This document shows, piece by piece, positions 1 to 54,007 of a stretch of 54,007 bases of DNA. Under the pieces are notes generated by a model that saw only the letters and a program-made list of their open reading frames with translations, was not told where the DNA came from and ran no database searches. The position numbers were made by a program, and so were the translations under genes. This DNA comes from an uncultured Clostridia bacterium (GTDB taxonomy: Bacteria > Bacillota > Clostridia > Oscillospirales > Feifaniaceae), in assembly GCA_904420075.1 (NCBI GenBank), contig CAJFTX010000005.1, positions 1 to 54,007 on the forward strand, written 5' to 3'. The stretch's first letter is position 1. The number at the start of each line of letters is the position of its first letter.

Positions 1-1861
<1,861 letters not shown>

Positions 1862-2059
1862 TGCGTGCGCTCCTTTTTTTGCCTTTTCCCGTGTGCGTCC
1901 TGCCGCCCGGGCTCCGCTCCGCCCGAAGCGGAGCCCGGAGACGGCGGCGGACGGGGGTCGGGCGGCGCACTCCGGGGAGCGGCCTTTTTGCCCATTTGAC
2001 AACAATTCTACAATATGTGATAATGATAGTCAAATCAAAAGAGGAGAGGATTTTTTCTT

Positions 2060-2692
2060 TTGGAACGGGAACTGAAATATACGATGCCGGACCCTGAGAC
2101 GGGGGATCGGATTTTGGAGAGCCGTCTGGTTGTGAGCGCGGCCGAGGCCGAGGCGCGCGAGATCGAGATGCGCGCCGTCTACTACGATACGGCGGACGGG
2201 GCGCTCGCGCGGGCAAAGGCGGCCTTCCGCATCCGCCGGGAGGACGGGCGTACGGTGGCCACGGCCAAGACCAGAGGCGAGCAGCTCGGCGCGCTCTATC
2301 TGCGCGGCGAGTGGGAGACCGAGGTCGACTCCGAGGAGCCGGACCTGCGCGCGTTTCTGGCGGCGGTGGCGGACGCGCCGGACGCGGAGCGGATCTGCGC
2401 GGTGCTCGGGCCGCTGATGGAGAAGAGGCTCGTCCCGCTCTGCGGGACCGAGTACCGGAGGGCGACGCTGCCGCTCGCGGTCGGCGGGGCGGAGTTTGAG
2501 CTCTGCGTCGACCGGGGGGAGCTGGTCTGCGGGACCCGGCGGGCCCCCTTCTGCGAGGTGGAGCTCGAACTTACGGGGGGCGACATCGCGGCGATGGAGG
2601 AGTTCGGCGCGGCGCTCTGCGACGCCTACGGCCTGCGGCCGGAGGAGCAGTCGAAGTTTCAGCGGGCGCTCTCGCTGCGGGGGAAACTGTGA
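2060..2692 (+). CDS. CYTH domain protein
   Basis: A 210-residue CYTH (CyaB/thiamine triphosphatase) domain protein. The N-terminus carries the ExExK signature (E2, E4, K6) that binds metal and triphosphate. It is followed by alternating charged strands typical of the triphosphate tunnel: residues 54-60 FRIRRED, then E89/E91 in the GEWETEVD stretch, and CEVELEL near residue 168. The family hydrolyses inorganic or organic triphosphates or, rarely, makes cAMP; the substrate cannot be told from sequence. The start is a TTG, chosen because the ExExK motif sits right after it and a GAGGAGAGG ribosome site lies about 8-10 bases upstream. The stop overlaps the start of the next gene (GTGA), so the two are translationally coupled. 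Confidence 0.85.
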   Translation: MERELKYTMPDPETGDRILESRLVVSAAEAEAREIEMRAVYYDTADGALARAKAAFRIRREDGRTVATAKTRGEQLGALYLRGEWETEVDSEEPDLRAFLAAVADAPDAERICAVLGPLMEKRLVPLCGTEYRRATLPLAVGGAEFELCVDRGELVCGTRRAPFCEVELELTGGDIAAMEEFGAALCDAYGLRPEEQSKFQRALSLRGKL

Positions 2693-3099
2693 GCGACGGG
2701 GTGACCCGCGCGGCCTTCTTCGCGGGGTATGCTCTGGCGCTCGCGCTCTTTTTGCTGTGGGCGCTTCTCTGCAGACGGCGGGACGGAAGGCGGCCACCGC
2801 TGCGGCTCGCGCTGCTGCGGGCGCTGCCCGCGCGGCCGGTTATCCTGTTTCTCGTCTTTCTGGGCGCGGGCGTCTTTGCGCTCCGGGGACAGCCGGAGCG
2901 GTTTGCGGCGGCGCTTGCCGACGGGGTGAGCTTCGCTTTGATGGCGGCGGTGCTCGACCTTGTGCTGCTGGTGCTTGTGAAGCACCCGCTCTCCTTCTCG
3001 GCGCGGGAGTACTATAAGGAGCGGGGACTCTTCGTCGCGCTCTGCGCGGTCGCGACCGCGGCGGCGCCGGTTGCGGCGGCATGTCTGCCCGGTGTGTGA
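2689..3099 (+). CDS. Small polytopic membrane protein, unknown function
   Basis: A 136-residue hydrophobic protein with about four membrane segments (roughly residues 9-26, 46-63, 78-98 and 112-132) separated by Arg-rich loops. I do not recognise a family. Its GTG start overlaps the TGA of the CYTH gene by four bases and a strong terminator follows directly, so the two form a closed two-gene operon. The function may be tied to the CYTH enzyme, but nothing in the protein shows how. Confidence 0.7.
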   Translation: MSDGVTRAAFFAGYALALALFLLWALLCRRRDGRRPPLRLALLRALPARPVILFLVFLGAGVFALRGQPERFAAALADGVSFALMAAVLDLVLLVLVKHPLSFSAREYYKERGLFVALCAVATAAAPVAAACLPGV

Positions 3100-3100
3100 G

Positions 3101-3130
3101 GCGGTCACCAGAGAGGTGACCGCTTTTTTT
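3101..3130 (+). terminator. Rho-independent terminator
   Basis: A perfect 9-bp stem (GCGGTCACC/GGTGACCGC) with a five-base loop is followed by seven T. It ends the CYTH/membrane protein operon. Confidence 0.9.
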
Positions 3131-3244
3131 TCGGGGGAGGAGCTGGGCGGAGCGGGCGGAAGGGGGCTGCGGGAGCGTCGCCTCACCCGCGGCGCGCGGC
3201 TTCTGCCCGGCGGCGGGCTCCTCTCCGGGCCGGCGGGCGCGAGC

Positions 3245-3802
3245 TCACACGCCGGTGATGAGCAGGGCGCCGTCCCGGATTTCGCAGGAGTCGAAGAGCA
3301 GCTCCTGCCCGGCGCAGACCGAGCTGCAGAAGGCGAGAACCAGCGCCTCAAACCCCGCGCGGTACTCCCCTTCGAGCGGAAGTGTGCGGCCCTCTGCGGT
3401 GAGGCGGAGCTGGCGGCAGGAGACCTGTCCTCCGCGGCCCTCGAGCACGCCCGAGAGGGTGAGCGGCTCGGGGCTCCGGCCGGCCTCGAAGGAGGGGAGA
3501 GCGCCCGCCTGCTGCAGCCGGGCGCAGTCGGCCTCCCCCGCGAGGGTGAAGAAGCCGTCCTCGCCGAAGTCGATGTGGGTGAGCTCCACGCCGTCCTCGA
3601 CAAAGAGCGGGGCGAGCAGCTCCAGGAGTTCGCCGCCGCTGTAGCGCAGGGCGCCCTCCCCGGGCGGGCGGGCCTCCGAACAGCCGAAGAGGCGGAAGAG
3701 CGAGAGAATGAGCATCAAAAGGGCGGCGATGGTGACGGGGAGAAAGCTGGTCCCCCGGCGCGGCCTGCGGGGAGGCCTGCGGGGGCGGAATCTTCTGCGC
3801 AC
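3245..3802 (-). CDS. Hypothetical membrane-anchored protein
   Basis: A 185-residue protein that begins with a very basic stretch (about 10 Arg in 18 residues), then one hydrophobic segment at about residues 21-40. It ends in a predicted extracytoplasmic domain of about 140 residues with mixed strands. This is a type II membrane protein layout, or an uncleaved signal anchor. A Cys just after the hydrophobic segment (FGC) could be a lipobox, but it does not fit well. No family is recognised. It is transcribed away from RNA element A, whose extended -10 lies about 30 bases upstream of its start. Confidence 0.65.
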   Translation of the reverse strand: MRRRFRPRRPPRRPRRGTSFLPVTIAALLMLILSLFRLFGCSEARPPGEGALRYSGGELLELLAPLFVEDGVELTHIDFGEDGFFTLAGEADCARLQQAGALPSFEAGRSPEPLTLSGVLEGRGGQVSCRQLRLTAEGRTLPLEGEYRAGFEALVLAFCSSVCAGQELLFDSCEIRDGALLITGV

Positions 3803-3831
3803 GGAACAATCTTCCTTTCTCTTTGAAGTTG

Positions 3832-3840
3832 TGGTATAAT
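3832..3840 (+). promoter_or_regulatory. Extended -10 promoter of RNA element A
   Basis: The sequence reads TGGTATAAT, an extended -10 (TGN + TATAAT), with no good -35. The start of transcription would fall near 3847. The same TGN-TATAAT sits at the same distance (19 bases) before the first conserved hairpin of element B at 16019-16027. Confidence 0.6.
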
Positions 3841-4087
3841 GACCTCACGAAATGCTGACAAAATCAAAGATTTTGAGAATTTCGAAGAACATGGAATCAC
3901 AAAAAGTGGGGCTTTCGCCCCCTGCCGTCCACGCCTTCGGCGATCTCTTTTTGTGGTGGAATAGCCTCGCGAACTGGGAGCGAAATCGGTGATTTCGGCC
4001 CCTTCGGAGAAGAATGGATTGGAAAACAGGGGCTTTGCCCTTTGCGGGCGGAGGGCCGCCCGGCGCCTCGGGCGCTCCTGTTTGTAT
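3841..4087 (+). ncRNA. Structured RNA element A (unassigned family, paralogue of element at 16028)
   Basis: This intergenic stretch has no convincing ORF but strong secondary structure, and it aligns with 16028-16272. Seen: helix P1 (3850-3856 with 3876-3882, one mismatch) enclosing P2 AAAATC/GATTTT with an AAA loop; P3 CACAAAAAG (3898-3906) with CTTTTTGTG (3947-3955), closing smaller hairpins; three bases later a conserved 53-base block (3959-4011) containing GGGAGC, TTCGGCC and CTTCGGAGAA; then 14 bases to a terminal helix AAACAGG (4024-4030) with CCTGTTT (4077-4083). Many P1/P2 differences from the other copy keep base pairing. It is not a riboswitch, tmRNA, RNase P or SRP RNA that I can recognise. 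The remaining 4088-4224 holds only GC-rich imperfect hairpins such as 4172-4190. It may be a free RNA or a 5' leader of the glycosyltransferase genes. Confidence 0.6.
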
Positions 4088-4224
4088 CATGGAATGCTGT
4101 GACGGAGCGGACGGGAGCACGACGTCCCCGCGCGGCTGGGACTTGCGGCGTACCGCTTTGAAAATACGGGTGGACAGGCCCCGGCCGTCCGTCTGAGGGA
4201 CACTGATGTTATCTATGAGAGGAC

Positions 4225-4971
4225 GTGAGCAGATATGCAGGGGGGATGGATTTGATCTCGGTTGTGATTCCGGTCTATAACGAGGAGCGGCGGATCGCCG
4301 ACACGGCGGCGCGGGTCTGCGACTTCTTTGAGGGGCGGGGCGAGGCCTATGAGCTCGTCTTTGTCAACGACGGGAGCACCGACGGCACGGCGGCGGCGAT
4401 CGCGGCGCTCGGCCGGGCGGAGGTGCGCGACGCGGGCTATGCGGAGAACCGCGGCAAGGGCTACGCCCTGCGCCGGGGGGCGGAGGCGGCCGCGGGGGAG
4501 GTGCTGCTCTTTATGGACGCGGACCTCGCCTACGGGCTGGAGCCGGTGCCGGAGGCGCTCGCGCTGATCGGGGAATACGACCTTGTGATCGGCTCGCGGC
4601 CGATGGCAAGGGAGGCCTATGCGAACTATCCGCTGGTGCGGCGGATCACCTCCGGGGGATTCCGCGCGGTGGTGCGCGCGCTCATCGGCGTGCCCTACAG
4701 CGACACCCAGTGCGGCTTCAAGTGCTGGCGCGCGGCGGCGGCGAAGGCGGTCTTCCCCCGCTGCGGGATCGACGGGTTTGCCATCGATCTCGAGGCGCTC
4801 GCCTGGGTGGAGAAGCTCGGCTTCTCGGTGCGGGAGATTCCCGCGGTTGTCGTGGAGCACGGGGACTCGAAGGTACATGTGGTGCGCGACTCGGTGCGGA
4901 TGTTCCGCGACGCGCTGCGGGTGCGCCGCGCGGTGAGAGAGGGGGGGCCGGATGGAAAAGCGCGGGTTTGA
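4225..4971 (+). CDS. Family 2 glycosyltransferase (polyprenyl-phosphate sugar transferase type)
   Basis: A GT-A fold glycosyltransferase of about 248 residues. Seen: N-terminal ISVVIPVYNEE, the nucleotide-binding VNDGSTDGT, the metal-binding MDADLAY, and DTQCGFKCW followed by an alternating acceptor region. DTQCGFK is typical of the dolichyl/undecaprenyl-phosphate glucosyltransferase branch (Alg5/DPM1-like). These enzymes move a sugar from a nucleotide to a lipid phosphate at the inner face of the membrane. No C-terminal membrane helices are present. Start choice is uncertain: the GTG at 4225 has a ribosome site almost touching it, and the in-frame ATG at 4246 (giving MDLISVV) matches the family better. 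The gene overlaps the next one by 20 bases, and the partner is a membrane glycosyltransferase that could use the lipid-linked sugar. Confidence 0.88.
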   Translation: MSRYAGGMDLISVVIPVYNEERRIADTAARVCDFFEGRGEAYELVFVNDGSTDGTAAAIAALGRAEVRDAGYAENRGKGYALRRGAEAAAGEVLLFMDADLAYGLEPVPEALALIGEYDLVIGSRPMAREAYANYPLVRRITSGGFRAVVRALIGVPYSDTQCGFKCWRAAAAKAVFPRCGIDGFAIDLEALAWVEKLGFSVREIPAVVVEHGDSKVHVVRDSVRMFRDALRVRRAVREGGPDGKARV

Positions 4972-6577
4972 CTGGCGGCGGCTCTGGCCGCTCCTCTTCT
5001 TCGGGCTCTGTCTGCTGCGGTTCTGCTACTACGGGTGCACCTATCTGCCGCTGCTCGACGACTCGATCCAGTACCACAACTACGCATTCTTCGGGGACGG
5101 GCTCTGGGCCGAAGTCGAGCGGATGAGCCTGCTCGGGGCGCGGCCGCTGGCGGGGATTCTGGACATCGGATTCTGGTCGCTCTTCTTCGAGCACCTCTTC
5201 TGGGCGATCGTGCTGATCACGGCGCTCTTCACGGGGGCGGCCTTCTTCTTTGAGCGGGCGTTTGCAAAGGCGTTCGGCTGCTCGCCGCTCTTCTATGCGC
5301 TGCTGCTGCTGACCCCGGTCAATTTCGAGGGGACCTACTGGCTCTCCGCCTCCAGCCGGGTGGTGGTCGGGATGTTCTTCGCGGGGCTGTCTGTCTACCT
5401 CTTCTCCCGGTACGCCGAGAGCGGAAAAGCGCGGTATGTCCCGCTCTTCGCGGTGGCGGGGCTTGCGGCCTGCGGCTTCTACGAGCAGACGCTGGTGCTC
5501 TCGGTGGCGGGGGTGCTGCTGCTCGGGATTTTCTACTGGAAGAAGCTGCGTGCGCGGGCGCTCTTCGCGCTTCTGACCCTTTTGAACGCGGGGATCTATT
5601 TCGGATTTACCGGCTTTTTTAAGAGTACGGGCATCTATGCGGAGCGGAGCGGCGGGACCATCCTGCCGTTTGCCTCCAACTTCTATAACACCAAGGTGTG
5701 GCCCGCGCTGCTCGAGCAGCTGAAGGGCGCCTTTGTCGACGCGCCGGCGGCGATCACCGGGCGCGGCTTTGTGCGCGGGGCGCAGCTGCTCTGCGAGGGG
5801 CCGAATCTGCTCTGGATTCTGGCGGCTGTGGCGCTGCTGGCGCTGCTCGGCTTTGCGCTGCTCTGGCGGCGGGGGAGAGCGGAGCCCGCGCCGGTGCGGC
5901 CCGCCGTCTGGGGCATTGTGGTGGGAGTGCTGCTTGCGCTCGCGCCGATCGCTCCTTTCCTGATCCTCGACAACCCGTGGGTCTCGCTCCGGTCGGTCTG
6001 CTGCTCGCTCGTGGGTGCGGCGCTCGTGGCCGACCGGGCGGTGGCGCTCCTGTTGCGGCCGGTGCCGGTGCGGCGGGGGGTGACCGCGGGGCTCACCCTC
6101 GCGCTCTCGGCCTTCTTCCTCGTGGGGTCGATCTCCGAGCTTTCCGACTACCGGCAGACCGGCGAGGACGACCGGCGGATTGTGGACGACATTTTGGAGG
6201 AGGTCGGGGACGAGCGTCCGGAGGAGGACTGGGAGAGCAGCATCGTGGTGCTGGGACTGCGCCCCTCCTACCTCGCGGAGCAGAACTACGCCCACAACGA
6301 GCACATCCACGGCGTGACCGAGAGCGACTGGGCGCTCTACGGGGCGCTGCTCTGCCGCTCGGAGGACATCGGGACGCCGACGGCGGTGCCGGTGCCGTTC
6401 GGCGATGTGACCGCGAAGCTCCCGCAGATTGAAAACGGATATCTCTATCTCTTCGCGGACGAGCGGGGGGAGATCTCCCGCGTGAGAAGGCGGGGGGAGC
6501 GCTTCTACTCCGAGCAGGGCGAGCCGGTGGCGGCCCTTGTGACCGAGGGGGAGCGGACAACACTGGTCGCGCAGTAG
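4952..6577 (+). CDS. Polytopic membrane glycosyltransferase, GtrII-like
   Basis: A 541-residue integral membrane protein with about ten to twelve hydrophobic segments between residues 8 and 400 and a soluble C-terminal tail of about 135 residues. Near the start, in the first outside loop, is LLDDSIQYHNY; an acidic pair at this place is characteristic of GT-C and GtrII-type enzymes that take a sugar from a polyprenyl-phosphate carrier. The coupled upstream GT2 gene would make that donor. Together they would glycosylate a cell-surface polymer on the outer face of the membrane. The acceptor is unknown. Assignment to the GtrII (Glucos_trans_II) family is by pattern only. The last part, from SELSDYRQTG onward, is hydrophilic. 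Confidence 0.72.
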   Translation: MEKRGFDWRRLWPLLFFGLCLLRFCYYGCTYLPLLDDSIQYHNYAFFGDGLWAEVERMSLLGARPLAGILDIGFWSLFFEHLFWAIVLITALFTGAAFFFERAFAKAFGCSPLFYALLLLTPVNFEGTYWLSASSRVVVGMFFAGLSVYLFSRYAESGKARYVPLFAVAGLAACGFYEQTLVLSVAGVLLLGIFYWKKLRARALFALLTLLNAGIYFGFTGFFKSTGIYAERSGGTILPFASNFYNTKVWPALLEQLKGAFVDAPAAITGRGFVRGAQLLCEGPNLLWILAAVALLALLGFALLWRRGRAEPAPVRPAVWGIVVGVLLALAPIAPFLILDNPWVSLRSVCCSLVGAALVADRAVALLLRPVPVRRGVTAGLTLALSAFFLVGSISELSDYRQTGEDDRRIVDDILEEVGDERPEEDWESSIVVLGLRPSYLAEQNYAHNEHIHGVTESDWALYGALLCRSEDIGTPTAVPVPFGDVTAKLPQIENGYLYLFADERGEISRVRRRGERFYSEQGEPVAALVTEGERTTLVAQ

Positions 6578-6594
6578 CGCGAGGAGGAGAGACT

Positions 6595-8046
6595 ATGGCC
6601 TATCAGTTTACGCATAACTACACGATGCTCTGCGACTTCTACGAGTTTACGATGTCCAACGGGTACTTCCAGAACGGACTGGGGGAGCGGACCGTCTACT
6701 TCGATATGTTCTTCCGGAAGGTGCCGGACGGGGGCGGTTTTGCCATCGCCTGCGGACTGCACAGCGTGATCGACTACATGGAGAAGTTGCGCTTCTCGGA
6801 GGACGACATCGCCTATCTGCGGGGGAAGGGCTGCTTCTCGGAGGGGTTCCTCGACTATCTCGCGAACTTCAAGTTCTCCTGCGACGTCTGGGCGGTGCCG
6901 GAGGGGACGCCGGTCTTCCCCGGCGAGCCGCTGCTCACCGTGCGAGGGCCGGCGATCCAGGCGCAGCTTTTGGAGACGATGGTGCTGCTCTCGATCAACC
7001 ACCAGTCGCTGATTGCGACCAAGGCGAGCCGGATCGTCCGCGCCGCGGGCGGCCGGCCGGTGATGGAGTTCGGCTCCCGCCGGGCGCAGGGGGCGGGAGC
7101 GGCCATCGAGGGGTCGCGCGCCTCCTACATCGCGGGCTGTGTCGGCAGCGCCTGCGCGCTCACCGAGCCGCTCTACGGGGTGCCCGCGCTCGGGACGATG
7201 GCGCACGCCTGGGTGCAGATGTTCGACAGCGAGCTCGAGGCGTTCCGGGCGTACGCGAGGGAGTACCCGGAGAGCTGCACCCTGCTCGTCGACACCTACA
7301 ACGTCTTAAAGAGCGGGGTGCCGAACGCGATCCGGGTGTTCAATGAGGAGATCCTGCCGCGGGGCTTCCGCCCGGCGGGCATCCGCATCGACTCGGGCGA
7401 CATCACCTATCTCTCGAAGAAGGCGCGCAGGATGCTCGACGAGGCGGGCTTTGCCGACTGCAAGATCTGCGCCTCCAACTCGCTCGACGAGTACATCATC
7501 CGGGACACCATCGTGCAGGGCGCGGCGATCGACTCGTTCGGCGTGGGCGAGCGGATGATCACCTCCAAGAGCGACCCGGTCTTCGGCGGGGTCTACAAGC
7601 TGGTGGCGGTGGAGAAGGACGGGGAGATCATCCCGAAGATCAAGATCTCGGAGAATGTGCAGAAGATCACCCTGCCCCACTTCAAGAAGGTGTACCGCCT
7701 CTACGAGAGGGAGAGCGACAAGGCGATCGCCGACGTGATCTGCTGTGCGGACGAGACGATCGAGGAGGGGGAGCCCTATCTGCTCTTCGACCCGGAGCAC
7801 ACCTGGAAGCACAAGCGGGTGAAAGATTTCAAGGCGGAGCCGCTGCTGCGGAGAATCTACGAGGGCGGGAAGCTCGTCTACGACCGGCCGGAGACGGCGG
7901 AGGTGCGCGCCCACTGCGCCAGAGAGCTGGAGCGTCTCTGGGACGAGGTCAAGCGGTTTGAGAACCCGCACCGGTACTATGTCGACCTCTCGCAGAAGCT
8001 CTGGGACCTGCGGGCGAAGCTGCTCGCCGACTACACTGTCGATTGA
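6595..8046 (+). CDS. pncB: Nicotinate phosphoribosyltransferase
   Basis: This enzyme joins nicotinate and PRPP to give nicotinate mononucleotide, the first step of NAD salvage, coupled to ATP hydrolysis. The 483-residue length fits the Gram-positive type. Seen: N-terminal LCDFYEFTMSNGY, EFGSRRAQG at about 158-166, and TMAHAWVQMF, whose His204 corresponds to the phosphorylated catalytic histidine. Later come LVDTYN and RIDSGD for PRPP binding. The ATG has a GAGGAGAG site about 6 bases upstream, 17 bases after the glycosyltransferase stop, so it may be transcribed with that unit although the functions differ. A Fur-family gene follows. Confidence 0.95.
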   Translation: MAYQFTHNYTMLCDFYEFTMSNGYFQNGLGERTVYFDMFFRKVPDGGGFAIACGLHSVIDYMEKLRFSEDDIAYLRGKGCFSEGFLDYLANFKFSCDVWAVPEGTPVFPGEPLLTVRGPAIQAQLLETMVLLSINHQSLIATKASRIVRAAGGRPVMEFGSRRAQGAGAAIEGSRASYIAGCVGSACALTEPLYGVPALGTMAHAWVQMFDSELEAFRAYAREYPESCTLLVDTYNVLKSGVPNAIRVFNEEILPRGFRPAGIRIDSGDITYLSKKARRMLDEAGFADCKICASNSLDEYIIRDTIVQGAAIDSFGVGERMITSKSDPVFGGVYKLVAVEKDGEIIPKIKISENVQKITLPHFKKVYRLYERESDKAIADVICCADETIEEGEPYLLFDPEHTWKHKRVKDFKAEPLLRRIYEGGKLVYDRPETAEVRAHCARELERLWDEVKRFENPHRYYVDLSQKLWDLRAKLLADYTVD

Positions 8047-8108
8047 CGGAGGAGAAAAAATCTGATAAAATAAAAATAATTCCTATTTGAGCAGAGGTGA
8101 GGCGGGAC

Positions 8109-8495
8109 GTGAAGCGGACGAGGCAGAGAGAGCTGATTTTGGAGAACCTGCGGGGCAGGCGCGACCACCCCACGGCGGAGGAGGTGCACCGCTCGCTGCG
8201 GGCGGAGTGCCCGGGGCTGAGCCTCGCGACCGTCTACCGCAACCTGAACTACTTCTGCGAGCAGGGGCTGGTGCTGCGGCTGCCGGCCGCGGGCCGGGAC
8301 CGGTTCGACGGGAACATCCGGCCGCACGGCCACCTCTACTGCGAGCGGTGCGGGCGGCTCTTCGATCTGCACAGCGGCGCGGTGGAGACCTTTTTTGACC
8401 GGGTGAGGGAGGAGTACCGCTGCGAGGTGCGCCAGGGGGCGATCACCCTGCTCGGAGTCTGTGAAAAATGTGGAGCGGAGGGCGCGGACGGCTAG
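8109..8495 (+). CDS. Fur/PerR-family transcriptional regulator
   Basis: A 128-residue winged-helix metalloregulator. Seen: the recognition region LSLATVYRNLNYF, a metal-site stretch with H73-G-H75, and two CxxC pairs (C78/C81 and C118/C121) that make the structural zinc site. DRFDGNIRPHGHLYC resembles PerR more than Fur, so a peroxide sensor is possible, but Fur or Zur cannot be excluded. I prefer the GTG at 8109 over the one at 8097 because GAGGTGAGG then sits at normal distance and the protein starts MKRTRQRELIL as the family usually does. No clear Fur or PerR box was found in front. Its stop codon lies inside the following terminator. Confidence 0.88.
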   Translation: MKRTRQRELILENLRGRRDHPTAEEVHRSLRAECPGLSLATVYRNLNYFCEQGLVLRLPAAGRDRFDGNIRPHGHLYCERCGRLFDLHSGAVETFFDRVREEYRCEVRQGAITLLGVCEKCGAEGADG

Positions 8496-8509
8496 TCCGC
8501 GCCCTTTTT
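8480..8509 (+). terminator. Rho-independent terminator
   Basis: A 10-bp GC-rich stem (GGGCGCGGAC/GTCCGCGCCC) with a five-base loop is followed by five T. The stem begins inside the last codons of the Fur-family gene. Confidence 0.9.
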
Positions 8510-8639
8510 GGCGGGAGAGCCCTTCCGGAAACAGTCGGTCCCGCCTGTCCGGCCCGGCCGGTGGAGATATGAAGTGGGGCCCTTGCCGGGCGGCGGTTTT
8601 CCAGCCGGTTCCGAGGGGGCGTTTTGAGGAGGAGATCAG

Positions 8640-9674
8640 ATGAAAATTTCGGTCGATCTGTTCGGCGGTCCGGGGGACGAGCTGCTGGGAGTGCGGATCG
8701 CGGGGCTGCCCGCGGGGCTGCCGGTGGAGCCGGGCGCGCTGCGCGCTGCGCTCTCGCGGCGGGTGCGGTGCACCCGGGCGCTGCTGCCGGGGGAGCGGCT
8801 CTCGGAGCCGGTCTGCCGCATCGCGGCGGGGGCGCCCGAGGGGGAGACGACGGGGGCGCCGGTCGTCTTTCTCTACGGCTCGGTCGAGCGGCGGGAGCCG
8901 GGGGTGCTCCGCCCCTCGACGGGGGACCTCGGCGCCTTTCTGCGGGGGGAGCGGTTCGAGAGCCGGATGGGCGAGCTCGACCGGCTGTGCGGCCTGACTC
9001 TCGCGGGGGAGCTCGCGCGGGAGGCCGCGCTCTCGGAGGGGGTCACGGTGCTCGGGCATCTGCTCTCGGCCGGCGGCGTGGAGGAGCGCAGCTTTGAGCG
9101 GCAGCGCCCGACGCCGGAGGAGCTGGAGGCGCTCTCCTCCCGGGAGCCCGCGGTCTTTCTGCCGGAGACGGCCGAGGCGATGGGCCGCGCCGTGCGGGCG
9201 GCGCTCGAGCGGGGAGACACGGTGGGCGGTATGCTCGAGCTGGTGGCGCTGGGGCTGCCCGGCGGGCTCGGGAGCGACGCGCGCCCGGTGCAGGCGGAGG
9301 TGGCGCGCGCCCTCTTCGAGCTGCCGTATGTGGCCGGGGTATCGTTTGGCAGAGGGGAGGCGCTCGCGTCCGAGCCGGGACACCGGGCGGTGGACCGGCT
9401 GCGTCCGGCGGGCGGACGGGTCCGGAGCGAGGGCGGCGGCTTTGGCGGGCTGTGCGGCCCCTTTACGAGCGGTGAGCCGCTGGTGGTGCGGGTGACGGTC
9501 GCGCCGTCTCCGCTGCTGCGTGGCGTGCAGGAGAGCGTGGATGTGCGCGCGATGGACCGGGCGGAGCTGCGGGCCGCGGAGGCGCACTTCTCCCCGGCCG
9601 AGGTGCAGGCGGCGGCCGAGGGGGCGCTCGCGCGCGCGGCGTACGGTCTTGTCTGCGGGTTCCGGCGGGGGTGA
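8640..9674 (+). CDS. Chorismate synthase-like protein lacking catalytic motifs
   Basis: A 344-residue protein with the overall plan of chorismate synthase (AroC). Matches: LFGGPGDELLGVRIAGLPAG at 7-26 against the usual TFGESHG...IDG.PAG; EGETTGAPVVFLY at 67-79; GDTVGGMLELVALGLPGGLG at 192-211; VAGVSFGRG at 231-239; GGGFGGLCGPFTSGEP at 265-280. The residues that make the enzyme work are gone: the FGESHG histidine, the histidine of RPGHAD (here RPSTGD, 91-96), the SSRETA Arg/Ser segment that binds FMN and EPSP, and the C-terminal GRHDPC (here VRAMDR). It is thus a paralogue that probably does not make chorismate. A GAGGAG site precedes the ATG. It stands alone between two terminated units. Confidence 0.8.
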   Translation: MKISVDLFGGPGDELLGVRIAGLPAGLPVEPGALRAALSRRVRCTRALLPGERLSEPVCRIAAGAPEGETTGAPVVFLYGSVERREPGVLRPSTGDLGAFLRGERFESRMGELDRLCGLTLAGELAREAALSEGVTVLGHLLSAGGVEERSFERQRPTPEELEALSSREPAVFLPETAEAMGRAVRAALERGDTVGGMLELVALGLPGGLGSDARPVQAEVARALFELPYVAGVSFGRGEALASEPGHRAVDRLRPAGGRVRSEGGGFGGLCGPFTSGEPLVVRVTVAPSPLLRGVQESVDVRAMDRAELRAAEAHFSPAEVQAAAEGALARAAYGLVCGFRRG

Positions 9675-9708
9675 GCGAAACTTTTCTCCGGTGAAACGCA
9701 CAAAAAGA

Positions 9709-9737
9709 TTGACACCATGAGGCAGTATATCTATAAT
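9709..9737 (+). promoter_or_regulatory. Sigma-A promoter of rny
   Basis: TTGACA at 9709-9714 and TATAAT at 9732-9737 are separated by 17 bases, a consensus vegetative promoter. A second TATAAT lies at 9743-9748. It drives rny and perhaps ymdB. Confidence 0.92.
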
Positions 9738-9787
9738 TATAGTATAATGCACGTGGTTTGTGCATCATTTCACACAGGAGGGACAAC

Positions 9788-11341
9788 ATGCCGGAAGTTA
9801 TGAACATCATACTGCCCATCATCGGCGTGTTTGTTGGATTGTTAATCGGTGCTTTCATCGGAATTACTTATAGAAAACGCGTGGCGGAGGCGAAGATCGG
9901 CTCCGCTGAAGTTGAAGCGACACGTCTGATTAATGAGGCCATCAAAAACGCAGAGAGCAAAAAGAAGGAGATTCTCCTTGAGAGCAAGGAGGAAGTGCTC
10001 AAGAACAAGGCCGAGGCCGACCGCGAGATCAAGGAGCGGCGGGATGAGGTCAAGCGGCAGGAGAAGCGGATGCTCCAGAAGGAGGAGACGCTCGACCGCA
10101 AGACCGAGCAGGTGGAGCACAAGACCGAGCAGCTGACGAGGAAACTCGCGGAGGCGGAGAAGGTGAACGCCCGCGCGGAGGAGACGCTCAAGAAGCAGTG
10201 GGAGAAGCTGGAGGAGATCTCCGGCTTCACCGTGGAGCAGGCCAAGGAGTATATGCTCCAGAATCTGGAGCGCGAGATCCAGCACGACTACGCGATGCGG
10301 CTGCGCGAGGCGGAGCAGCGGGTGAAGGAGGAGAGCGGGCAGAAGGCCCGCGAGATCGTCACCATGGCGATCCAGAAGTACGCGGCCGACTATGTGGCGG
10401 AGGCGACCGTGTCGGTTGTACCGCTGCCGAGTGACGACATGAAGGGCCGGATCATCGGCCGCGAGGGGCGGAACATCCGCACCATTGAGACGCTGACCGG
10501 CGTCGACCTCATCATTGACGACACGCCCGAGGCGATCACCGTCTCGAGCTTTGACCCGGTGCGCCGCGAGGTGGCGCGGCAGTCGCTCGAGCGGCTGATC
10601 CACGACGGGCGGATTCACCCGGCGAAGATTGAGGAGACGGTGGAGAAGGTTCGCCGCGACATCGACGCCGTGATCAAGCAGGAGGGCGAGCGCGCCGCGT
10701 TCGACACCGGCGTGCACGGGCTGCACCCCGAGCTTGTCAAGCTGCTCGGCCGGCTGAAGTACCGCACGAGTTACGGGCAGAATGTGCTGCAGCACTCGAT
10801 CGAGGTGGCGCACATCGCGGGCATCATGGCCGCCGAGCTCGGCGTGGACGTGGCCTACGCCAAGCGCGCGGGTCTGCTGCACGACATCGGCAAGGCGCTC
10901 GACCACGAGATGGAGGGCTCCCACGTCGAGATCGGCGTGGAGGTCGCGCGCAAGTACAAGGAGAACGACAACATCATCCACGCGATCCAGGCGCACCACG
11001 GCGACGTGGAGCCAAAGACGGTGGTGGCCTGTCTGGTGCAGGCGGCGGACGCCGTGTCGGCGGCGCGGCCGGGCGCCAGACGGGAGAATCTCGAGGCGTA
11101 TATCAAGCGGCTTGAGAAGCTGGAGGAGATCGCCTGCTCGTTTGACGGGGTGGAGCGCAGCTTTGCGATCCAGGCCGGACGCGAGATCCGTATCATGGTG
11201 ACGCCGGAGAAGGTCGGGGACGACCAGATGGTGCTGCTCGCCCATGACATTGTCAAGCGGGTGGAGGATGAGCTCGAATACCCGGGCCAGATCAAGGTCC
11301 ATCTCGTGCGGGAGAGCCGCGCGATCGATTACGCGAAGTAG
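9788..11341 (+). CDS. rny: Ribonuclease Y
   Basis: A membrane-anchored endoribonuclease that starts mRNA decay in Gram-positive bacteria. The 517 residues show the standard order: one N-terminal membrane helix (about 6-26), a long charged coiled coil (about 35-200), a KH RNA-binding domain with [12 protein letters not shown], and an HD domain whose metal pair is H365-D366 in [11 protein letters not shown]. The C-terminal domain ends [15 protein letters not shown], as in the family. The start is certain: AGGAGG lies 6 bases before ATG 9788. A terminator follows, and ymdB is the next gene, the order known from Bacillus. Confidence 0.97.
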
Positions 11342-11374
11342 GCGGGAGCGCCTGCGGCGCGGGAGATTTGTTTG

Positions 11375-11408
11375 GCGCCTTCAAAGCGGTTGCTTTGAGG
11401 GCGCTTTT
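11375..11408 (+). terminator. Rho-independent terminator after rny
   Basis: A 13-bp stem (GCGCCTTCAAAGC with GCTTTGAGGGCGC, one G-T pair), four-base loop, then TTTT. Confidence 0.8.
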
Positions 11409-11785
11409 CCAAATCGGGAGCCGCGAGAGGGACAGACGGGTGCGGGAGATGGAGCGGCACTGCGGGATACGGGGCGGAGACCGGCGTTGAGAACTGTGAG
11501 GAGCGGGACTGACGGACGCTGTCGGAGATGGGGACTCTGCGAAGCGGAGTTGCCGTGAGTTCCGCCGGGGGCCGGTCTGCGGCCGGCGGCGGTGAGCGCC
11601 TGTGCGTCCCGCTCGCGCCCCGGTCCGGGATGCGCGGGTGGGGGCCCCTGAGAGGGCGGCACGCGCGGCTCTCGCTCTTCTGCGAGGCCGGGGGATACGG
11701 CGCGGGTTTCCGCTCCATAGACGCGTATAGGACTGCGGACGGACGTCCGGAGCGGCGCCGCATAGATTTTCTAGGGAGGACTCGG
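11409..11785 (+). other. Intergenic region, no gene seen
   Basis: About 375 bases of GC-rich sequence between the rny terminator and ymdB. Open frames run through it but have no ribosome site or protein-like composition. A GC-rich inverted repeat is centred near 11575. No consensus promoter was found, and none of the structured-RNA blocks seen at 3841 or 16028 occur here. Confidence 0.4.
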
Positions 11786-12556
11786 ATGAGAATTTTGTGT
11801 ATTGGAGATGTTGTCGGACCCTGCGGCCGGAAATTTTTGGAGCGGAAGCTCTGGAATCTCCGGCGGGAGCGGCACATAGATATGGTGGTGTGCAACGGGG
11901 AGAACGTCTCGAGCGGAAACGGAATTCTGCCCTGCGACGCGGACGCGCTCTTCGCCGCGGGGTGCGACGTGCTGACCACGGGCAACCACGTCTTTCAGCG
12001 GCGGGAGATCTACGACTATCTCGACGACCGGCGGGAGATTGTCCGCCCGGCGAACTATCCGGCGGCCTGCCCCGGGCAGGGCTACTGCTATTACGAGACG
12101 CCGGTGGCGCGGGTCGCGGTTTTGAACCTGATGGGCACGGTCTATCTGGAGCCACTGGAGTCGCCCTTTGACCGGGCGGACCAGATTCTCGAAGGGCTGC
12201 GGGCGGATGTGATTCTGGTCGATTTCCACGCGGAGGCGACCAGTGAGAAGAAGGCGCTCGGCTACTATCTCGACGGGCGGGTGACGGCTGTCTTCGGGAC
12301 CCACACCCATGTGCAGACGGCGGACGAGCGGGTGCTCGAGCGGGGGACGGGGTACATCACCGATCTCGGCATGACCGGGGCCTACCACTCGGTGCTCGGG
12401 ATCAAGACGGAGATCATCGTCGAGAAGTTCCGCACCCACATGCCGAACCGCTTTTTTCAAGCGGAGGGAGAATGTGAGATGTGTGGTATCATTCTGACGG
12501 TTGACGAGAAGAGCGGCAGGACCGATACGATAGAGAGAATCGCACTGCGCGGCTGA
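11786..12556 (+). CDS. ymdB: YmdB-family metallophosphoesterase
   Basis: A 256-residue calcineurin-like phosphoesterase of the YmdB/TIGR00282 family, which hydrolyses 2',3'-cyclic nucleotides and controls biofilm and sporulation-linked expression in Bacillus. Metal ligands seen: D8 in CIGDVVG, N39/E41 in CNGENVSSG, N72-H73 in TTGNHVF, H155 in DFHAEATSEK, and H180/H182 in GTHTHVQTAD. The end part contains GMTGAYHSVLGI as expected. GGGAGGA lies 5 bases before the ATG. The position behind rny fits the usual rny-ymdB pairing, although a terminator and about 440 bases lie between. Confidence 0.95.
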   Translation: MRILCIGDVVGPCGRKFLERKLWNLRRERHIDMVVCNGENVSSGNGILPCDADALFAAGCDVLTTGNHVFQRREIYDYLDDRREIVRPANYPAACPGQGYCYYETPVARVAVLNLMGTVYLEPLESPFDRADQILEGLRADVILVDFHAEATSEKKALGYYLDGRVTAVFGTHTHVQTADERVLERGTGYITDLGMTGAYHSVLGIKTEIIVEKFRTHMPNRFFQAEGECEMCGIILTVDEKSGRTDTIERIALRG

Positions 12557-12866
12557 GCCCGGGCGCGGGGCCGCGCCTGAAGCTGCGGCCGGATTTTGAG
12601 AGGAGCCGGGTCTCCCGGCATGCCGGGACAGGGGCGCACCGGTTGCAGGGGGCTCGGGGAGGACCCGCGCGCCGCGCCTGCTGCGAGGCGGCGGGGAGCA
12701 GCTCTGAGGAGTTTTTGGTGTGGAGCGCGTTTTGACAGATGTCTGGGGGTTCCGCGGAACCCGCCGTGTGCGCCGGTCTCCGGTGGCGCGGAGCGGGAGA
12801 CGGAGAGTTCGGTTTGTGTATCGGGGAGAACCGGTACGGTGAATGGACAGGAGAGAGGAGAGCCGG
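12557..12866 (+). other. Intergenic region, no gene seen
   Basis: About 310 GC-rich bases between ymdB and pgeF. A hairpin GGCGCGG/CCGCGCC just after the ymdB stop could stop transcription but has no T run. Nothing else could be supported. Confidence 0.35.
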
Positions 12867-13745
12867 ATGAGCTTTTTTTATGAGGAGAGAGAGGGCGTGC
12901 TGCTGCTGCGGTGCAGGGAGCTGCTGGAGGCGGGGGCGGCGCACGCCTTCTCCACCCGGATCGGCGGGGTGTCGAAGGGCCCGTTTGAGAGTCTCAACCT
13001 GGGACTTTCGCGCGGGGACGCGCCGGAGGCGGTCGAGGAGAACTACCGCCGCTTTCTCTCGGCGGCCGGAGTGCAGGCGCCGGTCTGCCGGGTGCGGCAG
13101 GTGCACGGCGCGGTGGTGCACGAGGCGCCGGAACAGAACGCGCGGCCGGAGCCGGGCGTCTCCCCCCTTTTCGGCGGGCTTGCGCCGCGGGACGGGGACG
13201 GCCTGATGACCGACAGAGTCGGGGTGCCGCTCATGGTCTACTACGCCGACTGTATGCCGGTGCTGCTCTGCGACCCGGTGCGGCGGGTCTGCGCCGCGGT
13301 GCACTCGGGCTGGCGCGGGACGGTGCTGCGCATTGCGGCGGAGGCGGTCCGGCGGATGGGCGAGCGGTACGGCAGCGCGCCGGGCGACATTTTGGCGGCG
13401 ATCGGCCCCTCGGCGGGCCCGCTGCGCTACGAGGTGAGCGAGGAGGTCGCGGCGCAGTTCGAGGCGGCGTTCGGCGCTGCGAGCGGCGTTGTGCTGCGGC
13501 GGGCGGAGGAGGCCCGGGGCAGATATGAGGGGCTCTCCGGGGCGGGCGAATTTGTGCGGCCGCACGTCGACCTCTGGCGGGCGGCGCAGCGCGCGCTTGC
13601 GGACGCGGGGGTGCCGGAGGGACAGATTTTGATCAGCGGGATCTGTACCGTGTCGGAACCCGAGCGGTACTTCTCGCACCGGGTGATGGGGGACCGGCGG
13701 GGCAACGGCGCCGCCGTGATTGCGCTGGAGGAGGAGAGAGGATGA
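12867..13745 (+). CDS. pgeF: PgeF/YfiH-family laccase-domain protein
   Basis: Member of the YfiH (DUF152, multicopper polyphenol oxidase-like) family. In other bacteria these proteins remove misincorporated amino acids from peptidoglycan precursors or act on purine nucleosides. The protein has 292 residues. Signatures: HAFSTRIGGVSKGPF near residue 29, RQVHGAVV with the first ligand His, YYADCMPVLLCD with the Cys ligand, and AAVHSGWRGT with the third ligand His, followed by GPSAGPLRYEV. The ATG at 12867 is used because GAGAGGAG stands 6 bases before it; an in-frame ATG at 12843 has none. It overlaps the next gene by four bases (ATGA). Confidence 0.92.
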   Translation: MSFFYEEREGVLLLRCRELLEAGAAHAFSTRIGGVSKGPFESLNLGLSRGDAPEAVEENYRRFLSAAGVQAPVCRVRQVHGAVVHEAPEQNARPEPGVSPLFGGLAPRDGDGLMTDRVGVPLMVYYADCMPVLLCDPVRRVCAAVHSGWRGTVLRIAAEAVRRMGERYGSAPGDILAAIGPSAGPLRYEVSEEVAAQFEAAFGAASGVVLRRAEEARGRYEGLSGAGEFVRPHVDLWRAAQRALADAGVPEGQILISGICTVSEPERYFSHRVMGDRRGNGAAVIALEEERG

Positions 13746-15259
13746 GAAAGAGACTGCTTGCGCTGCTGCTCGGCGGCGCGCTGCTTTTTGGCTGCACCGG
13801 CTGTGTGCAGAGCGTGCAGACGCTGGCGGGAGCGGCCGAGGAGACCGAGCAGCCCGCCGAGGTCGAGCGGGTGAACCGGATCGGCATCCCCTACCGGGCG
13901 GACAGCACCTTGAATCCGCTGACGGCGGAGAACGAGTTCAACTTTGAGGCGTCGCTGCTGATCTACGACTGCCTCTACGATGTGGATGAGAATTTTGCGG
14001 CGACGCCGAAGCTCGCGACCGCCTCGACCGCGGACGGGGTGAACTACACGCTGCTGCTGCGGGAGGGGGTGCGCTTCCACGACGGGAGCGAGCTTACCTC
14101 CGACGATGTGGTGGCCACCCTCAACCGGGTGAAAAACACCGAGAGCAGCCCCTACCACGCGCGGATGGCCCATGTGAAGACGGTGGAGACGAGCGGGACG
14201 CACGCGGTGAATATCACCCTCGACCGGGTGGACTACCGCTTCCCCGCCTGTCTCAATATCCCGATTGTGAAAGACGGCAGTGTGAAGGACGGCGCGGCGG
14301 GCAGCGGACGGTACCGCCCCGAGGGGGAGACGCTCGTGACAAACGAGGACTGGGCGTTCCGCACGGGGGAGTTCTCGATTGGGACGGTGGACCTTGTGAA
14401 CATCGAGGACTACGACGCGCTGGTGGACCAGGCGGGGACGGGGGAGATCTCGGCCTTTAAGCTGACCGACGAGGATTTTTCCCGCGTGTCGCTGCCGGGC
14501 GGCTTTGCCTCCAAGGCGATCGCGACAAACGAGCTCGTCTATCTCGGGGTGAATCTGAAGAACCGGCATCTCGGCGCGGCGGAGTTCCGGCGGGCGCTGA
14601 GCCTCTCGGTCGACCGGGGGGAGATTCTGGAGGATGTGCTCCAGAAGAACGGCTACGTCACCCAGTCGATTATAAACCCGTCCTACCAGTATTTCAGCAC
14701 GGCGGCGGCCGCGCAGTTCGGCGCGGAGAAGGCGGACAGCCTGCTCACGGCGCTCGGCTACACCTACGGCGGGGACGGGGCGCTGCTCTCGGGCGGAGAG
14801 CAGGTCTCGCTGCGCCTCGTGGCGCCGGAGGGGAGCCTCGGCGCGGTGGCCGAGCGGGTGACGGCACAGCTCACAGAGGCGGGGATTGCGGTGGAGCTCT
14901 CGCTGCTGCCTGCCTCGGAGTACCGCACCGCGCTCAGCCGGAAGAATTTTGATCTGTATCTCGCGGAGTGCAAGCTCTCCCCGGACATGGACGCGGGGGT
15001 ACTGGTCGGCTCCGGCGCGGCGCTGAACTACGGGGGCTACGCCTCAGAGGAGATGGACGCCGCGGTGCAGGCGGTGCGCGAGGCGGCCGACGAGGAGACG
15101 CTGCGGGCCGCGGTATCGGCTGAGGTGACGCTCACGGCGCGGGATATGCCGGTGGTGCCGCTCTACTTCAACACGGCGACGCTGCTCACACGGCAGAAGT
15201 ACGGCCTGCAGATGAATCCGACGCCCTACGGCTTCTTTACGGGGCTGGAGGTGAGCTGA
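13742..15259 (+). CDS. Peptide/nickel-type ABC substrate-binding lipoprotein
   Basis: A 505-residue solute-binding protein of family 5 (SBP_bac_5; OppA/DppA/NikA group). The N-terminus is a lipoprotein signal peptide with candidate lipobox Cys at 18 (LFGC) or 21 (CTGC). The mature part shows NPLTAENEFN, the family motif VRFHDGSELTSDDVVATLNR around 113-132, and the ending ARDMPVVPLYF. It would sit on the outer face of the membrane. No permease or ATPase genes are next to it, so it is an orphan that must use a distant transporter or act as a sensor. It is coupled to pgeF by a 4-base overlap, which hints at peptide or muropeptide uptake, but this is only context. Confidence 0.88.
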   Translation: MRKRLLALLLGGALLFGCTGCVQSVQTLAGAAEETEQPAEVERVNRIGIPYRADSTLNPLTAENEFNFEASLLIYDCLYDVDENFAATPKLATASTADGVNYTLLLREGVRFHDGSELTSDDVVATLNRVKNTESSPYHARMAHVKTVETSGTHAVNITLDRVDYRFPACLNIPIVKDGSVKDGAAGSGRYRPEGETLVTNEDWAFRTGEFSIGTVDLVNIEDYDALVDQAGTGEISAFKLTDEDFSRVSLPGGFASKAIATNELVYLGVNLKNRHLGAAEFRRALSLSVDRGEILEDVLQKNGYVTQSIINPSYQYFSTAAAAQFGAEKADSLLTALGYTYGGDGALLSGGEQVSLRLVAPEGSLGAVAERVTAQLTEAGIAVELSLLPASEYRTALSRKNFDLYLAECKLSPDMDAGVLVGSGAALNYGGYASEEMDAAVQAVREAADEETLRAAVSAEVTLTARDMPVVPLYFNTATLLTRQKYGLQMNPTPYGFFTGLEVS

Positions 15260-15264
15260 AAAGG

Positions 15265-15294
15265 AACTCCCCGGGACGGCCGTCCCGGGGAGTT
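15265..15294 (+). terminator. Terminator-like hairpin
   Basis: A 13-bp stem (AACTCCCCGGGAC with its complement) closing GGCC, followed by TGTGCTG rather than a clean T run. It ends the pgeF operon. Confidence 0.6.
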
Positions 15295-15487
15295 TGTGCT
15301 GTTCTGGAGGAGCTGCCGCACCCTGCTCGGAGCAGATGGACCGGAGCGGTGACGGAGGAAACCGCGCCTCCCTGATCGCGCCTGCGGCGGGCCGACTACT
15401 GGGAGAACTGCAACGGTCCGAGGGTTTGCTTTCCGGCGGGATGGCTGTCTTTGCGCGCAGGTGGATGCGGCGAACTACCTCCGTCGC

Positions 15488-15937
15488 CTAAAGGGTCGGA
15501 TCAGCGCCAAACCAGGTCTGAATTTCGTTTTTGTCGGTGCAGGGCGAGATCCAAGCGACGCCGAAGGTGTACTTCGCAGTTTTAGTGGAGGGGAGCAGCT
15601 CATACTGCACACCGTCCGTCAGATAGCCGTTTTCGTAGTCATATGTGGCGCAGCCGGACTCCCCCTCCATGCCGAGTGAGAGCTTCGTATCGCCCTTGTA
15701 GAAACTCTTGAGCTCCAGCCGTTCACCGGAGTTTATATCGTCCCGTGCCGAGGGGCGGTGTCCCTCGATCCGACAGGAGAGCAGGTGTGGCCGCCCGTCC
15801 GGGAGAAGGGGGACGCGGAGCAAAAACCGGCCTTTGACGTCCGGACACAGCCGGTCGGGTGCGCGGGGAACAAGCTCATAGGGGATCGGGACGCCGTCCA
15901 GGCGGACGGTGATACGGCCGAGCGGAGTGGAAAGCAT
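15488..15937 (-). CDS. Hypothetical protein
   Basis: A 149-residue protein of unknown function. It has no signal peptide or membrane segment. The composition (many short strands, VRLDGVPIPYELVPRAP near the start, TYDYENGYLTDGVQYEL in the second half) suggests a small beta-rich domain. The frame runs open far upstream, but the ATG at 15937 is the real start because GGGAGG lies 7 bases before it and the upstream part is RNA element B. It is transcribed away from that element, just as the gene at 3245-3802 is from element A; the two proteins do not resemble each other. Confidence 0.65.
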   Translation of the reverse strand: MLSTPLGRITVRLDGVPIPYELVPRAPDRLCPDVKGRFLLRVPLLPDGRPHLLSCRIEGHRPSARDDINSGERLELKSFYKGDTKLSLGMEGESGCATYDYENGYLTDGVQYELLPSTKTAKYTFGVAWISPCTDKNEIQTWFGADPTL

Positions 15938-16018
15938 GGAGAAACCTCCCGTTTTTTTGATTGTAACACAGCGCTCCGGCGGAGGGAAGGCCGGAATCTT
16001 TTTTACCGGCCGGACTTG

Positions 16019-16027
16019 TGATATAAT
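16019..16027 (+). promoter_or_regulatory. Extended -10 promoter of RNA element B
   Basis: TGATATAAT, an extended -10 (TGN + TATAAT at 16022-16027), with a T-rich rather than consensus -35. The first conserved helix begins at the same distance as in element A. Confidence 0.6.
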
Positions 16028-16295
16028 AAAAACCCAAGCCGCTAACGAAATCGGAGATTTCGAGCGGGTACCCCGGAACTTTGATCTGTGCAGAAAGGCC
16101 GCTTGTGCGGCGAACGACGGGTTTCGCCCGCCTGGAAGCGCCAGGGAACTCCCTTTCTGGCAGAATAACCTCACAGAGTGGGAGCAAAAATCGAAAGGTT
16201 CGGCCGTTTCGGAGAACACCCGCTGCAACAACAGGAGCAGTCGCTCCTCCGGGCGGCTTTGTTCCTGTGGTACGAAAGTCACGCCTGCGGGCGCA
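16028..16295 (+). ncRNA. Structured RNA element B (unassigned family, paralogue of element at 3841)
   Basis: Second copy of the intergenic RNA. Helices: P1 CCGCT (16039-16043) with AGCGG (16063-16067); inside it, after AAC on one side and G on the other, P2 GAAATC/GATTTC with a GGA loop. P3 is CAGAAAGG (16091-16098) with CCTTTCTG (16152-16159), enclosing three small hairpins. Three bases later comes the conserved block 16163-16216 (GGGAGC, TTCGGCC, TTTCGGAGAA). After 14 bases a terminal helix ACAGGA (16231-16236) pairs with TCCTGT (16263-16268). Element order and spacings equal those of copy A while helix sequences differ in paired fashion. A small CGCC/GGCG hairpin closes the 3' side at about 16282-16293. 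The next gene appears to have its own promoter, which favours a free-standing RNA, but a leader role remains open. Confidence 0.6.
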
Positions 16296-16299
16296 GAAA

Positions 16300-16345
16300 G
16301 CGGGGAAGGTTTTCGAAAAAAACCTTCCCCGCCGTGTGATACAAT
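16300..16345 (+). promoter_or_regulatory. Hairpin plus extended -10 in front of yhaO
   Basis: A 14-bp inverted repeat (16300-16313 with 16319-16332) forms a strong stem without a following T run. It is followed at once by TGATACAAT (16337-16345), an extended -10 that repeats most of the element B promoter (TGTGATAYAAT). This looks like an RNA 3' hairpin followed by a separate promoter for the yhaO/yhaN pair. Confidence 0.45.
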
Positions 16346-16376
16346 ATCCCGGCTACAAGTGGGAGGAGAGAGAAGA

Positions 16377-17657
16377 ATGAGAATTTTACAACTTTCAGAC
16401 GCGCACCTGGAGAGTCCGCTCTCCTCGCTGCCGCGGGAGAAGGCGCAGATCCGCCGGGCGGAGCTGCGCGGCACCCTCTGCCGCGCGATTTTGGAGGCGG
16501 AGAAGGAGGGCTGCGCGCTCGCGCTGCTGCCGGGCGACCTCTTCGACCAGAACTTCGCCTCGGAGGCGACGGTGGCGGCGCTCTGCGAGGCGTTCCAGAA
16601 GGCGGGCGGCGTGCGGTTTTTCATCGCGCCGGGCAACCATGATCCCCTGGGGCCGCGCTCGCCCTACCGCTTTGCCGAGTGGCCGGAGAACGTCCATATT
16701 TTTAAAAAGCCGGAGATGGAGGAGGTCGCCCTCACCCTCGGGGGGGAGGAGGTCTCGGTCTGGGGCTGCGCGGGGCTGCCCCGGCCCTACGACCGGGAGC
16801 CGCTGCGGGGCTTTGCGGTGCGGGACCGCGCGCGGCTGAACCTCGGCTGCGTGCACGGGTATGTCACCGGGGCGCGGGCGGTGCCCTACGGCCCGATCGC
16901 GCCGGAGGAGATCAGAGCTTCCGGGCTCGACTACCTCGCGCTCGGCCATGTGCACTCCTACCTGCCGCCGCGCGCGGCGGGCGGCACCGTCTACGGCTAC
17001 GCCGGCTGTCTCGAGGGGCGGGGGTTCGACGAGTGCGGCCCGAAGGGGCTGCTGCTGCTCGAGGTGGAGAAGGGCGCGGTGCGGCACAGTTTTCGGCCCT
17101 TCTCGGCGCGGCAGGTGCACCGGATCGTGGTGGACGTCACGGGCGCGCGCACGAGCGAGGCGGCGGCCGAGCGGTGCGCGGCAGCGGCGGCGGCGCACCG
17201 CGACGGGACCGAGCTCCCGGAGGGCATCCCGCCGGAGCTGCTGGACGATAAGGGCGGGGTGGACCTCTCGCGGCTGCGGGACGCGCACGGCCGCTGGCGC
17301 GGCTTTCTGCCGGGCGAGGCGGAGCGGCCGCTCCCCGGCGAGCGGGTGGAGCCGCGGGACCTCGTCCGCTTTGAGCTGACGGGCGAGCTCCCGCCCGAGG
17401 CGGAGATCGATCCCGCGACCGTCTCGGCGCTCGCGGGGGACTACTTCCACTGCGAGGTGGAGCTGCTGGCGCGGCGGGCGGTCGACTACGGGGAGATCGC
17501 GAAGGAGAGCACGCTCACGGGCGAATTTGTGCGGGCCTGCCTCGATGCGCGGGAGCGGGCTCAGACGGCGGAGGAGCGGGAGCGGGCGGAGCTCGCGCTG
17601 GAGTATGGATATGCGGCGCTCACGGGCAGAAAGGTGGAGGCGGATGGTTGTCATTGA
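16377..17657 (+). CDS. yhaO: DNA repair exonuclease, YhaO/SbcD-like metallophosphoesterase
   Basis: A 426-residue Mre11/SbcD-type nuclease subunit of the YhaO branch. Metal-site motifs: LSDAHLESPL (D8, H10), LLPGDLFDQ, APGNHDPLG, LGCVHGYV and ALGHVHSY. The C-terminal part (after about residue 270) is the longer helical domain of this branch. With the ATPase that follows it would process DNA ends or hairpins; in Bacillus the homologues are named YhaO and YhaN. GGGAGGAGAG precedes the ATG. The stop lies inside the next gene (14-base overlap), so the two are coupled. The gene stands directly behind RNA element B. Confidence 0.9.
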   Translation: MRILQLSDAHLESPLSSLPREKAQIRRAELRGTLCRAILEAEKEGCALALLPGDLFDQNFASEATVAALCEAFQKAGGVRFFIAPGNHDPLGPRSPYRFAEWPENVHIFKKPEMEEVALTLGGEEVSVWGCAGLPRPYDREPLRGFAVRDRARLNLGCVHGYVTGARAVPYGPIAPEEIRASGLDYLALGHVHSYLPPRAAGGTVYGYAGCLEGRGFDECGPKGLLLLEVEKGAVRHSFRPFSARQVHRIVVDVTGARTSEAAAERCAAAAAAHRDGTELPEGIPPELLDDKGGVDLSRLRDAHGRWRGFLPGEAERPLPGERVEPRDLVRFELTGELPPEAEIDPATVSALAGDYFHCEVELLARRAVDYGEIAKESTLTGEFVRACLDARERAQTAEERERAELALEYGYAALTGRKVEADGCH

Positions 17658-19794
17658 CCGGATTGAAATTACGAGCTACGGCGGGATACGCGGGCGGACG
17701 CTCGAGCTCACGCCGGGGACGAACGTCATCTCCGCGCCGAACGAGTGGGGCAAGACGACCACCGTCTCCTTTGTGAAGTTCGCCTTCTACGGGCTGCCGA
17801 AGAGCCGCAAGAAGCTGGAGCTTGCGGACTACGAGCGGCGGCGGATGGCCCCCTGGGACGGTGCGCCGATGGAGGGCGCGGTGGAGTTCTCAAAGGACGG
17901 GGTGTCCTACCGGCTCTACCGCCAGCTGACCGAGCGGCGGGAGGTGGTGCGGCTGACCGAGACGGCGACCGGGCGGGAGCTCGACCTCGCGGGCGCGGCG
18001 CCGGGGGAGGCGGTGTTCGGCCTGGACGCCGGGAGCTTCGAGCGGACCATCTGCACCGCCCAGCAGGGGGTGGAGATGAGCGAGCACGGGGCGCTCGAGA
18101 CGCGGCTGCGCAATCTCGTGACCTCCGGGGAGGAGGACGTGTCCTATGAGCGGGCGGTCGCGGCGCTCGAGACGGCGCAGAAACGCTACCGCCACAAGAA
18201 GGGCAGCGCCGGGGGGCTCTCGCGGCTGGAGGCGGAGCTTACCCGCTGCGCGCAGGAGTATGAGCGCAGCGTCGCGGGGTACGACCGGTATCTCGCGGCC
18301 AAGGAGGACGGGCGCGCGGCGGAGGCGGAGCTCGCCCGCTGCGAGGCGGAGACCGGCGCGCTGATGGCGCAGGCGGGGCGGAGCGAGGCGCGCGCGGCTG
18401 CGGAGGCGCTGCGCCGGATTGAGGCGCTCTCGGCGGAGCGGGAGGCGCTGCGCACCCGGCTCCGCGCGCTCGACCCGCCCGACCGGGAGACGCTCGACGA
18501 CCTGCAGCTGCGGCTGGAATCACAGAGACACGAGACCGAAAAGCTCGGGGCGCTGCGCGCGCGGGCGGAGACGGCCGAAGCGGAACGTGAGAGGGCTGCG
18601 GCCCGGCTGCGGGAGCTGCCGAAGGCCCCGGAGGGGGCGGAGGAGGCGCTCCGCCTCTGTGCGCGGCGGGACGGCTTTTTGCTGCCGCTGGGGACCATAC
18701 TGTGTGCTGTGGGTCTGCTCGCGGGCGGGCTGATGGCCGCGCTGCTGGGGCTCCCGTACGGCGCGCCGGGGCTTGCCGCCGCGCTCGCTGGCGGGGTGCT
18801 GTGCGCCGTGGGCCTGCGCGGCCGCCGCCGGAGAGAGGCGGCGCTCGCGCGCTGCGGCGCGCGGAATGAGACGGAGCTGCGGGAGACGCTCGCGCGCCTT
18901 GAGACCGAGCGGACCCGACTCGCGGCGGAGCTCGCGCGGACGGAGGCGGCCGGCGCCGAGCTTGCGGCGGAACTGCGGGAGCGGGAGGCGGCGCTTGCGG
19001 CCGCCCGGCGCGACCTTGCGGCCCGGTGCGGCGCGGAGGACGTCGCGGGCGCGCTCTCGGCGGAGCGGGAGCTTGTGCGCGAGGGGGAGCGGCTCTCGGC
19101 CGAGCTCGCCCTCTGCGAGGCGCGGCTTGCGGACGCGGGTGCGGAGCGGATTCCGGAGCTCAGGGCGCTCGCCGCCTCGCTTGAGGGGGAGGAGCCGCTC
19201 TCGGCCGAGGAGCTGCAGAGGCGGCTCGCGCAGGTGAAGGAGCGCGCCGCCGCCTGCCGCGCCCGGTATGAGCAGGCGAGAGAGATCGGCGCCCGCTACG
19301 AGGCGGAGACGCCCCTGCCCGGCGCCGTTGAGGCGGAGCGGGAGCGGCTTTCGCGGGCGCTTGACCGGGCCAGAGTGGAGGACGGGGCCCTCACCCTCGC
19401 GGGCGAGCTGCTGCGCGAGGCGCACAGCCGGGTGCAGGCGCGCTTCGCCCCCGAGCTCAACCGCCGTGCGGCCGCCTATTTTGAGGAGATCACCGGCGGG
19501 AAGTACGGCCGGATGCAGATCGACCACCGGTACCGCATCGCGATCTTCGACGCGGGCGACTACCGGGAGCTCGGCTATTTCAGTGCGGGCACGCGGGACG
19601 CGGCCTATCTCGCGCTGCGGCTGGCGGTGACCGAGCTGCTCTTCCCGGGCGAGCTGCCGCCCGCCTTCTTCGACGACAGCTTCACGCGGCTCGACGGGGA
19701 GCGGCTCCGGCGGCTGCTCGGACTCTACGGCAGAAGCGGCCGGCAGCTGGTGGTGTTCACCTGCGACGGGCGGGAGAAGGAGCTGCTCGGCTGA
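17644..19794 (+). CDS. yhaN: SbcC/Rad50-like ATPase, YhaN type
   Basis: A 716-residue SMC-like ATPase. The N-terminal half-site has Walker A APNEWGKTT (K37), which differs from the common GxxGxGK form as is usual for YhaN. A long Glu/Arg/Ala-rich coiled coil fills about 180-345 and 395-620. Between them lie two hydrophobic helices (about 346-390, around LPLGTILCAVGLLAGGL), a YhaN feature suggesting membrane contact. The C-terminal half has the signature SAGTRDAAYLALRLA and Walker B PPAFFDDSF. The start ATG 17644 follows GGTGGAGG; the frame is open further upstream but that part is the end of yhaO. Partner: the YhaO-like nuclease. Confidence 0.9.
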   Translation: MVVIDRIEITSYGGIRGRTLELTPGTNVISAPNEWGKTTTVSFVKFAFYGLPKSRKKLELADYERRRMAPWDGAPMEGAVEFSKDGVSYRLYRQLTERREVVRLTETATGRELDLAGAAPGEAVFGLDAGSFERTICTAQQGVEMSEHGALETRLRNLVTSGEEDVSYERAVAALETAQKRYRHKKGSAGGLSRLEAELTRCAQEYERSVAGYDRYLAAKEDGRAAEAELARCEAETGALMAQAGRSEARAAAEALRRIEALSAEREALRTRLRALDPPDRETLDDLQLRLESQRHETEKLGALRARAETAEAERERAAARLRELPKAPEGAEEALRLCARRDGFLLPLGTILCAVGLLAGGLMAALLGLPYGAPGLAAALAGGVLCAVGLRGRRRREAALARCGARNETELRETLARLETERTRLAAELARTEAAGAELAAELREREAALAAARRDLAARCGAEDVAGALSAERELVREGERLSAELALCEARLADAGAERIPELRALAASLEGEEPLSAEELQRRLAQVKERAAACRARYEQAREIGARYEAETPLPGAVEAERERLSRALDRARVEDGALTLAGELLREAHSRVQARFAPELNRRAAAYFEEITGGKYGRMQIDHRYRIAIFDAGDYRELGYFSAGTRDAAYLALRLAVTELLFPGELPPAFFDDSFTRLDGERLRRLLGLYGRSGRQLVVFTCDGREKELLG

Positions 19795-19915
19795 GGACGG
19801 GGCTCCGCGGACCTTTTCTCAGAGGCACATCTTTTGCGCGGGCCCGAAAAAACGGGATGCCCCGCGGGGACGGCCGGCTGAAGGCGGAGAGAAAATCGGA
19901 TGTCAGGAGGCAATT

Positions 19916-20560
19916 ATGTTTGCAACAGAAATCAAGGGCGTGCCGCTGCAATTTGAGACCGACAGGACCCTATTCTCCCCCGACGCGGTGGACGCGGGGA
20001 CGCTCGCCATGCTCTCAGAGGTGGAGTTCTCGCCGGAGGACAAACTGCTGGATCTGGGCTGCGGATACGGCGTTGTAGGGATTCTCGCGGGCAGGCTGAT
20101 CGGCCCGGAGCGGGTCGTGCTGTGCGATATCTCGGAGCGGGCGGCGGAGTGCGCGAGGCGCAACGCGGAGAGAAACGGGGTGCCGGAGCTCGACATCAGG
20201 GTGAGCGACGGGCTGAGCCGGATTCCGGAGCGGGGGTTCACGCTGATCCTCTCCAATCCGCCGTACCACACCGACTTTTCGGTGGCGAAGCGCTTTATTG
20301 AGGGCGGATTTCAAAGACTGGCCCTGGGCGGGCGGATGGTTATGGTGACCAAGCGCCTCGACTGGTACAAAAATAAGCTGACCGCGATTTTTGGCGGAGT
20401 CCGGGTATCCCGGGTGGACGGGTATTATGTGCTGACGGCGGAGAAACGGACGCAGACCGTCCGGCCGAAGAGGAAGAAAAAGGGCGATGCGCTCTCCAGA
20501 AAGCTGCGCAGAAAGCGGGAGCGCAGCCGCGGGACGGACGGCGGAGCGCGCCGGGAGTAG
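19916..20560 (+). CDS. Class I SAM-dependent methyltransferase (RsmC-like MTS domain)
   Basis: A 214-residue methyltransferase. SAM-binding motif I is LLDLGCGYGVVGI (about 44-56) and the catalytic N-P-P-Y appears as LSNPPYHT (about 115-122), the form used to methylate exocyclic amino groups of guanine or adenine. It resembles the C-terminal half of RsmC/RlmG rRNA m2G methyltransferases. The last 35 residues are a very basic tail (RPKRKKKGDALSRKLRRKRE), probably for RNA contact. AGGAGG lies 6 bases before ATG 19916. The region 19795-19915 holds no gene. A terminator follows. Confidence 0.85.
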   Translation: MFATEIKGVPLQFETDRTLFSPDAVDAGTLAMLSEVEFSPEDKLLDLGCGYGVVGILAGRLIGPERVVLCDISERAAECARRNAERNGVPELDIRVSDGLSRIPERGFTLILSNPPYHTDFSVAKRFIEGGFQRLALGGRMVMVTKRLDWYKNKLTAIFGGVRVSRVDGYYVLTAEKRTQTVRPKRKKKGDALSRKLRRKRERSRGTDGGARRE

Positions 20561-20589
20561 CCGGTGCGGGCGCGCTCCCCGGGCGGCGG

Positions 20590-20620
20590 GCGGGAGAAAC
20601 TTTTCCTCTCCCGCTTTTTT
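20590..20620 (+). terminator. Rho-independent terminator
   Basis: GCGGGAG/CTCCCGC stem with an 11-base loop followed by six T, ending the methyltransferase gene. Confidence 0.85.
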
Positions 20621-20643
20621 CGATAGAAACGGGGGGACGGCTG

Positions 20644-20652
20644 TGCTATAAT
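20644..20652 (+). promoter_or_regulatory. Extended -10 overlapping the start region of the P-loop ATPase gene
   Basis: TGCTATAAT is an extended -10. Its transcription start would fall at or within a base or two of ATG 20659, leaving no room for a ribosome site; see the leaderless transcript finding. Confidence 0.5.
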
Positions 20653-20658
20653 GGGCGT

Positions 20659-21396
20659 ATGGCAAGTTTTTTGGAGCGCGCGGGTTTTCCGAAACCGGCG
20701 CCAAAGGAGGGACGGACGACGGAACGTTTGGCGGTGGTCGCGGGCCACTATGGCAGCGGCAAGACCAATTTTGCGGTGAATCTCGCGCTGCATCTGGCGG
20801 CGGGGGACGGCTGGGCGGAGCGGTTCGGCCTTGTGCGGGAGCCTCTGTCTGTGACCCTTGTGGACCTCGACATTGTGAACCCCTATTTCCGCGCGGCGGA
20901 CGCGGGGGAGCTCGTGCGGGCCGCCGGGGTGCGGCTGGTCGCGCCGCGGTACGCGGGGAGCAATCTCGACATCCCGGCGCTGCCGCCGGAGGTGGGGCAG
21001 GTGTTTTCTGCGGATTGCCGCGCGGTGTTCGACGTCGGCGGGGACGACGCGGGCGCGATCGCGCTCGGACGGTATGCGGCCGACTTTGAGCGGGCGGGCT
21101 ATCAGTTCCTCTTCTGCGTCAACTTCCGGCGGATCGAGACCCGGACCCCGCGGGAGGCGTATGAGCTGCTGCGGGAGATCGAGGCGGCCTCCCGCCTGCG
21201 GGCGACGGCGATTGTCAACAATACAAACCTCGGGGAGGAGACGACGGCCGCGCTCGTGCGGGAGTCGCTCCCGCCGATGGAGGAGCTCGCGGCGCTCTCG
21301 GGGCTGCCGGTGGCGGGGGTGACCGCGCTGCCCGGGGTGGCGGCGGAGCTGCCGGGGGCGCTGCCGGTGGAGCGGCATATCGGCGTGCCGTTTTAG
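20659..21396 (+). CDS. P-loop ATPase next to 2-oxoacid oxidoreductase genes
   Basis: A 245-residue ParA/MinD-like nucleotide-binding protein. Walker A is AGHYGSGKTNFAV (about 28-40); VTLVDLDIVNPYFRAAD at about 65-80 is the switch/A' region; later VFDVGGDDAG and CVNFRRIETRTP. No partner-binding domain or membrane segment is visible. The gene lies 58 bases before a ferredoxin and the 2-oxoacid:ferredoxin oxidoreductase genes and is probably transcribed with them. Its role there is unknown; assembly or cluster loading is a guess. The only good start, ATG 20659, follows directly on an extended -10 and lacks a Shine-Dalgarno sequence. Confidence 0.75.
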   Translation: MASFLERAGFPKPAPKEGRTTERLAVVAGHYGSGKTNFAVNLALHLAAGDGWAERFGLVREPLSVTLVDLDIVNPYFRAADAGELVRAAGVRLVAPRYAGSNLDIPALPPEVGQVFSADCRAVFDVGGDDAGAIALGRYAADFERAGYQFLFCVNFRRIETRTPREAYELLREIEAASRLRATAIVNNTNLGEETTAALVRESLPPMEELAALSGLPVAGVTALPGVAAELPGALPVERHIGVPF

Positions 21397-21454
21397 TGTG
21401 CGATGAGAGGCGATACCCGCCCCGCAAGGGGCGGCGGAAGGAGGAGACGAAAAA

Positions 21455-21661
21455 GTGGCGTCGATCAAGGTAAACGAGGAGAAGTGCAAGGGGTGCGGCC
21501 TCTGCGTGGAGGTCTGTCCGAAGAAGATTCTCGCGCTCGAGACCGGGCGGCTCAACCGGAAGGGATACAGTCCCATGCGCTGTGTGGAGCCGGAGAAGTG
21601 CATCGGCTGCGCGATGTGCGCGACCGTCTGTCCGGACGTCGCGATTGTGGTCGAGCGGTAG
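21455..21661 (+). CDS. 2[4Fe-4S] ferredoxin subunit of 2-oxoacid oxidoreductase
   Basis: A 68-residue ferredoxin with two CxxCxxCxxxCP clusters (CKGCGLCVEVCP and CIGCAMCATVCP), the delta subunit type of archaeal/clostridial oxoacid oxidoreductases. It carries electrons from the thiamine enzyme to a carrier ferredoxin. The start is GTG, with GGAAGGAGGAG about 9 bases upstream. It is the first gene of the four-subunit cluster that follows. Confidence 0.93.
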   Translation: MASIKVNEEKCKGCGLCVEVCPKKILALETGRLNRKGYSPMRCVEPEKCIGCAMCATVCPDVAIVVER

Positions 21662-21715
21662 AAGCGCCGTTTTGAGGCGGCGCTGCCGCCGTGTACGATA
21701 AAGGAGTGTGTTCTG

Positions 21716-22779
21716 ATGTCTGAGAAGTTACTGATGAAGGGCAACGAGGCGGTCGCCGAGGCGGCGATCCGGGCGGGGTGCCGCCATTTCTTCGGCTATC
21801 CGATCACGCCGCAGACCGAGCTGTCGGCCTATATGGCCAAGAGGATGCCGAAGATTGGCGGCACCTTTTTGCAGGCGGAGAGCGAGGTCGCCGCGATCAA
21901 CATGGTGCTCGGCGCGGGCGCGGCCGGGGCGCGGGTGATGACAAGCTCCAGCTCGCCGGGCATCTCGCTCAAGAGCGAGGGGCTCTCCTACATCGTCGGC
22001 AGCGAGGTGCCCTGCGTGGTGATGAACGTGCAGCGCGGGGGGCCGGGGCTCGGGGGCATCCAGCCCGCCCAGTCGGACTACTTCCAGGCGACCCGGGGGC
22101 CGGGGCACGGGGATATGCACCTGATCGTGCTCGCGCCCGCCTCGGTGCAGGAGATGGTGGACCTCTGCTACGACGCGTTTGATCTGGCGGATCTCTACCG
22201 CAACCCGGTGATGATTCTGGCCGACGGGATGCTCGGGCAGATGATGGAGCCGGTGGAGTTTGAGAATCAGCCGCACCGGGAGCTGCCGGAGAAGAGCTGG
22301 GCGACAAACGGGCACCAGAACCGCCGGCCGCACAACGTCATAAACTCCCTCTATCTGAAGGCGCCCGAGCTCGAAGCGCACGTGCGGGACATCTTCAAAA
22401 AGTACGAGACGATCCGCGAGAAGGAGAGCCGCTGCGAGGCGTATCTCGCGGACGACGCGGAGATCCTGCTCGTGGCGTACGGCGCGGCGGCGAGACTCTG
22501 CAAGAACGCGGTGAAGATGGCGCGGGAGCGCGGGGTGCGCGCGGGGCTGCTGCGGCCGATCACCCTCTGGCCGTTCCCGGAGCGGCAGCTCTTCTCCCAC
22601 ACGGAGCACACGAAGGCGTTTCTCACCGTGGAGATGAGCATGGGCCAGATGGTGGAGGACGTGAAGCTCGCCTCGCAGTTCCGGGTGCCGACCTACTTCT
22701 ACGGGCGGACCGGCGGCGTGATCCCGACGCCGGAGGAGATTTTGGAGCAGATTTTGAAGATCGCGGGAGGTGCGAGATA

Positions 22780-22780
<1 letters not shown>
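21716..22780 (+). CDS. vorB: 2-oxoacid:ferredoxin oxidoreductase, alpha subunit (VorB/KorA type)
   Basis: A 354-residue alpha subunit: [15 protein letters not shown] near residue 27, [21 protein letters not shown] near 60, and VNVQRGGPG around 104. The layout is that of the branched-chain 2-oxoacid (Vor) or 2-oxoglutarate (Kor) enzymes, which oxidatively decarboxylate 2-oxoacids to acyl-CoA with ferredoxin as acceptor. Substrate choice cannot be fixed by eye; Vor is favoured by the order ferredoxin-alpha-beta-gamma. The stop overlaps the next start by one base. Confidence 0.92.
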
Positions 22781-23524
<744 letters not shown>

Positions 23525-23532
<8 letters not shown>

Positions 23533-24067
23533 GACGCAGAGCTTCATTCTCTCGGGGTTCGGCGGACAGGGACTGCTCTTCGCGGGCAAGGTGATCGCCT
23601 ACGCCGGGCTGCACGACGGGCGGGAGGTCAGCTGGCTGCCGTCCTACGGGCCGGAGATGCGCGGCGGCACCGCCAACTGCACGGTGGTGCTCTCGGATGA
23701 GCCGATCGGCTCGCCGATGGTGGGACGGCCCGATCTGCTCATGGCGCTCAACCTGCCCTCGTTCGACCGGTTTGAGCGCCTGGTCGTCCCGGGCGGCGTC
23801 GCGGTGGTGGACAGTTCGCTCGTCGAGCGGAGGAGCGAGCGCACCGACATCGCGGTGTACTATATCCCGGCGACAAAGCTCGCAAATGAGCGGGGGCTGC
23901 ACGGCGGGGCGAACATGATCGCCCTCGGCAAGCTGCTGCGGGAGACCGGCTTTGTCTCGATGGAGACGCTGCTCGAGGGGCTCAAAAAGAGCATGCCCGC
24001 CCGTAAGGAGCACCTCTACCCCTACAATGTGCAGGCGATTGAGCTCGGCTACCATTACGGCGAGTAA
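23525..24067 (+). CDS. 2-oxoacid:ferredoxin oxidoreductase, gamma subunit
   Basis: A 180-residue gamma subunit with [15 protein letters not shown] at the start and [22 protein letters not shown] in the middle, both typical of the CoA-binding subunit. The ATG at 23525 is preferred over 23516 because GGGAGGTGAGG stands just upstream and the protein then starts [11 protein letters not shown] as in the family. Last gene of the operon, followed by a terminator. Confidence 0.94.
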
Positions 24068-24085
24068 CCGCTTTATAGAGAGGCA

Positions 24086-24121
24086 AGAGAGCCGGTCACT
24101 TTTAAAAGTGACCGGCTCTCT
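24086..24121 (+). terminator. Terminator hairpin
   Basis: A near-perfect 18-bp inverted repeat (AGAGAGCCGGTCACTTTT and its complement) followed by a T-rich stretch. It lies between convergent genes and probably works in both directions. Confidence 0.75.
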
Positions 24122-24209
24122 GTGCTTTGCTGTTTTTGAGGGGCCTGCGCGCCGGCCCTCAGAAAGAGAAGCCGCCGACGCGTGGCGCTCCGTGAGAACA
24201 GTTCGCCCC

Positions 24210-24734
24210 TCAGGAGCTGTGGTGGTAGACCGGACCCGCCCCAAGTTCCGCGACGCCCCGGCGGATGTCGGGGATCAGCGCCTTCGGCACCGACTGGGCG
24301 GAGTAGCCGAAGGGGACCACCCGGCGCTGTGAGTCGAGCTCGACGGCAACGACATTGTTCTCGACTGCGTCGGGATTGACGAGAAAGAAAGCGAGATAGG
24401 AGTTGCCCGCCGAGTAGGTCGCGAGATACCGGGTCGTTTTGACCTCGACTTCGGTTGACCGCAGCAGTTCCCGGTCCCGCTGAAGAGAGGCCTCGGCGGC
24501 GCGGACGTAGTCGGGTGTGGTTGACAGCCGGAAGAGAAAGAAGCCGCCGACGCACAGGAGCACGGCGGACAGCGCGATAGCAGCCGTGAGCAGAACCCGG
24601 CGGCGTCTGCCCCTTGCAGCGGACGCAGAGACAGAGGCGGCCTCGCCGCCGGGGTCCGGCGAGGAAAAGCCGCAGGCGGCGCAGGGGAGAGGTCTGTTTT
24701 GGAGAGCGGCCCCGCAGTTTGGACAGAAGTTCAT
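24210..24734 (-). CDS. Zinc-ribbon membrane protein, unknown function
   Basis: A 174-residue protein with an N-terminal zinc ribbon (FCPNCGAAL and CAACGF, four Cys), a Ser/Ala-rich linker ending in RGRRRR, one membrane segment (about 46-68) and an outside domain of about 105 residues. The zinc ribbon would be cytoplasmic. The family is not recognised; the layout is common in clostridial proteins that sense or bind at the surface. The ATG at 24734 has a GGGGAGTGC ribosome site. Confidence 0.72.
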   Translation of the reverse strand: MNFCPNCGAALQNRPLPCAACGFSSPDPGGEAASVSASAARGRRRRVLLTAAIALSAVLLCVGGFFLFRLSTTPDYVRAAEASLQRDRELLRSTEVEVKTTRYLATYSAGNSYLAFFLVNPDAVENNVVAVELDSQRRVVPFGYSAQSVPKALIPDIRRGVAELGAGPVYHHSS

Positions 24735-24900
24735 CGCAGCACTCCCCTTTTTGGCAGGGACACTCTGCTTTAGATTTGTACTGGAGTTAAAAATGATGTG
24801 AAGTGGAAGAAACAGATCAGGAGCTCCGATGAGAAATGTCTGGAAAAAGATATAAATTATCTATTATACACAATCTTCAAAAAAAATCAAGATATTTTAC

Positions 24901-24929
24901 TTGATAAATTTTGGAGAGGGGTGTATACT
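24901..24929 (+). promoter_or_regulatory. Promoter of the CarD gene
   Basis: TTGATA (24901-24906), 17 bases, TATACT (24924-24929), about 48 bases before the start codon. Confidence 0.75.
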
Positions 24930-24977
24930 ATTCTTGTAGGATTTGAACGTATGGCCATTTTGAGATCGGAGGTAGAG

Positions 24978-25451
24978 ATGTTTCATGTCGGTGACAAGGT
25001 CGTCTACCCGATGCACGGGGCAGGGGTGATCGACGGCATTGAGGAGAAGGAGATCTTCGGGAAGCGCCAGACCTACTACCTGATGCATCTCCCGGTCGGG
25101 GAGCTCAGCGTGATGATCCCGACCGAGACGACGGGAGTCGCGCTGCGGGAGATATCGAGTGCGGACGAGGCCGAGCGGGTGCTCGAGGAGCTGCCGCAGG
25201 TGGAGCTCTGCGAGGACGGCAACTGGAACAAGCGGTATCGCGACAATATGTCGAGGCTCAAAAACGGCGCGCTCGAGGATGTGGCGGCGGTGGTAAAGAG
25301 CCTGCTCGAGCGGGACCGCGAGCGCAGCCTCTCGACAAGCGAGCGGAAGATGCTCGTCTCCGCCAGACAGATTCTGGTCAGCGAGATTGTGCTGGCGACG
25401 GGGGAGAGCCGCGAACAGGTCGAGACAAAGATCGAGGAGTCGATCGCCTGA
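24978..25451 (+). CDS. CarD-family RNA polymerase-binding regulator
   Basis: A 157-residue CarD/CdnL-type protein. The N-terminal RNA polymerase-interaction domain is clear (FHVGDKVVYPMHGAGVIDGI, YYLMHLP, MIPTE); the rest is a helical DNA-binding domain with SERKMLVSARQILVSEI. The family binds RNA polymerase beta and stabilises open complexes, notably at rRNA promoters. Start ATG 24978 follows GGAGGTAGAG; the open frame reaching to 24798 includes the promoter and is not coding. A strong terminator follows. Confidence 0.93.
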   Translation: MFHVGDKVVYPMHGAGVIDGIEEKEIFGKRQTYYLMHLPVGELSVMIPTETTGVALREISSADEAERVLEELPQVELCEDGNWNKRYRDNMSRLKNGALEDVAAVVKSLLERDRERSLSTSERKMLVSARQILVSEIVLATGESREQVETKIEESIA

Positions 25452-25460
25452 GCCTGTGGG

Positions 25461-25493
25461 CGCCCGGGGGAAGTTCCCCCGGGCGCTTTTTTG
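25461..25493 (+). terminator. Rho-independent terminator
   Basis: A 12-bp stem (GCGCCCGGGGGA with its complement), three-base loop and six T, closing the CarD gene. Confidence 0.92.
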
Positions 25494-25576
25494 TGCGCGG
25501 CGAAAAAAGTGCGCAACAGGCGAAGAATTTATAGTATAATAGAGCGAAGAGAGAAGGGAAAGGTGGAGGAGCGAAG

Positions 25577-26332
25577 ATGGGGTTTCTGGACCGTTTTTGG
25601 AAAAAGAGAGAGAGAGAATCCCGGCCGCATGTCACGGCGATCATCGCTGCGGCGGGGAGCGGAAGCCGGATGGGCGACAGCTACGGCTGCGGCAAGCAGC
25701 TGATTGAGCTGCGGGGGGAGCCGGTGATCGCGCACACGCTGCGCGCCTTTCAGCGGGCGGAGACGATCGATGAGATCGTCATTGTCGCGAGGGAGGAGGA
25801 GCTTGTGACCATCGCCGATATTGTAAAGGGGATCGAGGCGGACAAGGTGACCGAGATCGTCGTCGGCGGGAGCAGCCGGCAGGAGTCGGTCTCGAAGGGG
25901 CTCTCCCGGGTGAGCCCGAAGTCGCACTTCATCGCGATCCACGACGGAGCGCGGCCGCTCATCCGGCCGGAGCTGATTGACCGGACGGCCAGGGCCGCGC
26001 TGGAGCACGGAGCGGCGGCGGTGGGCGTGCCGGTGAAGGACACGCTCAAGCACGTCTCGGCCGGGGGCTTCATCGCGGGGACGGTGGACCGTGAGACGCT
26101 GGTGCAGATTCAGACGCCGCAGATCTTTGAGCTCAAGCAGTATGCGGCGGGTATCGCGCTGGCGGTGACCGAGGGGGCGGAGTACACCGACGACTGTCAG
26201 CTCTATGAGCGACTCGGAAAACCCATCCGGCTGGTTCCGGGGGACTACGAGAACATCAAGATTACCACTCGGGAGGATCTCGATATCGCGGAGGCGGTGC
26301 TCGAGCGGCGGGTGGAGGAGCTGCTGCGCTGA
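25577..26332 (+). CDS. ispD: 2-C-methyl-D-erythritol 4-phosphate cytidylyltransferase
   Basis: IspD joins CTP and methylerythritol 4-phosphate in the non-mevalonate isoprenoid pathway. 251 residues. The nucleotide-binding loop is [10 protein letters not shown] (about 24-33), with the catalytic Lys in GKQLIEL; between them is a segment (DSYGCG) slightly longer than usual. Further motifs: [20 protein letters not shown] and TDDCQLYE. An N-terminal extension of about 18 residues ([10 protein letters not shown]) is encoded partly by a GA dinucleotide tract. GGTGGAGGA lies before the ATG. TATAAT at 25535-25540 is the probable -10. ispF follows after about 250 bases. Confidence 0.95.
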
Positions 26333-26588
26333 GCGCCGGGAGATACGTCTGCCGGGGGAGAAGCCCGGCGGCGGGACCGTCTGGGGCGGAGTGGAATTGC
26401 TACATACCCGCATGCCTGCGGTGGAGAAAGGCCCCGTTCCGGCCCGGGCGGAGGGATGGGGCCGTCACGCGCCCGCCCACATCCGCTTTGGGATGGAGAG
26501 GCCCGGCGAGTGGGGCGTTCGGAGCCGGAGTGGGCGGGACTGCTTTTGCGCCGCGCGGACGGAGAGAGATCGGAGAGGAGAGATGAGA

Positions 26589-27065
26589 ATGAGAATCGGA
26601 CAGGGGTACGACGTGCACCGGCTGACGCCGGGACGAAAGCTGATTTTGGGCGGGGTGGAGATCCCGCACGAGACGGGGCTTGACGGACACTCGGACGCGG
26701 ACGTGCTGACCCACGCGGTGATGGACGCGCTGCTGGGCGCGGCGGCGCTCGGGGACATCGGACGGCACTTCCCGGACAGCGACGAGCGCTACCGCGGCGC
26801 GGACAGCATCGCTCTGCTGCGCGAGGTGGGGGCGCTGCTCCGCGGGAAGGGCTTCCGCCCCGGCAATATCGACGCGACGGTGATCGCTCAGCGGCCGAAA
26901 CTGGCCCCGTATATCGAGGAGATGCGCCGCCGGATCGCAGGGGCGCTGGGGCTCGGCCTGGACGCTGTGAGCGTCAAAGCGACGACCGAGGAGGGCCTCT
27001 CCTTCACCGGCGAGGAGAAGGGCATCGCGGCGCAGGCGGTCGCGCTGCTGGAGAAGGCGGAGTAG
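26589..27065 (+). CDS. ispF: 2-C-methyl-D-erythritol 2,4-cyclodiphosphate synthase
   Basis: IspF closes the cyclodiphosphate in the non-mevalonate pathway. 158 residues, the usual size. Zinc ligands are in GYDVHRL (D, H) and the later His of [16 protein letters not shown]; then [11 protein letters not shown], and the C-terminal [16 protein letters not shown]. Of two close ATGs, 26589 is preferred because GAGGAG lies 8 bases before it. The 250 bases between ispD and ispF have no gene or clear promoter. Confidence 0.96.
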
Positions 27066-27111
27066 AGGCCCGCAAAACCGCGAAAAAGCCCGCTTTTTGG
27101 CGGCGCTCCCC

Positions 27112-27140
27112 TTGACTTTTGGGGGCCGTGGTAGTATGAT
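27112..27140 (+). promoter_or_regulatory. Promoter of guaB
   Basis: TTGACT (27112-27117), 17 bases, TATGAT (27135-27140), 40 bases before the start codon. Confidence 0.85.
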
Positions 27141-27179
27141 AACTAGAAAACAAAAAGCGCGAAAAAAGGAGAAAATGAA

Positions 27180-28688
27180 ATGGCTTACTACTTCAGCGAA
27201 CCCTCTCACACCTTTGGTGAATATCTACTTGTGCCGGGCTATTCCTCGAGCGAATGCGTGCCGGCAAAGGTGAACCTGGAGACGCCGGTGGTGAAGTTTA
27301 AGAAGGGCGAGCAGCCCGCGCTTAAGATGAATATTCCGCTCACGAGCGCGATCATGCAGTCGGTCTCGGACGACAGGATGGCCATCGCGCTTGCGAAGGA
27401 GGGCGGCATCTCCTTTATTTACGGCTCGCAGACGGTGGAGAACCAGGCGGCGATGGTCGCCCGGGTGAAGAGCTACAAGGCCGGCTTTGTGACGAGCGAC
27501 TCGAACATCCAGCCGGATCAGACGCTGGCGGACATCCTGGCGCTGAAGGAGAAGACGGGGCACTCGACCGTGGCCGTCACCGAGGACGGCACCGCGACCG
27601 GCAAGCTGCTCGGCATCGTGACAAGCAGAGACTACCGGGTGTCGCGGATGGACCCGTCGGAGAAGGTTGCGAACTTCATGACCCCGTTTTGCGACCTCAT
27701 CTGCGCGGACGAGTCCACAAGTCTCAAGGACGCCAACGACATCATCTGGGAGCACAAGCTCAACTCCCTGCCGCTGATCGACAAGAATCAGAACCTGCGC
27801 TATCTTGTCTTCCGCAAGGACTACTCCTCCCACAAGGAGAACACCCTCGAGCTGCTCGACAGCTCCAAGCGGTATGTGGTCGGCGCGGGGATCAACACGA
27901 GAGATTATGAGACCCGGGTGCCGGCGCTTGTGGAGGCGGGGGCGGACGTGCTCTGCATCGACTCGTCGGAGGGCTTCTCCGAGTGGCAGCAGCGCACCCT
28001 CGGCTGGATCCGCGCGAAGTACGGCGACACGGTGAAGGTCGGCGCGGGCAACGTGGTGGACAAGGAGGGCTTCCGCTTCCTGGCGGAGGCGGGCGCCGAC
28101 TTTATCAAGGTCGGCATCGGCGGCGGCTCGATCTGCATTACCAGAGAGCAGAAGGGCATCGGCCGCGGACAGGCCACCGCGCTGATCGACGTGGCGGAGG
28201 CGAGAGACGAGTACTTCGAGGAGACCGGAATTTATATCCCGATCTGCTCGGACGGCGGCATCGTCTACGACTACCACATGACGCTGGCGCTCGCGATGGG
28301 CGCGGATTTTCTGATGCTGGGGCGGTACTTCTCGCGCTTTGACGAGAGCCCCACCAACAAGGTCAACATCGGCGGCAACTACATGAAGGAATACTGGGGC
28401 GAGGGCTCCAACCGCGCGCGCAACTGGCAGCGGTACGACCTCGGGGGGGACGACAAGCTCTCCTTTGAGGAGGGTGTTGACTCCTATGTCCCCTACGCGG
28501 GCAGTCTGAAGGACAATGTGGGGCTGTCGCTCAAGAAGGTGCGCTCCACCATGTGCAACTGCGGCGTGCTCGACATCCCGAGCTTGCAGAAAAATGCGAA
28601 GATCACCCTCGTCTCGGCGACGAGCATCGTCGAGGGCGGCTCGCACGACGTGCTGCTCAAGGACAGCAATACCGTAAACTTCAAATAG
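27180..28688 (+). CDS. guaB: IMP dehydrogenase
   Basis: Oxidises IMP to XMP with NAD, the rate-limiting step to guanine nucleotides. 502 residues. The catalytic loop is [17 protein letters not shown] with the active Cys at about 319; two CBS domains fill about 95-215 ([13 protein letters not shown] ... [13 protein letters not shown]). The TIM-barrel signature [12 protein letters not shown] and the flap region [12 protein letters not shown] are present. The N-terminal stretch ([18 protein letters not shown]) and the extended [15 protein letters not shown] loop belong to the divergent clostridial IMPDH form. Terminated by a strong hairpin at 28803. Confidence 0.94.
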
Positions 28689-28802
28689 AGAGAAAAGAAA
28701 TGCTCCCCGGCGGCCCCGATATCATTTTGCAGCGTGTGAAGCGGCCGGGAAAAGAAACCTCTTTTTCACTTGAATCGGACCGTTTTATGACGGAATCACA
28801 GA

Positions 28803-28837
28803 GAAAAAGAACCGGGTCTCCGACCCGGTTCTTTTTC
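28803..28837 (+). terminator. Terminator after guaB
   Basis: A perfect 16-bp inverted repeat with arms GAAAAAGAACCGGGTC and its complement, loop TCC; the T run is part of the second arm. The following 28838-29052 contains no gene that can be supported. Confidence 0.88.
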
Positions 28838-29052
28838 ATGGAATGGCGTTACGCCTGTGCGCGGTCCCGCAGGGCGGAGCGCGCGCTTGGTTGGGGCTTC
28901 GAAGATCTGGGGCGGGACTTGCCGCCCGCGGTGCCGCGCCCGGGACCCCGCCGGTGCGATACGATTCCCCCGCCGCAAACGTGGAGAGAGCCTCCTCGCG
29001 GCGGTGTTGGAAAAGGCCGCGCCCGCAGAACAGAGGGCGTCCCGCGCCGGGC

Positions 29053-29082
29053 AAAGGCCCCCGTCCAAGGACGGGGGCCTTT
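29053..29082 (-). terminator. Terminator hairpin after the M56 peptidase gene
   Basis: A 14-bp inverted repeat (AAAGGCCCCCGTCC and its complement) 13 bases beyond the stop of the minus-strand gene; only a short T run. Confidence 0.65.
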
Positions 29083-29094
29083 CCGATTGTTCTG

Positions 29095-30156
29095 TCAGGA
29101 GATGGTGTAGGAGACGAAGTCCTCCGACACCTGCTGCGCCGTGATCTGATAGGTCTCGCCGCCGGAGGGGACGGAGATGCTCTCGCCCGGCGAGAGCTCG
29201 AGGATCTGTCCGTCCGGGAGGGTGAGCGCCTGTTCCGCAGGAGAGGCGTCCGACCGCATGTGCTCGGCTGTTCCGGCCGGCGCGGTGGTTTCAGAGAGGC
29301 TGAAGTCGGTGGCAAAGGCGGTAATCGCCCCCGCAGAGATGAGCAGCGCGGCGGCGAGCCCGCCGAAGGTGAATCTTTTTAGAGTCATAATCGCACGAAT
29401 CCTTTCTTCGGTTTTGTTTTTACAGAAATGTGTTTCAAGGGGAGAAAAGCCGGTTTTTCGTTCCTCCAGACGGATGAGCTCCCGCGCGTAGGAAGCGCGG
29501 CTTGAGAGAACGCACCGGAGCAGCACCTGCTCGTCGCAGGAGAGCTTCAAATCGCGGCAGCCGAGCCGGTAGAGCAGCCAGACGCAGGGATTCCACCAGA
29601 GCAGACAGAGCGCCGTAAGCAGAAGGAGCCGGTAGAGCGTGTGAAATCTGCGAATGTGGCAGAACTCATGCTCCAGCGTAAAAGAGAGCGCCTCCTCGGT
29701 GCAGACCTGCTTCGGCAGAAGAATCACCGGGCGGAACACCCCGTAAGTCAGCGGGGAGGAGAGCCGGTCCAGCACTCGCACCCGCACCTTCCGGCGCAGC
29801 GGATGCGCGGCGAGAAAGGCCTCCACCGACTCGTTTTCGCAGGGGAGCGCCTCGCGGTACTCCCGCAGACAGCCGAGATGCTGAAGCAGAAAATAGCAGA
29901 GGAGCAGTGCGCCCACCCCGCCGCAGAACAGCGGAAGTGGGGCGGACTGTGCGGCGGACTGCGCCACAGCGGCCTGAACGGGGAGCGAGACGGAGACCGC
30001 GGGCAGTGCAATGCCGTCAGGGACGGGCAGCACAAGCCGCAGCAGACAGAGCCCCCAGAGCGGGGGTAGCAGCCGTTTCGGCAGCCGGTGAAGCAGCGCC
30101 GCCCGCAGCCCGGCAATCACCAGAATGAGCAGCGAGGCGGAGAGAACGGCGTCCAT
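29095..30156 (-). CDS. BlaR1/MecR1-type M56 membrane metallopeptidase
   Basis: A 353-residue membrane zinc protease that would cleave or inactivate its partner repressor. Membrane segments near 5-22, 32-46, 76-92, 173-198 and 264-282; zinc motif HEFCH at 163-167 in the cytoplasmic loop and the third ligand in SCDEQ near 206-210. After the last membrane helix only about 70 residues remain. The penicillin-binding sensor domain of true BlaR1 is thus missing, so the signal sensed must differ from beta-lactams bound in the classic way. It follows the BlaI-type repressor gene with a 9-base gap (one operon). Confidence 0.88.
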   Translation of the reverse strand: MDAVLSASLLILVIAGLRAALLHRLPKRLLPPLWGLCLLRLVLPVPDGIALPAVSVSLPVQAAVAQSAAQSAPLPLFCGGVGALLLCYFLLQHLGCLREYREALPCENESVEAFLAAHPLRRKVRVRVLDRLSSPLTYGVFRPVILLPKQVCTEEALSFTLEHEFCHIRRFHTLYRLLLLTALCLLWWNPCVWLLYRLGCRDLKLSCDEQVLLRCVLSSRASYARELIRLEERKTGFSPLETHFCKNKTEERIRAIMTLKRFTFGGLAAALLISAGAITAFATDFSLSETTAPAGTAEHMRSDASPAEQALTLPDGQILELSPGESISVPSGGETYQITAQQVSEDFVSYTIS

Positions 30157-30165
30157 ATTACCACC

Positions 30166-30525
30166 TCACTCCAGCTGATCGACCAGCTCCCGGAGCCGTC
30201 TGATCTCCTGCGCCGAGAGTTTGCGCCCGCCCAGCAGCGAGGCGACAAGCCGGTCGGCCGAGCCGTCAAACAGCCGGTCGATCAGCTCCGCGGTCTCAAA
30301 CTGCTGCGCCTCCTCGCGCGTGACGAGCGGCCGGCAGAAAAAGCCGGGCTCCCTCCGCGCGATCACGCCCTTGTCGATACATTTTTTGATAACCGTATAC
30401 GTAGTCGTCTTACTCCAGCCGGTCTTCTCGCGGCAGAGTTCGGCGAGCTGCTTGGCCGACAGCTCCCCCTCCGCCCAGAGAAGCTCCAGCAGCTTCAGCT
30501 CCGAGTCAAACAGTTTTTGCTCCAT
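30166..30525 (-). CDS. BlaI/MecI/CopY-family repressor
   Basis: A 119-residue winged-helix repressor (DSELKLLELLWAEGELSAKQLAEL; recognition helix WSKTTTYTVIKKCIDKG) with a C-terminal dimer helix cut by the partner protease. AAGGAGGTG precedes the ATG. The promoter in front contains two inverted repeats built on TTCTAT/ATAGAA, which are the likely binding sites, so the pair regulates itself. No beta-lactamase or copper gene lies close by; the regulated target is unknown. Confidence 0.92.
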   Translation of the reverse strand: MEQKLFDSELKLLELLWAEGELSAKQLAELCREKTGWSKTTTYTVIKKCIDKGVIARREPGFFCRPLVTREEAQQFETAELIDRLFDGSADRLVASLLGGRKLSAQEIRRLRELVDQLE

Positions 30526-30542
30526 TCAGAGCACCTCCTTTT

Positions 30543-30560
30543 ATTCTATTGCAATAGAAT
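30543..30560 (-). promoter_or_regulatory. Operator, perfect palindrome
   Basis: ATTCTATTGCAATAGAAT, an 18-base perfect palindrome between the -10 and the ribosome site of the BlaI-type gene. It matches the style of BlaI/MecI operators. Confidence 0.8.
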
Positions 30561-30566
30561 ATCTTT

Positions 30567-30595
30567 GTTCTATCGGAGTAGAATGAAAAAGTCAA
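30567..30595 (-). promoter_or_regulatory. Promoter of the BlaI/M56 operon with second operator
   Basis: Read on the minus strand: TTGACT (30595-30590), 17 bases, TAGAAC (30572-30567). An imperfect palindrome TTCTATCG/GAGTAGAA (30568-30583) overlaps the -10, so a bound repressor would block polymerase. Confidence 0.75.
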
Positions 30596-30626
30596 GCGGA
30601 TCACGAAAAGTTCACAAAAGAAAACA

Positions 30627-30649
30627 TCCCCCTTTTTGAAAAAGGGGGA
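30627..30649. terminator. Bidirectional hairpin
   Basis: TCCCCCTTTTT and its complement separated by one base. On either strand the stem contains a T run. It separates the BlaI promoter from the abrB terminator. Confidence 0.4.
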
Positions 30650-30746
30650 CATACAGCGGCAAGGGGGTGAAGCGCGGCGGTGGAGGAGACGAGACGTCTA
30701 CCCCCGCCGCGCGAGCCTACGGGGGACCTCTGAGACTTTTGCGCAG

Positions 30747-30787
30747 AAAAAGAAAAGATCCCTCCGGCGGAGCCGGACGGACCTTTT
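30747..30787 (-). terminator. Terminator of the AbrB-type gene
   Basis: On the minus strand an imperfect stem (AAGGTCCGTCCGGC with GCCGGAGGGATCTT) is followed by a T-rich run, right after the stop codon. Confidence 0.7.
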
Positions 30788-30788
30788 C

Positions 30789-31028
30789 TTACTTCCTCAG
30801 ATCATTGAGGCAGTTTTCGCAGACGACCTTGCCCTTGAAAGTCGTGGTGTTCATGTGCTCGCCGCAGAAGACACAGGAGGGCTGATATTTCTTCAGAATA
30901 ATATTCTGACCCTCAACATATATCTCTATGGGATCCTTGTGGGCGATTCCGAGCGTATGCCGGATCTCGATGGGTAGCACAACTCTGCCGAGCTCGTCGA
31001 TTTTGCGAATGATTCCGGTTGATTTCAT
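30789..31028 (-). CDS. AbrB-family transition-state regulator
   Basis: A 79-residue protein with the AbrB/SpoVT swapped-hairpin domain (STGIIRKIDELGRVVLP at 3-19, IEIYVEGQNIILKKY at 34-48). The second half has four Cys (C52, C55, C70, C73) in CVFCGEH...CENC, likely a small zinc-binding element as in other clostridial AbrB proteins. In spore formers AbrB represses stationary-phase and sporulation genes. The start ATG at 31028 follows AGGAGG; the open frame further upstream is promoter. It is divergent from spmA. Confidence 0.92.
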   Translation of the reverse strand: MKSTGIIRKIDELGRVVLPIEIRHTLGIAHKDPIEIYVEGQNIILKKYQPSCVFCGEHMNTTTFKGKVVCENCLNDLRK

Positions 31029-31054
31029 ACAAACAACCCTCCTTATTACAATCC

Positions 31055-31083
31055 AATTTATCATTTTTTTCCGGATTCGTCAA
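31055..31083 (-). promoter_or_regulatory. Promoter of the AbrB-type gene
   Basis: On the minus strand TTGACG (31083-31078), 17 bases, TAAATT (31060-31055), about 26 bases before the start codon. Confidence 0.75.
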
Positions 31084-31115
31084 CTTCCAAAATATTCTTT
31101 TTTGAGGTGATTTTT

Positions 31116-31727
31116 TTGCTTAATTGGATCTGGGCCGCGCTGATCGGGCTTGCGGTGCTCTGCGGAGCGGTGACCGGCCGGATGCCCAAAGTCGCTTCAG
31201 CCGCGGTGTCCGGGGCTTCTGAGGCGGTCGAGCTGCTGCTCTCGATCGGGGGGATGATGCTGCTCTGGAACGGTCTGATGGAGGTTGGAGAGAAAGCGGG
31301 ACTCGTCAGAATTTTTTCAAAAGCGGTCTATCCGCTTCTAAAATTCCTCTTTCCGGACGCTTACCGCGACCGAAAGGCGATGGACGCGGTGTCGATGAAC
31401 ATGGCCGCGAATTTTCTGGGGCTCGGCAATGCGGCGACCCCGCTCGGCATCCGGGCGGTGGGGGAGCTGAAGCGGCTCGGCGGAGGAAAGGCGGAGGCCA
31501 CGAGGAGCATGTCGATGTTCATCCTCATCAACACCGCCTCGATCCAGTTTTTGCCGACGACGGTGGCGGCGCTGCGCGCGGCCCAGGGGTCCAAAAGTCC
31601 GTTTGAGATTCTGCCGGCGGTCTGGCTGACCTCGATTCTGGCGCTCGCGGTCGGGATCACTGCCGCGAAACTGTTTGAAAAACTCTCCGGGAGGTGTGGA
31701 AGATCGAGACGGTATCGGCCTATGTAA
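31116..31727 (+). CDS. spmA: Spore maturation protein A
   Basis: A nucleoside recognition-domain membrane protein needed for spore core dehydration. About 203 residues with several membrane helices; typical SpmA stretches are SIGGMMLLWNGLMEVGEKAG, AVSMNMAANFLGLGNAATP and MSMFILINTASIQFLPTT. I prefer the TTG at 31116 (starting MLNWIWAAL) because GAGGTGA lies 5 bases before it; the GTG at 31107 would lie inside that site. The gene overlaps spmB by 34 bases. Divergent from the AbrB-type gene across about 80 bases. Confidence 0.94.
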   Translation: MLNWIWAALIGLAVLCGAVTGRMPKVASAAVSGASEAVELLLSIGGMMLLWNGLMEVGEKAGLVRIFSKAVYPLLKFLFPDAYRDRKAMDAVSMNMAANFLGLGNAATPLGIRAVGELKRLGGGKAEATRSMSMFILINTASIQFLPTTVAALRAAQGSKSPFEILPAVWLTSILALAVGITAAKLFEKLSGRCGRSRRYRPM

Positions 31728-32224
31728 TGCCCTGCGTTCTGGTGCTGTTTTTGGGGGCGGGGCTCTGGAAGCGGCAGCCGGTGTTCGACCAGTTTCTCTG
31801 CGGGGCAAAAGGGGGACTCCGGGTGGTGGCGCAGCTGGCGCCGACCCTGGTGGGGCTTCTGACGGCGGTTGCGATGTTCAAGGCGTCGGGGGCGGTCGAT
31901 CTGCTGACAGGGCTTCTGCGCCCCGCGCTTGAACTTGTCGGTGTGCCGGCGGAGATGACGCCGCTTCTGGTGCTGCGTCCGGTGACCGGGAGCGGCTCGA
32001 TCGCGATTCTGTCGAACATTTTGCAAAATTGCGGGCCGGACAGTATGGTCGGCCGGATGGCCTCTGTGGTGCTCGCATCGACCGAGACCACCTTCTACAC
32101 CGTCGCGGTCTACTTCGGAGCCGCGGGGGTCAAAAAAACGGGCTACACGGTGCCCGCCGCACTCTGTGCGGATGCGGCGGGCTTTCTCGGGGCCTGCTTC
32201 TTTGTGCGGCTGCTCTTCTCCTAG
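31694..32224 (+). CDS. spmB: Spore maturation protein B
   Basis: Partner of SpmA; 176 residues, about five membrane helices, with LAPTLVGLLTAVAMFKASGAVD, LRPVTGSGSIAIL and STETTFYTVAVYFGAAGVKK, all typical. The GTG at 31694 keeps the full first helix; an ATG at 31727 overlapping the spmA stop is the alternative but would shorten it. spmA and spmB together mark the organism as an endospore former. Confidence 0.94.
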   Translation: MWKIETVSAYVMPCVLVLFLGAGLWKRQPVFDQFLCGAKGGLRVVAQLAPTLVGLLTAVAMFKASGAVDLLTGLLRPALELVGVPAEMTPLLVLRPVTGSGSIAILSNILQNCGPDSMVGRMASVVLASTETTFYTVAVYFGAAGVKKTGYTVPAALCADAAGFLGACFFVRLLFS

Positions 32225-32236
32225 AGCGGCCGTCTT

Positions 32237-34207
32237 TTAGTTGTTGGCGCTTGTGATCTTGTAGTAGGTGCGGGCGGTGATGAGGTAGACCGCGGTGTAG
32301 ATGAGGGCGAAGGCCAGCATCACGCCGACGAGGCAGAGCACATACAGCCCGGTGTTGGTCATCGAGAAGAGCAGCAGCAGCTGCCGGATGACGTTGAAGG
32401 CGACCGCGAGGTGCAGAAAGGCGGCCAGCAGCGGCAGGAAGAAGACCATCAGGATCTGCGAATGGATGCTCGACTTGATCTCCCGGCGGCTCATGCCCAC
32501 CTTGCGCATGATCTGGAAGCGGCGGCGGTCGTCGTATCCCTCGGAGACCTGCTTGTAGTAGATGATGAGCACCGTCACCATCAGGAAGAGGAAGCCGAGC
32601 AGAATCCCGACGAAGAACAGCCCGCCGTAGAGGCTGTAGAACTCGTCGGCCGCGGCCGGACGGGAGGAGAAGGAGAAGCCCGATTCGTTCTCGCGCAGCG
32701 CGGCCTGAAGCGCGTCGGAGAAGGGGAAAAGCTCCCTGTCCGGCTCGGAGAAGTCGAGATTGGTGGTGTAGGTGAGGCTGTCCTCCGCCGAGACGGCGGA
32801 GAAGAGCGCGCGGCAGTCGTCGAGCGAGGGCAGCACCCCGTAGCAATCGACCACCGTGCCCGCCAGCGTCTCGCCGGCGGCGTCCGAGTGCCGCTGGGCG
32901 ACCGGCAGCGTCCGCTCCCCGAAGGTGAGCGCGTCGAAGGGCAGATCCTCCTCGGAGCTCACATAGAGCAGCAGCTCGCCGTCGGAGGGGACCTCATCCC
33001 CGAGGAAGGAGGCGTCCTCCGCGGGCAGCAGCGAGAGCCGCAAAAAGAGGTCGCCCGGCTCGGGATTTTCCAGGGTATCGGAGTTTAACACCTCGCCGTT
33101 TCGCACGACGACAAAGCTGTTGTAGGCGCGGTAGGACTGGACGGTGCGCGGGGTCAGGCCCGTCTCCGCCTCGGCGGCGGCGAGCGCCTGCGTCCCGAGC
33201 GCCGCCGGATCGTCGACGCCGTCCACCGAGTAGGACAGGGCGTGGGGATAGTTGGTGTGGAGCGAGTCCTCCGCGCCCAGGTTGAGCGCGAGGGTGGTCG
33301 AGATGGTGACCAGCACCGCCGAGGAGAGCACGCAGATGAGCGCGAGCCCGGCGGCGTTCTGCTTCATCCGGTAGAGCATCCCGGAGACGGCGGCGAAGTG
33401 CCGCTTGTTGTAGTAGAATTTCTTATTTTTGCGCAGCAGCTTCAAAATGGCGATGCTCCCGGCGGTGAAGAGGCAGAAGGTGCCGACGATCACCAGCAGC
33501 ACCGCGATGAAGAAGATGCCGAGCGAATTTAAGGGATCACGCAGGGTGAGCGCGAGATAGTAGGCAAATCCCAGCGTGAGCACGCCGAGAATCGCGAGCG
33601 GCAGCCGGGTTTTCGGCTCGCGCTCGCCCGCCTCGCCCCCGTGCAGCAGCTCGATCGGCCGCGCCAGATGCACCTGCGCCAGATTGAAGAGCAGCGTCAG
33701 AAGGAAGATCGCGCCGAAGAGCACCGCCGTCACGGCGAGCGCCGCGGGCGGGATCTCAAAGCGGAAAGCGGTCTCGATGTGCAGCAGATTTAAGAGAACC
33801 GCGAAGAGCGCGCGGGAGACGAGAATGCCGAGCACGAGGCCGCCCACAAGGCTCGCGCCCGCGAGCAGCAGCGTCTCGCGCAGCATCAGTTTGCCGAGCT
33901 GACGCTTGCCCATGCCGAGGATGTTGTAGAGCCCGAGCTCCTTCTTGCGGCGCTTCATCAAAAAGCTGTTGGTATAGAAGAGGAAGATCGCGCCGAAGAG
34001 CGCCGTCACCACCGAGCCGAAGTTCAGCATCGAGGCGAGCGTCCGCCCGCCCCGCATCCCCTCTGCAAAGCCGGAATTGACCGAGAGGGAGTACATGATG
34101 TAGAAGAGGGCGACGGTGCAGATCGAGGAGATGAGATAGGGCAGAACGATCTGCCGGTTCTGCCGGAGCCCGCTCTTCGCGAGCCGGAAGTAGAAGCCCT
34201 TTTTCAC
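32237..34207 (-). CDS. FtsX-like ABC permease, BceB type
   Basis: A 656-residue permease with ten hydrophobic helices and a large extracellular domain (about residues 305-525) between helices 7 and 8, the plan of BceB/VraG. N-terminal LAKSGLRQNRQIVLPYL and KKELGLYNILGMGKRQLGKL are typical, as is FQIMRKVGMSRREIKSSI near the end. Such exporters give resistance to, and sense, peptide antibiotics acting on lipid II cycle intermediates. It overlaps its ATPase by four bases. The usual BceRS two-component genes are absent here. Confidence 0.9.
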   Translation of the reverse strand: MKKGFYFRLAKSGLRQNRQIVLPYLISSICTVALFYIMYSLSVNSGFAEGMRGGRTLASMLNFGSVVTALFGAIFLFYTNSFLMKRRKKELGLYNILGMGKRQLGKLMLRETLLLAGASLVGGLVLGILVSRALFAVLLNLLHIETAFRFEIPPAALAVTAVLFGAIFLLTLLFNLAQVHLARPIELLHGGEAGEREPKTRLPLAILGVLTLGFAYYLALTLRDPLNSLGIFFIAVLLVIVGTFCLFTAGSIAILKLLRKNKKFYYNKRHFAAVSGMLYRMKQNAAGLALICVLSSAVLVTISTTLALNLGAEDSLHTNYPHALSYSVDGVDDPAALGTQALAAAEAETGLTPRTVQSYRAYNSFVVVRNGEVLNSDTLENPEPGDLFLRLSLLPAEDASFLGDEVPSDGELLLYVSSEEDLPFDALTFGERTLPVAQRHSDAAGETLAGTVVDCYGVLPSLDDCRALFSAVSAEDSLTYTTNLDFSEPDRELFPFSDALQAALRENESGFSFSSRPAAADEFYSLYGGLFFVGILLGFLFLMVTVLIIYYKQVSEGYDDRRRFQIMRKVGMSRREIKSSIHSQILMVFFLPLLAAFLHLAVAFNVIRQLLLLFSMTNTGLYVLCLVGVMLAFALIYTAVYLITARTYYKITSANN

Positions 34208-34965
34208 GCCCGGTCACCTCCGGTTTCGAGTGCGGCGCGCGCCTCGGTGATCCGCTGATAGAACCGGTCGGGGCGCTCCCCCGCGCGGGAGAGCTCGCTG
34301 CCGACCACGCCGTCCTTGATGAAGAGCACCCGGTCGGCCACCGAGGCGGCGCGGACGCTGTGGGTGACCATGAGGATGGTCTGTCCGTCGGCGCTGATCT
34401 GCCCGAAGAGGTCGAGCAGGCTGTCCGCCGAGCGGGAGTCGAGCGCGCCGGTCGGCTCGTCCGCGAGGACCAGCTTCGGCCCGGTGATCAGCGCTCGGGC
34501 GACGGCGGCGCGCTGCTTCTGGCCGCCCGAGACCTCATAGGGGAACTTGTCCCGGATCTCGGTGATGCCGAGCTTCGCCGCGAGCGGCCGGAAGCGGGCC
34601 TCCATCTCCTTGTAGGGCCGGTCGGAGAGCACGAGCGGCAGAAAGACGTTGTCCTTGATCGAGAAGTTGTCGAGCAGGTTGAAATCCTGAAAGACAAAGC
34701 CGAGGTTCTCCCGCCGGAAGGTGGACAGCGCGCGGTCGGGGATGCCGGAGAGCGGCTTGCCCGAGAGCAGCACCTCGCCGCCGGTCGGCCGGTCGAGCGA
34801 GGCGAGGATGTTTAAAAGGGTGGTCTTGCCCGATCCGGACTCGCCCATGATTGCCACAAACTCCCCCTCCGAGACGGCGAAGCTGACGCCGGTGAGCGCC
34901 TGCACCTTGTTGCCGCCGAAGCGGGTGGTATATGTTTTTTTGAGATCTTTCACTTCGAGTAACAT
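34204..34965 (-). CDS. ABC transporter ATPase, BceA type
   Basis: A 253-residue ATPase of the MacB/BceA group: Walker A GESGSGKTT, Q-loop VFQDFNLLDNFS, signature VSGGQKQR, Walker B LVLADEPTGALD, switch His in MVTHS. It powers the adjacent BceB-like permease. The ATG at 34965 has an AGGAGAACC ribosome site. Confidence 0.94.
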   Translation of the reverse strand: MLLEVKDLKKTYTTRFGGNKVQALTGVSFAVSEGEFVAIMGESGSGKTTLLNILASLDRPTGGEVLLSGKPLSGIPDRALSTFRRENLGFVFQDFNLLDNFSIKDNVFLPLVLSDRPYKEMEARFRPLAAKLGITEIRDKFPYEVSGGQKQRAAVARALITGPKLVLADEPTGALDSRSADSLLDLFGQISADGQTILMVTHSVRAASVADRVLFIKDGVVGSELSRAGERPDRFYQRITEARAALETGGDRA

Positions 34966-35099
34966 AGCGGTTCTCCTTTTTTTGATTCCGGGGAAACGGG
35001 AGCTCTGCCGTCCCCCTCTGCCTCTATCTATGACGGAGAAGCGGAGTAGCGCTCTTCAAAAAAATGAAAAGCGGCGGTGCGCGGGTAGTTGGTCCGAAG

Positions 35100-35138
35100 A
35101 AAAAACAGCCGCAAGTCGCGGGAGCGACTTGCGGCTGT
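35100..35138 (-). terminator. Terminator after rsmI
   Basis: On the minus strand a 15-bp stem (ACAGCCGCAAGTCGC and complement) is followed by at least six T. Confidence 0.88.
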
Positions 35139-35212
35139 ATCTGTCCCGGCCGGGGAGGGGGAAAGCGGCGGGAGTCCGGGCCTTTCACCCGCATCTCTCA
35201 CCTGGCCGGGCG

Positions 35213-36055
35213 CTATTTCTCCTCGAGCAGCAGCTTGTAGAGCTCGTTTCTGGGGAGGCCGGTCTCCTCCGCCGCCCGGCGCAGGCACTCGTTTTTGGAG
35301 AGGCCCTGCTCGCGATACTTCGCGACCACCTCGGCGGCGCGCTCCGGGGTGAGCTGCGGGGCCTCCTCCGGCTCCGGCGCGCCCTCGACGACGAGGACAT
35401 ATTCCCCGAGCGGCTCGCGGGCCTTGTAATACTCCACCGCCTCCGAGAGGGTGAGACGCAGCACCTCCTCGTGGAGCTTTGTCAGCTCCCGGCAGATGGC
35501 GATCCGGCGGTCGCCGAAGGTCGCGAGAAAGTCCCGCAGGGTGCGGCGGAGCTTGTGCGGCGCCTCGTAAAAGAGCAGGGTGCGCCGCTCGTCCTTGATC
35601 TCGGCGAGGCGGTCGGTCCGGCTCTTGCGCGAGACCGAGAGAAAGCCCTCGAAGGCGAACCGCCCGGTCGGCAGGCCCGAGAGGGCGAGCGCCGTGACAA
35701 AGGCGGAGGGACCCGGCACCGAGTGCACGGGGATGCCCGCCTCCGCGCAGAGGCGCACGAGATCCTCGCCCGGGTCGGAGATGGCGGGCATCCCCGCGTC
35801 CGAGACGAGCGCGCAGCACTCGCCCGCCTTCAGCCGGGCGACGATCTCCGCCCCGCGCTCCCGCTGAATGTGACCGCGGTAGCTGATGAGCTGGTTTTTA
35901 ATCCCCTGGCTCGTCAGCAGCGCGCGGGTGACGCGGGTGTCCTCCGCGGCGATAAAGTCGGCCTCGCGGAGAATTTCGACCGCTCGGGGCGAGAGGTCGG
36001 AGAGATTGCCGATCGGGGTGCCCACGACATAGAGGGCGGGACGGGTGATAACCAT
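35213..36055 (-). CDS. rsmI: 16S rRNA (cytidine-1402 2'-O)-methyltransferase
   Basis: Methylates the ribose of C1402 in the decoding centre. 280 residues of the tetrapyrrole-methylase fold: LYVVGTPIGNLSDLSPRA at the start, AAEDTRVTRALL, ALVSDAGMPAISDPGEDLV and GPSAFVTALALSGLP. The C-terminal helical domain ends in PRNELYKLLLEEK as in the family. In Bacillus rsmI (yraL/yabC) lies next to the trmN6-like yabB gene; here a foreign-looking VOC gene sits between the two. Confidence 0.96.
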   Translation of the reverse strand: MVITRPALYVVGTPIGNLSDLSPRAVEILREADFIAAEDTRVTRALLTSQGIKNQLISYRGHIQRERGAEIVARLKAGECCALVSDAGMPAISDPGEDLVRLCAEAGIPVHSVPGPSAFVTALALSGLPTGRFAFEGFLSVSRKSRTDRLAEIKDERRTLLFYEAPHKLRRTLRDFLATFGDRRIAICRELTKLHEEVLRLTLSEAVEYYKAREPLGEYVLVVEGAPEPEEAPQLTPERAAEVVAKYREQGLSKNECLRRAAEETGLPRNELYKLLLEEK

Positions 36056-36160
36056 AGGGGTCTCCTTTCTGTGGGGGTGACAGGTGGGGGAGGGATGTCC
36101 TCCGCGGCGTGCGACTTTTGCCTGTGCGGGGAAGCAGATAAAACTCGATAAAAATCCGAT

Positions 36161-36562
36161 TTATCGACCAAAGGGTCTGTCGAAGGAACCAATTTCGATA
36201 AGATTTCCTTCCGGGTCGGCAATATAACAGGTTCTCTGGCCCCATGGTTCTGTAGTCGGTTCTAATACCGGAACTGCCCCTTTGGCGATCGCTTTTTCGT
36301 ACTCGATGTCCACCTGTTCAAACGTGTCGACATAGAGTGCGATTTCAAAGTGGCCGTTTGTTCCTTCCACATATTCGTAGGTTTTACCTGTCATATGCTC
36401 GAAATCACTTCTGCCGTAGAGCAGGAATAAGGTGCCGTCTTTCACCAGATATACGTTTGAAGTATCTTCGCTCTCCTTGATTTCAAATCCGAGCACATCT
36501 CGATAGAAGCGAACCATCGCCCCCATATCATTTACAAATAGTCCAAATCCGTCTAATCTCAT
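36161..36562 (-). CDS. VOC (glyoxalase/bleomycin resistance) superfamily protein
   Basis: A 133-residue single-domain VOC protein: GLFVNDMGAMVRFYRDVLGF at the start, SNVYLVKDGTLFLL, HFEIALYVD and CYIADPEGNLIEI at the end, the last with the metal-site Glu. Function unknown; relatives are lyases, dioxygenases or drug-binding proteins. Of two adjacent ATGs, the second gives the better distance to AAGGAG. Its base composition is much more AT-rich than the neighbours and it splits the rsmI/trmN6 pair, which points to recent transfer. Confidence 0.88.
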   Translation of the reverse strand: MRLDGFGLFVNDMGAMVRFYRDVLGFEIKESEDTSNVYLVKDGTLFLLYGRSDFEHMTGKTYEYVEGTNGHFEIALYVDTFEQVDIEYEKAIAKGAVPVLEPTTEPWGQRTCYIADPEGNLIEIGSFDRPFGR

Positions 36563-36625
36563 CATACACTCCTTCAAGTACGGCGGAGGTGGCGAATACA
36601 CACAAAAACGGGCGTCCGCAGGCGC

Positions 36626-37369
36626 TCAGCGACCGGTCTCCTCGCGGCGGTAGATGGCGCGCAGCTCCGGGCTCTCGCCGCCCGCCTCGGTGAGCAGAAG
36701 CGGCGGCAGAATCCGGAGGGCGGGCCGTCCTCCTCGCAGCGCCTCCAAAAGGAAGAGGGAGGGGGCGGCCGTCCCGTCCCGCCCGACCAGGCGGAGGCGC
36801 TTCGGCTCCAGCCCGCGCTCGCGCAGCGCGCAGATCGCATCCGCCAGCCGCTCCGGCCGGTGCACAAGGCAGAACCGGCCGCCCGGCTCGAGCAGCCGCG
36901 CGGCGGCGGCTACGACGTCGGGCAGCGTGGCGTTGACCTCGGTGCGGGAGAGCCGCTTCTCGTCGTCCGGCGAGCAGAGGCCTGCACCCACCTTCTGGTA
37001 GGGTGGGTTGGCGGTGACGACGGTGAAGGAGGCGGCGGGGAGCAGCGCGGGATCGCGGTAGTCCCCCTCGAGGATGCGGATACGCCCTTCAAGCCCGTTT
37101 GCGAGCACGCCGCGGCGCGCCCGGTCGCAGACGGCGGGCAGGATCTCCACCCCGGTGATCTCAGGGCAGGGGGTGGTGGCGGCCAGCAGCAGCGGGATGA
37201 TCCCGCCGCCGCAGCCGAGGTCGCAGTGCCGGTCCCGGCTCCCGGGCGAGGCGAAGTGCGCGAGCAGCACCGCGTCGGTCCCGTAGCGGAAACCGCCGCG
37301 GCTCTGGATGATGCGGCAGTTGGGAAAGAGCTCGTCGAACTGCTCGTCCGGCTTTAGGTAGTGCTCCAT
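36626..37369 (-). CDS. trmN6: tRNA1(Val) adenine-37 N6-methyltransferase family protein
   Basis: A 247-residue MTS-domain methyltransferase: HCDLGCGGGIIPLLLA (SAM motif), GVEILPAVCDRARR, and the catalytic VTANPPYQKVG, the N-P-P-Y of adenine N6 methylation. N-terminal QSRGGFRYGTDAVLLAHF is characteristic of the YabB/YfiC/TrmN6 group. It acts on A37 of tRNA-Val in Escherichia coli; the target here may be the same or another tRNA. Confidence 0.9.
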   Translation of the reverse strand: MEHYLKPDEQFDELFPNCRIIQSRGGFRYGTDAVLLAHFASPGSRDRHCDLGCGGGIIPLLLAATTPCPEITGVEILPAVCDRARRGVLANGLEGRIRILEGDYRDPALLPAASFTVVTANPPYQKVGAGLCSPDDEKRLSRTEVNATLPDVVAAAARLLEPGGRFCLVHRPERLADAICALRERGLEPKRLRLVGRDGTAAPSLFLLEALRGGRPALRILPPLLLTEAGGESPELRAIYRREETGR

Positions 37370-37385
37370 AAAAACTCCTTATGCA

Positions 37386-37421
37386 CAAAGAAACAGCCTG
37401 CACCGTTTCAGTACAGGCTGT
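37386..37421 (-). terminator. Terminator after the ferredoxin gene
   Basis: An 8-bp stem (ACAGCCTG/CAGGCTGT) with a 13-base loop and a T-rich 3' side on the minus strand. Confidence 0.6.
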
Positions 37422-37434
37422 CTTACGCGTTTTG

Positions 37435-37605
37435 TTACGCCTGATGCGGGGCGTCAACCGGGCAGACACCGGCGCAGGCGCCGCACTCGATGCAGCTAGA
37501 AGCGTCGATCTCATACTTGCCGTCACCGGCGGAAATGCAGCTCACGGGGCACTCGGCCTCGCAGGCGCCGCAGCTGATGCACTCATCCGAAATCTGATAT
37601 GCCAT
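37435..37605 (-). CDS. 2[4Fe-4S] ferredoxin
   Basis: A 56-residue clostridial-type ferredoxin with both clusters complete (CISCGACEAECP and CIECGACAGVCP). A soluble low-potential electron carrier, probably the acceptor for the oxoacid oxidoreductase and other redox enzymes. AGGAGGTG stands before the ATG at 37605; the gene has its own terminator. Confidence 0.96.
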   Translation of the reverse strand: MAYQISDECISCGACEAECPVSCISAGDGKYEIDASSCIECGACAGVCPVDAPHQA

Positions 37606-37761
37606 TTTAAAACACCTCCTCTTCAATCTAAACCTATTGTACTCACAGGGGGGCAAAAAATCAAGTAAAATTTCTTTGGAGTCAGAGGGGGAAAAGGCAA
37701 CTTTTGGCGGCCGCCGAAACGGGATTGGAAGGGCGCTGTCCCGCGGCCGGGCGGCGGGACG

Positions 37762-38943
37762 TCAGAGCACGATGATCCCGTACTGGTCGATGATGCCGGA
37801 GATCTCGTCGATGTCGAGCTCCCCGACGTGGTCGAAGAGCGCCCGCCCGTGGTACTCGAGGGCGAACCGGTCGAAGAGGCCGGGATTTGTGGCGTCGATA
37901 CAGAGCGGGTCCTCCAGCATGTAGGCGTTCTCGATGAAAATCTCGATGTCCTCCGCGTCCTCCAGGCGCAGTTTGAGCGCGCCGCTGCGGGCCTCCTCCT
38001 CGCGGAGGATGTCCTCCGCGAGGTCGGCCGTGATGGGGATAGCGTCGGGGATGTCGATGGTGGGGGAGATGAGCAGCGCCTCCGACTCGGTCGCGGCGAG
38101 GATCGCCTCGTCGTCCTTCTCCCCGCGGGTGATGCCGGTGAGCCGCGCGGCGGACATCGCCCGGCGCAGCGCCGCCGTGTGCTGCGGGGTGTCGCCGCCC
38201 GCGAGCAGCTCCGCCCCCGCGTCCAGCAGGGGGTGGGCGTAGGCCGCGAGCTGCTCGGGCGGCAGAGTGAGGGGCCGGCCGAGCAGCGGAATCTTCGCGT
38301 AGCGGTAGAGATCAGTCAGCAGCTCGGGGAGCTCCTCCGCAGGGCCTGTGAGGCCGAACACATCCGCCCCCATGCTCTGCAGCACCGCGAGACAGCAGAG
38401 CGCGCTGCTGCCCGAGGGGGTGTAGCCCTCCTCGTCGACCGCGACGGTGACAAAGACCGGCAGCTCGCAGCAGCTCTTGCAGGCGAGCAGCGCGGCGCGC
38501 GCCTCCCCGAGGTGGCGCATCCCCTCGACGGCGAGAAAGTCGACTCCCGCCCCGGCGAGCGCCTCGGCCTGTTCGCGGTAGAGCTCGATCAGCTGCTCCA
38601 TCCGGCTCTCGCCCTCCGGTGCGAGCTGCAGCCCCGTCGGCGCGAGCAGACCGCCGACAAGAGCCTCGCCGTCCGCCGCCTCGCGCGCGAGCGCCACGAG
38701 CTCCCGGTTGTAGTGCGCCACCCGGTCCTGCGCGCCGAACGGCGCGAGCCGCGCCCGGTTTGCGCAGCCGGTCGGGGCGTAAATCGCGTCCGCTCCCGCG
38801 CGGGCGTGGGCCGCGAGCAGGGCGGAGATCTCCGCCCTGCGGGCGAGGAGCTGATCCCCGTAAAAACAGCCCTCATCTTCAGAGAAGTCGGCGCCGGACA
38901 TGCCGCCCAGCAGCCGGATACTTCGGATTTCGTCGCTTTGCAT
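37762..38943 (-). CDS. Homocysteine S-methyltransferase-like protein lacking zinc ligands
   Basis: A 393-residue protein whose first about 290 residues follow the homocysteine methyltransferase barrel (LLGGMSGADF in place of DGAMGT; HARAGADAIYAPTGCANRARL in place of the TNTF region; LLAPTG; GVDFLAVEGM in place of the ETM segment). The three Cys that hold zinc are absent: the GLNC position reads GLTGPAEEL (about 201-209) and the GGCCGT position reads AGGDTPQHT. The end part (PLCIDATNPGLFDRFALEYHG) resembles the strand VIDS of pterin-binding barrels. A normal thiol methyl transfer is therefore unlikely; the role is unknown. It lies last in a minus-strand series after argS. Confidence 0.75.
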   Translation of the reverse strand: MQSDEIRSIRLLGGMSGADFSEDEGCFYGDQLLARRAEISALLAAHARAGADAIYAPTGCANRARLAPFGAQDRVAHYNRELVALAREAADGEALVGGLLAPTGLQLAPEGESRMEQLIELYREQAEALAGAGVDFLAVEGMRHLGEARAALLACKSCCELPVFVTVAVDEEGYTPSGSSALCCLAVLQSMGADVFGLTGPAEELPELLTDLYRYAKIPLLGRPLTLPPEQLAAYAHPLLDAGAELLAGGDTPQHTAALRRAMSAARLTGITRGEKDDEAILAATESEALLISPTIDIPDAIPITADLAEDILREEEARSGALKLRLEDAEDIEIFIENAYMLEDPLCIDATNPGLFDRFALEYHGRALFDHVGELDIDEISGIIDQYGIIVL

Positions 38944-39009
38944 GAGTAATTTGGTTCCTCCGATCGGAATGGTGGGGCGCCCGGCCGGGCCGGACGTCGA
39001 AAGACAGGG

Positions 39010-40698
39010 TTACATCCGCTCCGGGGCGGTCACCTTGAGAATCGCGCAGACGTTCTCGAGCACCTGCTTGGTCGCGAGCACCAGCTGGGTCCGCGCCGCG
39101 CGGAGCGCCGGATCGTCGCAGCTCACGCGGCAGGCGTTGTAGAACTTGTGGAAGAGGGTCGCCGTGTCGGTGAGGTAGCGCACCATCCGCGCCGGGTCGT
39201 AGGCGTCCGCCGCGGCCTTGATCTCCTCCGGCAGCAGCGCCAGCTGCATCGTGAGCTCCCGCTCCGCCGGGTCGGAGAGCAGGGTGAGGTCGGCCTCGGT
39301 ATCCGCTTTTACCCCCGCCTCCGCGAGCGAGCGCAGGATGCTGCAGATGCGCGCGTGGGCGTACTGCACGTAGTAGACGGGGTTGTCGCTCTCCTGCTTG
39401 ACGGCGAGGTCGAGGTCGAAGTCCATCGTGGTCGAGGGCGTCCGCGAGGAGAAGAAGAAGCGGGCCGCGTCCACCGGGATCTCGTCCAGGAGATCGGAGA
39501 GGGAGACCGCCTTGCCGGTGCGCTTGCTCATGCGCACCACCTCGCCGCCGCGCATCAGGTTTACCAGCTGCATCAGCACGAAGTCGAGCTTGTCCGCCCC
39601 GACGCCGATCGCGTCCATCCCCGCCTTGAAGCGGATGGTGTGCCCGTGGTGATCCGCGCCGAACACGTCGATCACCTTGTCGAAGCCGCGGACCATGAAC
39701 TTGTTGCGGTGGTAGGCGAGGTCGACGGCGTAGTAGGTGTAGAACCCGTTCTGCCGGCGGAGCACCTCGTCCTTCTCGCAGCCGAAGTCGGTCGCCTTAA
39801 ACCAGAGGGCGCCCTCCTTCTCATAGGTGCAGCCCCGCTCGACCATGAGCTGTACCGTCTCCTCCACGGCGCCGCTCTTGTGCAGGTCGCTCTCGGGGAA
39901 CCAGACGTCGAACTGGATGCGGTAGCGCTCCATGTCCCGCTTCATCGCGGCGATGTTGCGCGCAAGGCCGAACTCGGCGAGCGCCGCGCGGCGCTCCTCC
40001 TCCGGGGCGCCAAGAATCGCGTCGCCGTGCTCCTCGAGATAGGCGGCGGCGAGCGCACGGATGTCGTCCCCGTGGTAGCCCTCCTCCGGGAAGACGACGG
40101 CGTCCTCGCCGCGCACCGCCTGGATCAGCCGCGCCTCGAGGCTCCGGGCGAAGAGGTCGACCTGGTTGCCGGCGTCGTTGATGTAGAACTCGCGGGTGAC
40201 GTCGCAGCCGGTGTGGGTAAGCAGACTCGCGACCACGTCGCCGATGACGCCGCCGCGGGCGTTGCCCATGTGCATCGGGCCTGTGGGGTTCGCAGAGACG
40301 AATTCCACCATCACTTTTTGGCCCGCGCCGCCGTCGGTCCGGCCGAAGTCCGCGCCCTCGCTGCGCACAGCGGCGACCGCCTCCGCGTACCACGCGGGGG
40401 AGAGGTGGATGTTGACAAAGCCGGGACCTGCGACCTCGATCTTCTCGACGAGCGCGCCGCAGTCCATCCGGGAGGTGATCTCCTCCGCGATCTTGCGCGG
40501 GGCCATCCCCATCGTCTTTGCGTTCTGCATGGCGAAATTGGTGAAGAGGTCGCCGCGGTTCTTCTCGCTCGGCGGCGCGACCTCGAAGGGGGCGAGCTCT
40601 GCTGTCTTCAGCGCGCCCTCGGCGCACGCCCTACCGGCGGCGCTGCGGATTTCGGCGGCGATCTCCTCGGCCGCACGTTTCAGCGGATTACTGTACAT
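39010..40698 (-). CDS. argS: Arginyl-tRNA synthetase
   Basis: Class I synthetase for arginine, 562 residues. Seen: the HIGH-type motif in SANPTGPMHMGNARGG (near 143), MSK in VVRMSKRTGKAV (near 390), the N-terminal Add-1 domain, and the C-terminal anticodon domain with YNACRV. It overlaps the DUF1934 gene by 11 bases, the same gene pair known from Bacillus (ywiB-argS). Confidence 0.97.
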   Translation of the reverse strand: MYSNPLKRAAEEIAAEIRSAAGRACAEGALKTAELAPFEVAPPSEKNRGDLFTNFAMQNAKTMGMAPRKIAEEITSRMDCGALVEKIEVAGPGFVNIHLSPAWYAEAVAAVRSEGADFGRTDGGAGQKVMVEFVSANPTGPMHMGNARGGVIGDVVASLLTHTGCDVTREFYINDAGNQVDLFARSLEARLIQAVRGEDAVVFPEEGYHGDDIRALAAAYLEEHGDAILGAPEEERRAALAEFGLARNIAAMKRDMERYRIQFDVWFPESDLHKSGAVEETVQLMVERGCTYEKEGALWFKATDFGCEKDEVLRRQNGFYTYYAVDLAYHRNKFMVRGFDKVIDVFGADHHGHTIRFKAGMDAIGVGADKLDFVLMQLVNLMRGGEVVRMSKRTGKAVSLSDLLDEIPVDAARFFFSSRTPSTTMDFDLDLAVKQESDNPVYYVQYAHARICSILRSLAEAGVKADTEADLTLLSDPAERELTMQLALLPEEIKAAADAYDPARMVRYLTDTATLFHKFYNACRVSCDDPALRAARTQLVLATKQVLENVCAILKVTAPERM

Positions 40699-41137
40699 GG
40701 GTGTTCTGCTCCTTTTCCTTTTCCGTCAGACGGACGGAGATTACTAGGTGATTGCTGCTGACAAGTCTGCTCGCGGCTGAGATGGTGTAGTGCAGCCGGA
40801 GGGAGCCGCCGCCGGCGCCGATCCCGTTTTCAAACCGGGAGGTGGCGACGGTGAGCTCCATCTGGCCGTAGGGGGTCGCGTAGCTGCCGACGTGGCGGCG
40901 GTCCCGCTCGAAGGTCATCCGCGAGCGAAACTCCCCGTCCCGGGCGAGGGTGACGCTGTCCGGCCGGACGAGAATCTCGCTTATCGCGCCCTCCATACCG
41001 GTGAGCTCGGTCTCCGCGTAGCGGATGAGATAGCCCTCCTCCGCGGGCAGAAAGCTGCCCGCCGTTGTGAGCTCCACCGGCTCTGCGTCGTTCTCCGAGA
41101 GGCCCCGGATGGTAATCATTGCGTTTTGTGTCTCCAT
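40688..41137 (-). CDS. DUF1934 protein (YwiB-like)
   Basis: A 149-residue beta-rich protein of the DUF1934/YwiB family (lipocalin-like barrel). Typical are GYLIRYAETELTGMEGAISE and YATPYGQMELTVAT. Function unknown; it is almost always next to argS, as here, between murI (8-base gap) and argS (overlap). Confidence 0.86.
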   Translation of the reverse strand: METQNAMITIRGLSENDAEPVELTTAGSFLPAEEGYLIRYAETELTGMEGAISEILVRPDSVTLARDGEFRSRMTFERDRRHVGSYATPYGQMELTVATSRFENGIGAGGGSLRLHYTISAASRLVSSNHLVISVRLTEKEKEQNTHVQ

Positions 41138-41145
41138 AACTCCTC

Positions 41146-41958
41146 CTAAGGTTCATAGCGGTCGATCTCGACCCGCTCGACCGGGTGGGAGAGGGGAAAG
41201 CCGAGAAACTGCTCCGCGTGCAGCGCGAAGGAGGCCGGGTCGTCGCTGACAAAGCAGCGGATGCCGGGGTGTCCTTCCGCTTCCGCGAGCCCCTGCTCCC
41301 GCAGGGCGGCGGCCACGGCGCGGGCGGTCTCCGCGCCGGGGTTGATGAGCGTCACCCCCGGCGCGAGCTCCGCGACGAGCTCCCGCAGCAGGGGGTAGTG
41401 GGTGCAGCCGAGAATCAGCGTGTCCGCCCCGCCCGCGAGCAGCGGGCCGAGATACTCCTCGAGCACCAGCTTTGTCACCCGGTCCCCCTTCTGAAACCGC
41501 CCGTTCTCCACCAGCGGGACGAGCAGCGGGGTGGCCGCGCTCTCGACCGAGAGTTGCGGATTGCACGCCCGCAGCGCCGCCTCATATGCCCCGCTGCCGA
41601 TGGTGGCCGGGGTGCCGATGACGGCGACTTTACCGTTTTGGGTCGCCTCCGCCGCGGCGCGGGCCGCGTGCTCGATCACGCCGCAGATGGGCAGATCGTA
41701 GAGCCCGCGCACCTCGGGCAGCGCCACCGAGCTCGCGGTGCCGCAGGCGACGACGATCGCCTTGACCCGGTGGGAGAGCAGAAAGCGGATGTCCTGCCGG
41801 GTGTACTTGATGATGGTGTCCCGCCCGCGGGTGCCGTAGGGCACCCGGCCGGTGTCGCCGAAGTAGATGATCTCCTCCGCGGGGAGCTGCCGGTGCAGCT
41901 CCCCGACCGCGGTCAGCCCGCCGAGCCCCGAGTCGAATACGCCGATCGCCCCGCTCAC
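41146..41958 (-). CDS. murI: Glutamate racemase
   Basis: Makes D-glutamate for peptidoglycan. 270 residues. Catalytic pair: Cys73 in VACGTASS and Cys184 in LGCTHYP, plus IGVFDSGLGGLT at the start. The common ACNTAS motif has Gly in place of Asn, a variant also found in other Clostridia. The true start is the GTG at 41958, which overlaps the ddl stop by four bases; the longer open frame upstream is ddl read in another frame. Confidence 0.95.
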   Translation of the reverse strand: MSGAIGVFDSGLGGLTAVGELHRQLPAEEIIYFGDTGRVPYGTRGRDTIIKYTRQDIRFLLSHRVKAIVVACGTASSVALPEVRGLYDLPICGVIEHAARAAAEATQNGKVAVIGTPATIGSGAYEAALRACNPQLSVESAATPLLVPLVENGRFQKGDRVTKLVLEEYLGPLLAGGADTLILGCTHYPLLRELVAELAPGVTLINPGAETARAVAAALREQGLAEAEGHPGIRCFVSDDPASFALHAEQFLGFPLSHPVERVEIDRYEP

Positions 41959-43010
41959 AGCGCGGCCCTCTCGTGCGCGAGCTCGATCAGCCGGTCGAGC
42001 AGGCCCGCGTAGCTGTAGCCGGTGGCCATGAACAGCTTCGGAAACATGCTGATGTTGGTAAAGCCGGGCAGGGTGTTGATCTCGTTTAAGTAGAGCTTGC
42101 CGTCCGCACGGTCGATGAAAAAGTCGACCCGGGCGAGCCCCTCGCACCCGGCGGCGCGGTAGGCGCGCACCGCCGTATCCAGAATTCGCTCGGAGAGCGC
42201 GTGCGGCAGATCGGCGGGGATCACGGTGCGGGAGTTCTCGTCCTCATACTTCGCCGAAAAGTCGTAGAACTCCCGGGCGGGGAGGATCTCGCCGCAGCAG
42301 GCGGCCACCGGCTCCCGGTTGCCCATCACGGCGACCTCGATCTCCCGCGCGTCGACGCACTTCTCCACGATCACACAGTCGGAGTACCGGAGCGCCGTCT
42401 CGATTGCGGCTTCGAGCTCCTCGCGGCTTTTCGCCTTGCCGATGCCGATCGAGCTGCCGGTGTTCGACGGCTTTACAAACATCGGGTAGAAGAGCTCCCG
42501 CTCGCACCGGTCGGCCATCGCCGCGACCGAGCCCGCCTCCGAGCGCCGGAGCGCGAGATAGGGGCACTGCGGCAGCCCCGCCTGCGCGAACAGCTGCTTG
42601 GAGAGCGCCTTGTCCATGCAGTTGGCGCTCGCCGCGACCCCGCAGCCCACATAGGGCAGTCCCGCCATCTCGAAGAGGCCCTGGATGGTCCCGTCCTCGC
42701 CGCCGACCCCGTGCAGCACCGGGAAGACGACGTCCACCGGGATCACCTCGTCCCCGCGGACGATGCCGCGCACCCCGCGGTCTGGCGGGAGATAGGCCGG
42801 GCGGCAGGAGGCGTGCCCCTCCCAGCTGCCGTCCTTGATCCGCTCGAGCGGTCCCTCATAGGAGAGCCAGCGCCCGGCCCTCGTGATGCCGAGCATGTGA
42901 ACGTCGTACTTCTCCCGGTCGAGATGCGACAAAATCGAGAAGGACGAGAGCAGCGAAATTTCGTGCTCGCTTGAGACGCCGCCGAAGATGACGGCAAGAC
43001 TTTGCTTCAT
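41955..43010 (-). CDS. ddl: D-alanine--D-alanine ligase
   Basis: Joins two D-alanines for cell wall precursors. 351 residues, ATP-grasp. Seen: VIFGGVSSEHEISLLS at the start, HGVGGEDGTIQGLFEM, YVGCGVAASANCMDK, FVKPSNTGSSIGIGK and LYLNEINTLPGFT at the end. The ATG at 43010 has GAGGGG upstream. First gene of the series ddl-murI-DUF1934-argS, which joins wall precursor and translation genes. Confidence 0.96.
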   Translation of the reverse strand: MKQSLAVIFGGVSSEHEISLLSSFSILSHLDREKYDVHMLGITRAGRWLSYEGPLERIKDGSWEGHASCRPAYLPPDRGVRGIVRGDEVIPVDVVFPVLHGVGGEDGTIQGLFEMAGLPYVGCGVAASANCMDKALSKQLFAQAGLPQCPYLALRRSEAGSVAAMADRCERELFYPMFVKPSNTGSSIGIGKAKSREELEAAIETALRYSDCVIVEKCVDAREIEVAVMGNREPVAACCGEILPAREFYDFSAKYEDENSRTVIPADLPHALSERILDTAVRAYRAAGCEGLARVDFFIDRADGKLYLNEINTLPGFTNISMFPKLFMATGYSYAGLLDRLIELAHERAAL

Positions 43011-43225
43011 GCGATTCCCCTCTATCTTCAAATATCTGATAGTTCAATATACGTTTTTTTATTATACAATATTAGTTCCAATTTGAAAAGGGCGAAAAAC
43101 CCGCAGCCCTTTTTCCCGTTGGGCTGAGGGGAGATGGCTTCGTCAATTTCAAGGTGCGTTGATTTGAGCGGGAAAATACGGTAAAGTAAATGGGAAGAGC
43201 GGAGTCGAATTCAGGGGGAACTGAT

Positions 43226-43762
43226 ATGATAGGCTTAAAAAGAGGCACTGTAAAACTGGTCACGCATCAAGACGAATGGCTTGAAGAAGCGGAGAGGACG
43301 ATTGAAGAATTAAAACGCCTTTTAAATGGTACTGCTGCCGACCTTCAGCATGTTGGAAGTACGGCGATTCCCTCCATCCATGCGAAACCTATTATTGATC
43401 TTGTCGTTGGCGTCTATGACCTGAATGAGATCATGTCCCATGTTGAGCTGCTCGGGAGGAACGGCTTTGTTTTTCGAGGAGAGGACGTTCCCGGACAGAT
43501 TTTGTTTGTAAAGGGCGATTTTGAGAAAGAGCTCCGCACACACCATATTCATGTGGTGAAATGGAATGGGGAGGAATGGAATCGCTATATCAATTTTCGT
43601 GATTATCTGAACGCCTTCCCCGAAAAAGCGATGCGATATGATCGCTGCAAGCAAAATTTAGCCGTTCAGTTTCCCGATGATCGTAGACAATATACAGAGG
43701 GAAAGCGGCGGCTCATAGAGCGTTTGCTTGAGGAAGCGGGACGATGGAGAGCGGGACGGTAA
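43226..43762 (+). CDS. GrpB family protein (UPF0157)
   Basis: A 178-residue GrpB/UPF0157 protein, a nucleotidyltransferase-like fold of unknown role. Signatures: LQHVGSTAIPSIHAKPIIDL (about 44-63), RTHHIHVVK, and NFRDYLNAFPEKAMRYD. The ATG at 43226 follows CAGGGGGAA. Composition is clearly more AT-rich than the genes on both sides, and it is a single gene on the opposite strand to its neighbours; transfer is likely. Confidence 0.9.
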   Translation: MIGLKRGTVKLVTHQDEWLEEAERTIEELKRLLNGTAADLQHVGSTAIPSIHAKPIIDLVVGVYDLNEIMSHVELLGRNGFVFRGEDVPGQILFVKGDFEKELRTHHIHVVKWNGEEWNRYINFRDYLNAFPEKAMRYDRCKQNLAVQFPDDRRQYTEGKRRLIERLLEEAGRWRAGR

Positions 43763-43858
43763 CGTCGCAGATTCTTACTGATTCCTGAATCCGAGAGCGA
43801 AAAAACGCCGGATTGTGCCGGGTGCGGCACGGACCGGAACCGGGCGGCGGATACGGCG

Positions 43859-43892
43859 GCGGCCGGAGCGTTTTGCCGCTCCGGCCGTCTCT
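43859..43892 (+). terminator. Terminator hairpin between convergent genes
   Basis: GGCCGGAGCG/CGCTCCGGCC stem with a TTTTGC loop, followed by a CT-rich run. It serves the GrpB gene and may also stop the minus-strand TM2 gene. Confidence 0.65.
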
Positions 43893-43914
43893 TTTCTCAA
43901 TGATCCGCTGCCGT

Positions 43915-44331
43915 TTACTGGCCGAGGGGGTTGCCGGCGGCGTCGGTGTTGATCGCGCCGGCGATGATCATAATGCCCTCGATGAAGCCCCAGAGGCTCC
44001 CGAGGCCGCAGGTGAAGATGGTGACCAGAATCTGAATCACCCCGCGGGTGGTGTCCCCGAGATAGAAGCTGTGCACCCCGAAGCCGCCGAGGAAGATGCC
44101 GAGCAGCCCGGCCGCGAGCCGCGACTTCGGCTGGTAGAATCCGGTGGGCTGCGCGACGCCCCCGTTCTCCATGGTGAGCAGCGCGCCGCAGCGGGCGCAG
44201 ACGGTCGCGTGCGGCAGCGTCGCCTGGCCGCAGGCCTGGCAGTAGTTGCGTCCGAAACCGTGATAGGACTTGCAGTTCGGACAGGACTCGAGATTCGGGT
44301 CGAAGTTTACGCCACAGTTTCTACAGTACAT
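43915..44331 (-). CDS. Zinc-ribbon TM2-domain membrane protein
   Basis: A 138-residue protein with two N-terminal zinc ribbons (CRNC, CPNC, CQAC, CARC) and a TM2 domain: AAGLLGIFLGGFGVHSFYLGD then GVIQILVTIFTCGLGSLWGFIEG. TM2 proteins are small two-helix membrane proteins of unknown function. It starts 16 bases after the end of the NodB-like gene and is probably expressed with it. Confidence 0.9.
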   Translation of the reverse strand: MYCRNCGVNFDPNLESCPNCKSYHGFGRNYCQACGQATLPHATVCARCGALLTMENGGVAQPTGFYQPKSRLAAGLLGIFLGGFGVHSFYLGDTTRGVIQILVTIFTCGLGSLWGFIEGIMIIAGAINTDAAGNPLGQ

Positions 44332-44347
44332 AGTCAGTCATCCTTTC

Positions 44348-45427
44348 TTATCGCAGCTCGCTCCAGCGGCTTAGGGGTTCCTCCATCTCGCCGGCAGTGA
44401 CAAGGGAGATCTGCCCCGCGGCGTCCAACTCCGAAAGGGCGGGCAGATAACTTGAGAGCCCGATCCCCGTCAGGGTGACGACGCTGTTGAATTTGCGCAG
44501 CCGCAGCAGCGTGTTCAGATTTTGTAAGTCCCCCGCGGGGTCGTCCGCCCCGGAGGTCGGCAGCGAGAAGTTGCTGTCCCAGACGAGATAGCCCGCCCCC
44601 TCGAGCGTCTGGCGGCTCTCGGCCGAGAGGGTGTTCTCCTTCGAGGCGACGAAGGTGAGCGCCGTCTTGCGGCGGGTCATCTTCTGGAGCGTCTCGTTCG
44701 CCCGCTCGACATAGGCGAGCATGTCGCCGCTCTCCGGCAGGGTAAAGCCGTAGGGGTAACCGGACGAGACGATCAGCCGGGTGAGCGCGGGATTTGCCCG
44801 CATCGCCTCCTCGGTCATAAAGAAGGTGGCCGAGACGCCGTACCGGTCAAGCGCCGAGAGAATCTCCGCGGTGTTCGAAGATGGCTGGCCCGGCACCACG
44901 AGGTAGAAGTTCGGACGCGCGCGCTCGGTCGACCCTTCGCTATACATAGACGAGTACATCAGCATGAAATCCTCATCCGCGAAGTTGAGTTTTTCCCTGG
45001 TGACCAGGCGGCAGGTGCCGTTCGGCAGCCGGGTGAAGATGTAGCCGAGCTGCTCGGCGATGAACTCCATCGGCAGATAGTAGGCCCCGTTTTGATAGAA
45101 GGCGGGGGCGGGGACCGGCGCCTCGCGGTCCACCGTGCAGGTGCCGGTGGAGATGTTAAAGCTGTAGGTGGTGCCGAAATGGAACCAGGTGAGGTTCCGG
45201 ATGGTGTCGTCGTAGATATACGACCCGCCGAACTGGCGGAAGAAGTAGTCAAACGGCACACAGGTGAAGCCGTCCTTCTCGACGACCGGGGTTTCGGCCG
45301 AGAATTTTAAAATTTCGTCGTTGAAGATAAAATCGTAGGTCCCGGTCTCGTCCGCCCCGGCGGGCAGGGCGAAGAGCAGGGTGAGCAGCAGCGCCATCAA
45401 GAGCGCGAGCCCCCGTCTGATACGCAC
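44348..45427 (-). CDS. Secreted protein with copper amine oxidase-like N domain and degenerate NodB domain
   Basis: A 359-residue exported protein: signal peptide (about 1-25, ending LPAGADE), a copper amine oxidase N-like domain (about 30-145; VPFDYFFRQFGGSYIYD, YYLPMEFIAEQLGY), and a C-terminal polysaccharide deacetylase fold (about 170-355; ILSALDRYGVSATFFMTEEA is very typical). The catalytic and metal residues are missing: the TFDDGP place reads LVVPGQP and the HxxxH place reads SSGYPYGFTLPESGD. It may bind wall or spore cortex glycans without deacetylating them. Start is GTG with GAGGAGGTG upstream. Confidence 0.78.
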   Translation of the reverse strand: MRIRRGLALLMALLLTLLFALPAGADETGTYDFIFNDEILKFSAETPVVEKDGFTCVPFDYFFRQFGGSYIYDDTIRNLTWFHFGTTYSFNISTGTCTVDREAPVPAPAFYQNGAYYLPMEFIAEQLGYIFTRLPNGTCRLVTREKLNFADEDFMLMYSSMYSEGSTERARPNFYLVVPGQPSSNTAEILSALDRYGVSATFFMTEEAMRANPALTRLIVSSGYPYGFTLPESGDMLAYVERANETLQKMTRRKTALTFVASKENTLSAESRQTLEGAGYLVWDSNFSLPTSGADDPAGDLQNLNTLLRLRKFNSVVTLTGIGLSSYLPALSELDAAGQISLVTAGEMEEPLSRWSELR

Positions 45428-45500
45428 AGGGCGTCACCTCCTCTGTCACTGCCATTATTACATATTTATGAAGGGTTTGCAACTTTTTTGCCCCTCGCCC

Positions 45501-45529
45501 TTGAAAAGAGGGGAGGGATCGTTTAAAAT
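45501..45529 (+). promoter_or_regulatory. Promoter of ilvE
   Basis: TTGAAA (45501-45506), 17 bases, TAAAAT (45524-45529). The leader to the ATG is about 75 bases and contains a GC-rich inverted repeat (GGCCGCC...GGCCGCCGGCC). Confidence 0.7.
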
Positions 45530-45611
45530 ATAAACTTAAAAGAACGAGAGGCGGGCCGCCAGCCGGAAAAAGTGAGCGGCCACCGGCCGCCGGCCGGCGC
45601 AGGAGGGTAAA

Positions 45612-46673
45612 ATGGAGATCAGAGTGGAGAAGACGAAAACGCCGAGAGAAAAGCCGGATTTTAAAAATCTCGGCTTCGGAAAATATTTCACCGACCATAT
45701 GTTCCTTATGGACTATGTCGAGGGCGAGGGCTGGAAGGACGCGCGGATCGTCCCCTACGGACCGCTCGAGCTCGACCCCTCCTGCATGGTGCTGCACTAC
45801 GGGCAGGAGATTTTTGAGGGGATGAAGGCCTACCCCTGCGACGGGAAGATTCTGCTCTTCCGGCCGGAGATGAACGCCCGCCGGATGAACAGCTCGGCGG
45901 AGCGGCTCTGCATGGCGCAGATCCCGGAGGAGCTCTTCATCGAGGGCATAAGCGAGCTTGTCAAGCTCGACCGCGACTGGATTCCGACCGAGGAGGGCAC
46001 CAGCCTCTACATCCGGCCGTTTATGATCTCGACCCAGAACGGACTCGGGGTACACGCCTCGAAGAGCTACAAGTTTATTGTCATACTCTCGCCGGTTGGG
46101 GCATACTATCCCGAGGGCTTAAATCCGGTGAAGATCTATGTGGAGGACGAGTATGTCCGCGCCGTCAAGGGCGGCACCGGCTTTACCAAGTGCGGCGGCA
46201 ACTACGCGGCGAGCATCATCGCCCAGTCGAAGGCGGCTGACAAGGGGTACACCCAGGTGCTCTGGCTGGACGGCGTCGAGCGGAAGTACATCGAGGAAGT
46301 CGGCACGATGAACGTGATGTTCAAGATCGACGGCGAGGTCGTGACGCCGAAGCTGGAGGGCAGCGTGCTCCCGGGCGTGACGCGCGACTCCTGCCTCAAA
46401 CTGCTCGGCGAGATGGGGATTCCGGCCTCCGAGCGGAAGCTCTCGATCGACGAGCTGATCGAGGCCTACCGGGCGGGCAAGCTCGAGGAGGCGTTCGGCA
46501 CCGGCACCGCGGCGGTCATCTCCCCGATCGGCGAGCTCTACTACGAGGGGGAGAAGATGACAATCGGCGGCGGAAAAATCGGCCCGGTCTCCCAGAAGCT
46601 GTACGACACCCTCACCGGCATCCAGTGGGGCAAACTCCCGGACACCCTCGGCTGGGTCCGCGAGGTGAAATAG
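45612..46673 (+). CDS. ilvE: Branched-chain amino acid aminotransferase
   Basis: PLP enzyme (fold IV) that transfers the amino group between glutamate and valine, leucine or isoleucine. 353 residues. The Schiff-base lysine is K193 in FTKCGGNYAAS; also LHYGQEIFEGMKAY, RPEMNARRMN, VLWLDGVERKYIEEVGTMNV and SVLPGVTRDS. The group is the class found in Bacillus/eukaryotes (BCAT II). It links to the oxoacid oxidoreductase at 21716: the two together could turn branched-chain amino acids into acyl-CoA. A terminator follows. Confidence 0.96.
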   Translation: MEIRVEKTKTPREKPDFKNLGFGKYFTDHMFLMDYVEGEGWKDARIVPYGPLELDPSCMVLHYGQEIFEGMKAYPCDGKILLFRPEMNARRMNSSAERLCMAQIPEELFIEGISELVKLDRDWIPTEEGTSLYIRPFMISTQNGLGVHASKSYKFIVILSPVGAYYPEGLNPVKIYVEDEYVRAVKGGTGFTKCGGNYAASIIAQSKAADKGYTQVLWLDGVERKYIEEVGTMNVMFKIDGEVVTPKLEGSVLPGVTRDSCLKLLGEMGIPASERKLSIDELIEAYRAGKLEEAFGTGTAAVISPIGELYYEGEKMTIGGGKIGPVSQKLYDTLTGIQWGKLPDTLGWVREVK

Positions 46674-46689
46674 GATACAATATCGCTTT

Positions 46690-46720
46690 GGGGCCGCCCC
46701 GCGGGGCGGCCCCCGTTTTT
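46690..46720 (+). terminator. Terminator after ilvE
   Basis: GGGGCCGCCCC/GGGGCGGCCCC stem followed by CG and five T. Only 13 bases separate it from the next start codon. Confidence 0.88.
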
Positions 46721-46733
46721 CGGAGGTGGAGTT

Positions 46734-47918
46734 TTGGAACGGGTGAAAGAGTTTCTCTCGAGAAATCGCAGATATGTGGTGATGCTGCTGGTGGCGGCGG
46801 CGCTCGCGGGGCTGAACTTCGGCGTGTCGGCGCTGCTGCGGGGGAACGCGGCGCTTGCGGAGCGGGTGTTTGTCCCGGTGGCGAAGGCGGTCTCGAGCGT
46901 GCTGCGGGCGGTTGTGAACCTGCTGCCCTTCTCCTTTGTGGAGCTCTGTGTGGGACTGCTTCTGCTGCTTCTCTGCCTGCTCATAGGGGCGCTGCTCTGG
47001 AGCGGGATCTCCTTCCTCTGGCGGAAGCTGCGGCCCCGCCCGGAGAGCGCGGAGGCGGGGGAGCCCGAGGAGGAGGACGGGCGGAGCGGACTGCTGCGCT
47101 TCCTCGGCACGGTGGGCCTCACGGGGGCGATTCTGCTCTCCTATTTCAACATTTCCTACGGCTTCACCTTCAACCGGCCGGAGATCGACGAGCTGATGGG
47201 CCTCCAGGAGGAGAGCTACTCAGTGGAGCAGCTCTACGAGCTGACCGCGCTGCTCGCCGAGCGGGCGGGGGAGGCGCGCGAGGCGCTGCCCGAGGGGGCG
47301 GACCCCGCCTCCTTCGACTTTGACTTCGACGCGCTGCGCGACGCCTCGATCGAGGCCTTCCAGAAGTTGCAGCGGGGGGAGGACGGGGCGCTCTTCTCCG
47401 GCTTTCTCACAAAGCCGAAGCGGGTGCTCTTCAGCGAGGGGATGAGCTGGCTCGGCATCTCGGGGATGTACGCCCCTTTCTTCTCCGAGTCGAGCATCAG
47501 CGACGACGGCATTCAGGCCTCCATCCCCTACACCGTGACCCACGAGCTCGCGCACAGCGTGATGTTCGGCAGGGAGGACGAGGCGAATTTTGTCGCCTTT
47601 CTCGCCTGCACCGGCGCGGACGACCCGATGGTGCGCTACAGCGGCTACTACAGGGCCTATTCCTACTGCGCGAACGCCCTCTATTCGGCCGACCCCGAGC
47701 TCTACCAGAAGATGAGGGACGAGGCGCCGGAGGGGGTGCTCGCCGACCGGACGGTCGAGAGCCTCCATGTGCGCAGCTACCAGGGCGCCTCGGTGGAGAT
47801 TGCGCAGAAGTACAACGACGCCTTTATCAAGTCGACCGGCCAGGAGGCGGGCATTGAGAGCTACGGCAGAGTGGTCGATCTGTTCCTCGCCTACTACGAG
47901 CAGCGCGGGCTTGAATAA
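46734..47918 (+). CDS. DUF3810 membrane metallopeptidase-like protein
   Basis: A 394-residue protein with three membrane helices (about 13-31, 62-92, 122-140) and an outside domain with HELAH at 270-274 (THELAHSVMFGREDEANFVAFLA), a gluzincin-like zinc motif with a downstream Glu. This is the DUF3810 family, predicted metallopeptidases of unknown substrate. The TTG start is used because CGGAGGTGGAG stands directly before it. The ilvE terminator lies between this gene and ilvE, so it depends on read-through or an unseen promoter. Confidence 0.86.
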   Translation: MERVKEFLSRNRRYVVMLLVAAALAGLNFGVSALLRGNAALAERVFVPVAKAVSSVLRAVVNLLPFSFVELCVGLLLLLLCLLIGALLWSGISFLWRKLRPRPESAEAGEPEEEDGRSGLLRFLGTVGLTGAILLSYFNISYGFTFNRPEIDELMGLQEESYSVEQLYELTALLAERAGEAREALPEGADPASFDFDFDALRDASIEAFQKLQRGEDGALFSGFLTKPKRVLFSEGMSWLGISGMYAPFFSESSISDDGIQASIPYTVTHELAHSVMFGREDEANFVAFLACTGADDPMVRYSGYYRAYSYCANALYSADPELYQKMRDEAPEGVLADRTVESLHVRSYQGASVEIAQKYNDAFIKSTGQEAGIESYGRVVDLFLAYYEQRGLE

Positions 47919-47954
47919 AGATGCAGCGCGGCTGAATAAAAGGTGCGAAAAAGC

Positions 47955-47982
47955 TTGCTTTTTGCCGAGACTGCTGTATAAT
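47955..47982 (+). promoter_or_regulatory. Promoter of the amino-acid ABC operon
   Basis: TTGCTT (47955-47960), 16 bases, TATAAT (47977-47982), 36 bases before the start codon. Confidence 0.75.
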
Positions 47983-48018
47983 GAAAGTTACGAGAAAATA
48001 AAGTGAGGTATTGCGAAG

Positions 48019-48795
48019 ATGAAAAAGATCTGCAAAGTTGCGGCCGTTCTGATGGCGCTGCTGCTCGCGGTCGGCGTACTCGCCGGTTGCCAGAGCGAGA
48101 CGGCCGGGGAGGGCGCGCTCGATCGGATTAAGGCGAACGGGAAGATCACCATGCTGACCAACGCGCAGTTCGCGCCGTTTGAGTATATCAAGGACAATGA
48201 GCCGGCGGGCGTTGACGTCGACATCGCGCAGGCGATCGCGGACGAGATCGGCGTGGAGCTCGAGATCACCGATATGGATTTCGACGCGATCATCGATTTC
48301 TTGAACGCCGGCAAGGGCGACTTCGCGGCGGCGGGTCTCACCGTCAACGAGGAGCGCAAGGCGGTGGTCGACTTCTCGATTGAGTATGTCACCTCGACCC
48401 AGTATGTGATCGTGCCGAAGGACACCGATACAGCGAGCTATGATCTGAACGGCAAGGTGATCGGCGTGCAGGCGGGCACCACCGGCGACCTCTACTACGC
48501 GAGCGTCGAGGACTACTTCAAGGCGGGCGATGTCAAGCGTTACAAGAGCGCGGTCGACGCGGTTGCCGAGATGAAGGCGGGCCGTGTGGACTGCGTCATC
48601 ATCGACGAGCTGCCGGCGAAGAAGCTGGTGGAGGAGAACCCGGAGTATATCGCATACGATCCGGGCTATCCGCCTGAGAGCTACGCCATCGCGGTGCAGA
48701 AGGGCAACACCGAGCTGCTCGACGTGATCAACAAGGTGCTGCAGAAGTTTGTGGACGAGGGCAAGATCGACGAGCTGGTCGTGAAGCACTCCTAA
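48019..48795 (+). CDS. Polar amino-acid ABC transporter, substrate-binding lipoprotein
   Basis: A 258-residue family 3 binding protein. Lipoprotein signal with a perfect lipobox LAGC (C24). Then ITMLTNAQFAPFEYIKDNEPAGVDVDIAQAIA, GLTVNEERKAVVDFSIEYV and GVQAGTTGDLY, all standard. Ligand cannot be told (glutamine, cystine or general polar amino acids). It is followed by a hairpin terminator before the permease gene, so more binding protein than membrane parts would be made. Confidence 0.94.
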   Translation: MKKICKVAAVLMALLLAVGVLAGCQSETAGEGALDRIKANGKITMLTNAQFAPFEYIKDNEPAGVDVDIAQAIADEIGVELEITDMDFDAIIDFLNAGKGDFAAAGLTVNEERKAVVDFSIEYVTSTQYVIVPKDTDTASYDLNGKVIGVQAGTTGDLYYASVEDYFKAGDVKRYKSAVDAVAEMKAGRVDCVIIDELPAKKLVEENPEYIAYDPGYPPESYAIAVQKGNTELLDVINKVLQKFVDEGKIDELVVKHS

Positions 48796-48800
48796 AGCGG

Positions 48801-48828
48801 AAAAGGGCGTCCGGCGGGCGCCCTTTTT
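48801..48828 (+). terminator. Intra-operon terminator (partial read-through)
   Basis: AAAGGGCG/CGCCCTTT stem, nine-base loop and a T run, between the binding protein gene and the permease gene. Confidence 0.7.
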
Positions 48829-48857
48829 AAAACTTTAAGAGAAAGGTGCGTGTGGCA

Positions 48858-49559
48858 ATGAACTTTTTCCAGGGAATTGCGGACAGCTTCTATAAGGCGC
48901 TGATCGTACAGGAGCGGTGGAAGATGCTGCTCGAGGGCCTCGGGAACACCCTGATTATCGCGCTTGGGGCGACGGTGCTCGGTGTTGCGATCGGCATTGT
49001 CCTCGCGATTATCAAGTACTCCGCCGACGGCAGCAAGAACATCGTGATCCGGATTCTGGACAAGATCGCGAGCATCTACATCACCGTCATCCGCGGCACG
49101 CCGGTGATGGTACAGCTCTTTATTTTGTCGACGGCGGTGCTGGTCTCGATCCGGCAGGGGATTATTATCGCGATCATCGGCATGGGGCTGAACTCCGGCG
49201 CCTATGTGGCGGAGATCATCCGCGCGGGTATTAACGCGGTGGACAAGGGACAGAACGAGGCGGGGCGCTCGCTCGGGCTCTCCAAGGGGCAGACGATGCG
49301 CTATATCATCCTGCCTCAGGCGGTAAAGAACATCCTGCCCGCGCTCGGCAATGAATTTATCGTCCTTCTGAAGGAGACGAGCGTCGTCGGCTACATCGCG
49401 GTGGAGGATCTCACCTTTGCCGCGCAGAGAATCAAGACCGTGAGCTATGACCCGACCGCGTTCTTCATCGCCGCGGGCGTCTATCTGGTGATGGTGATCG
49501 GGCTGACGGCGATTCTGCGGAAGATTGAGAGGAGGCTTGCGAGAAGTGATCACCGTTAA
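48858..49559 (+). CDS. Polar amino-acid ABC transporter, permease
   Basis: A 233-residue permease of the HisM/GlnP family: [35 protein letters not shown], and the ATPase-contact loop [34 protein letters not shown]. Five membrane helices. ATG 48858 is preferred; earlier in-frame GTGs overlap the ribosome site. The stop overlaps the ATPase gene by 14 bases. Confidence 0.95.
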
Positions 49560-50268
49560 GGGACTGACCAAAACGTTTGGGGAGCTGCTGGTGCTCGACC
49601 ACATCGACGAGACGATTGAGAAGGGTGAGGTGGTCTGCATCATCGGGCCGTCCGGCTCGGGAAAGAGCACCTTTCTGCGCTGCCTCAACCTGCTCGAGCG
49701 GCCGACCGAGGGACAGATCTTTGTCGACGGGGAGGAGATCACCGACCCGAAGTGCAACTTAAACGCGATGCGTGAGCGGATGGGCATGGTGTTCCAGCAG
49801 TTCAACCTCTTTCCGCACCTCACGATTTTGAAGAATATGACGCTCGCCCCGGTGCTGCACAAGCAGTATACGAAGGCGCAGGCGGAGGAGAAGGCGATGG
49901 CGCTTTTGAAGCGGGTGGGCGTCGCCGACAAGGCGCAGATGTATCCGTCGCAGATCTCGGGCGGACAGAAGCAGCGGGTCGCGATCGCCAGAGCGCTGAT
50001 GCTCGACCCGGAGATCATGTTGTTCGACGAGCCGACCAGCGCGCTCGACCCGGAGATGGTCGGCGAGGTGCTGGATGTGATGAAGGAGCTGGCGGCCTCG
50101 GGAATGACGATGGCGGTCGTGACCCACGAGATGGGCTTTGCGCGGAGCGTCGCCTCCCGGGTGATGTTTATCGACCAGGGGAAGTTCCGTGAGCAGAACA
50201 CGCCGGAGGAGTTCTTCGGGAATCCGCAGAATCCGCGGCTGCGTGAGTTTTTGTCCAAGGTGCTGTGA
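49546..50268 (+). CDS. Polar amino-acid ABC transporter, ATPase
   Basis: A 240-residue GlnQ-type ATPase: Walker [12 protein letters not shown]-loop [12 protein letters not shown], signature ISGGQKQR, Walker [15 protein letters not shown], switch His in VVTHEM. The GTG at 49546 with AGGAGG 10 bases upstream is the likely start. Last gene of the importer operon. Confidence 0.96.
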
Positions 50269-50275
50269 GCCTGTT

Positions 50276-50302
50276 CTGCGGGCCGCCCGGGGCGGCCCGC
50301 AG
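50276..50302 (+). terminator. Strong hairpin at operon end
   Basis: A 12-bp GC stem (CTGCGGGCCGCC and complement) with a CGG loop. It is followed by an A-rich, not T-rich, stretch, so it may act by pausing or RNA 3'-end protection rather than as a classic terminator. Confidence 0.5.
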
Positions 50303-50329
50303 AAAAAATAAAAAAATTAGAAAAAAGGC

Positions 50330-50358
50330 TTGACTTTTTTTGCTAAAAAAGTTAGAAT
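50330..50358 (+). promoter_or_regulatory. Promoter of tRNA-Ala
   Basis: TTGACT (50330-50335), 17 bases, TAGAAT (50353-50358), ending 15 bases before the tRNA. Confidence 0.85.
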
Positions 50359-50373
50359 ATCAATGTTGCACAC

Positions 50374-50449
50374 GGGCCCGTAGCTCAGCTGGGAGAGCGC
50401 TGCGTTCGCAACGCAGAGGTCGAGAGTTCGATCCTCTTCGGGTCCACCA
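50374..50449 (+). tRNA. tRNA-Ala (anticodon CGC)
   Basis: 76 bases with encoded CCA. All four stems pair: acceptor GGGCCCG/CGGGTCC with the G3-U70 pair that is the identity element of alanine tRNA, D arm GCTC/GAGC, anticodon arm CTGCG-TTCGCAA-CGCAG, T arm GAGAG-TTCGATC-CTCTT. The loop gives anticodon CGC, reading codon GCG. Accessory DNA of lower GC content begins directly behind it. Confidence 0.97.
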
Positions 50450-50477
50450 TATCAGGGCTGTAAGAGATACAGTCCCA

Positions 50478-50513
50478 GAACCCCCCGATGTCATCGGGGG
50501 GTTCGCTGTTTTT
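50478..50513 (+). terminator. Terminator of the tRNA-Ala transcript
   Basis: An 11-bp stem GAACCCCCCGA/TCGGGGGGTTC with loop TGTCA followed by GCTGTTTTT. Confidence 0.85.
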
Positions 50514-50725
50514 CAGCGGTGAAATTGAGGGTGGAGAATGGTAGATGCAGGTCGGCTTTTTTTGCCTTTATGGGGAGATGTGAACTCTCGTATGGGAACC
50601 GTTCAGGCCACGGATAAGAGCCGTAAAATATCTTTTTGCTGTCCGCAGACGTCTAAGCCTATTACTGAGCCTTTGGGGGCTGGATGTCAAAGGGCGTTTT
50701 TTGAATCCTTTATCTCGACAGCCCT

Positions 50726-50757
50726 CACCGCTTCTTTTTGTCTTCAAACGGGACCGG
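50726..50757. repeat. Direct repeat, copy 1 (left of AIPR/HTH module)
   Basis: A 32-base stretch beginning CACCGCTTCTTTTT that recurs in the same orientation at 52703-52734 with about 27 of 33 aligned positions equal (two one-base gaps). Read on the minus strand it resembles a short coding tail (PFEDKK). Confidence 0.45.
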
Positions 50758-50782
50758 GAATCAAAAAACGAAACGTGGAAAA

Positions 50783-50960
50783 TCATTTTTGCCGCGCTTC
50801 TTCCTGTGAATTTCTCAAATAATGGAGTTCCGTTTGATTGCTAGATCGAGCGCCCAAATCCATATCTCCGACTGCGAGAATATCTTTTTCGCCGTCCACA
50901 AGGACGAATGTCTGTCTGGCGGTAATTTTGCCGTCAAGTGTTCGCTCCGATCTGAAAAGC
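50783..50960 (-). pseudogene. Possible gene remnant without start
   Basis: On the minus strand one frame reads protein-like (TLDGKITARQTFVLVDGEKD, then ILAVGDMDLGARSSNQTEL) and stops at 50783. No start codon or ribosome site is found; the frame runs upstream into the terminator behind the AIPR gene. It may be the 3' part of a decayed gene. The family is not recognised. The rest of 50514-50725 shows nothing. Confidence 0.3.
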
Positions 50961-50994
50961 GCCGTCTTGGGATTGCCCCTGAGACGGCGCTTTT
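50955..50994 (-). terminator. Terminator after the AIPR gene
   Basis: AAAAGCGCCGTCT with its complement AGACGGCGCTTTT and a 14-base loop; T runs on both strands, so it can act both ways. It lies 14 bases after the stop of the AIPR gene. Confidence 0.75.
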
Positions 50995-51008
50995 TGTGCT
51001 CCGCCTAT

Positions 51009-52202
51009 TTATCTGCGCCCGAGAAGTTTGCGGAGACTTTGCGTCTCTACAATTCGATAGTTGGAGAGCCACAACTGCTTGTCTTTACCGGCGAGCTGGG
51101 GATTGGAGTAGGTTTCAAAGGTGTTTTGAACAATGGAAGTACCGACTTCGTTCCAAATTTCGATGGGATGAAACAGCCAAGAGGCGGTCTCGCTTTGCTC
51201 GTCAAATTTGAGTAGACTGCGGAATGCGCCGAAAATCGGGTAAATATAGCCGCTGGAAACAGAATATTTGGTATCTGATGCGAGAAATTCTGTCTTTGCC
51301 GGACTGTTAAAAGTCTCAATTCCTCTGACGCCGCCGAAACGCGGATTAGCGACCCCTTGGGCTTTCTTGTATTCTTTATATTTTTTCGGAAGTTCTTGTT
51401 CTATAATGTCGTAAAGCTGAACCAGCACAGGGAGCTGTTTGAACAAAGACTTGTAAAATGGGGTCTCAAACGCCTGCTTGTAGCGTTTAAACACCTGGGC
51501 CTTATTGGAATAGCTCTGCACCGGGGCTGCATTGTCATCTGGATATTTGTCGATGTCAAATGCGTACATCAGGCGGAGAAGCTCAGAGACATGAATCGGT
51601 TTGTTTTCGTTGTCTTTATACGCAATCAGACCCGCATACGGCTGATCCGATATTGCAGATTTGATGTCCTCAAATTTATCGTCAAGGTTAAACAGCGCTA
51701 TGTCGGATACCTGAGCGGAAGTGTTACGGGCATCGGAGAGACGCGTGATATTCTGGACGTTGGTAATAACTTCAACACGGACATATTTGCGAAGCCCGGT
51801 CGGGATTTCATTGCGCTTCTGCATGATGGCAGTATATGTATGCCCTCCGTCAAGAATGCCGTATAAGTATTTATCGTTTTCATCAGCCTGATTTCCAATG
51901 TCGATCGTGACCTCTGAATCGGAACTGTTAAAAGTCAATGCTTTGGCGGCGATGATAATACCGCGATTGTTAATATAAAAATCGGTTTCAGGCTCCACCA
52001 CAGCTGCCAACAGACTGCGAGCGACATTGGTCGACATTTTGGGTTCGCGCGGATTGACATCCAGGGGAATGTTTTCCGGTAAATTTTTCATGTCGACCAG
52101 CAGATAATAAATGGTTTCAAAGGTGCTTTCATCCTTATCGCCTTTGCGGTAAGGCGAAGCGAGAGTTCGAAGTGCTTCAACCTGGAATTTCAAATTTGCC
52201 AT
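51009..52202 (-). CDS. AIPR-family (abortive phage infection) protein
   Basis: A 397-residue protein that fits the AIPR family (abortive infection phage resistance). Seen, in family order: DFYINNRGIIIAAKAL at 74-89 (the NNG region), GILDGGHTYTAI at 115-126 (the NGGQT region), and ISDARNTSAQVSDIALFNL around 152-173 (the NSQ region). The second half (KRYKQAFETPFYKSLFKQL and later) is helical and not recognised. No membrane segment. AGGAGG lies 7 bases before ATG 52202. Its composition is AT-richer than the core genes. It is divergent from a small HTH gene with palindromes between them, so the regulator probably controls it. The family is linked to phage defence; activity of this protein is unproven. 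Confidence 0.72.
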   Translation of the reverse strand: MANLKFQVEALRTLASPYRKGDKDESTFETIYYLLVDMKNLPENIPLDVNPREPKMSTNVARSLLAAVVEPETDFYINNRGIIIAAKALTFNSSDSEVTIDIGNQADENDKYLYGILDGGHTYTAIMQKRNEIPTGLRKYVRVEVITNVQNITRLSDARNTSAQVSDIALFNLDDKFEDIKSAISDQPYAGLIAYKDNENKPIHVSELLRLMYAFDIDKYPDDNAAPVQSYSNKAQVFKRYKQAFETPFYKSLFKQLPVLVQLYDIIEQELPKKYKEYKKAQGVANPRFGGVRGIETFNSPAKTEFLASDTKYSVSSGYIYPIFGAFRSLLKFDEQSETASWLFHPIEIWNEVGTSIVQNTFETYSNPQLAGKDKQLWLSNYRIVETQSLRKLLGRR

Positions 52203-52270
52203 ATCATGGCCTCCTGTCCTATTCTTCTCGAGGGCTATTGCCCTGAGAGCGGATTTAGTATATCATATTT

Positions 52271-52297
52271 TGTATAAAATACAATGCGCCATGGTGC
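52271..52297. promoter_or_regulatory. Candidate operators between AIPR and HTH genes
   Basis: Two dyads: TGTATAAAATACA (52271-52283, five-base arms) and GCGCCATGGTGC (52286-52297, one mismatch). TATAAA/TATCAT boxes on both strands lie around them. A binding site for the neighbouring HTH protein is likely. Confidence 0.5.
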
Positions 52298-52313
52298 ATA
52301 AATGAGGCGTGAT

Positions 52314-52607
52314 ATGGCTGAGAAGAATAGATCTAGCGAAGCACTCATCAGAATAGGAGAGCGGCTCGAACAGAAACGTAAAGCGTTAGGAAAGCAGTAT
52401 AAGAGCAGAGAGCAGTTCATCCGTAACCGAAGCGATGAACTGTTCGGCTCTAAGGAGTGGATTTCACTTCGGCATCTCTATAATATAGAGCACGGAAAAA
52501 ATTGGATCAGCATCGAAAAATTCATTCTGCTTGCTGATGCGCTGGAAGAAGATCCCGCTCATTTGTTTCATGAAATCGTTGAGATATATAGAAGCTCTCA
52601 AGGGTGA
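52314..52607 (+). CDS. HTH (XRE-like) regulator divergent from AIPR gene
   Basis: A 97-residue basic protein: IGERLEQKRKALGKQYKSREQF followed by SLRHLYNIEHGKNWISIEKFILLADAL, a helix-turn-helix of XRE type (ALEED then end). ATG 52314 is preferred over 52302 because GAGG sits 6 bases upstream. It would bind the palindromes in front and set the level of the AIPR gene. AT-rich like its neighbour. Confidence 0.75.
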   Translation: MAEKNRSSEALIRIGERLEQKRKALGKQYKSREQFIRNRSDELFGSKEWISLRHLYNIEHGKNWISIEKFILLADALEEDPAHLFHEIVEIYRSSQG

Positions 52608-52702
52608 TAATCTGTATCTGGAGCGACGGCTAAAATCTGAATTTTTGAGGTTTGGACATCGACGGGCGCTTTGAGTGGAATATTTTATTTTCTGAGGATT
52701 TT

Positions 52703-52734
52703 CACCGCTTCTTTTTTATCTTCAAAGGGGGCGG
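52703..52734. repeat. Direct repeat, copy 2 (right of AIPR/HTH module)
   Basis: Partner of 50726-50757, same orientation. On the minus strand it codes for PFEDKKEAVKILRK before a stop, suggesting both copies come from the 3' end of one gene type. Confidence 0.45.
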
Positions 52735-52865
52735 AACTCAGGAAACAGGGGAGAGATCGCACCTGTTGTGCGAATCTTTCATGACACAGTCCGTTTGTAT
52801 TGGGTCGGGAGTTTGAAGCTGTGCTCTGAAACGGTGAGCATCTCTTTCCCGTCATCCGCGGACGG

Positions 52866-52901
52866 AAAAACGGCAATCTCTCTAGAGAGATTGCCGTTTT
52901 T
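52866..52901 (+). terminator. Terminator downstream of the HTH gene
   Basis: A perfect 17-base inverted repeat (arm AAAACGGCAATCTCTCT) followed by T. It lies 260 bases after the HTH stop and works on either strand. Confidence 0.75.
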
Positions 52902-53318
52902 CTGTTTTTCCTATCGCTTTTGAAGAGCGCGCGTTTTCAAAATTCGGCTTCTGCGTGTCTTCTGGGGGAGACCTTCAAAAGAGCGGCGCTGCGCCTGCTA
53001 AGAGAGGCGGCACTCCGAGAGAGACTGAGGGGGCGGGAGTTCTCCGGCGCTCTATGTGACGCAAGACGGCGGCGCGGCCGCCGCACTGGGCTGAGGAGAA
53101 AAGCCGGCCCCAAAACTATTTGGCGTGATGCGACATCCGGGAGAAGGACTGCGGGGGCTCTGCGGCCTTGGAACAGTGACGGGAGCGCCTCTGAAGGGGC
53201 GGAATAGATCAAGAAAATTGTCTGCGCCGCGGCGGCGCGAAGAATTGGCGCTGTTCCAGCTTCCGCGGCGGCTGCGGTGCAAAACAGGATACAGTTTCCC
53301 AAAAATCTGTCAAACCGG

Positions 53319-53855
53319 TCAGAACGGCCTGTTTAACTTGAGAAAGGTCAGCGTCACAGTGCCCTCCCGGGCGTCGGTCGGTCCGGAGTAGGTCAGCGAG
53401 AAGGTGGTGGGGTCTGTCGCGGCCAAAATAAAATGGGCGGACCCGCAGGCGGAGGAACCGTTTGCGGTAGTGGCGAAATAGACGCCGGTCTCAAGGTGAG
53501 CTTTCCCGTTATAAAATGGAGTCACCTGCATGTAGCTTGGCGCGCTGAAGATAGCGGAGACGCTGTAGGAGACCAGATAGTAGCCGGCGGCGAGCTGGAC
53601 GTGGGACAGATCGGACTCGGTGATACTGCCGGTGGGATCTGTGACGGCCGGGAACAGGATGAGCTGAGTGCCGTTTGTAAACAGTTCGGAGGAACCATAG
53701 AAGGACGCGAAAATATCATTGGGGACGCTGCCGGTAGGCCCGGTAGGTCCGGTTACACCGGCGGGCCCCTGTGGGCCGGTGGGTCCTGCGGCCCCGGTTA
53801 CACCGGCGGGCCCCTGTGGGCCGGTCGGTCCGGTGGGGGCGACGTCAAAAGGAAA
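53319..53855 (-). CDS. Collagen-like (BclA-type) protein, start lost or frameshifted
   Basis: On the minus strand a frame of about 178 codons encodes Gly-X-Y repeats ([16 protein letters not shown], repeated) for about 45 residues, then a 125-residue C-terminal domain ([37 protein letters not shown]). This is the plan of exosporium or surface collagen-like proteins with a trimerising TNF-like head. In this frame there is no start codon before the stop at 53856. A TTG at 53848 with AAGGTG 8 bases upstream lies one frame off; adding one base in the C5 tract (53835-53839) would join it as MTSPPTGPTGP. Phase variation, a real mutation or a sequencing error are all possible. Confidence 0.7.
53749..53825 (-). 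repeat. Tandem repeat in collagen-like gene
   Basis: A 32-base sequence occurs at 53749-53780 and again at 53794-53825, period 45 bases, encoding 15 residues (five Gly-X-Y triplets). Such repeats expand and collapse readily. Confidence 0.85.
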
Positions 53856-53871
53856 TCACCTTATTTTATAT

Positions 53872-53900
53872 AGTATACTTCTCTTGCATTTTTCTATTAA
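53872..53900 (-). promoter_or_regulatory. Promoter of the collagen-like gene
   Basis: On the minus strand TTAATA (53900-53895), 17 bases, TATACT (53877-53872), about 24 bases before the TTG at 53848. It overlaps the divergent TetR promoter. Confidence 0.5.
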
Positions 53901-53912
53901 ATGTATTAAAAT
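53884..53912 (+). promoter_or_regulatory. Promoter of the TetR-family gene
   Basis: TTGCAT (53884-53889), 17 bases, TAAAAT (53907-53912), 46 bases before the ATG. Confidence 0.5.
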
Positions 53913-53958
53913 AAAAACGAAAATTATATTTTGTTTTTATTTTGCGCGAGGTGATGTA

Positions 53959-54007
53959 ATGCCACGGGTAGCTTATTCTGAGAAAGATAAGGAGCGTATC
54001 AGAACAG
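53959..54007 (+). CDS. TetR-family regulator (cut by window end)
   Basis: Only 16 codons are in the window: MPRVAYSEKDKERIRT, a typical TetR N-terminus just before the helix-turn-helix. GAGGTG lies 6 bases before the ATG. It is divergent from the collagen-like gene and may regulate the shared region; the identity rests on the N-terminal pattern alone. Confidence 0.6.
   Translation, partial: MPRVAYSEKDKERIRT

Follow-up and report, generated by a model that had tools for sequence, protein, structure and literature searches.

A structured, dispersed repeat of Clostridia found inserted at promoter -10 boxes

The window arrays and their repeat unit

Two regions of the window (the whole stretch of 54,007 nucleotides analysed here, from a contig of an uncultured Clostridia bacterium) resemble each other, at positions 3832-4087 and 16019-16272, and raise the question of whether they are RNA genes whose fold is selected in place or copies of a repeat. 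All features listed in a preliminary description of the two regions were found at these positions, among them the inner and outer helices and the 19 bases that separate the -10 box from AAAATC in array 1 and from GAAATC in array 2. The likeness between the regions is thus real, but the way in which they had been parsed was not: both are made up of two tandem copies of one unit. Comparison of all copies in the genome revealed that the supposed conserved block of 53-54 bases (about 3952-4009 and 16156-16216) is a second copy of the box and the first hairpin.

The unit has a length of about 122-150 bp and consists of a -10 box, a hairpin H1, an AAC linker and a hairpin H2, the 3' arm of H2 being the next -10 box. 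It reads TRTGnTATAAT, two bases, a CCTC-A-stem H1 (inner AAAATC-nnn-GATTTT type), GAG-AAC and a long H2 stem over GC-rich hairpins, followed by the next TGTGGTATAAT. All parts of both arrays lie on the forward strand. Array 1 starts with a left, target-type extended -10 box, TGTGGTATAAT, at 3830..3840, and no good -35 was present 16-18 bp upstream of it. According to folds and pair counts, H1 of the first unit occupies 3844..3887 (CTC A CGAAAT, inner AAAATC-AAA-GATTTT, ATTTCG AAG) and H2 occupies 3896..3957 (ATCACAAAAAG / CTTTTTGTGGT enclosing GC-rich hairpins), its 3' arm continuing into the next box. This middle box at 3952..3962 is degraded (TGTGGTGGAAT) and is at once the 3' end of unit 1 and the start of unit 2. 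H1 of unit 2 follows at 3966..4009 (fold; 102 bits with the covariance model), within the block mentioned above, and H2 of unit 2 at 4024..4085 (fold) corresponds to the terminal ACAGG/CCTGT helix of the preliminary description. A right remnant box, TTTGTATCAT, ends the array at 4081..4090, and the gene downstream encodes a glycosyltransferase with a start near 4246.

Array 2 has its left box, TGTGATATAAT, at 16017..16027. As judged by fold and covariance model, unit 1 spans 16028..16155 with H1 (CCGCT AAC GAAATC GGA GATTTC G AGCGG) and H2 (CAGAAAGG..CCTTTCTG), and unit 2 spans 16156..16278 with a degraded box CTGGCAGAAT, H1, H2 and a right remnant CTGTGGTACGAA; both window arrays are partly degraded. 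A further extended -10 box, TGTGATACAAT, at 16335..16345 lies 31 nt 5' of the ATG of a metallophosphatase gene (16377) and is likely that gene's own promoter box.

A covariance model (R1) was built from 14 units of the own genome, including the four window units, which as part of the training set scored 102, 101, 62 and 59 bits. R1 detected 23 units in the own 1.9-Mb genome (G000); seven further genomes of the same family had no unit. DNA searches of the own genome yielded eight loci for the first element and two for the second; several copies were about 90% identical at unrelated loci, and some were located at the ends of contigs, as is usual for repeats. The arrays comprised one, two or three units. 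One of these (L003 / L012:3692-4070) consists of three successive units that clearly differ, the last of which is missing most of H2. The start of contig C73 and the end of contig C15 (L005 and L006) have about 85 identical bases of one element in common, indicating that the assembly probably breaks inside the repeat and that these contigs may be neighbours. With these 23 units in G000 and at least 30 in a quarter of genome G094, the element is short, non-coding, multi-copy and dispersed. A coding repeat was rejected, as by inspection the look-alike frame GGAG-AAC-ATG differs between copies.

Compensatory change and relatives of the family

Both stems are maintained by compensatory change across the family, and the earlier view of paralogous, structured elements with compensatory changes was borne out. 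In the own genome 83.5% of cells were paired, with 32 two-sided changes compared to 15 in shuffles. For 35 H1 modules taken across genomes, 92.1% of cells were paired and 80 had two-sided changes compared to 23 in shuffles; shifting the partner by one base lowered pairing to 44-54%. By folding energy alone, the two window regions stood out weakly (z = -1.84 and -3.04) and three sister units strongly (-5.6 to -6.1). The stem of H1 is free to vary and may even be multibranched, while the skeleton AAC-CUC-A ... GAG-AAC is preserved. Compensatory changes among paralogues need not mean an RNA gene, since they can reflect selection on the fold of a mobile element.

Homologues beyond the own genome were numerous. 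An exact pattern for the box and the start of H1, for which about two chance matches are expected in 257 Gb as estimated from base counts, matched 70 stretches in public genomes, nearly all of them from Clostridia. Fifty-eight arrays scored with a second covariance model (R2), and most of the few exceptions were lone promoter-like matches. Within the order, R2 detected the unit in 20 of 295 genomes and in 12 of 148 genera, often in many copies; the distribution is patchy, with genome-specific, near-identical subfamilies at unrelated loci. A phage or plasmid origin was rejected, as viral contigs had no exact pattern match and no plasmid match was obtained. Streptococcus phage Javan191 (27912-27944; L118:3001-3033) contains an isolated H1 hairpin of 33 nt with 97% identity, located between two phage structural genes and with GAGAACATT a few bases beyond.

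The preliminary description had recognised no known riboswitch or housekeeping RNA, and this agrees with Rfam 15, in which none of the 4227 families gave a relevant match at gathering or permissive thresholds. For either window region nothing convincing was obtained at E<=5 (top score 20.8 bits, gathering score 56), and for the elements in relatives there was no match above gathering and no related family at E<=0.5. The sole gathering-level match in the window was a tRNA gene at 50374-50446. RaiA, Clostridiales-1 and other Rfam RNAs were rejected, as no family covariance model gave a convincing match. A likeness of GTGGTATAATAACCTC to loop B of the hairpin ribozyme was likewise rejected because no Rfam family matched and the TATAAT part is variable, being altered to GCTAAATAACC, GATTGAATAACC and AATAAGAACC in promoterless units. 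The papers searched contained neither the sequence nor a comparable Clostridial repeat. As far as Rfam 15 and these papers show, this is an undescribed family of promoter-targeting, promoter-rebuilding structured repeats.

Several variants were observed along the way. A promoterless subfamily, AATAAG-AAC-CTC/CCC-A..GAG/GGG-AAC-CTTGTT, occurs in L126, L127, L128 and L132 (position 1501, matched strand), in several families, directly 5' of an intrinsic terminator and mostly just past or containing a stop codon; it may be an ancestral or a domesticated form. In Acetivibrio sp. MSJd-27 (L073, L089) a different hairpin repeat (AAAGACACGCCGT..ACGGCTGA..TTTATGGAATCATC) resembling H1 of genus g27 lies 3' of the right box, and we regard it as a second, diverged subfamily in that genome. 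In Bacillota S31_Bin1 (L058) a tRNA-like segment (GGGGGCGTAGCTCAGCTGGGAGCGC) is repeated downstream of a promoter-box match and may represent truncated tRNA duplicates.

Insertion at the -10 box of existing promoters

Orthologous loci were compared in four genomes of genus g27, namely the sister species G094 and G029 and the more distant congeners G295 and G296; gene names at these loci are a reading of translated starts, not annotation. At a desulfoferrodoxin locus, G094 is filled with seven units (GGATAGGGTATAAT/AACCTCAC..seven units..AAAATATGATATAAT/AAAAAAGCAGAAAGATAC, a slash marking the junction), and G029 (GGTTAGGGTATAAT/AAAATAACAGGAAGATAC), G295 and G296 are empty. A response-regulator locus is filled in G094 (end ..GGGCATGCTATAAT/AAAAACAACGTATTGACAGGGAGG) and empty in G029 (GATGTGCTATAAT/AAAAATAATGTATCAACAGGGAGG). 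The reverse occurs at a thioesterase-like locus, filled in G029 with three units (CATTTTAGGCTATAAT/AACC..three units..GGTATGCTATAAT/AAATTTAAATTG) and empty in G094 (CATTTTAAGCTATAAT/AAATCCAAACT) and G296. In all three sister pairs the left flanks agree as far as TATAAT, and agreement resumes directly after TATAAT on the right, giving the layout TATAAT/AACCTC...TATAAT/gene, and the empty sites are without any trace of a unit. At least seven further loci, including those of dihydroorotase-like, GNAT, glycosyltransferase, peptidase, mraY and lysophospholipase genes, are filled in G094/G029, and G295, G296 or both have an empty site there with an intact -10 box. At many loci both sister species carry units, which indicates that movement is slow. 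The filled and empty pairs all stem from this one genus and are other than the window's own two loci, for which no usable orthologous empty site was present (relatives in the family are without the second gene, and the first locus is not syntenic).

The junctions place the insertion point at the -10 hexamer; the left flank belongs to the target, and the right box is contributed by the element. TATAAT flanks the insert on both sides, which is compatible with a 6-bp duplication as well as with the element's own end. The box and the internal arm form inverted repeats; the two ends of the element are not inverted repeats of each other. Pairing counts assign the two boxes in the same way. The H2 arm following GAGAAC matched its own right box with 9.93 of 11, compared to 9.15 (SD 0.08) for right boxes of other units, and 0 of 300 shuffles were as good. 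Against its own left box the match was 9.16 compared to 9.06 (SD 0.07), without preference for its own. As the right box co-varies with its own H2 arm and the left box does not, the right -10 is the element's and the left -10 is the target's.

Left boxes of first units are preceded by a -35 hexamer at the canonical spacing. First-unit left boxes had a mean upstream match to TTGACA of 3.66 of 6, compared to 2.56 (SD 0.10) in 500 shuffles, and TTG/TTTA was found exactly 17 bp upstream in 25 of 70 cases, the -35 lying outside the repeat. In at least 11 arrays the right box is located 28-55 nt before a co-oriented start codon with a ribosome-binding site, and the nearest downstream gene is on the same strand in 37 cases and on the opposite strand in 10. 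The element is inserted exactly at the TATAAT of existing promoters, in the order (-35)-17-(-10)-element-(-10)-gene, a well-supported arrangement.

Arrays lengthen, and at the same locus the number of units differs between sister species. Near-identical units with a period of about 126 bp in G094 indicate tandem duplication. Arrays mixing quite different subfamilies (L051, L053, L074, L094) fit repeated insertion into a regenerated right box. Array growth would accordingly proceed by both tandem duplication and fresh insertion into the newly made right box. That the arrays are nothing but local duplications of a promoter segment with convergent hairpins, without any mobility, would account for tandem, near-identical copies with a period of about 125 bp, but is contradicted by dispersed near-identical copies, by one unit family at dozens of unrelated loci and genera and by empty sites without trace, and is hardly credible.

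The preliminary description had favoured a selected RNA fold over repeated DNA. The elements are instead dispersed and tandemly reiterated, with near-identical copies at unrelated sites, and the filled and empty sites at promoter -10 boxes of sister species mark the hits as those of a mobile repeat, an outcome that the preliminary description had itself named as a refutation. We consider it probable that the family is a non-autonomous, structure-recognised mobile repeat that targets -10 boxes and restores them on insertion. Its unit would extend from AAC-CTC through H1, GAG-AAC and H2, with the 3' arm of H2 ending in an extended -10 box (TRTGnTATAAT). A recombinase provided in trans would recognise the folded strand, as we infer from the retention of AAC-CUC-A...GAG-AAC and H2 alongside free stem sequence. 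Insertion at the downstream edge of the -10 would reflect either the melted, single-stranded state of this part in the RNA-polymerase open complex or its sequence. The right end would restore the -10 box, the downstream gene would keep an extended -10 promoter, and insertion may be tolerated for this reason; transcription from the original promoter would then run through the array and yield a 5' leader rich in hairpins. In this model the recombinase is putative, as are the route via a single strand and any function of the RNA. More specifically, the element might move as a folded single strand that a structure-specific recombinase joins into the melted -10 of open complexes, so that active promoters would be landing sites rebuilt with each insertion; this version we regard as doubtful.

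Small repeats carrying promoters were already known. With insertion at the -10 hexamer and a replacement -10 at the other end, the family, which occurs in many uncultured gut Clostridia, would represent a promoter-homing element that protects the host gene. It would allow the idea that DNA integration is guided by promoter opening to be tested cleanly, and it points to a putative recombinase.

Alternative readings and known systems

Twelve orthologous sites were compared between species. In several of them (SH3, dapE-like, GT4 and ruvC loci) H1 is intact in one species and weakened or broken in the other without compensation, indicating that the fold is not strictly maintained in place. Such decay is as expected if the fold serves movement and resting copies decay, and function at some loci remains compatible with it. 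The arrays could be of mobile origin and, once transcribed, have been adopted at some promoters as cis-acting 5' leaders in attenuation or mRNA stability. Arrays do lie between a real promoter and a gene, and two species share some of them at orthologous sites, but others decay at such sites, and we lean against this possibility.

A further reading, close to that of the preliminary description, is that the arrays are structured RNA genes or 5'-leader riboregulators with their own promoters, selected in place and perhaps bound by one protein via AAC-CUC-A..GAG-AAC. The strong compensatory pairing, the complete -35/-10 5' of the first unit and internal units of G094/G029 that lose TATAAT yet retain H2 pairing all argue for it. 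However, apart from the uncompensated decay at several orthologous sites and the patchy presence, filled and empty sites fall exactly at -10 boxes of unrelated genes and unit number is unstable between sister species. Nor was a coherent downstream gene set seen: genes downstream of arrays are mutually unrelated, no gene family recurs beside arrays in three or more genomes, and no recurrent associated gene was present within 2.5 kb. RNA genes selected in place are improbable.

Returning to a mobile repeat that rebuilds its -10 target, no autonomous copy of the element was seen in searches for the families PF01797, PF01548 and PF00078. Y1 (PF01797), IS110 (PF01548) and RT (PF00078) are all missing from carriers G000, G205 and G236, with completeness of about 93.5%, 84% and 99%, respectively, and some of the three are also missing from other carriers; they were rejected as necessary mobilisers for this reason. 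Movement via single-stranded DNA by a Y1 (HUH) transposase, as an element of IS200/IS605 or REP/RAYT type, would explain the hairpins at both ends without classical terminal repeats and the insertion 3' of a fixed target with a target copy at the element's own 3' end; nevertheless, Y1 transposase is missing from carriers G000, G094, G029, G296, G135, G205 and G236, and we give this route little credence.

In insertion sequences of the IS200/IS605 family the target precedes the left end, the right end carries an equivalent of it, and both ends have hairpins. The Clostridial element likewise has its left target outside, an equivalent site at the right end and hairpins at both ends. In contrast, no tnpA/tnpB was seen inside, and the target is a 6-bp TATAAT in promoters; the element is not filed under IS200/IS605 because the defining Y1 enzyme is absent. 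Subterminal structures of the IS200/IS605 ends are described in PMC6006769. REP/REPIN sequences with RAYT are high-copy intergenic hairpins, structure-based and non-autonomous (PMC3116915). Here, by comparison, the unit is a two-hairpin one of about 125 bp with a fixed -10 target; membership in the REP/REPIN class was rejected, as most carriers are without the associated RAYT (Y1_Tnp) transposase gene.

Correia repeat enclosed elements, a MITE of Neisseria, are small, dispersed, often located just 5' of genes and equipped with sigma70-like promoters, and their transcripts are processed by RNase III (PMC10969869). The element described here is similarly a small, dispersed, promoter-carrying repeat upstream of genes. 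Unlike in Correia elements, insertion takes place at the -10 box itself, which the far end restores; the hairpins H1 and H2, whose stem sequence is free, take the place of conserved terminal inverted repeats; and tandem arrays are formed. BOX, RUP and SPRITE of Streptococcus pneumoniae are modular multi-copy intergenic repeats with variable module number, for whose potential transcripts stem-loops are predicted; they are enriched between convergent genes (PMC3049150). The Clostridial family resembles BOX in being modular, folded and multi-copy, but sits in promoters, has clear empty sites and displays no sequence relation to these repeats. Structured RNAs of Clostridia in Rfam such as raiA and Clostridiales-1 are also intergenic structured candidates, and none matches the element. 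As in a MITE, the element is short, non-coding, multi-copy and dispersed, with empty and filled sites in three sister-species pairs. In its manner of working it resembles a MITE or a BOX-type repeat, and it differs from these in its fixed -10 target, in the rebuilding of the box, and in that its fold is conserved instead of the sequence of its ends.
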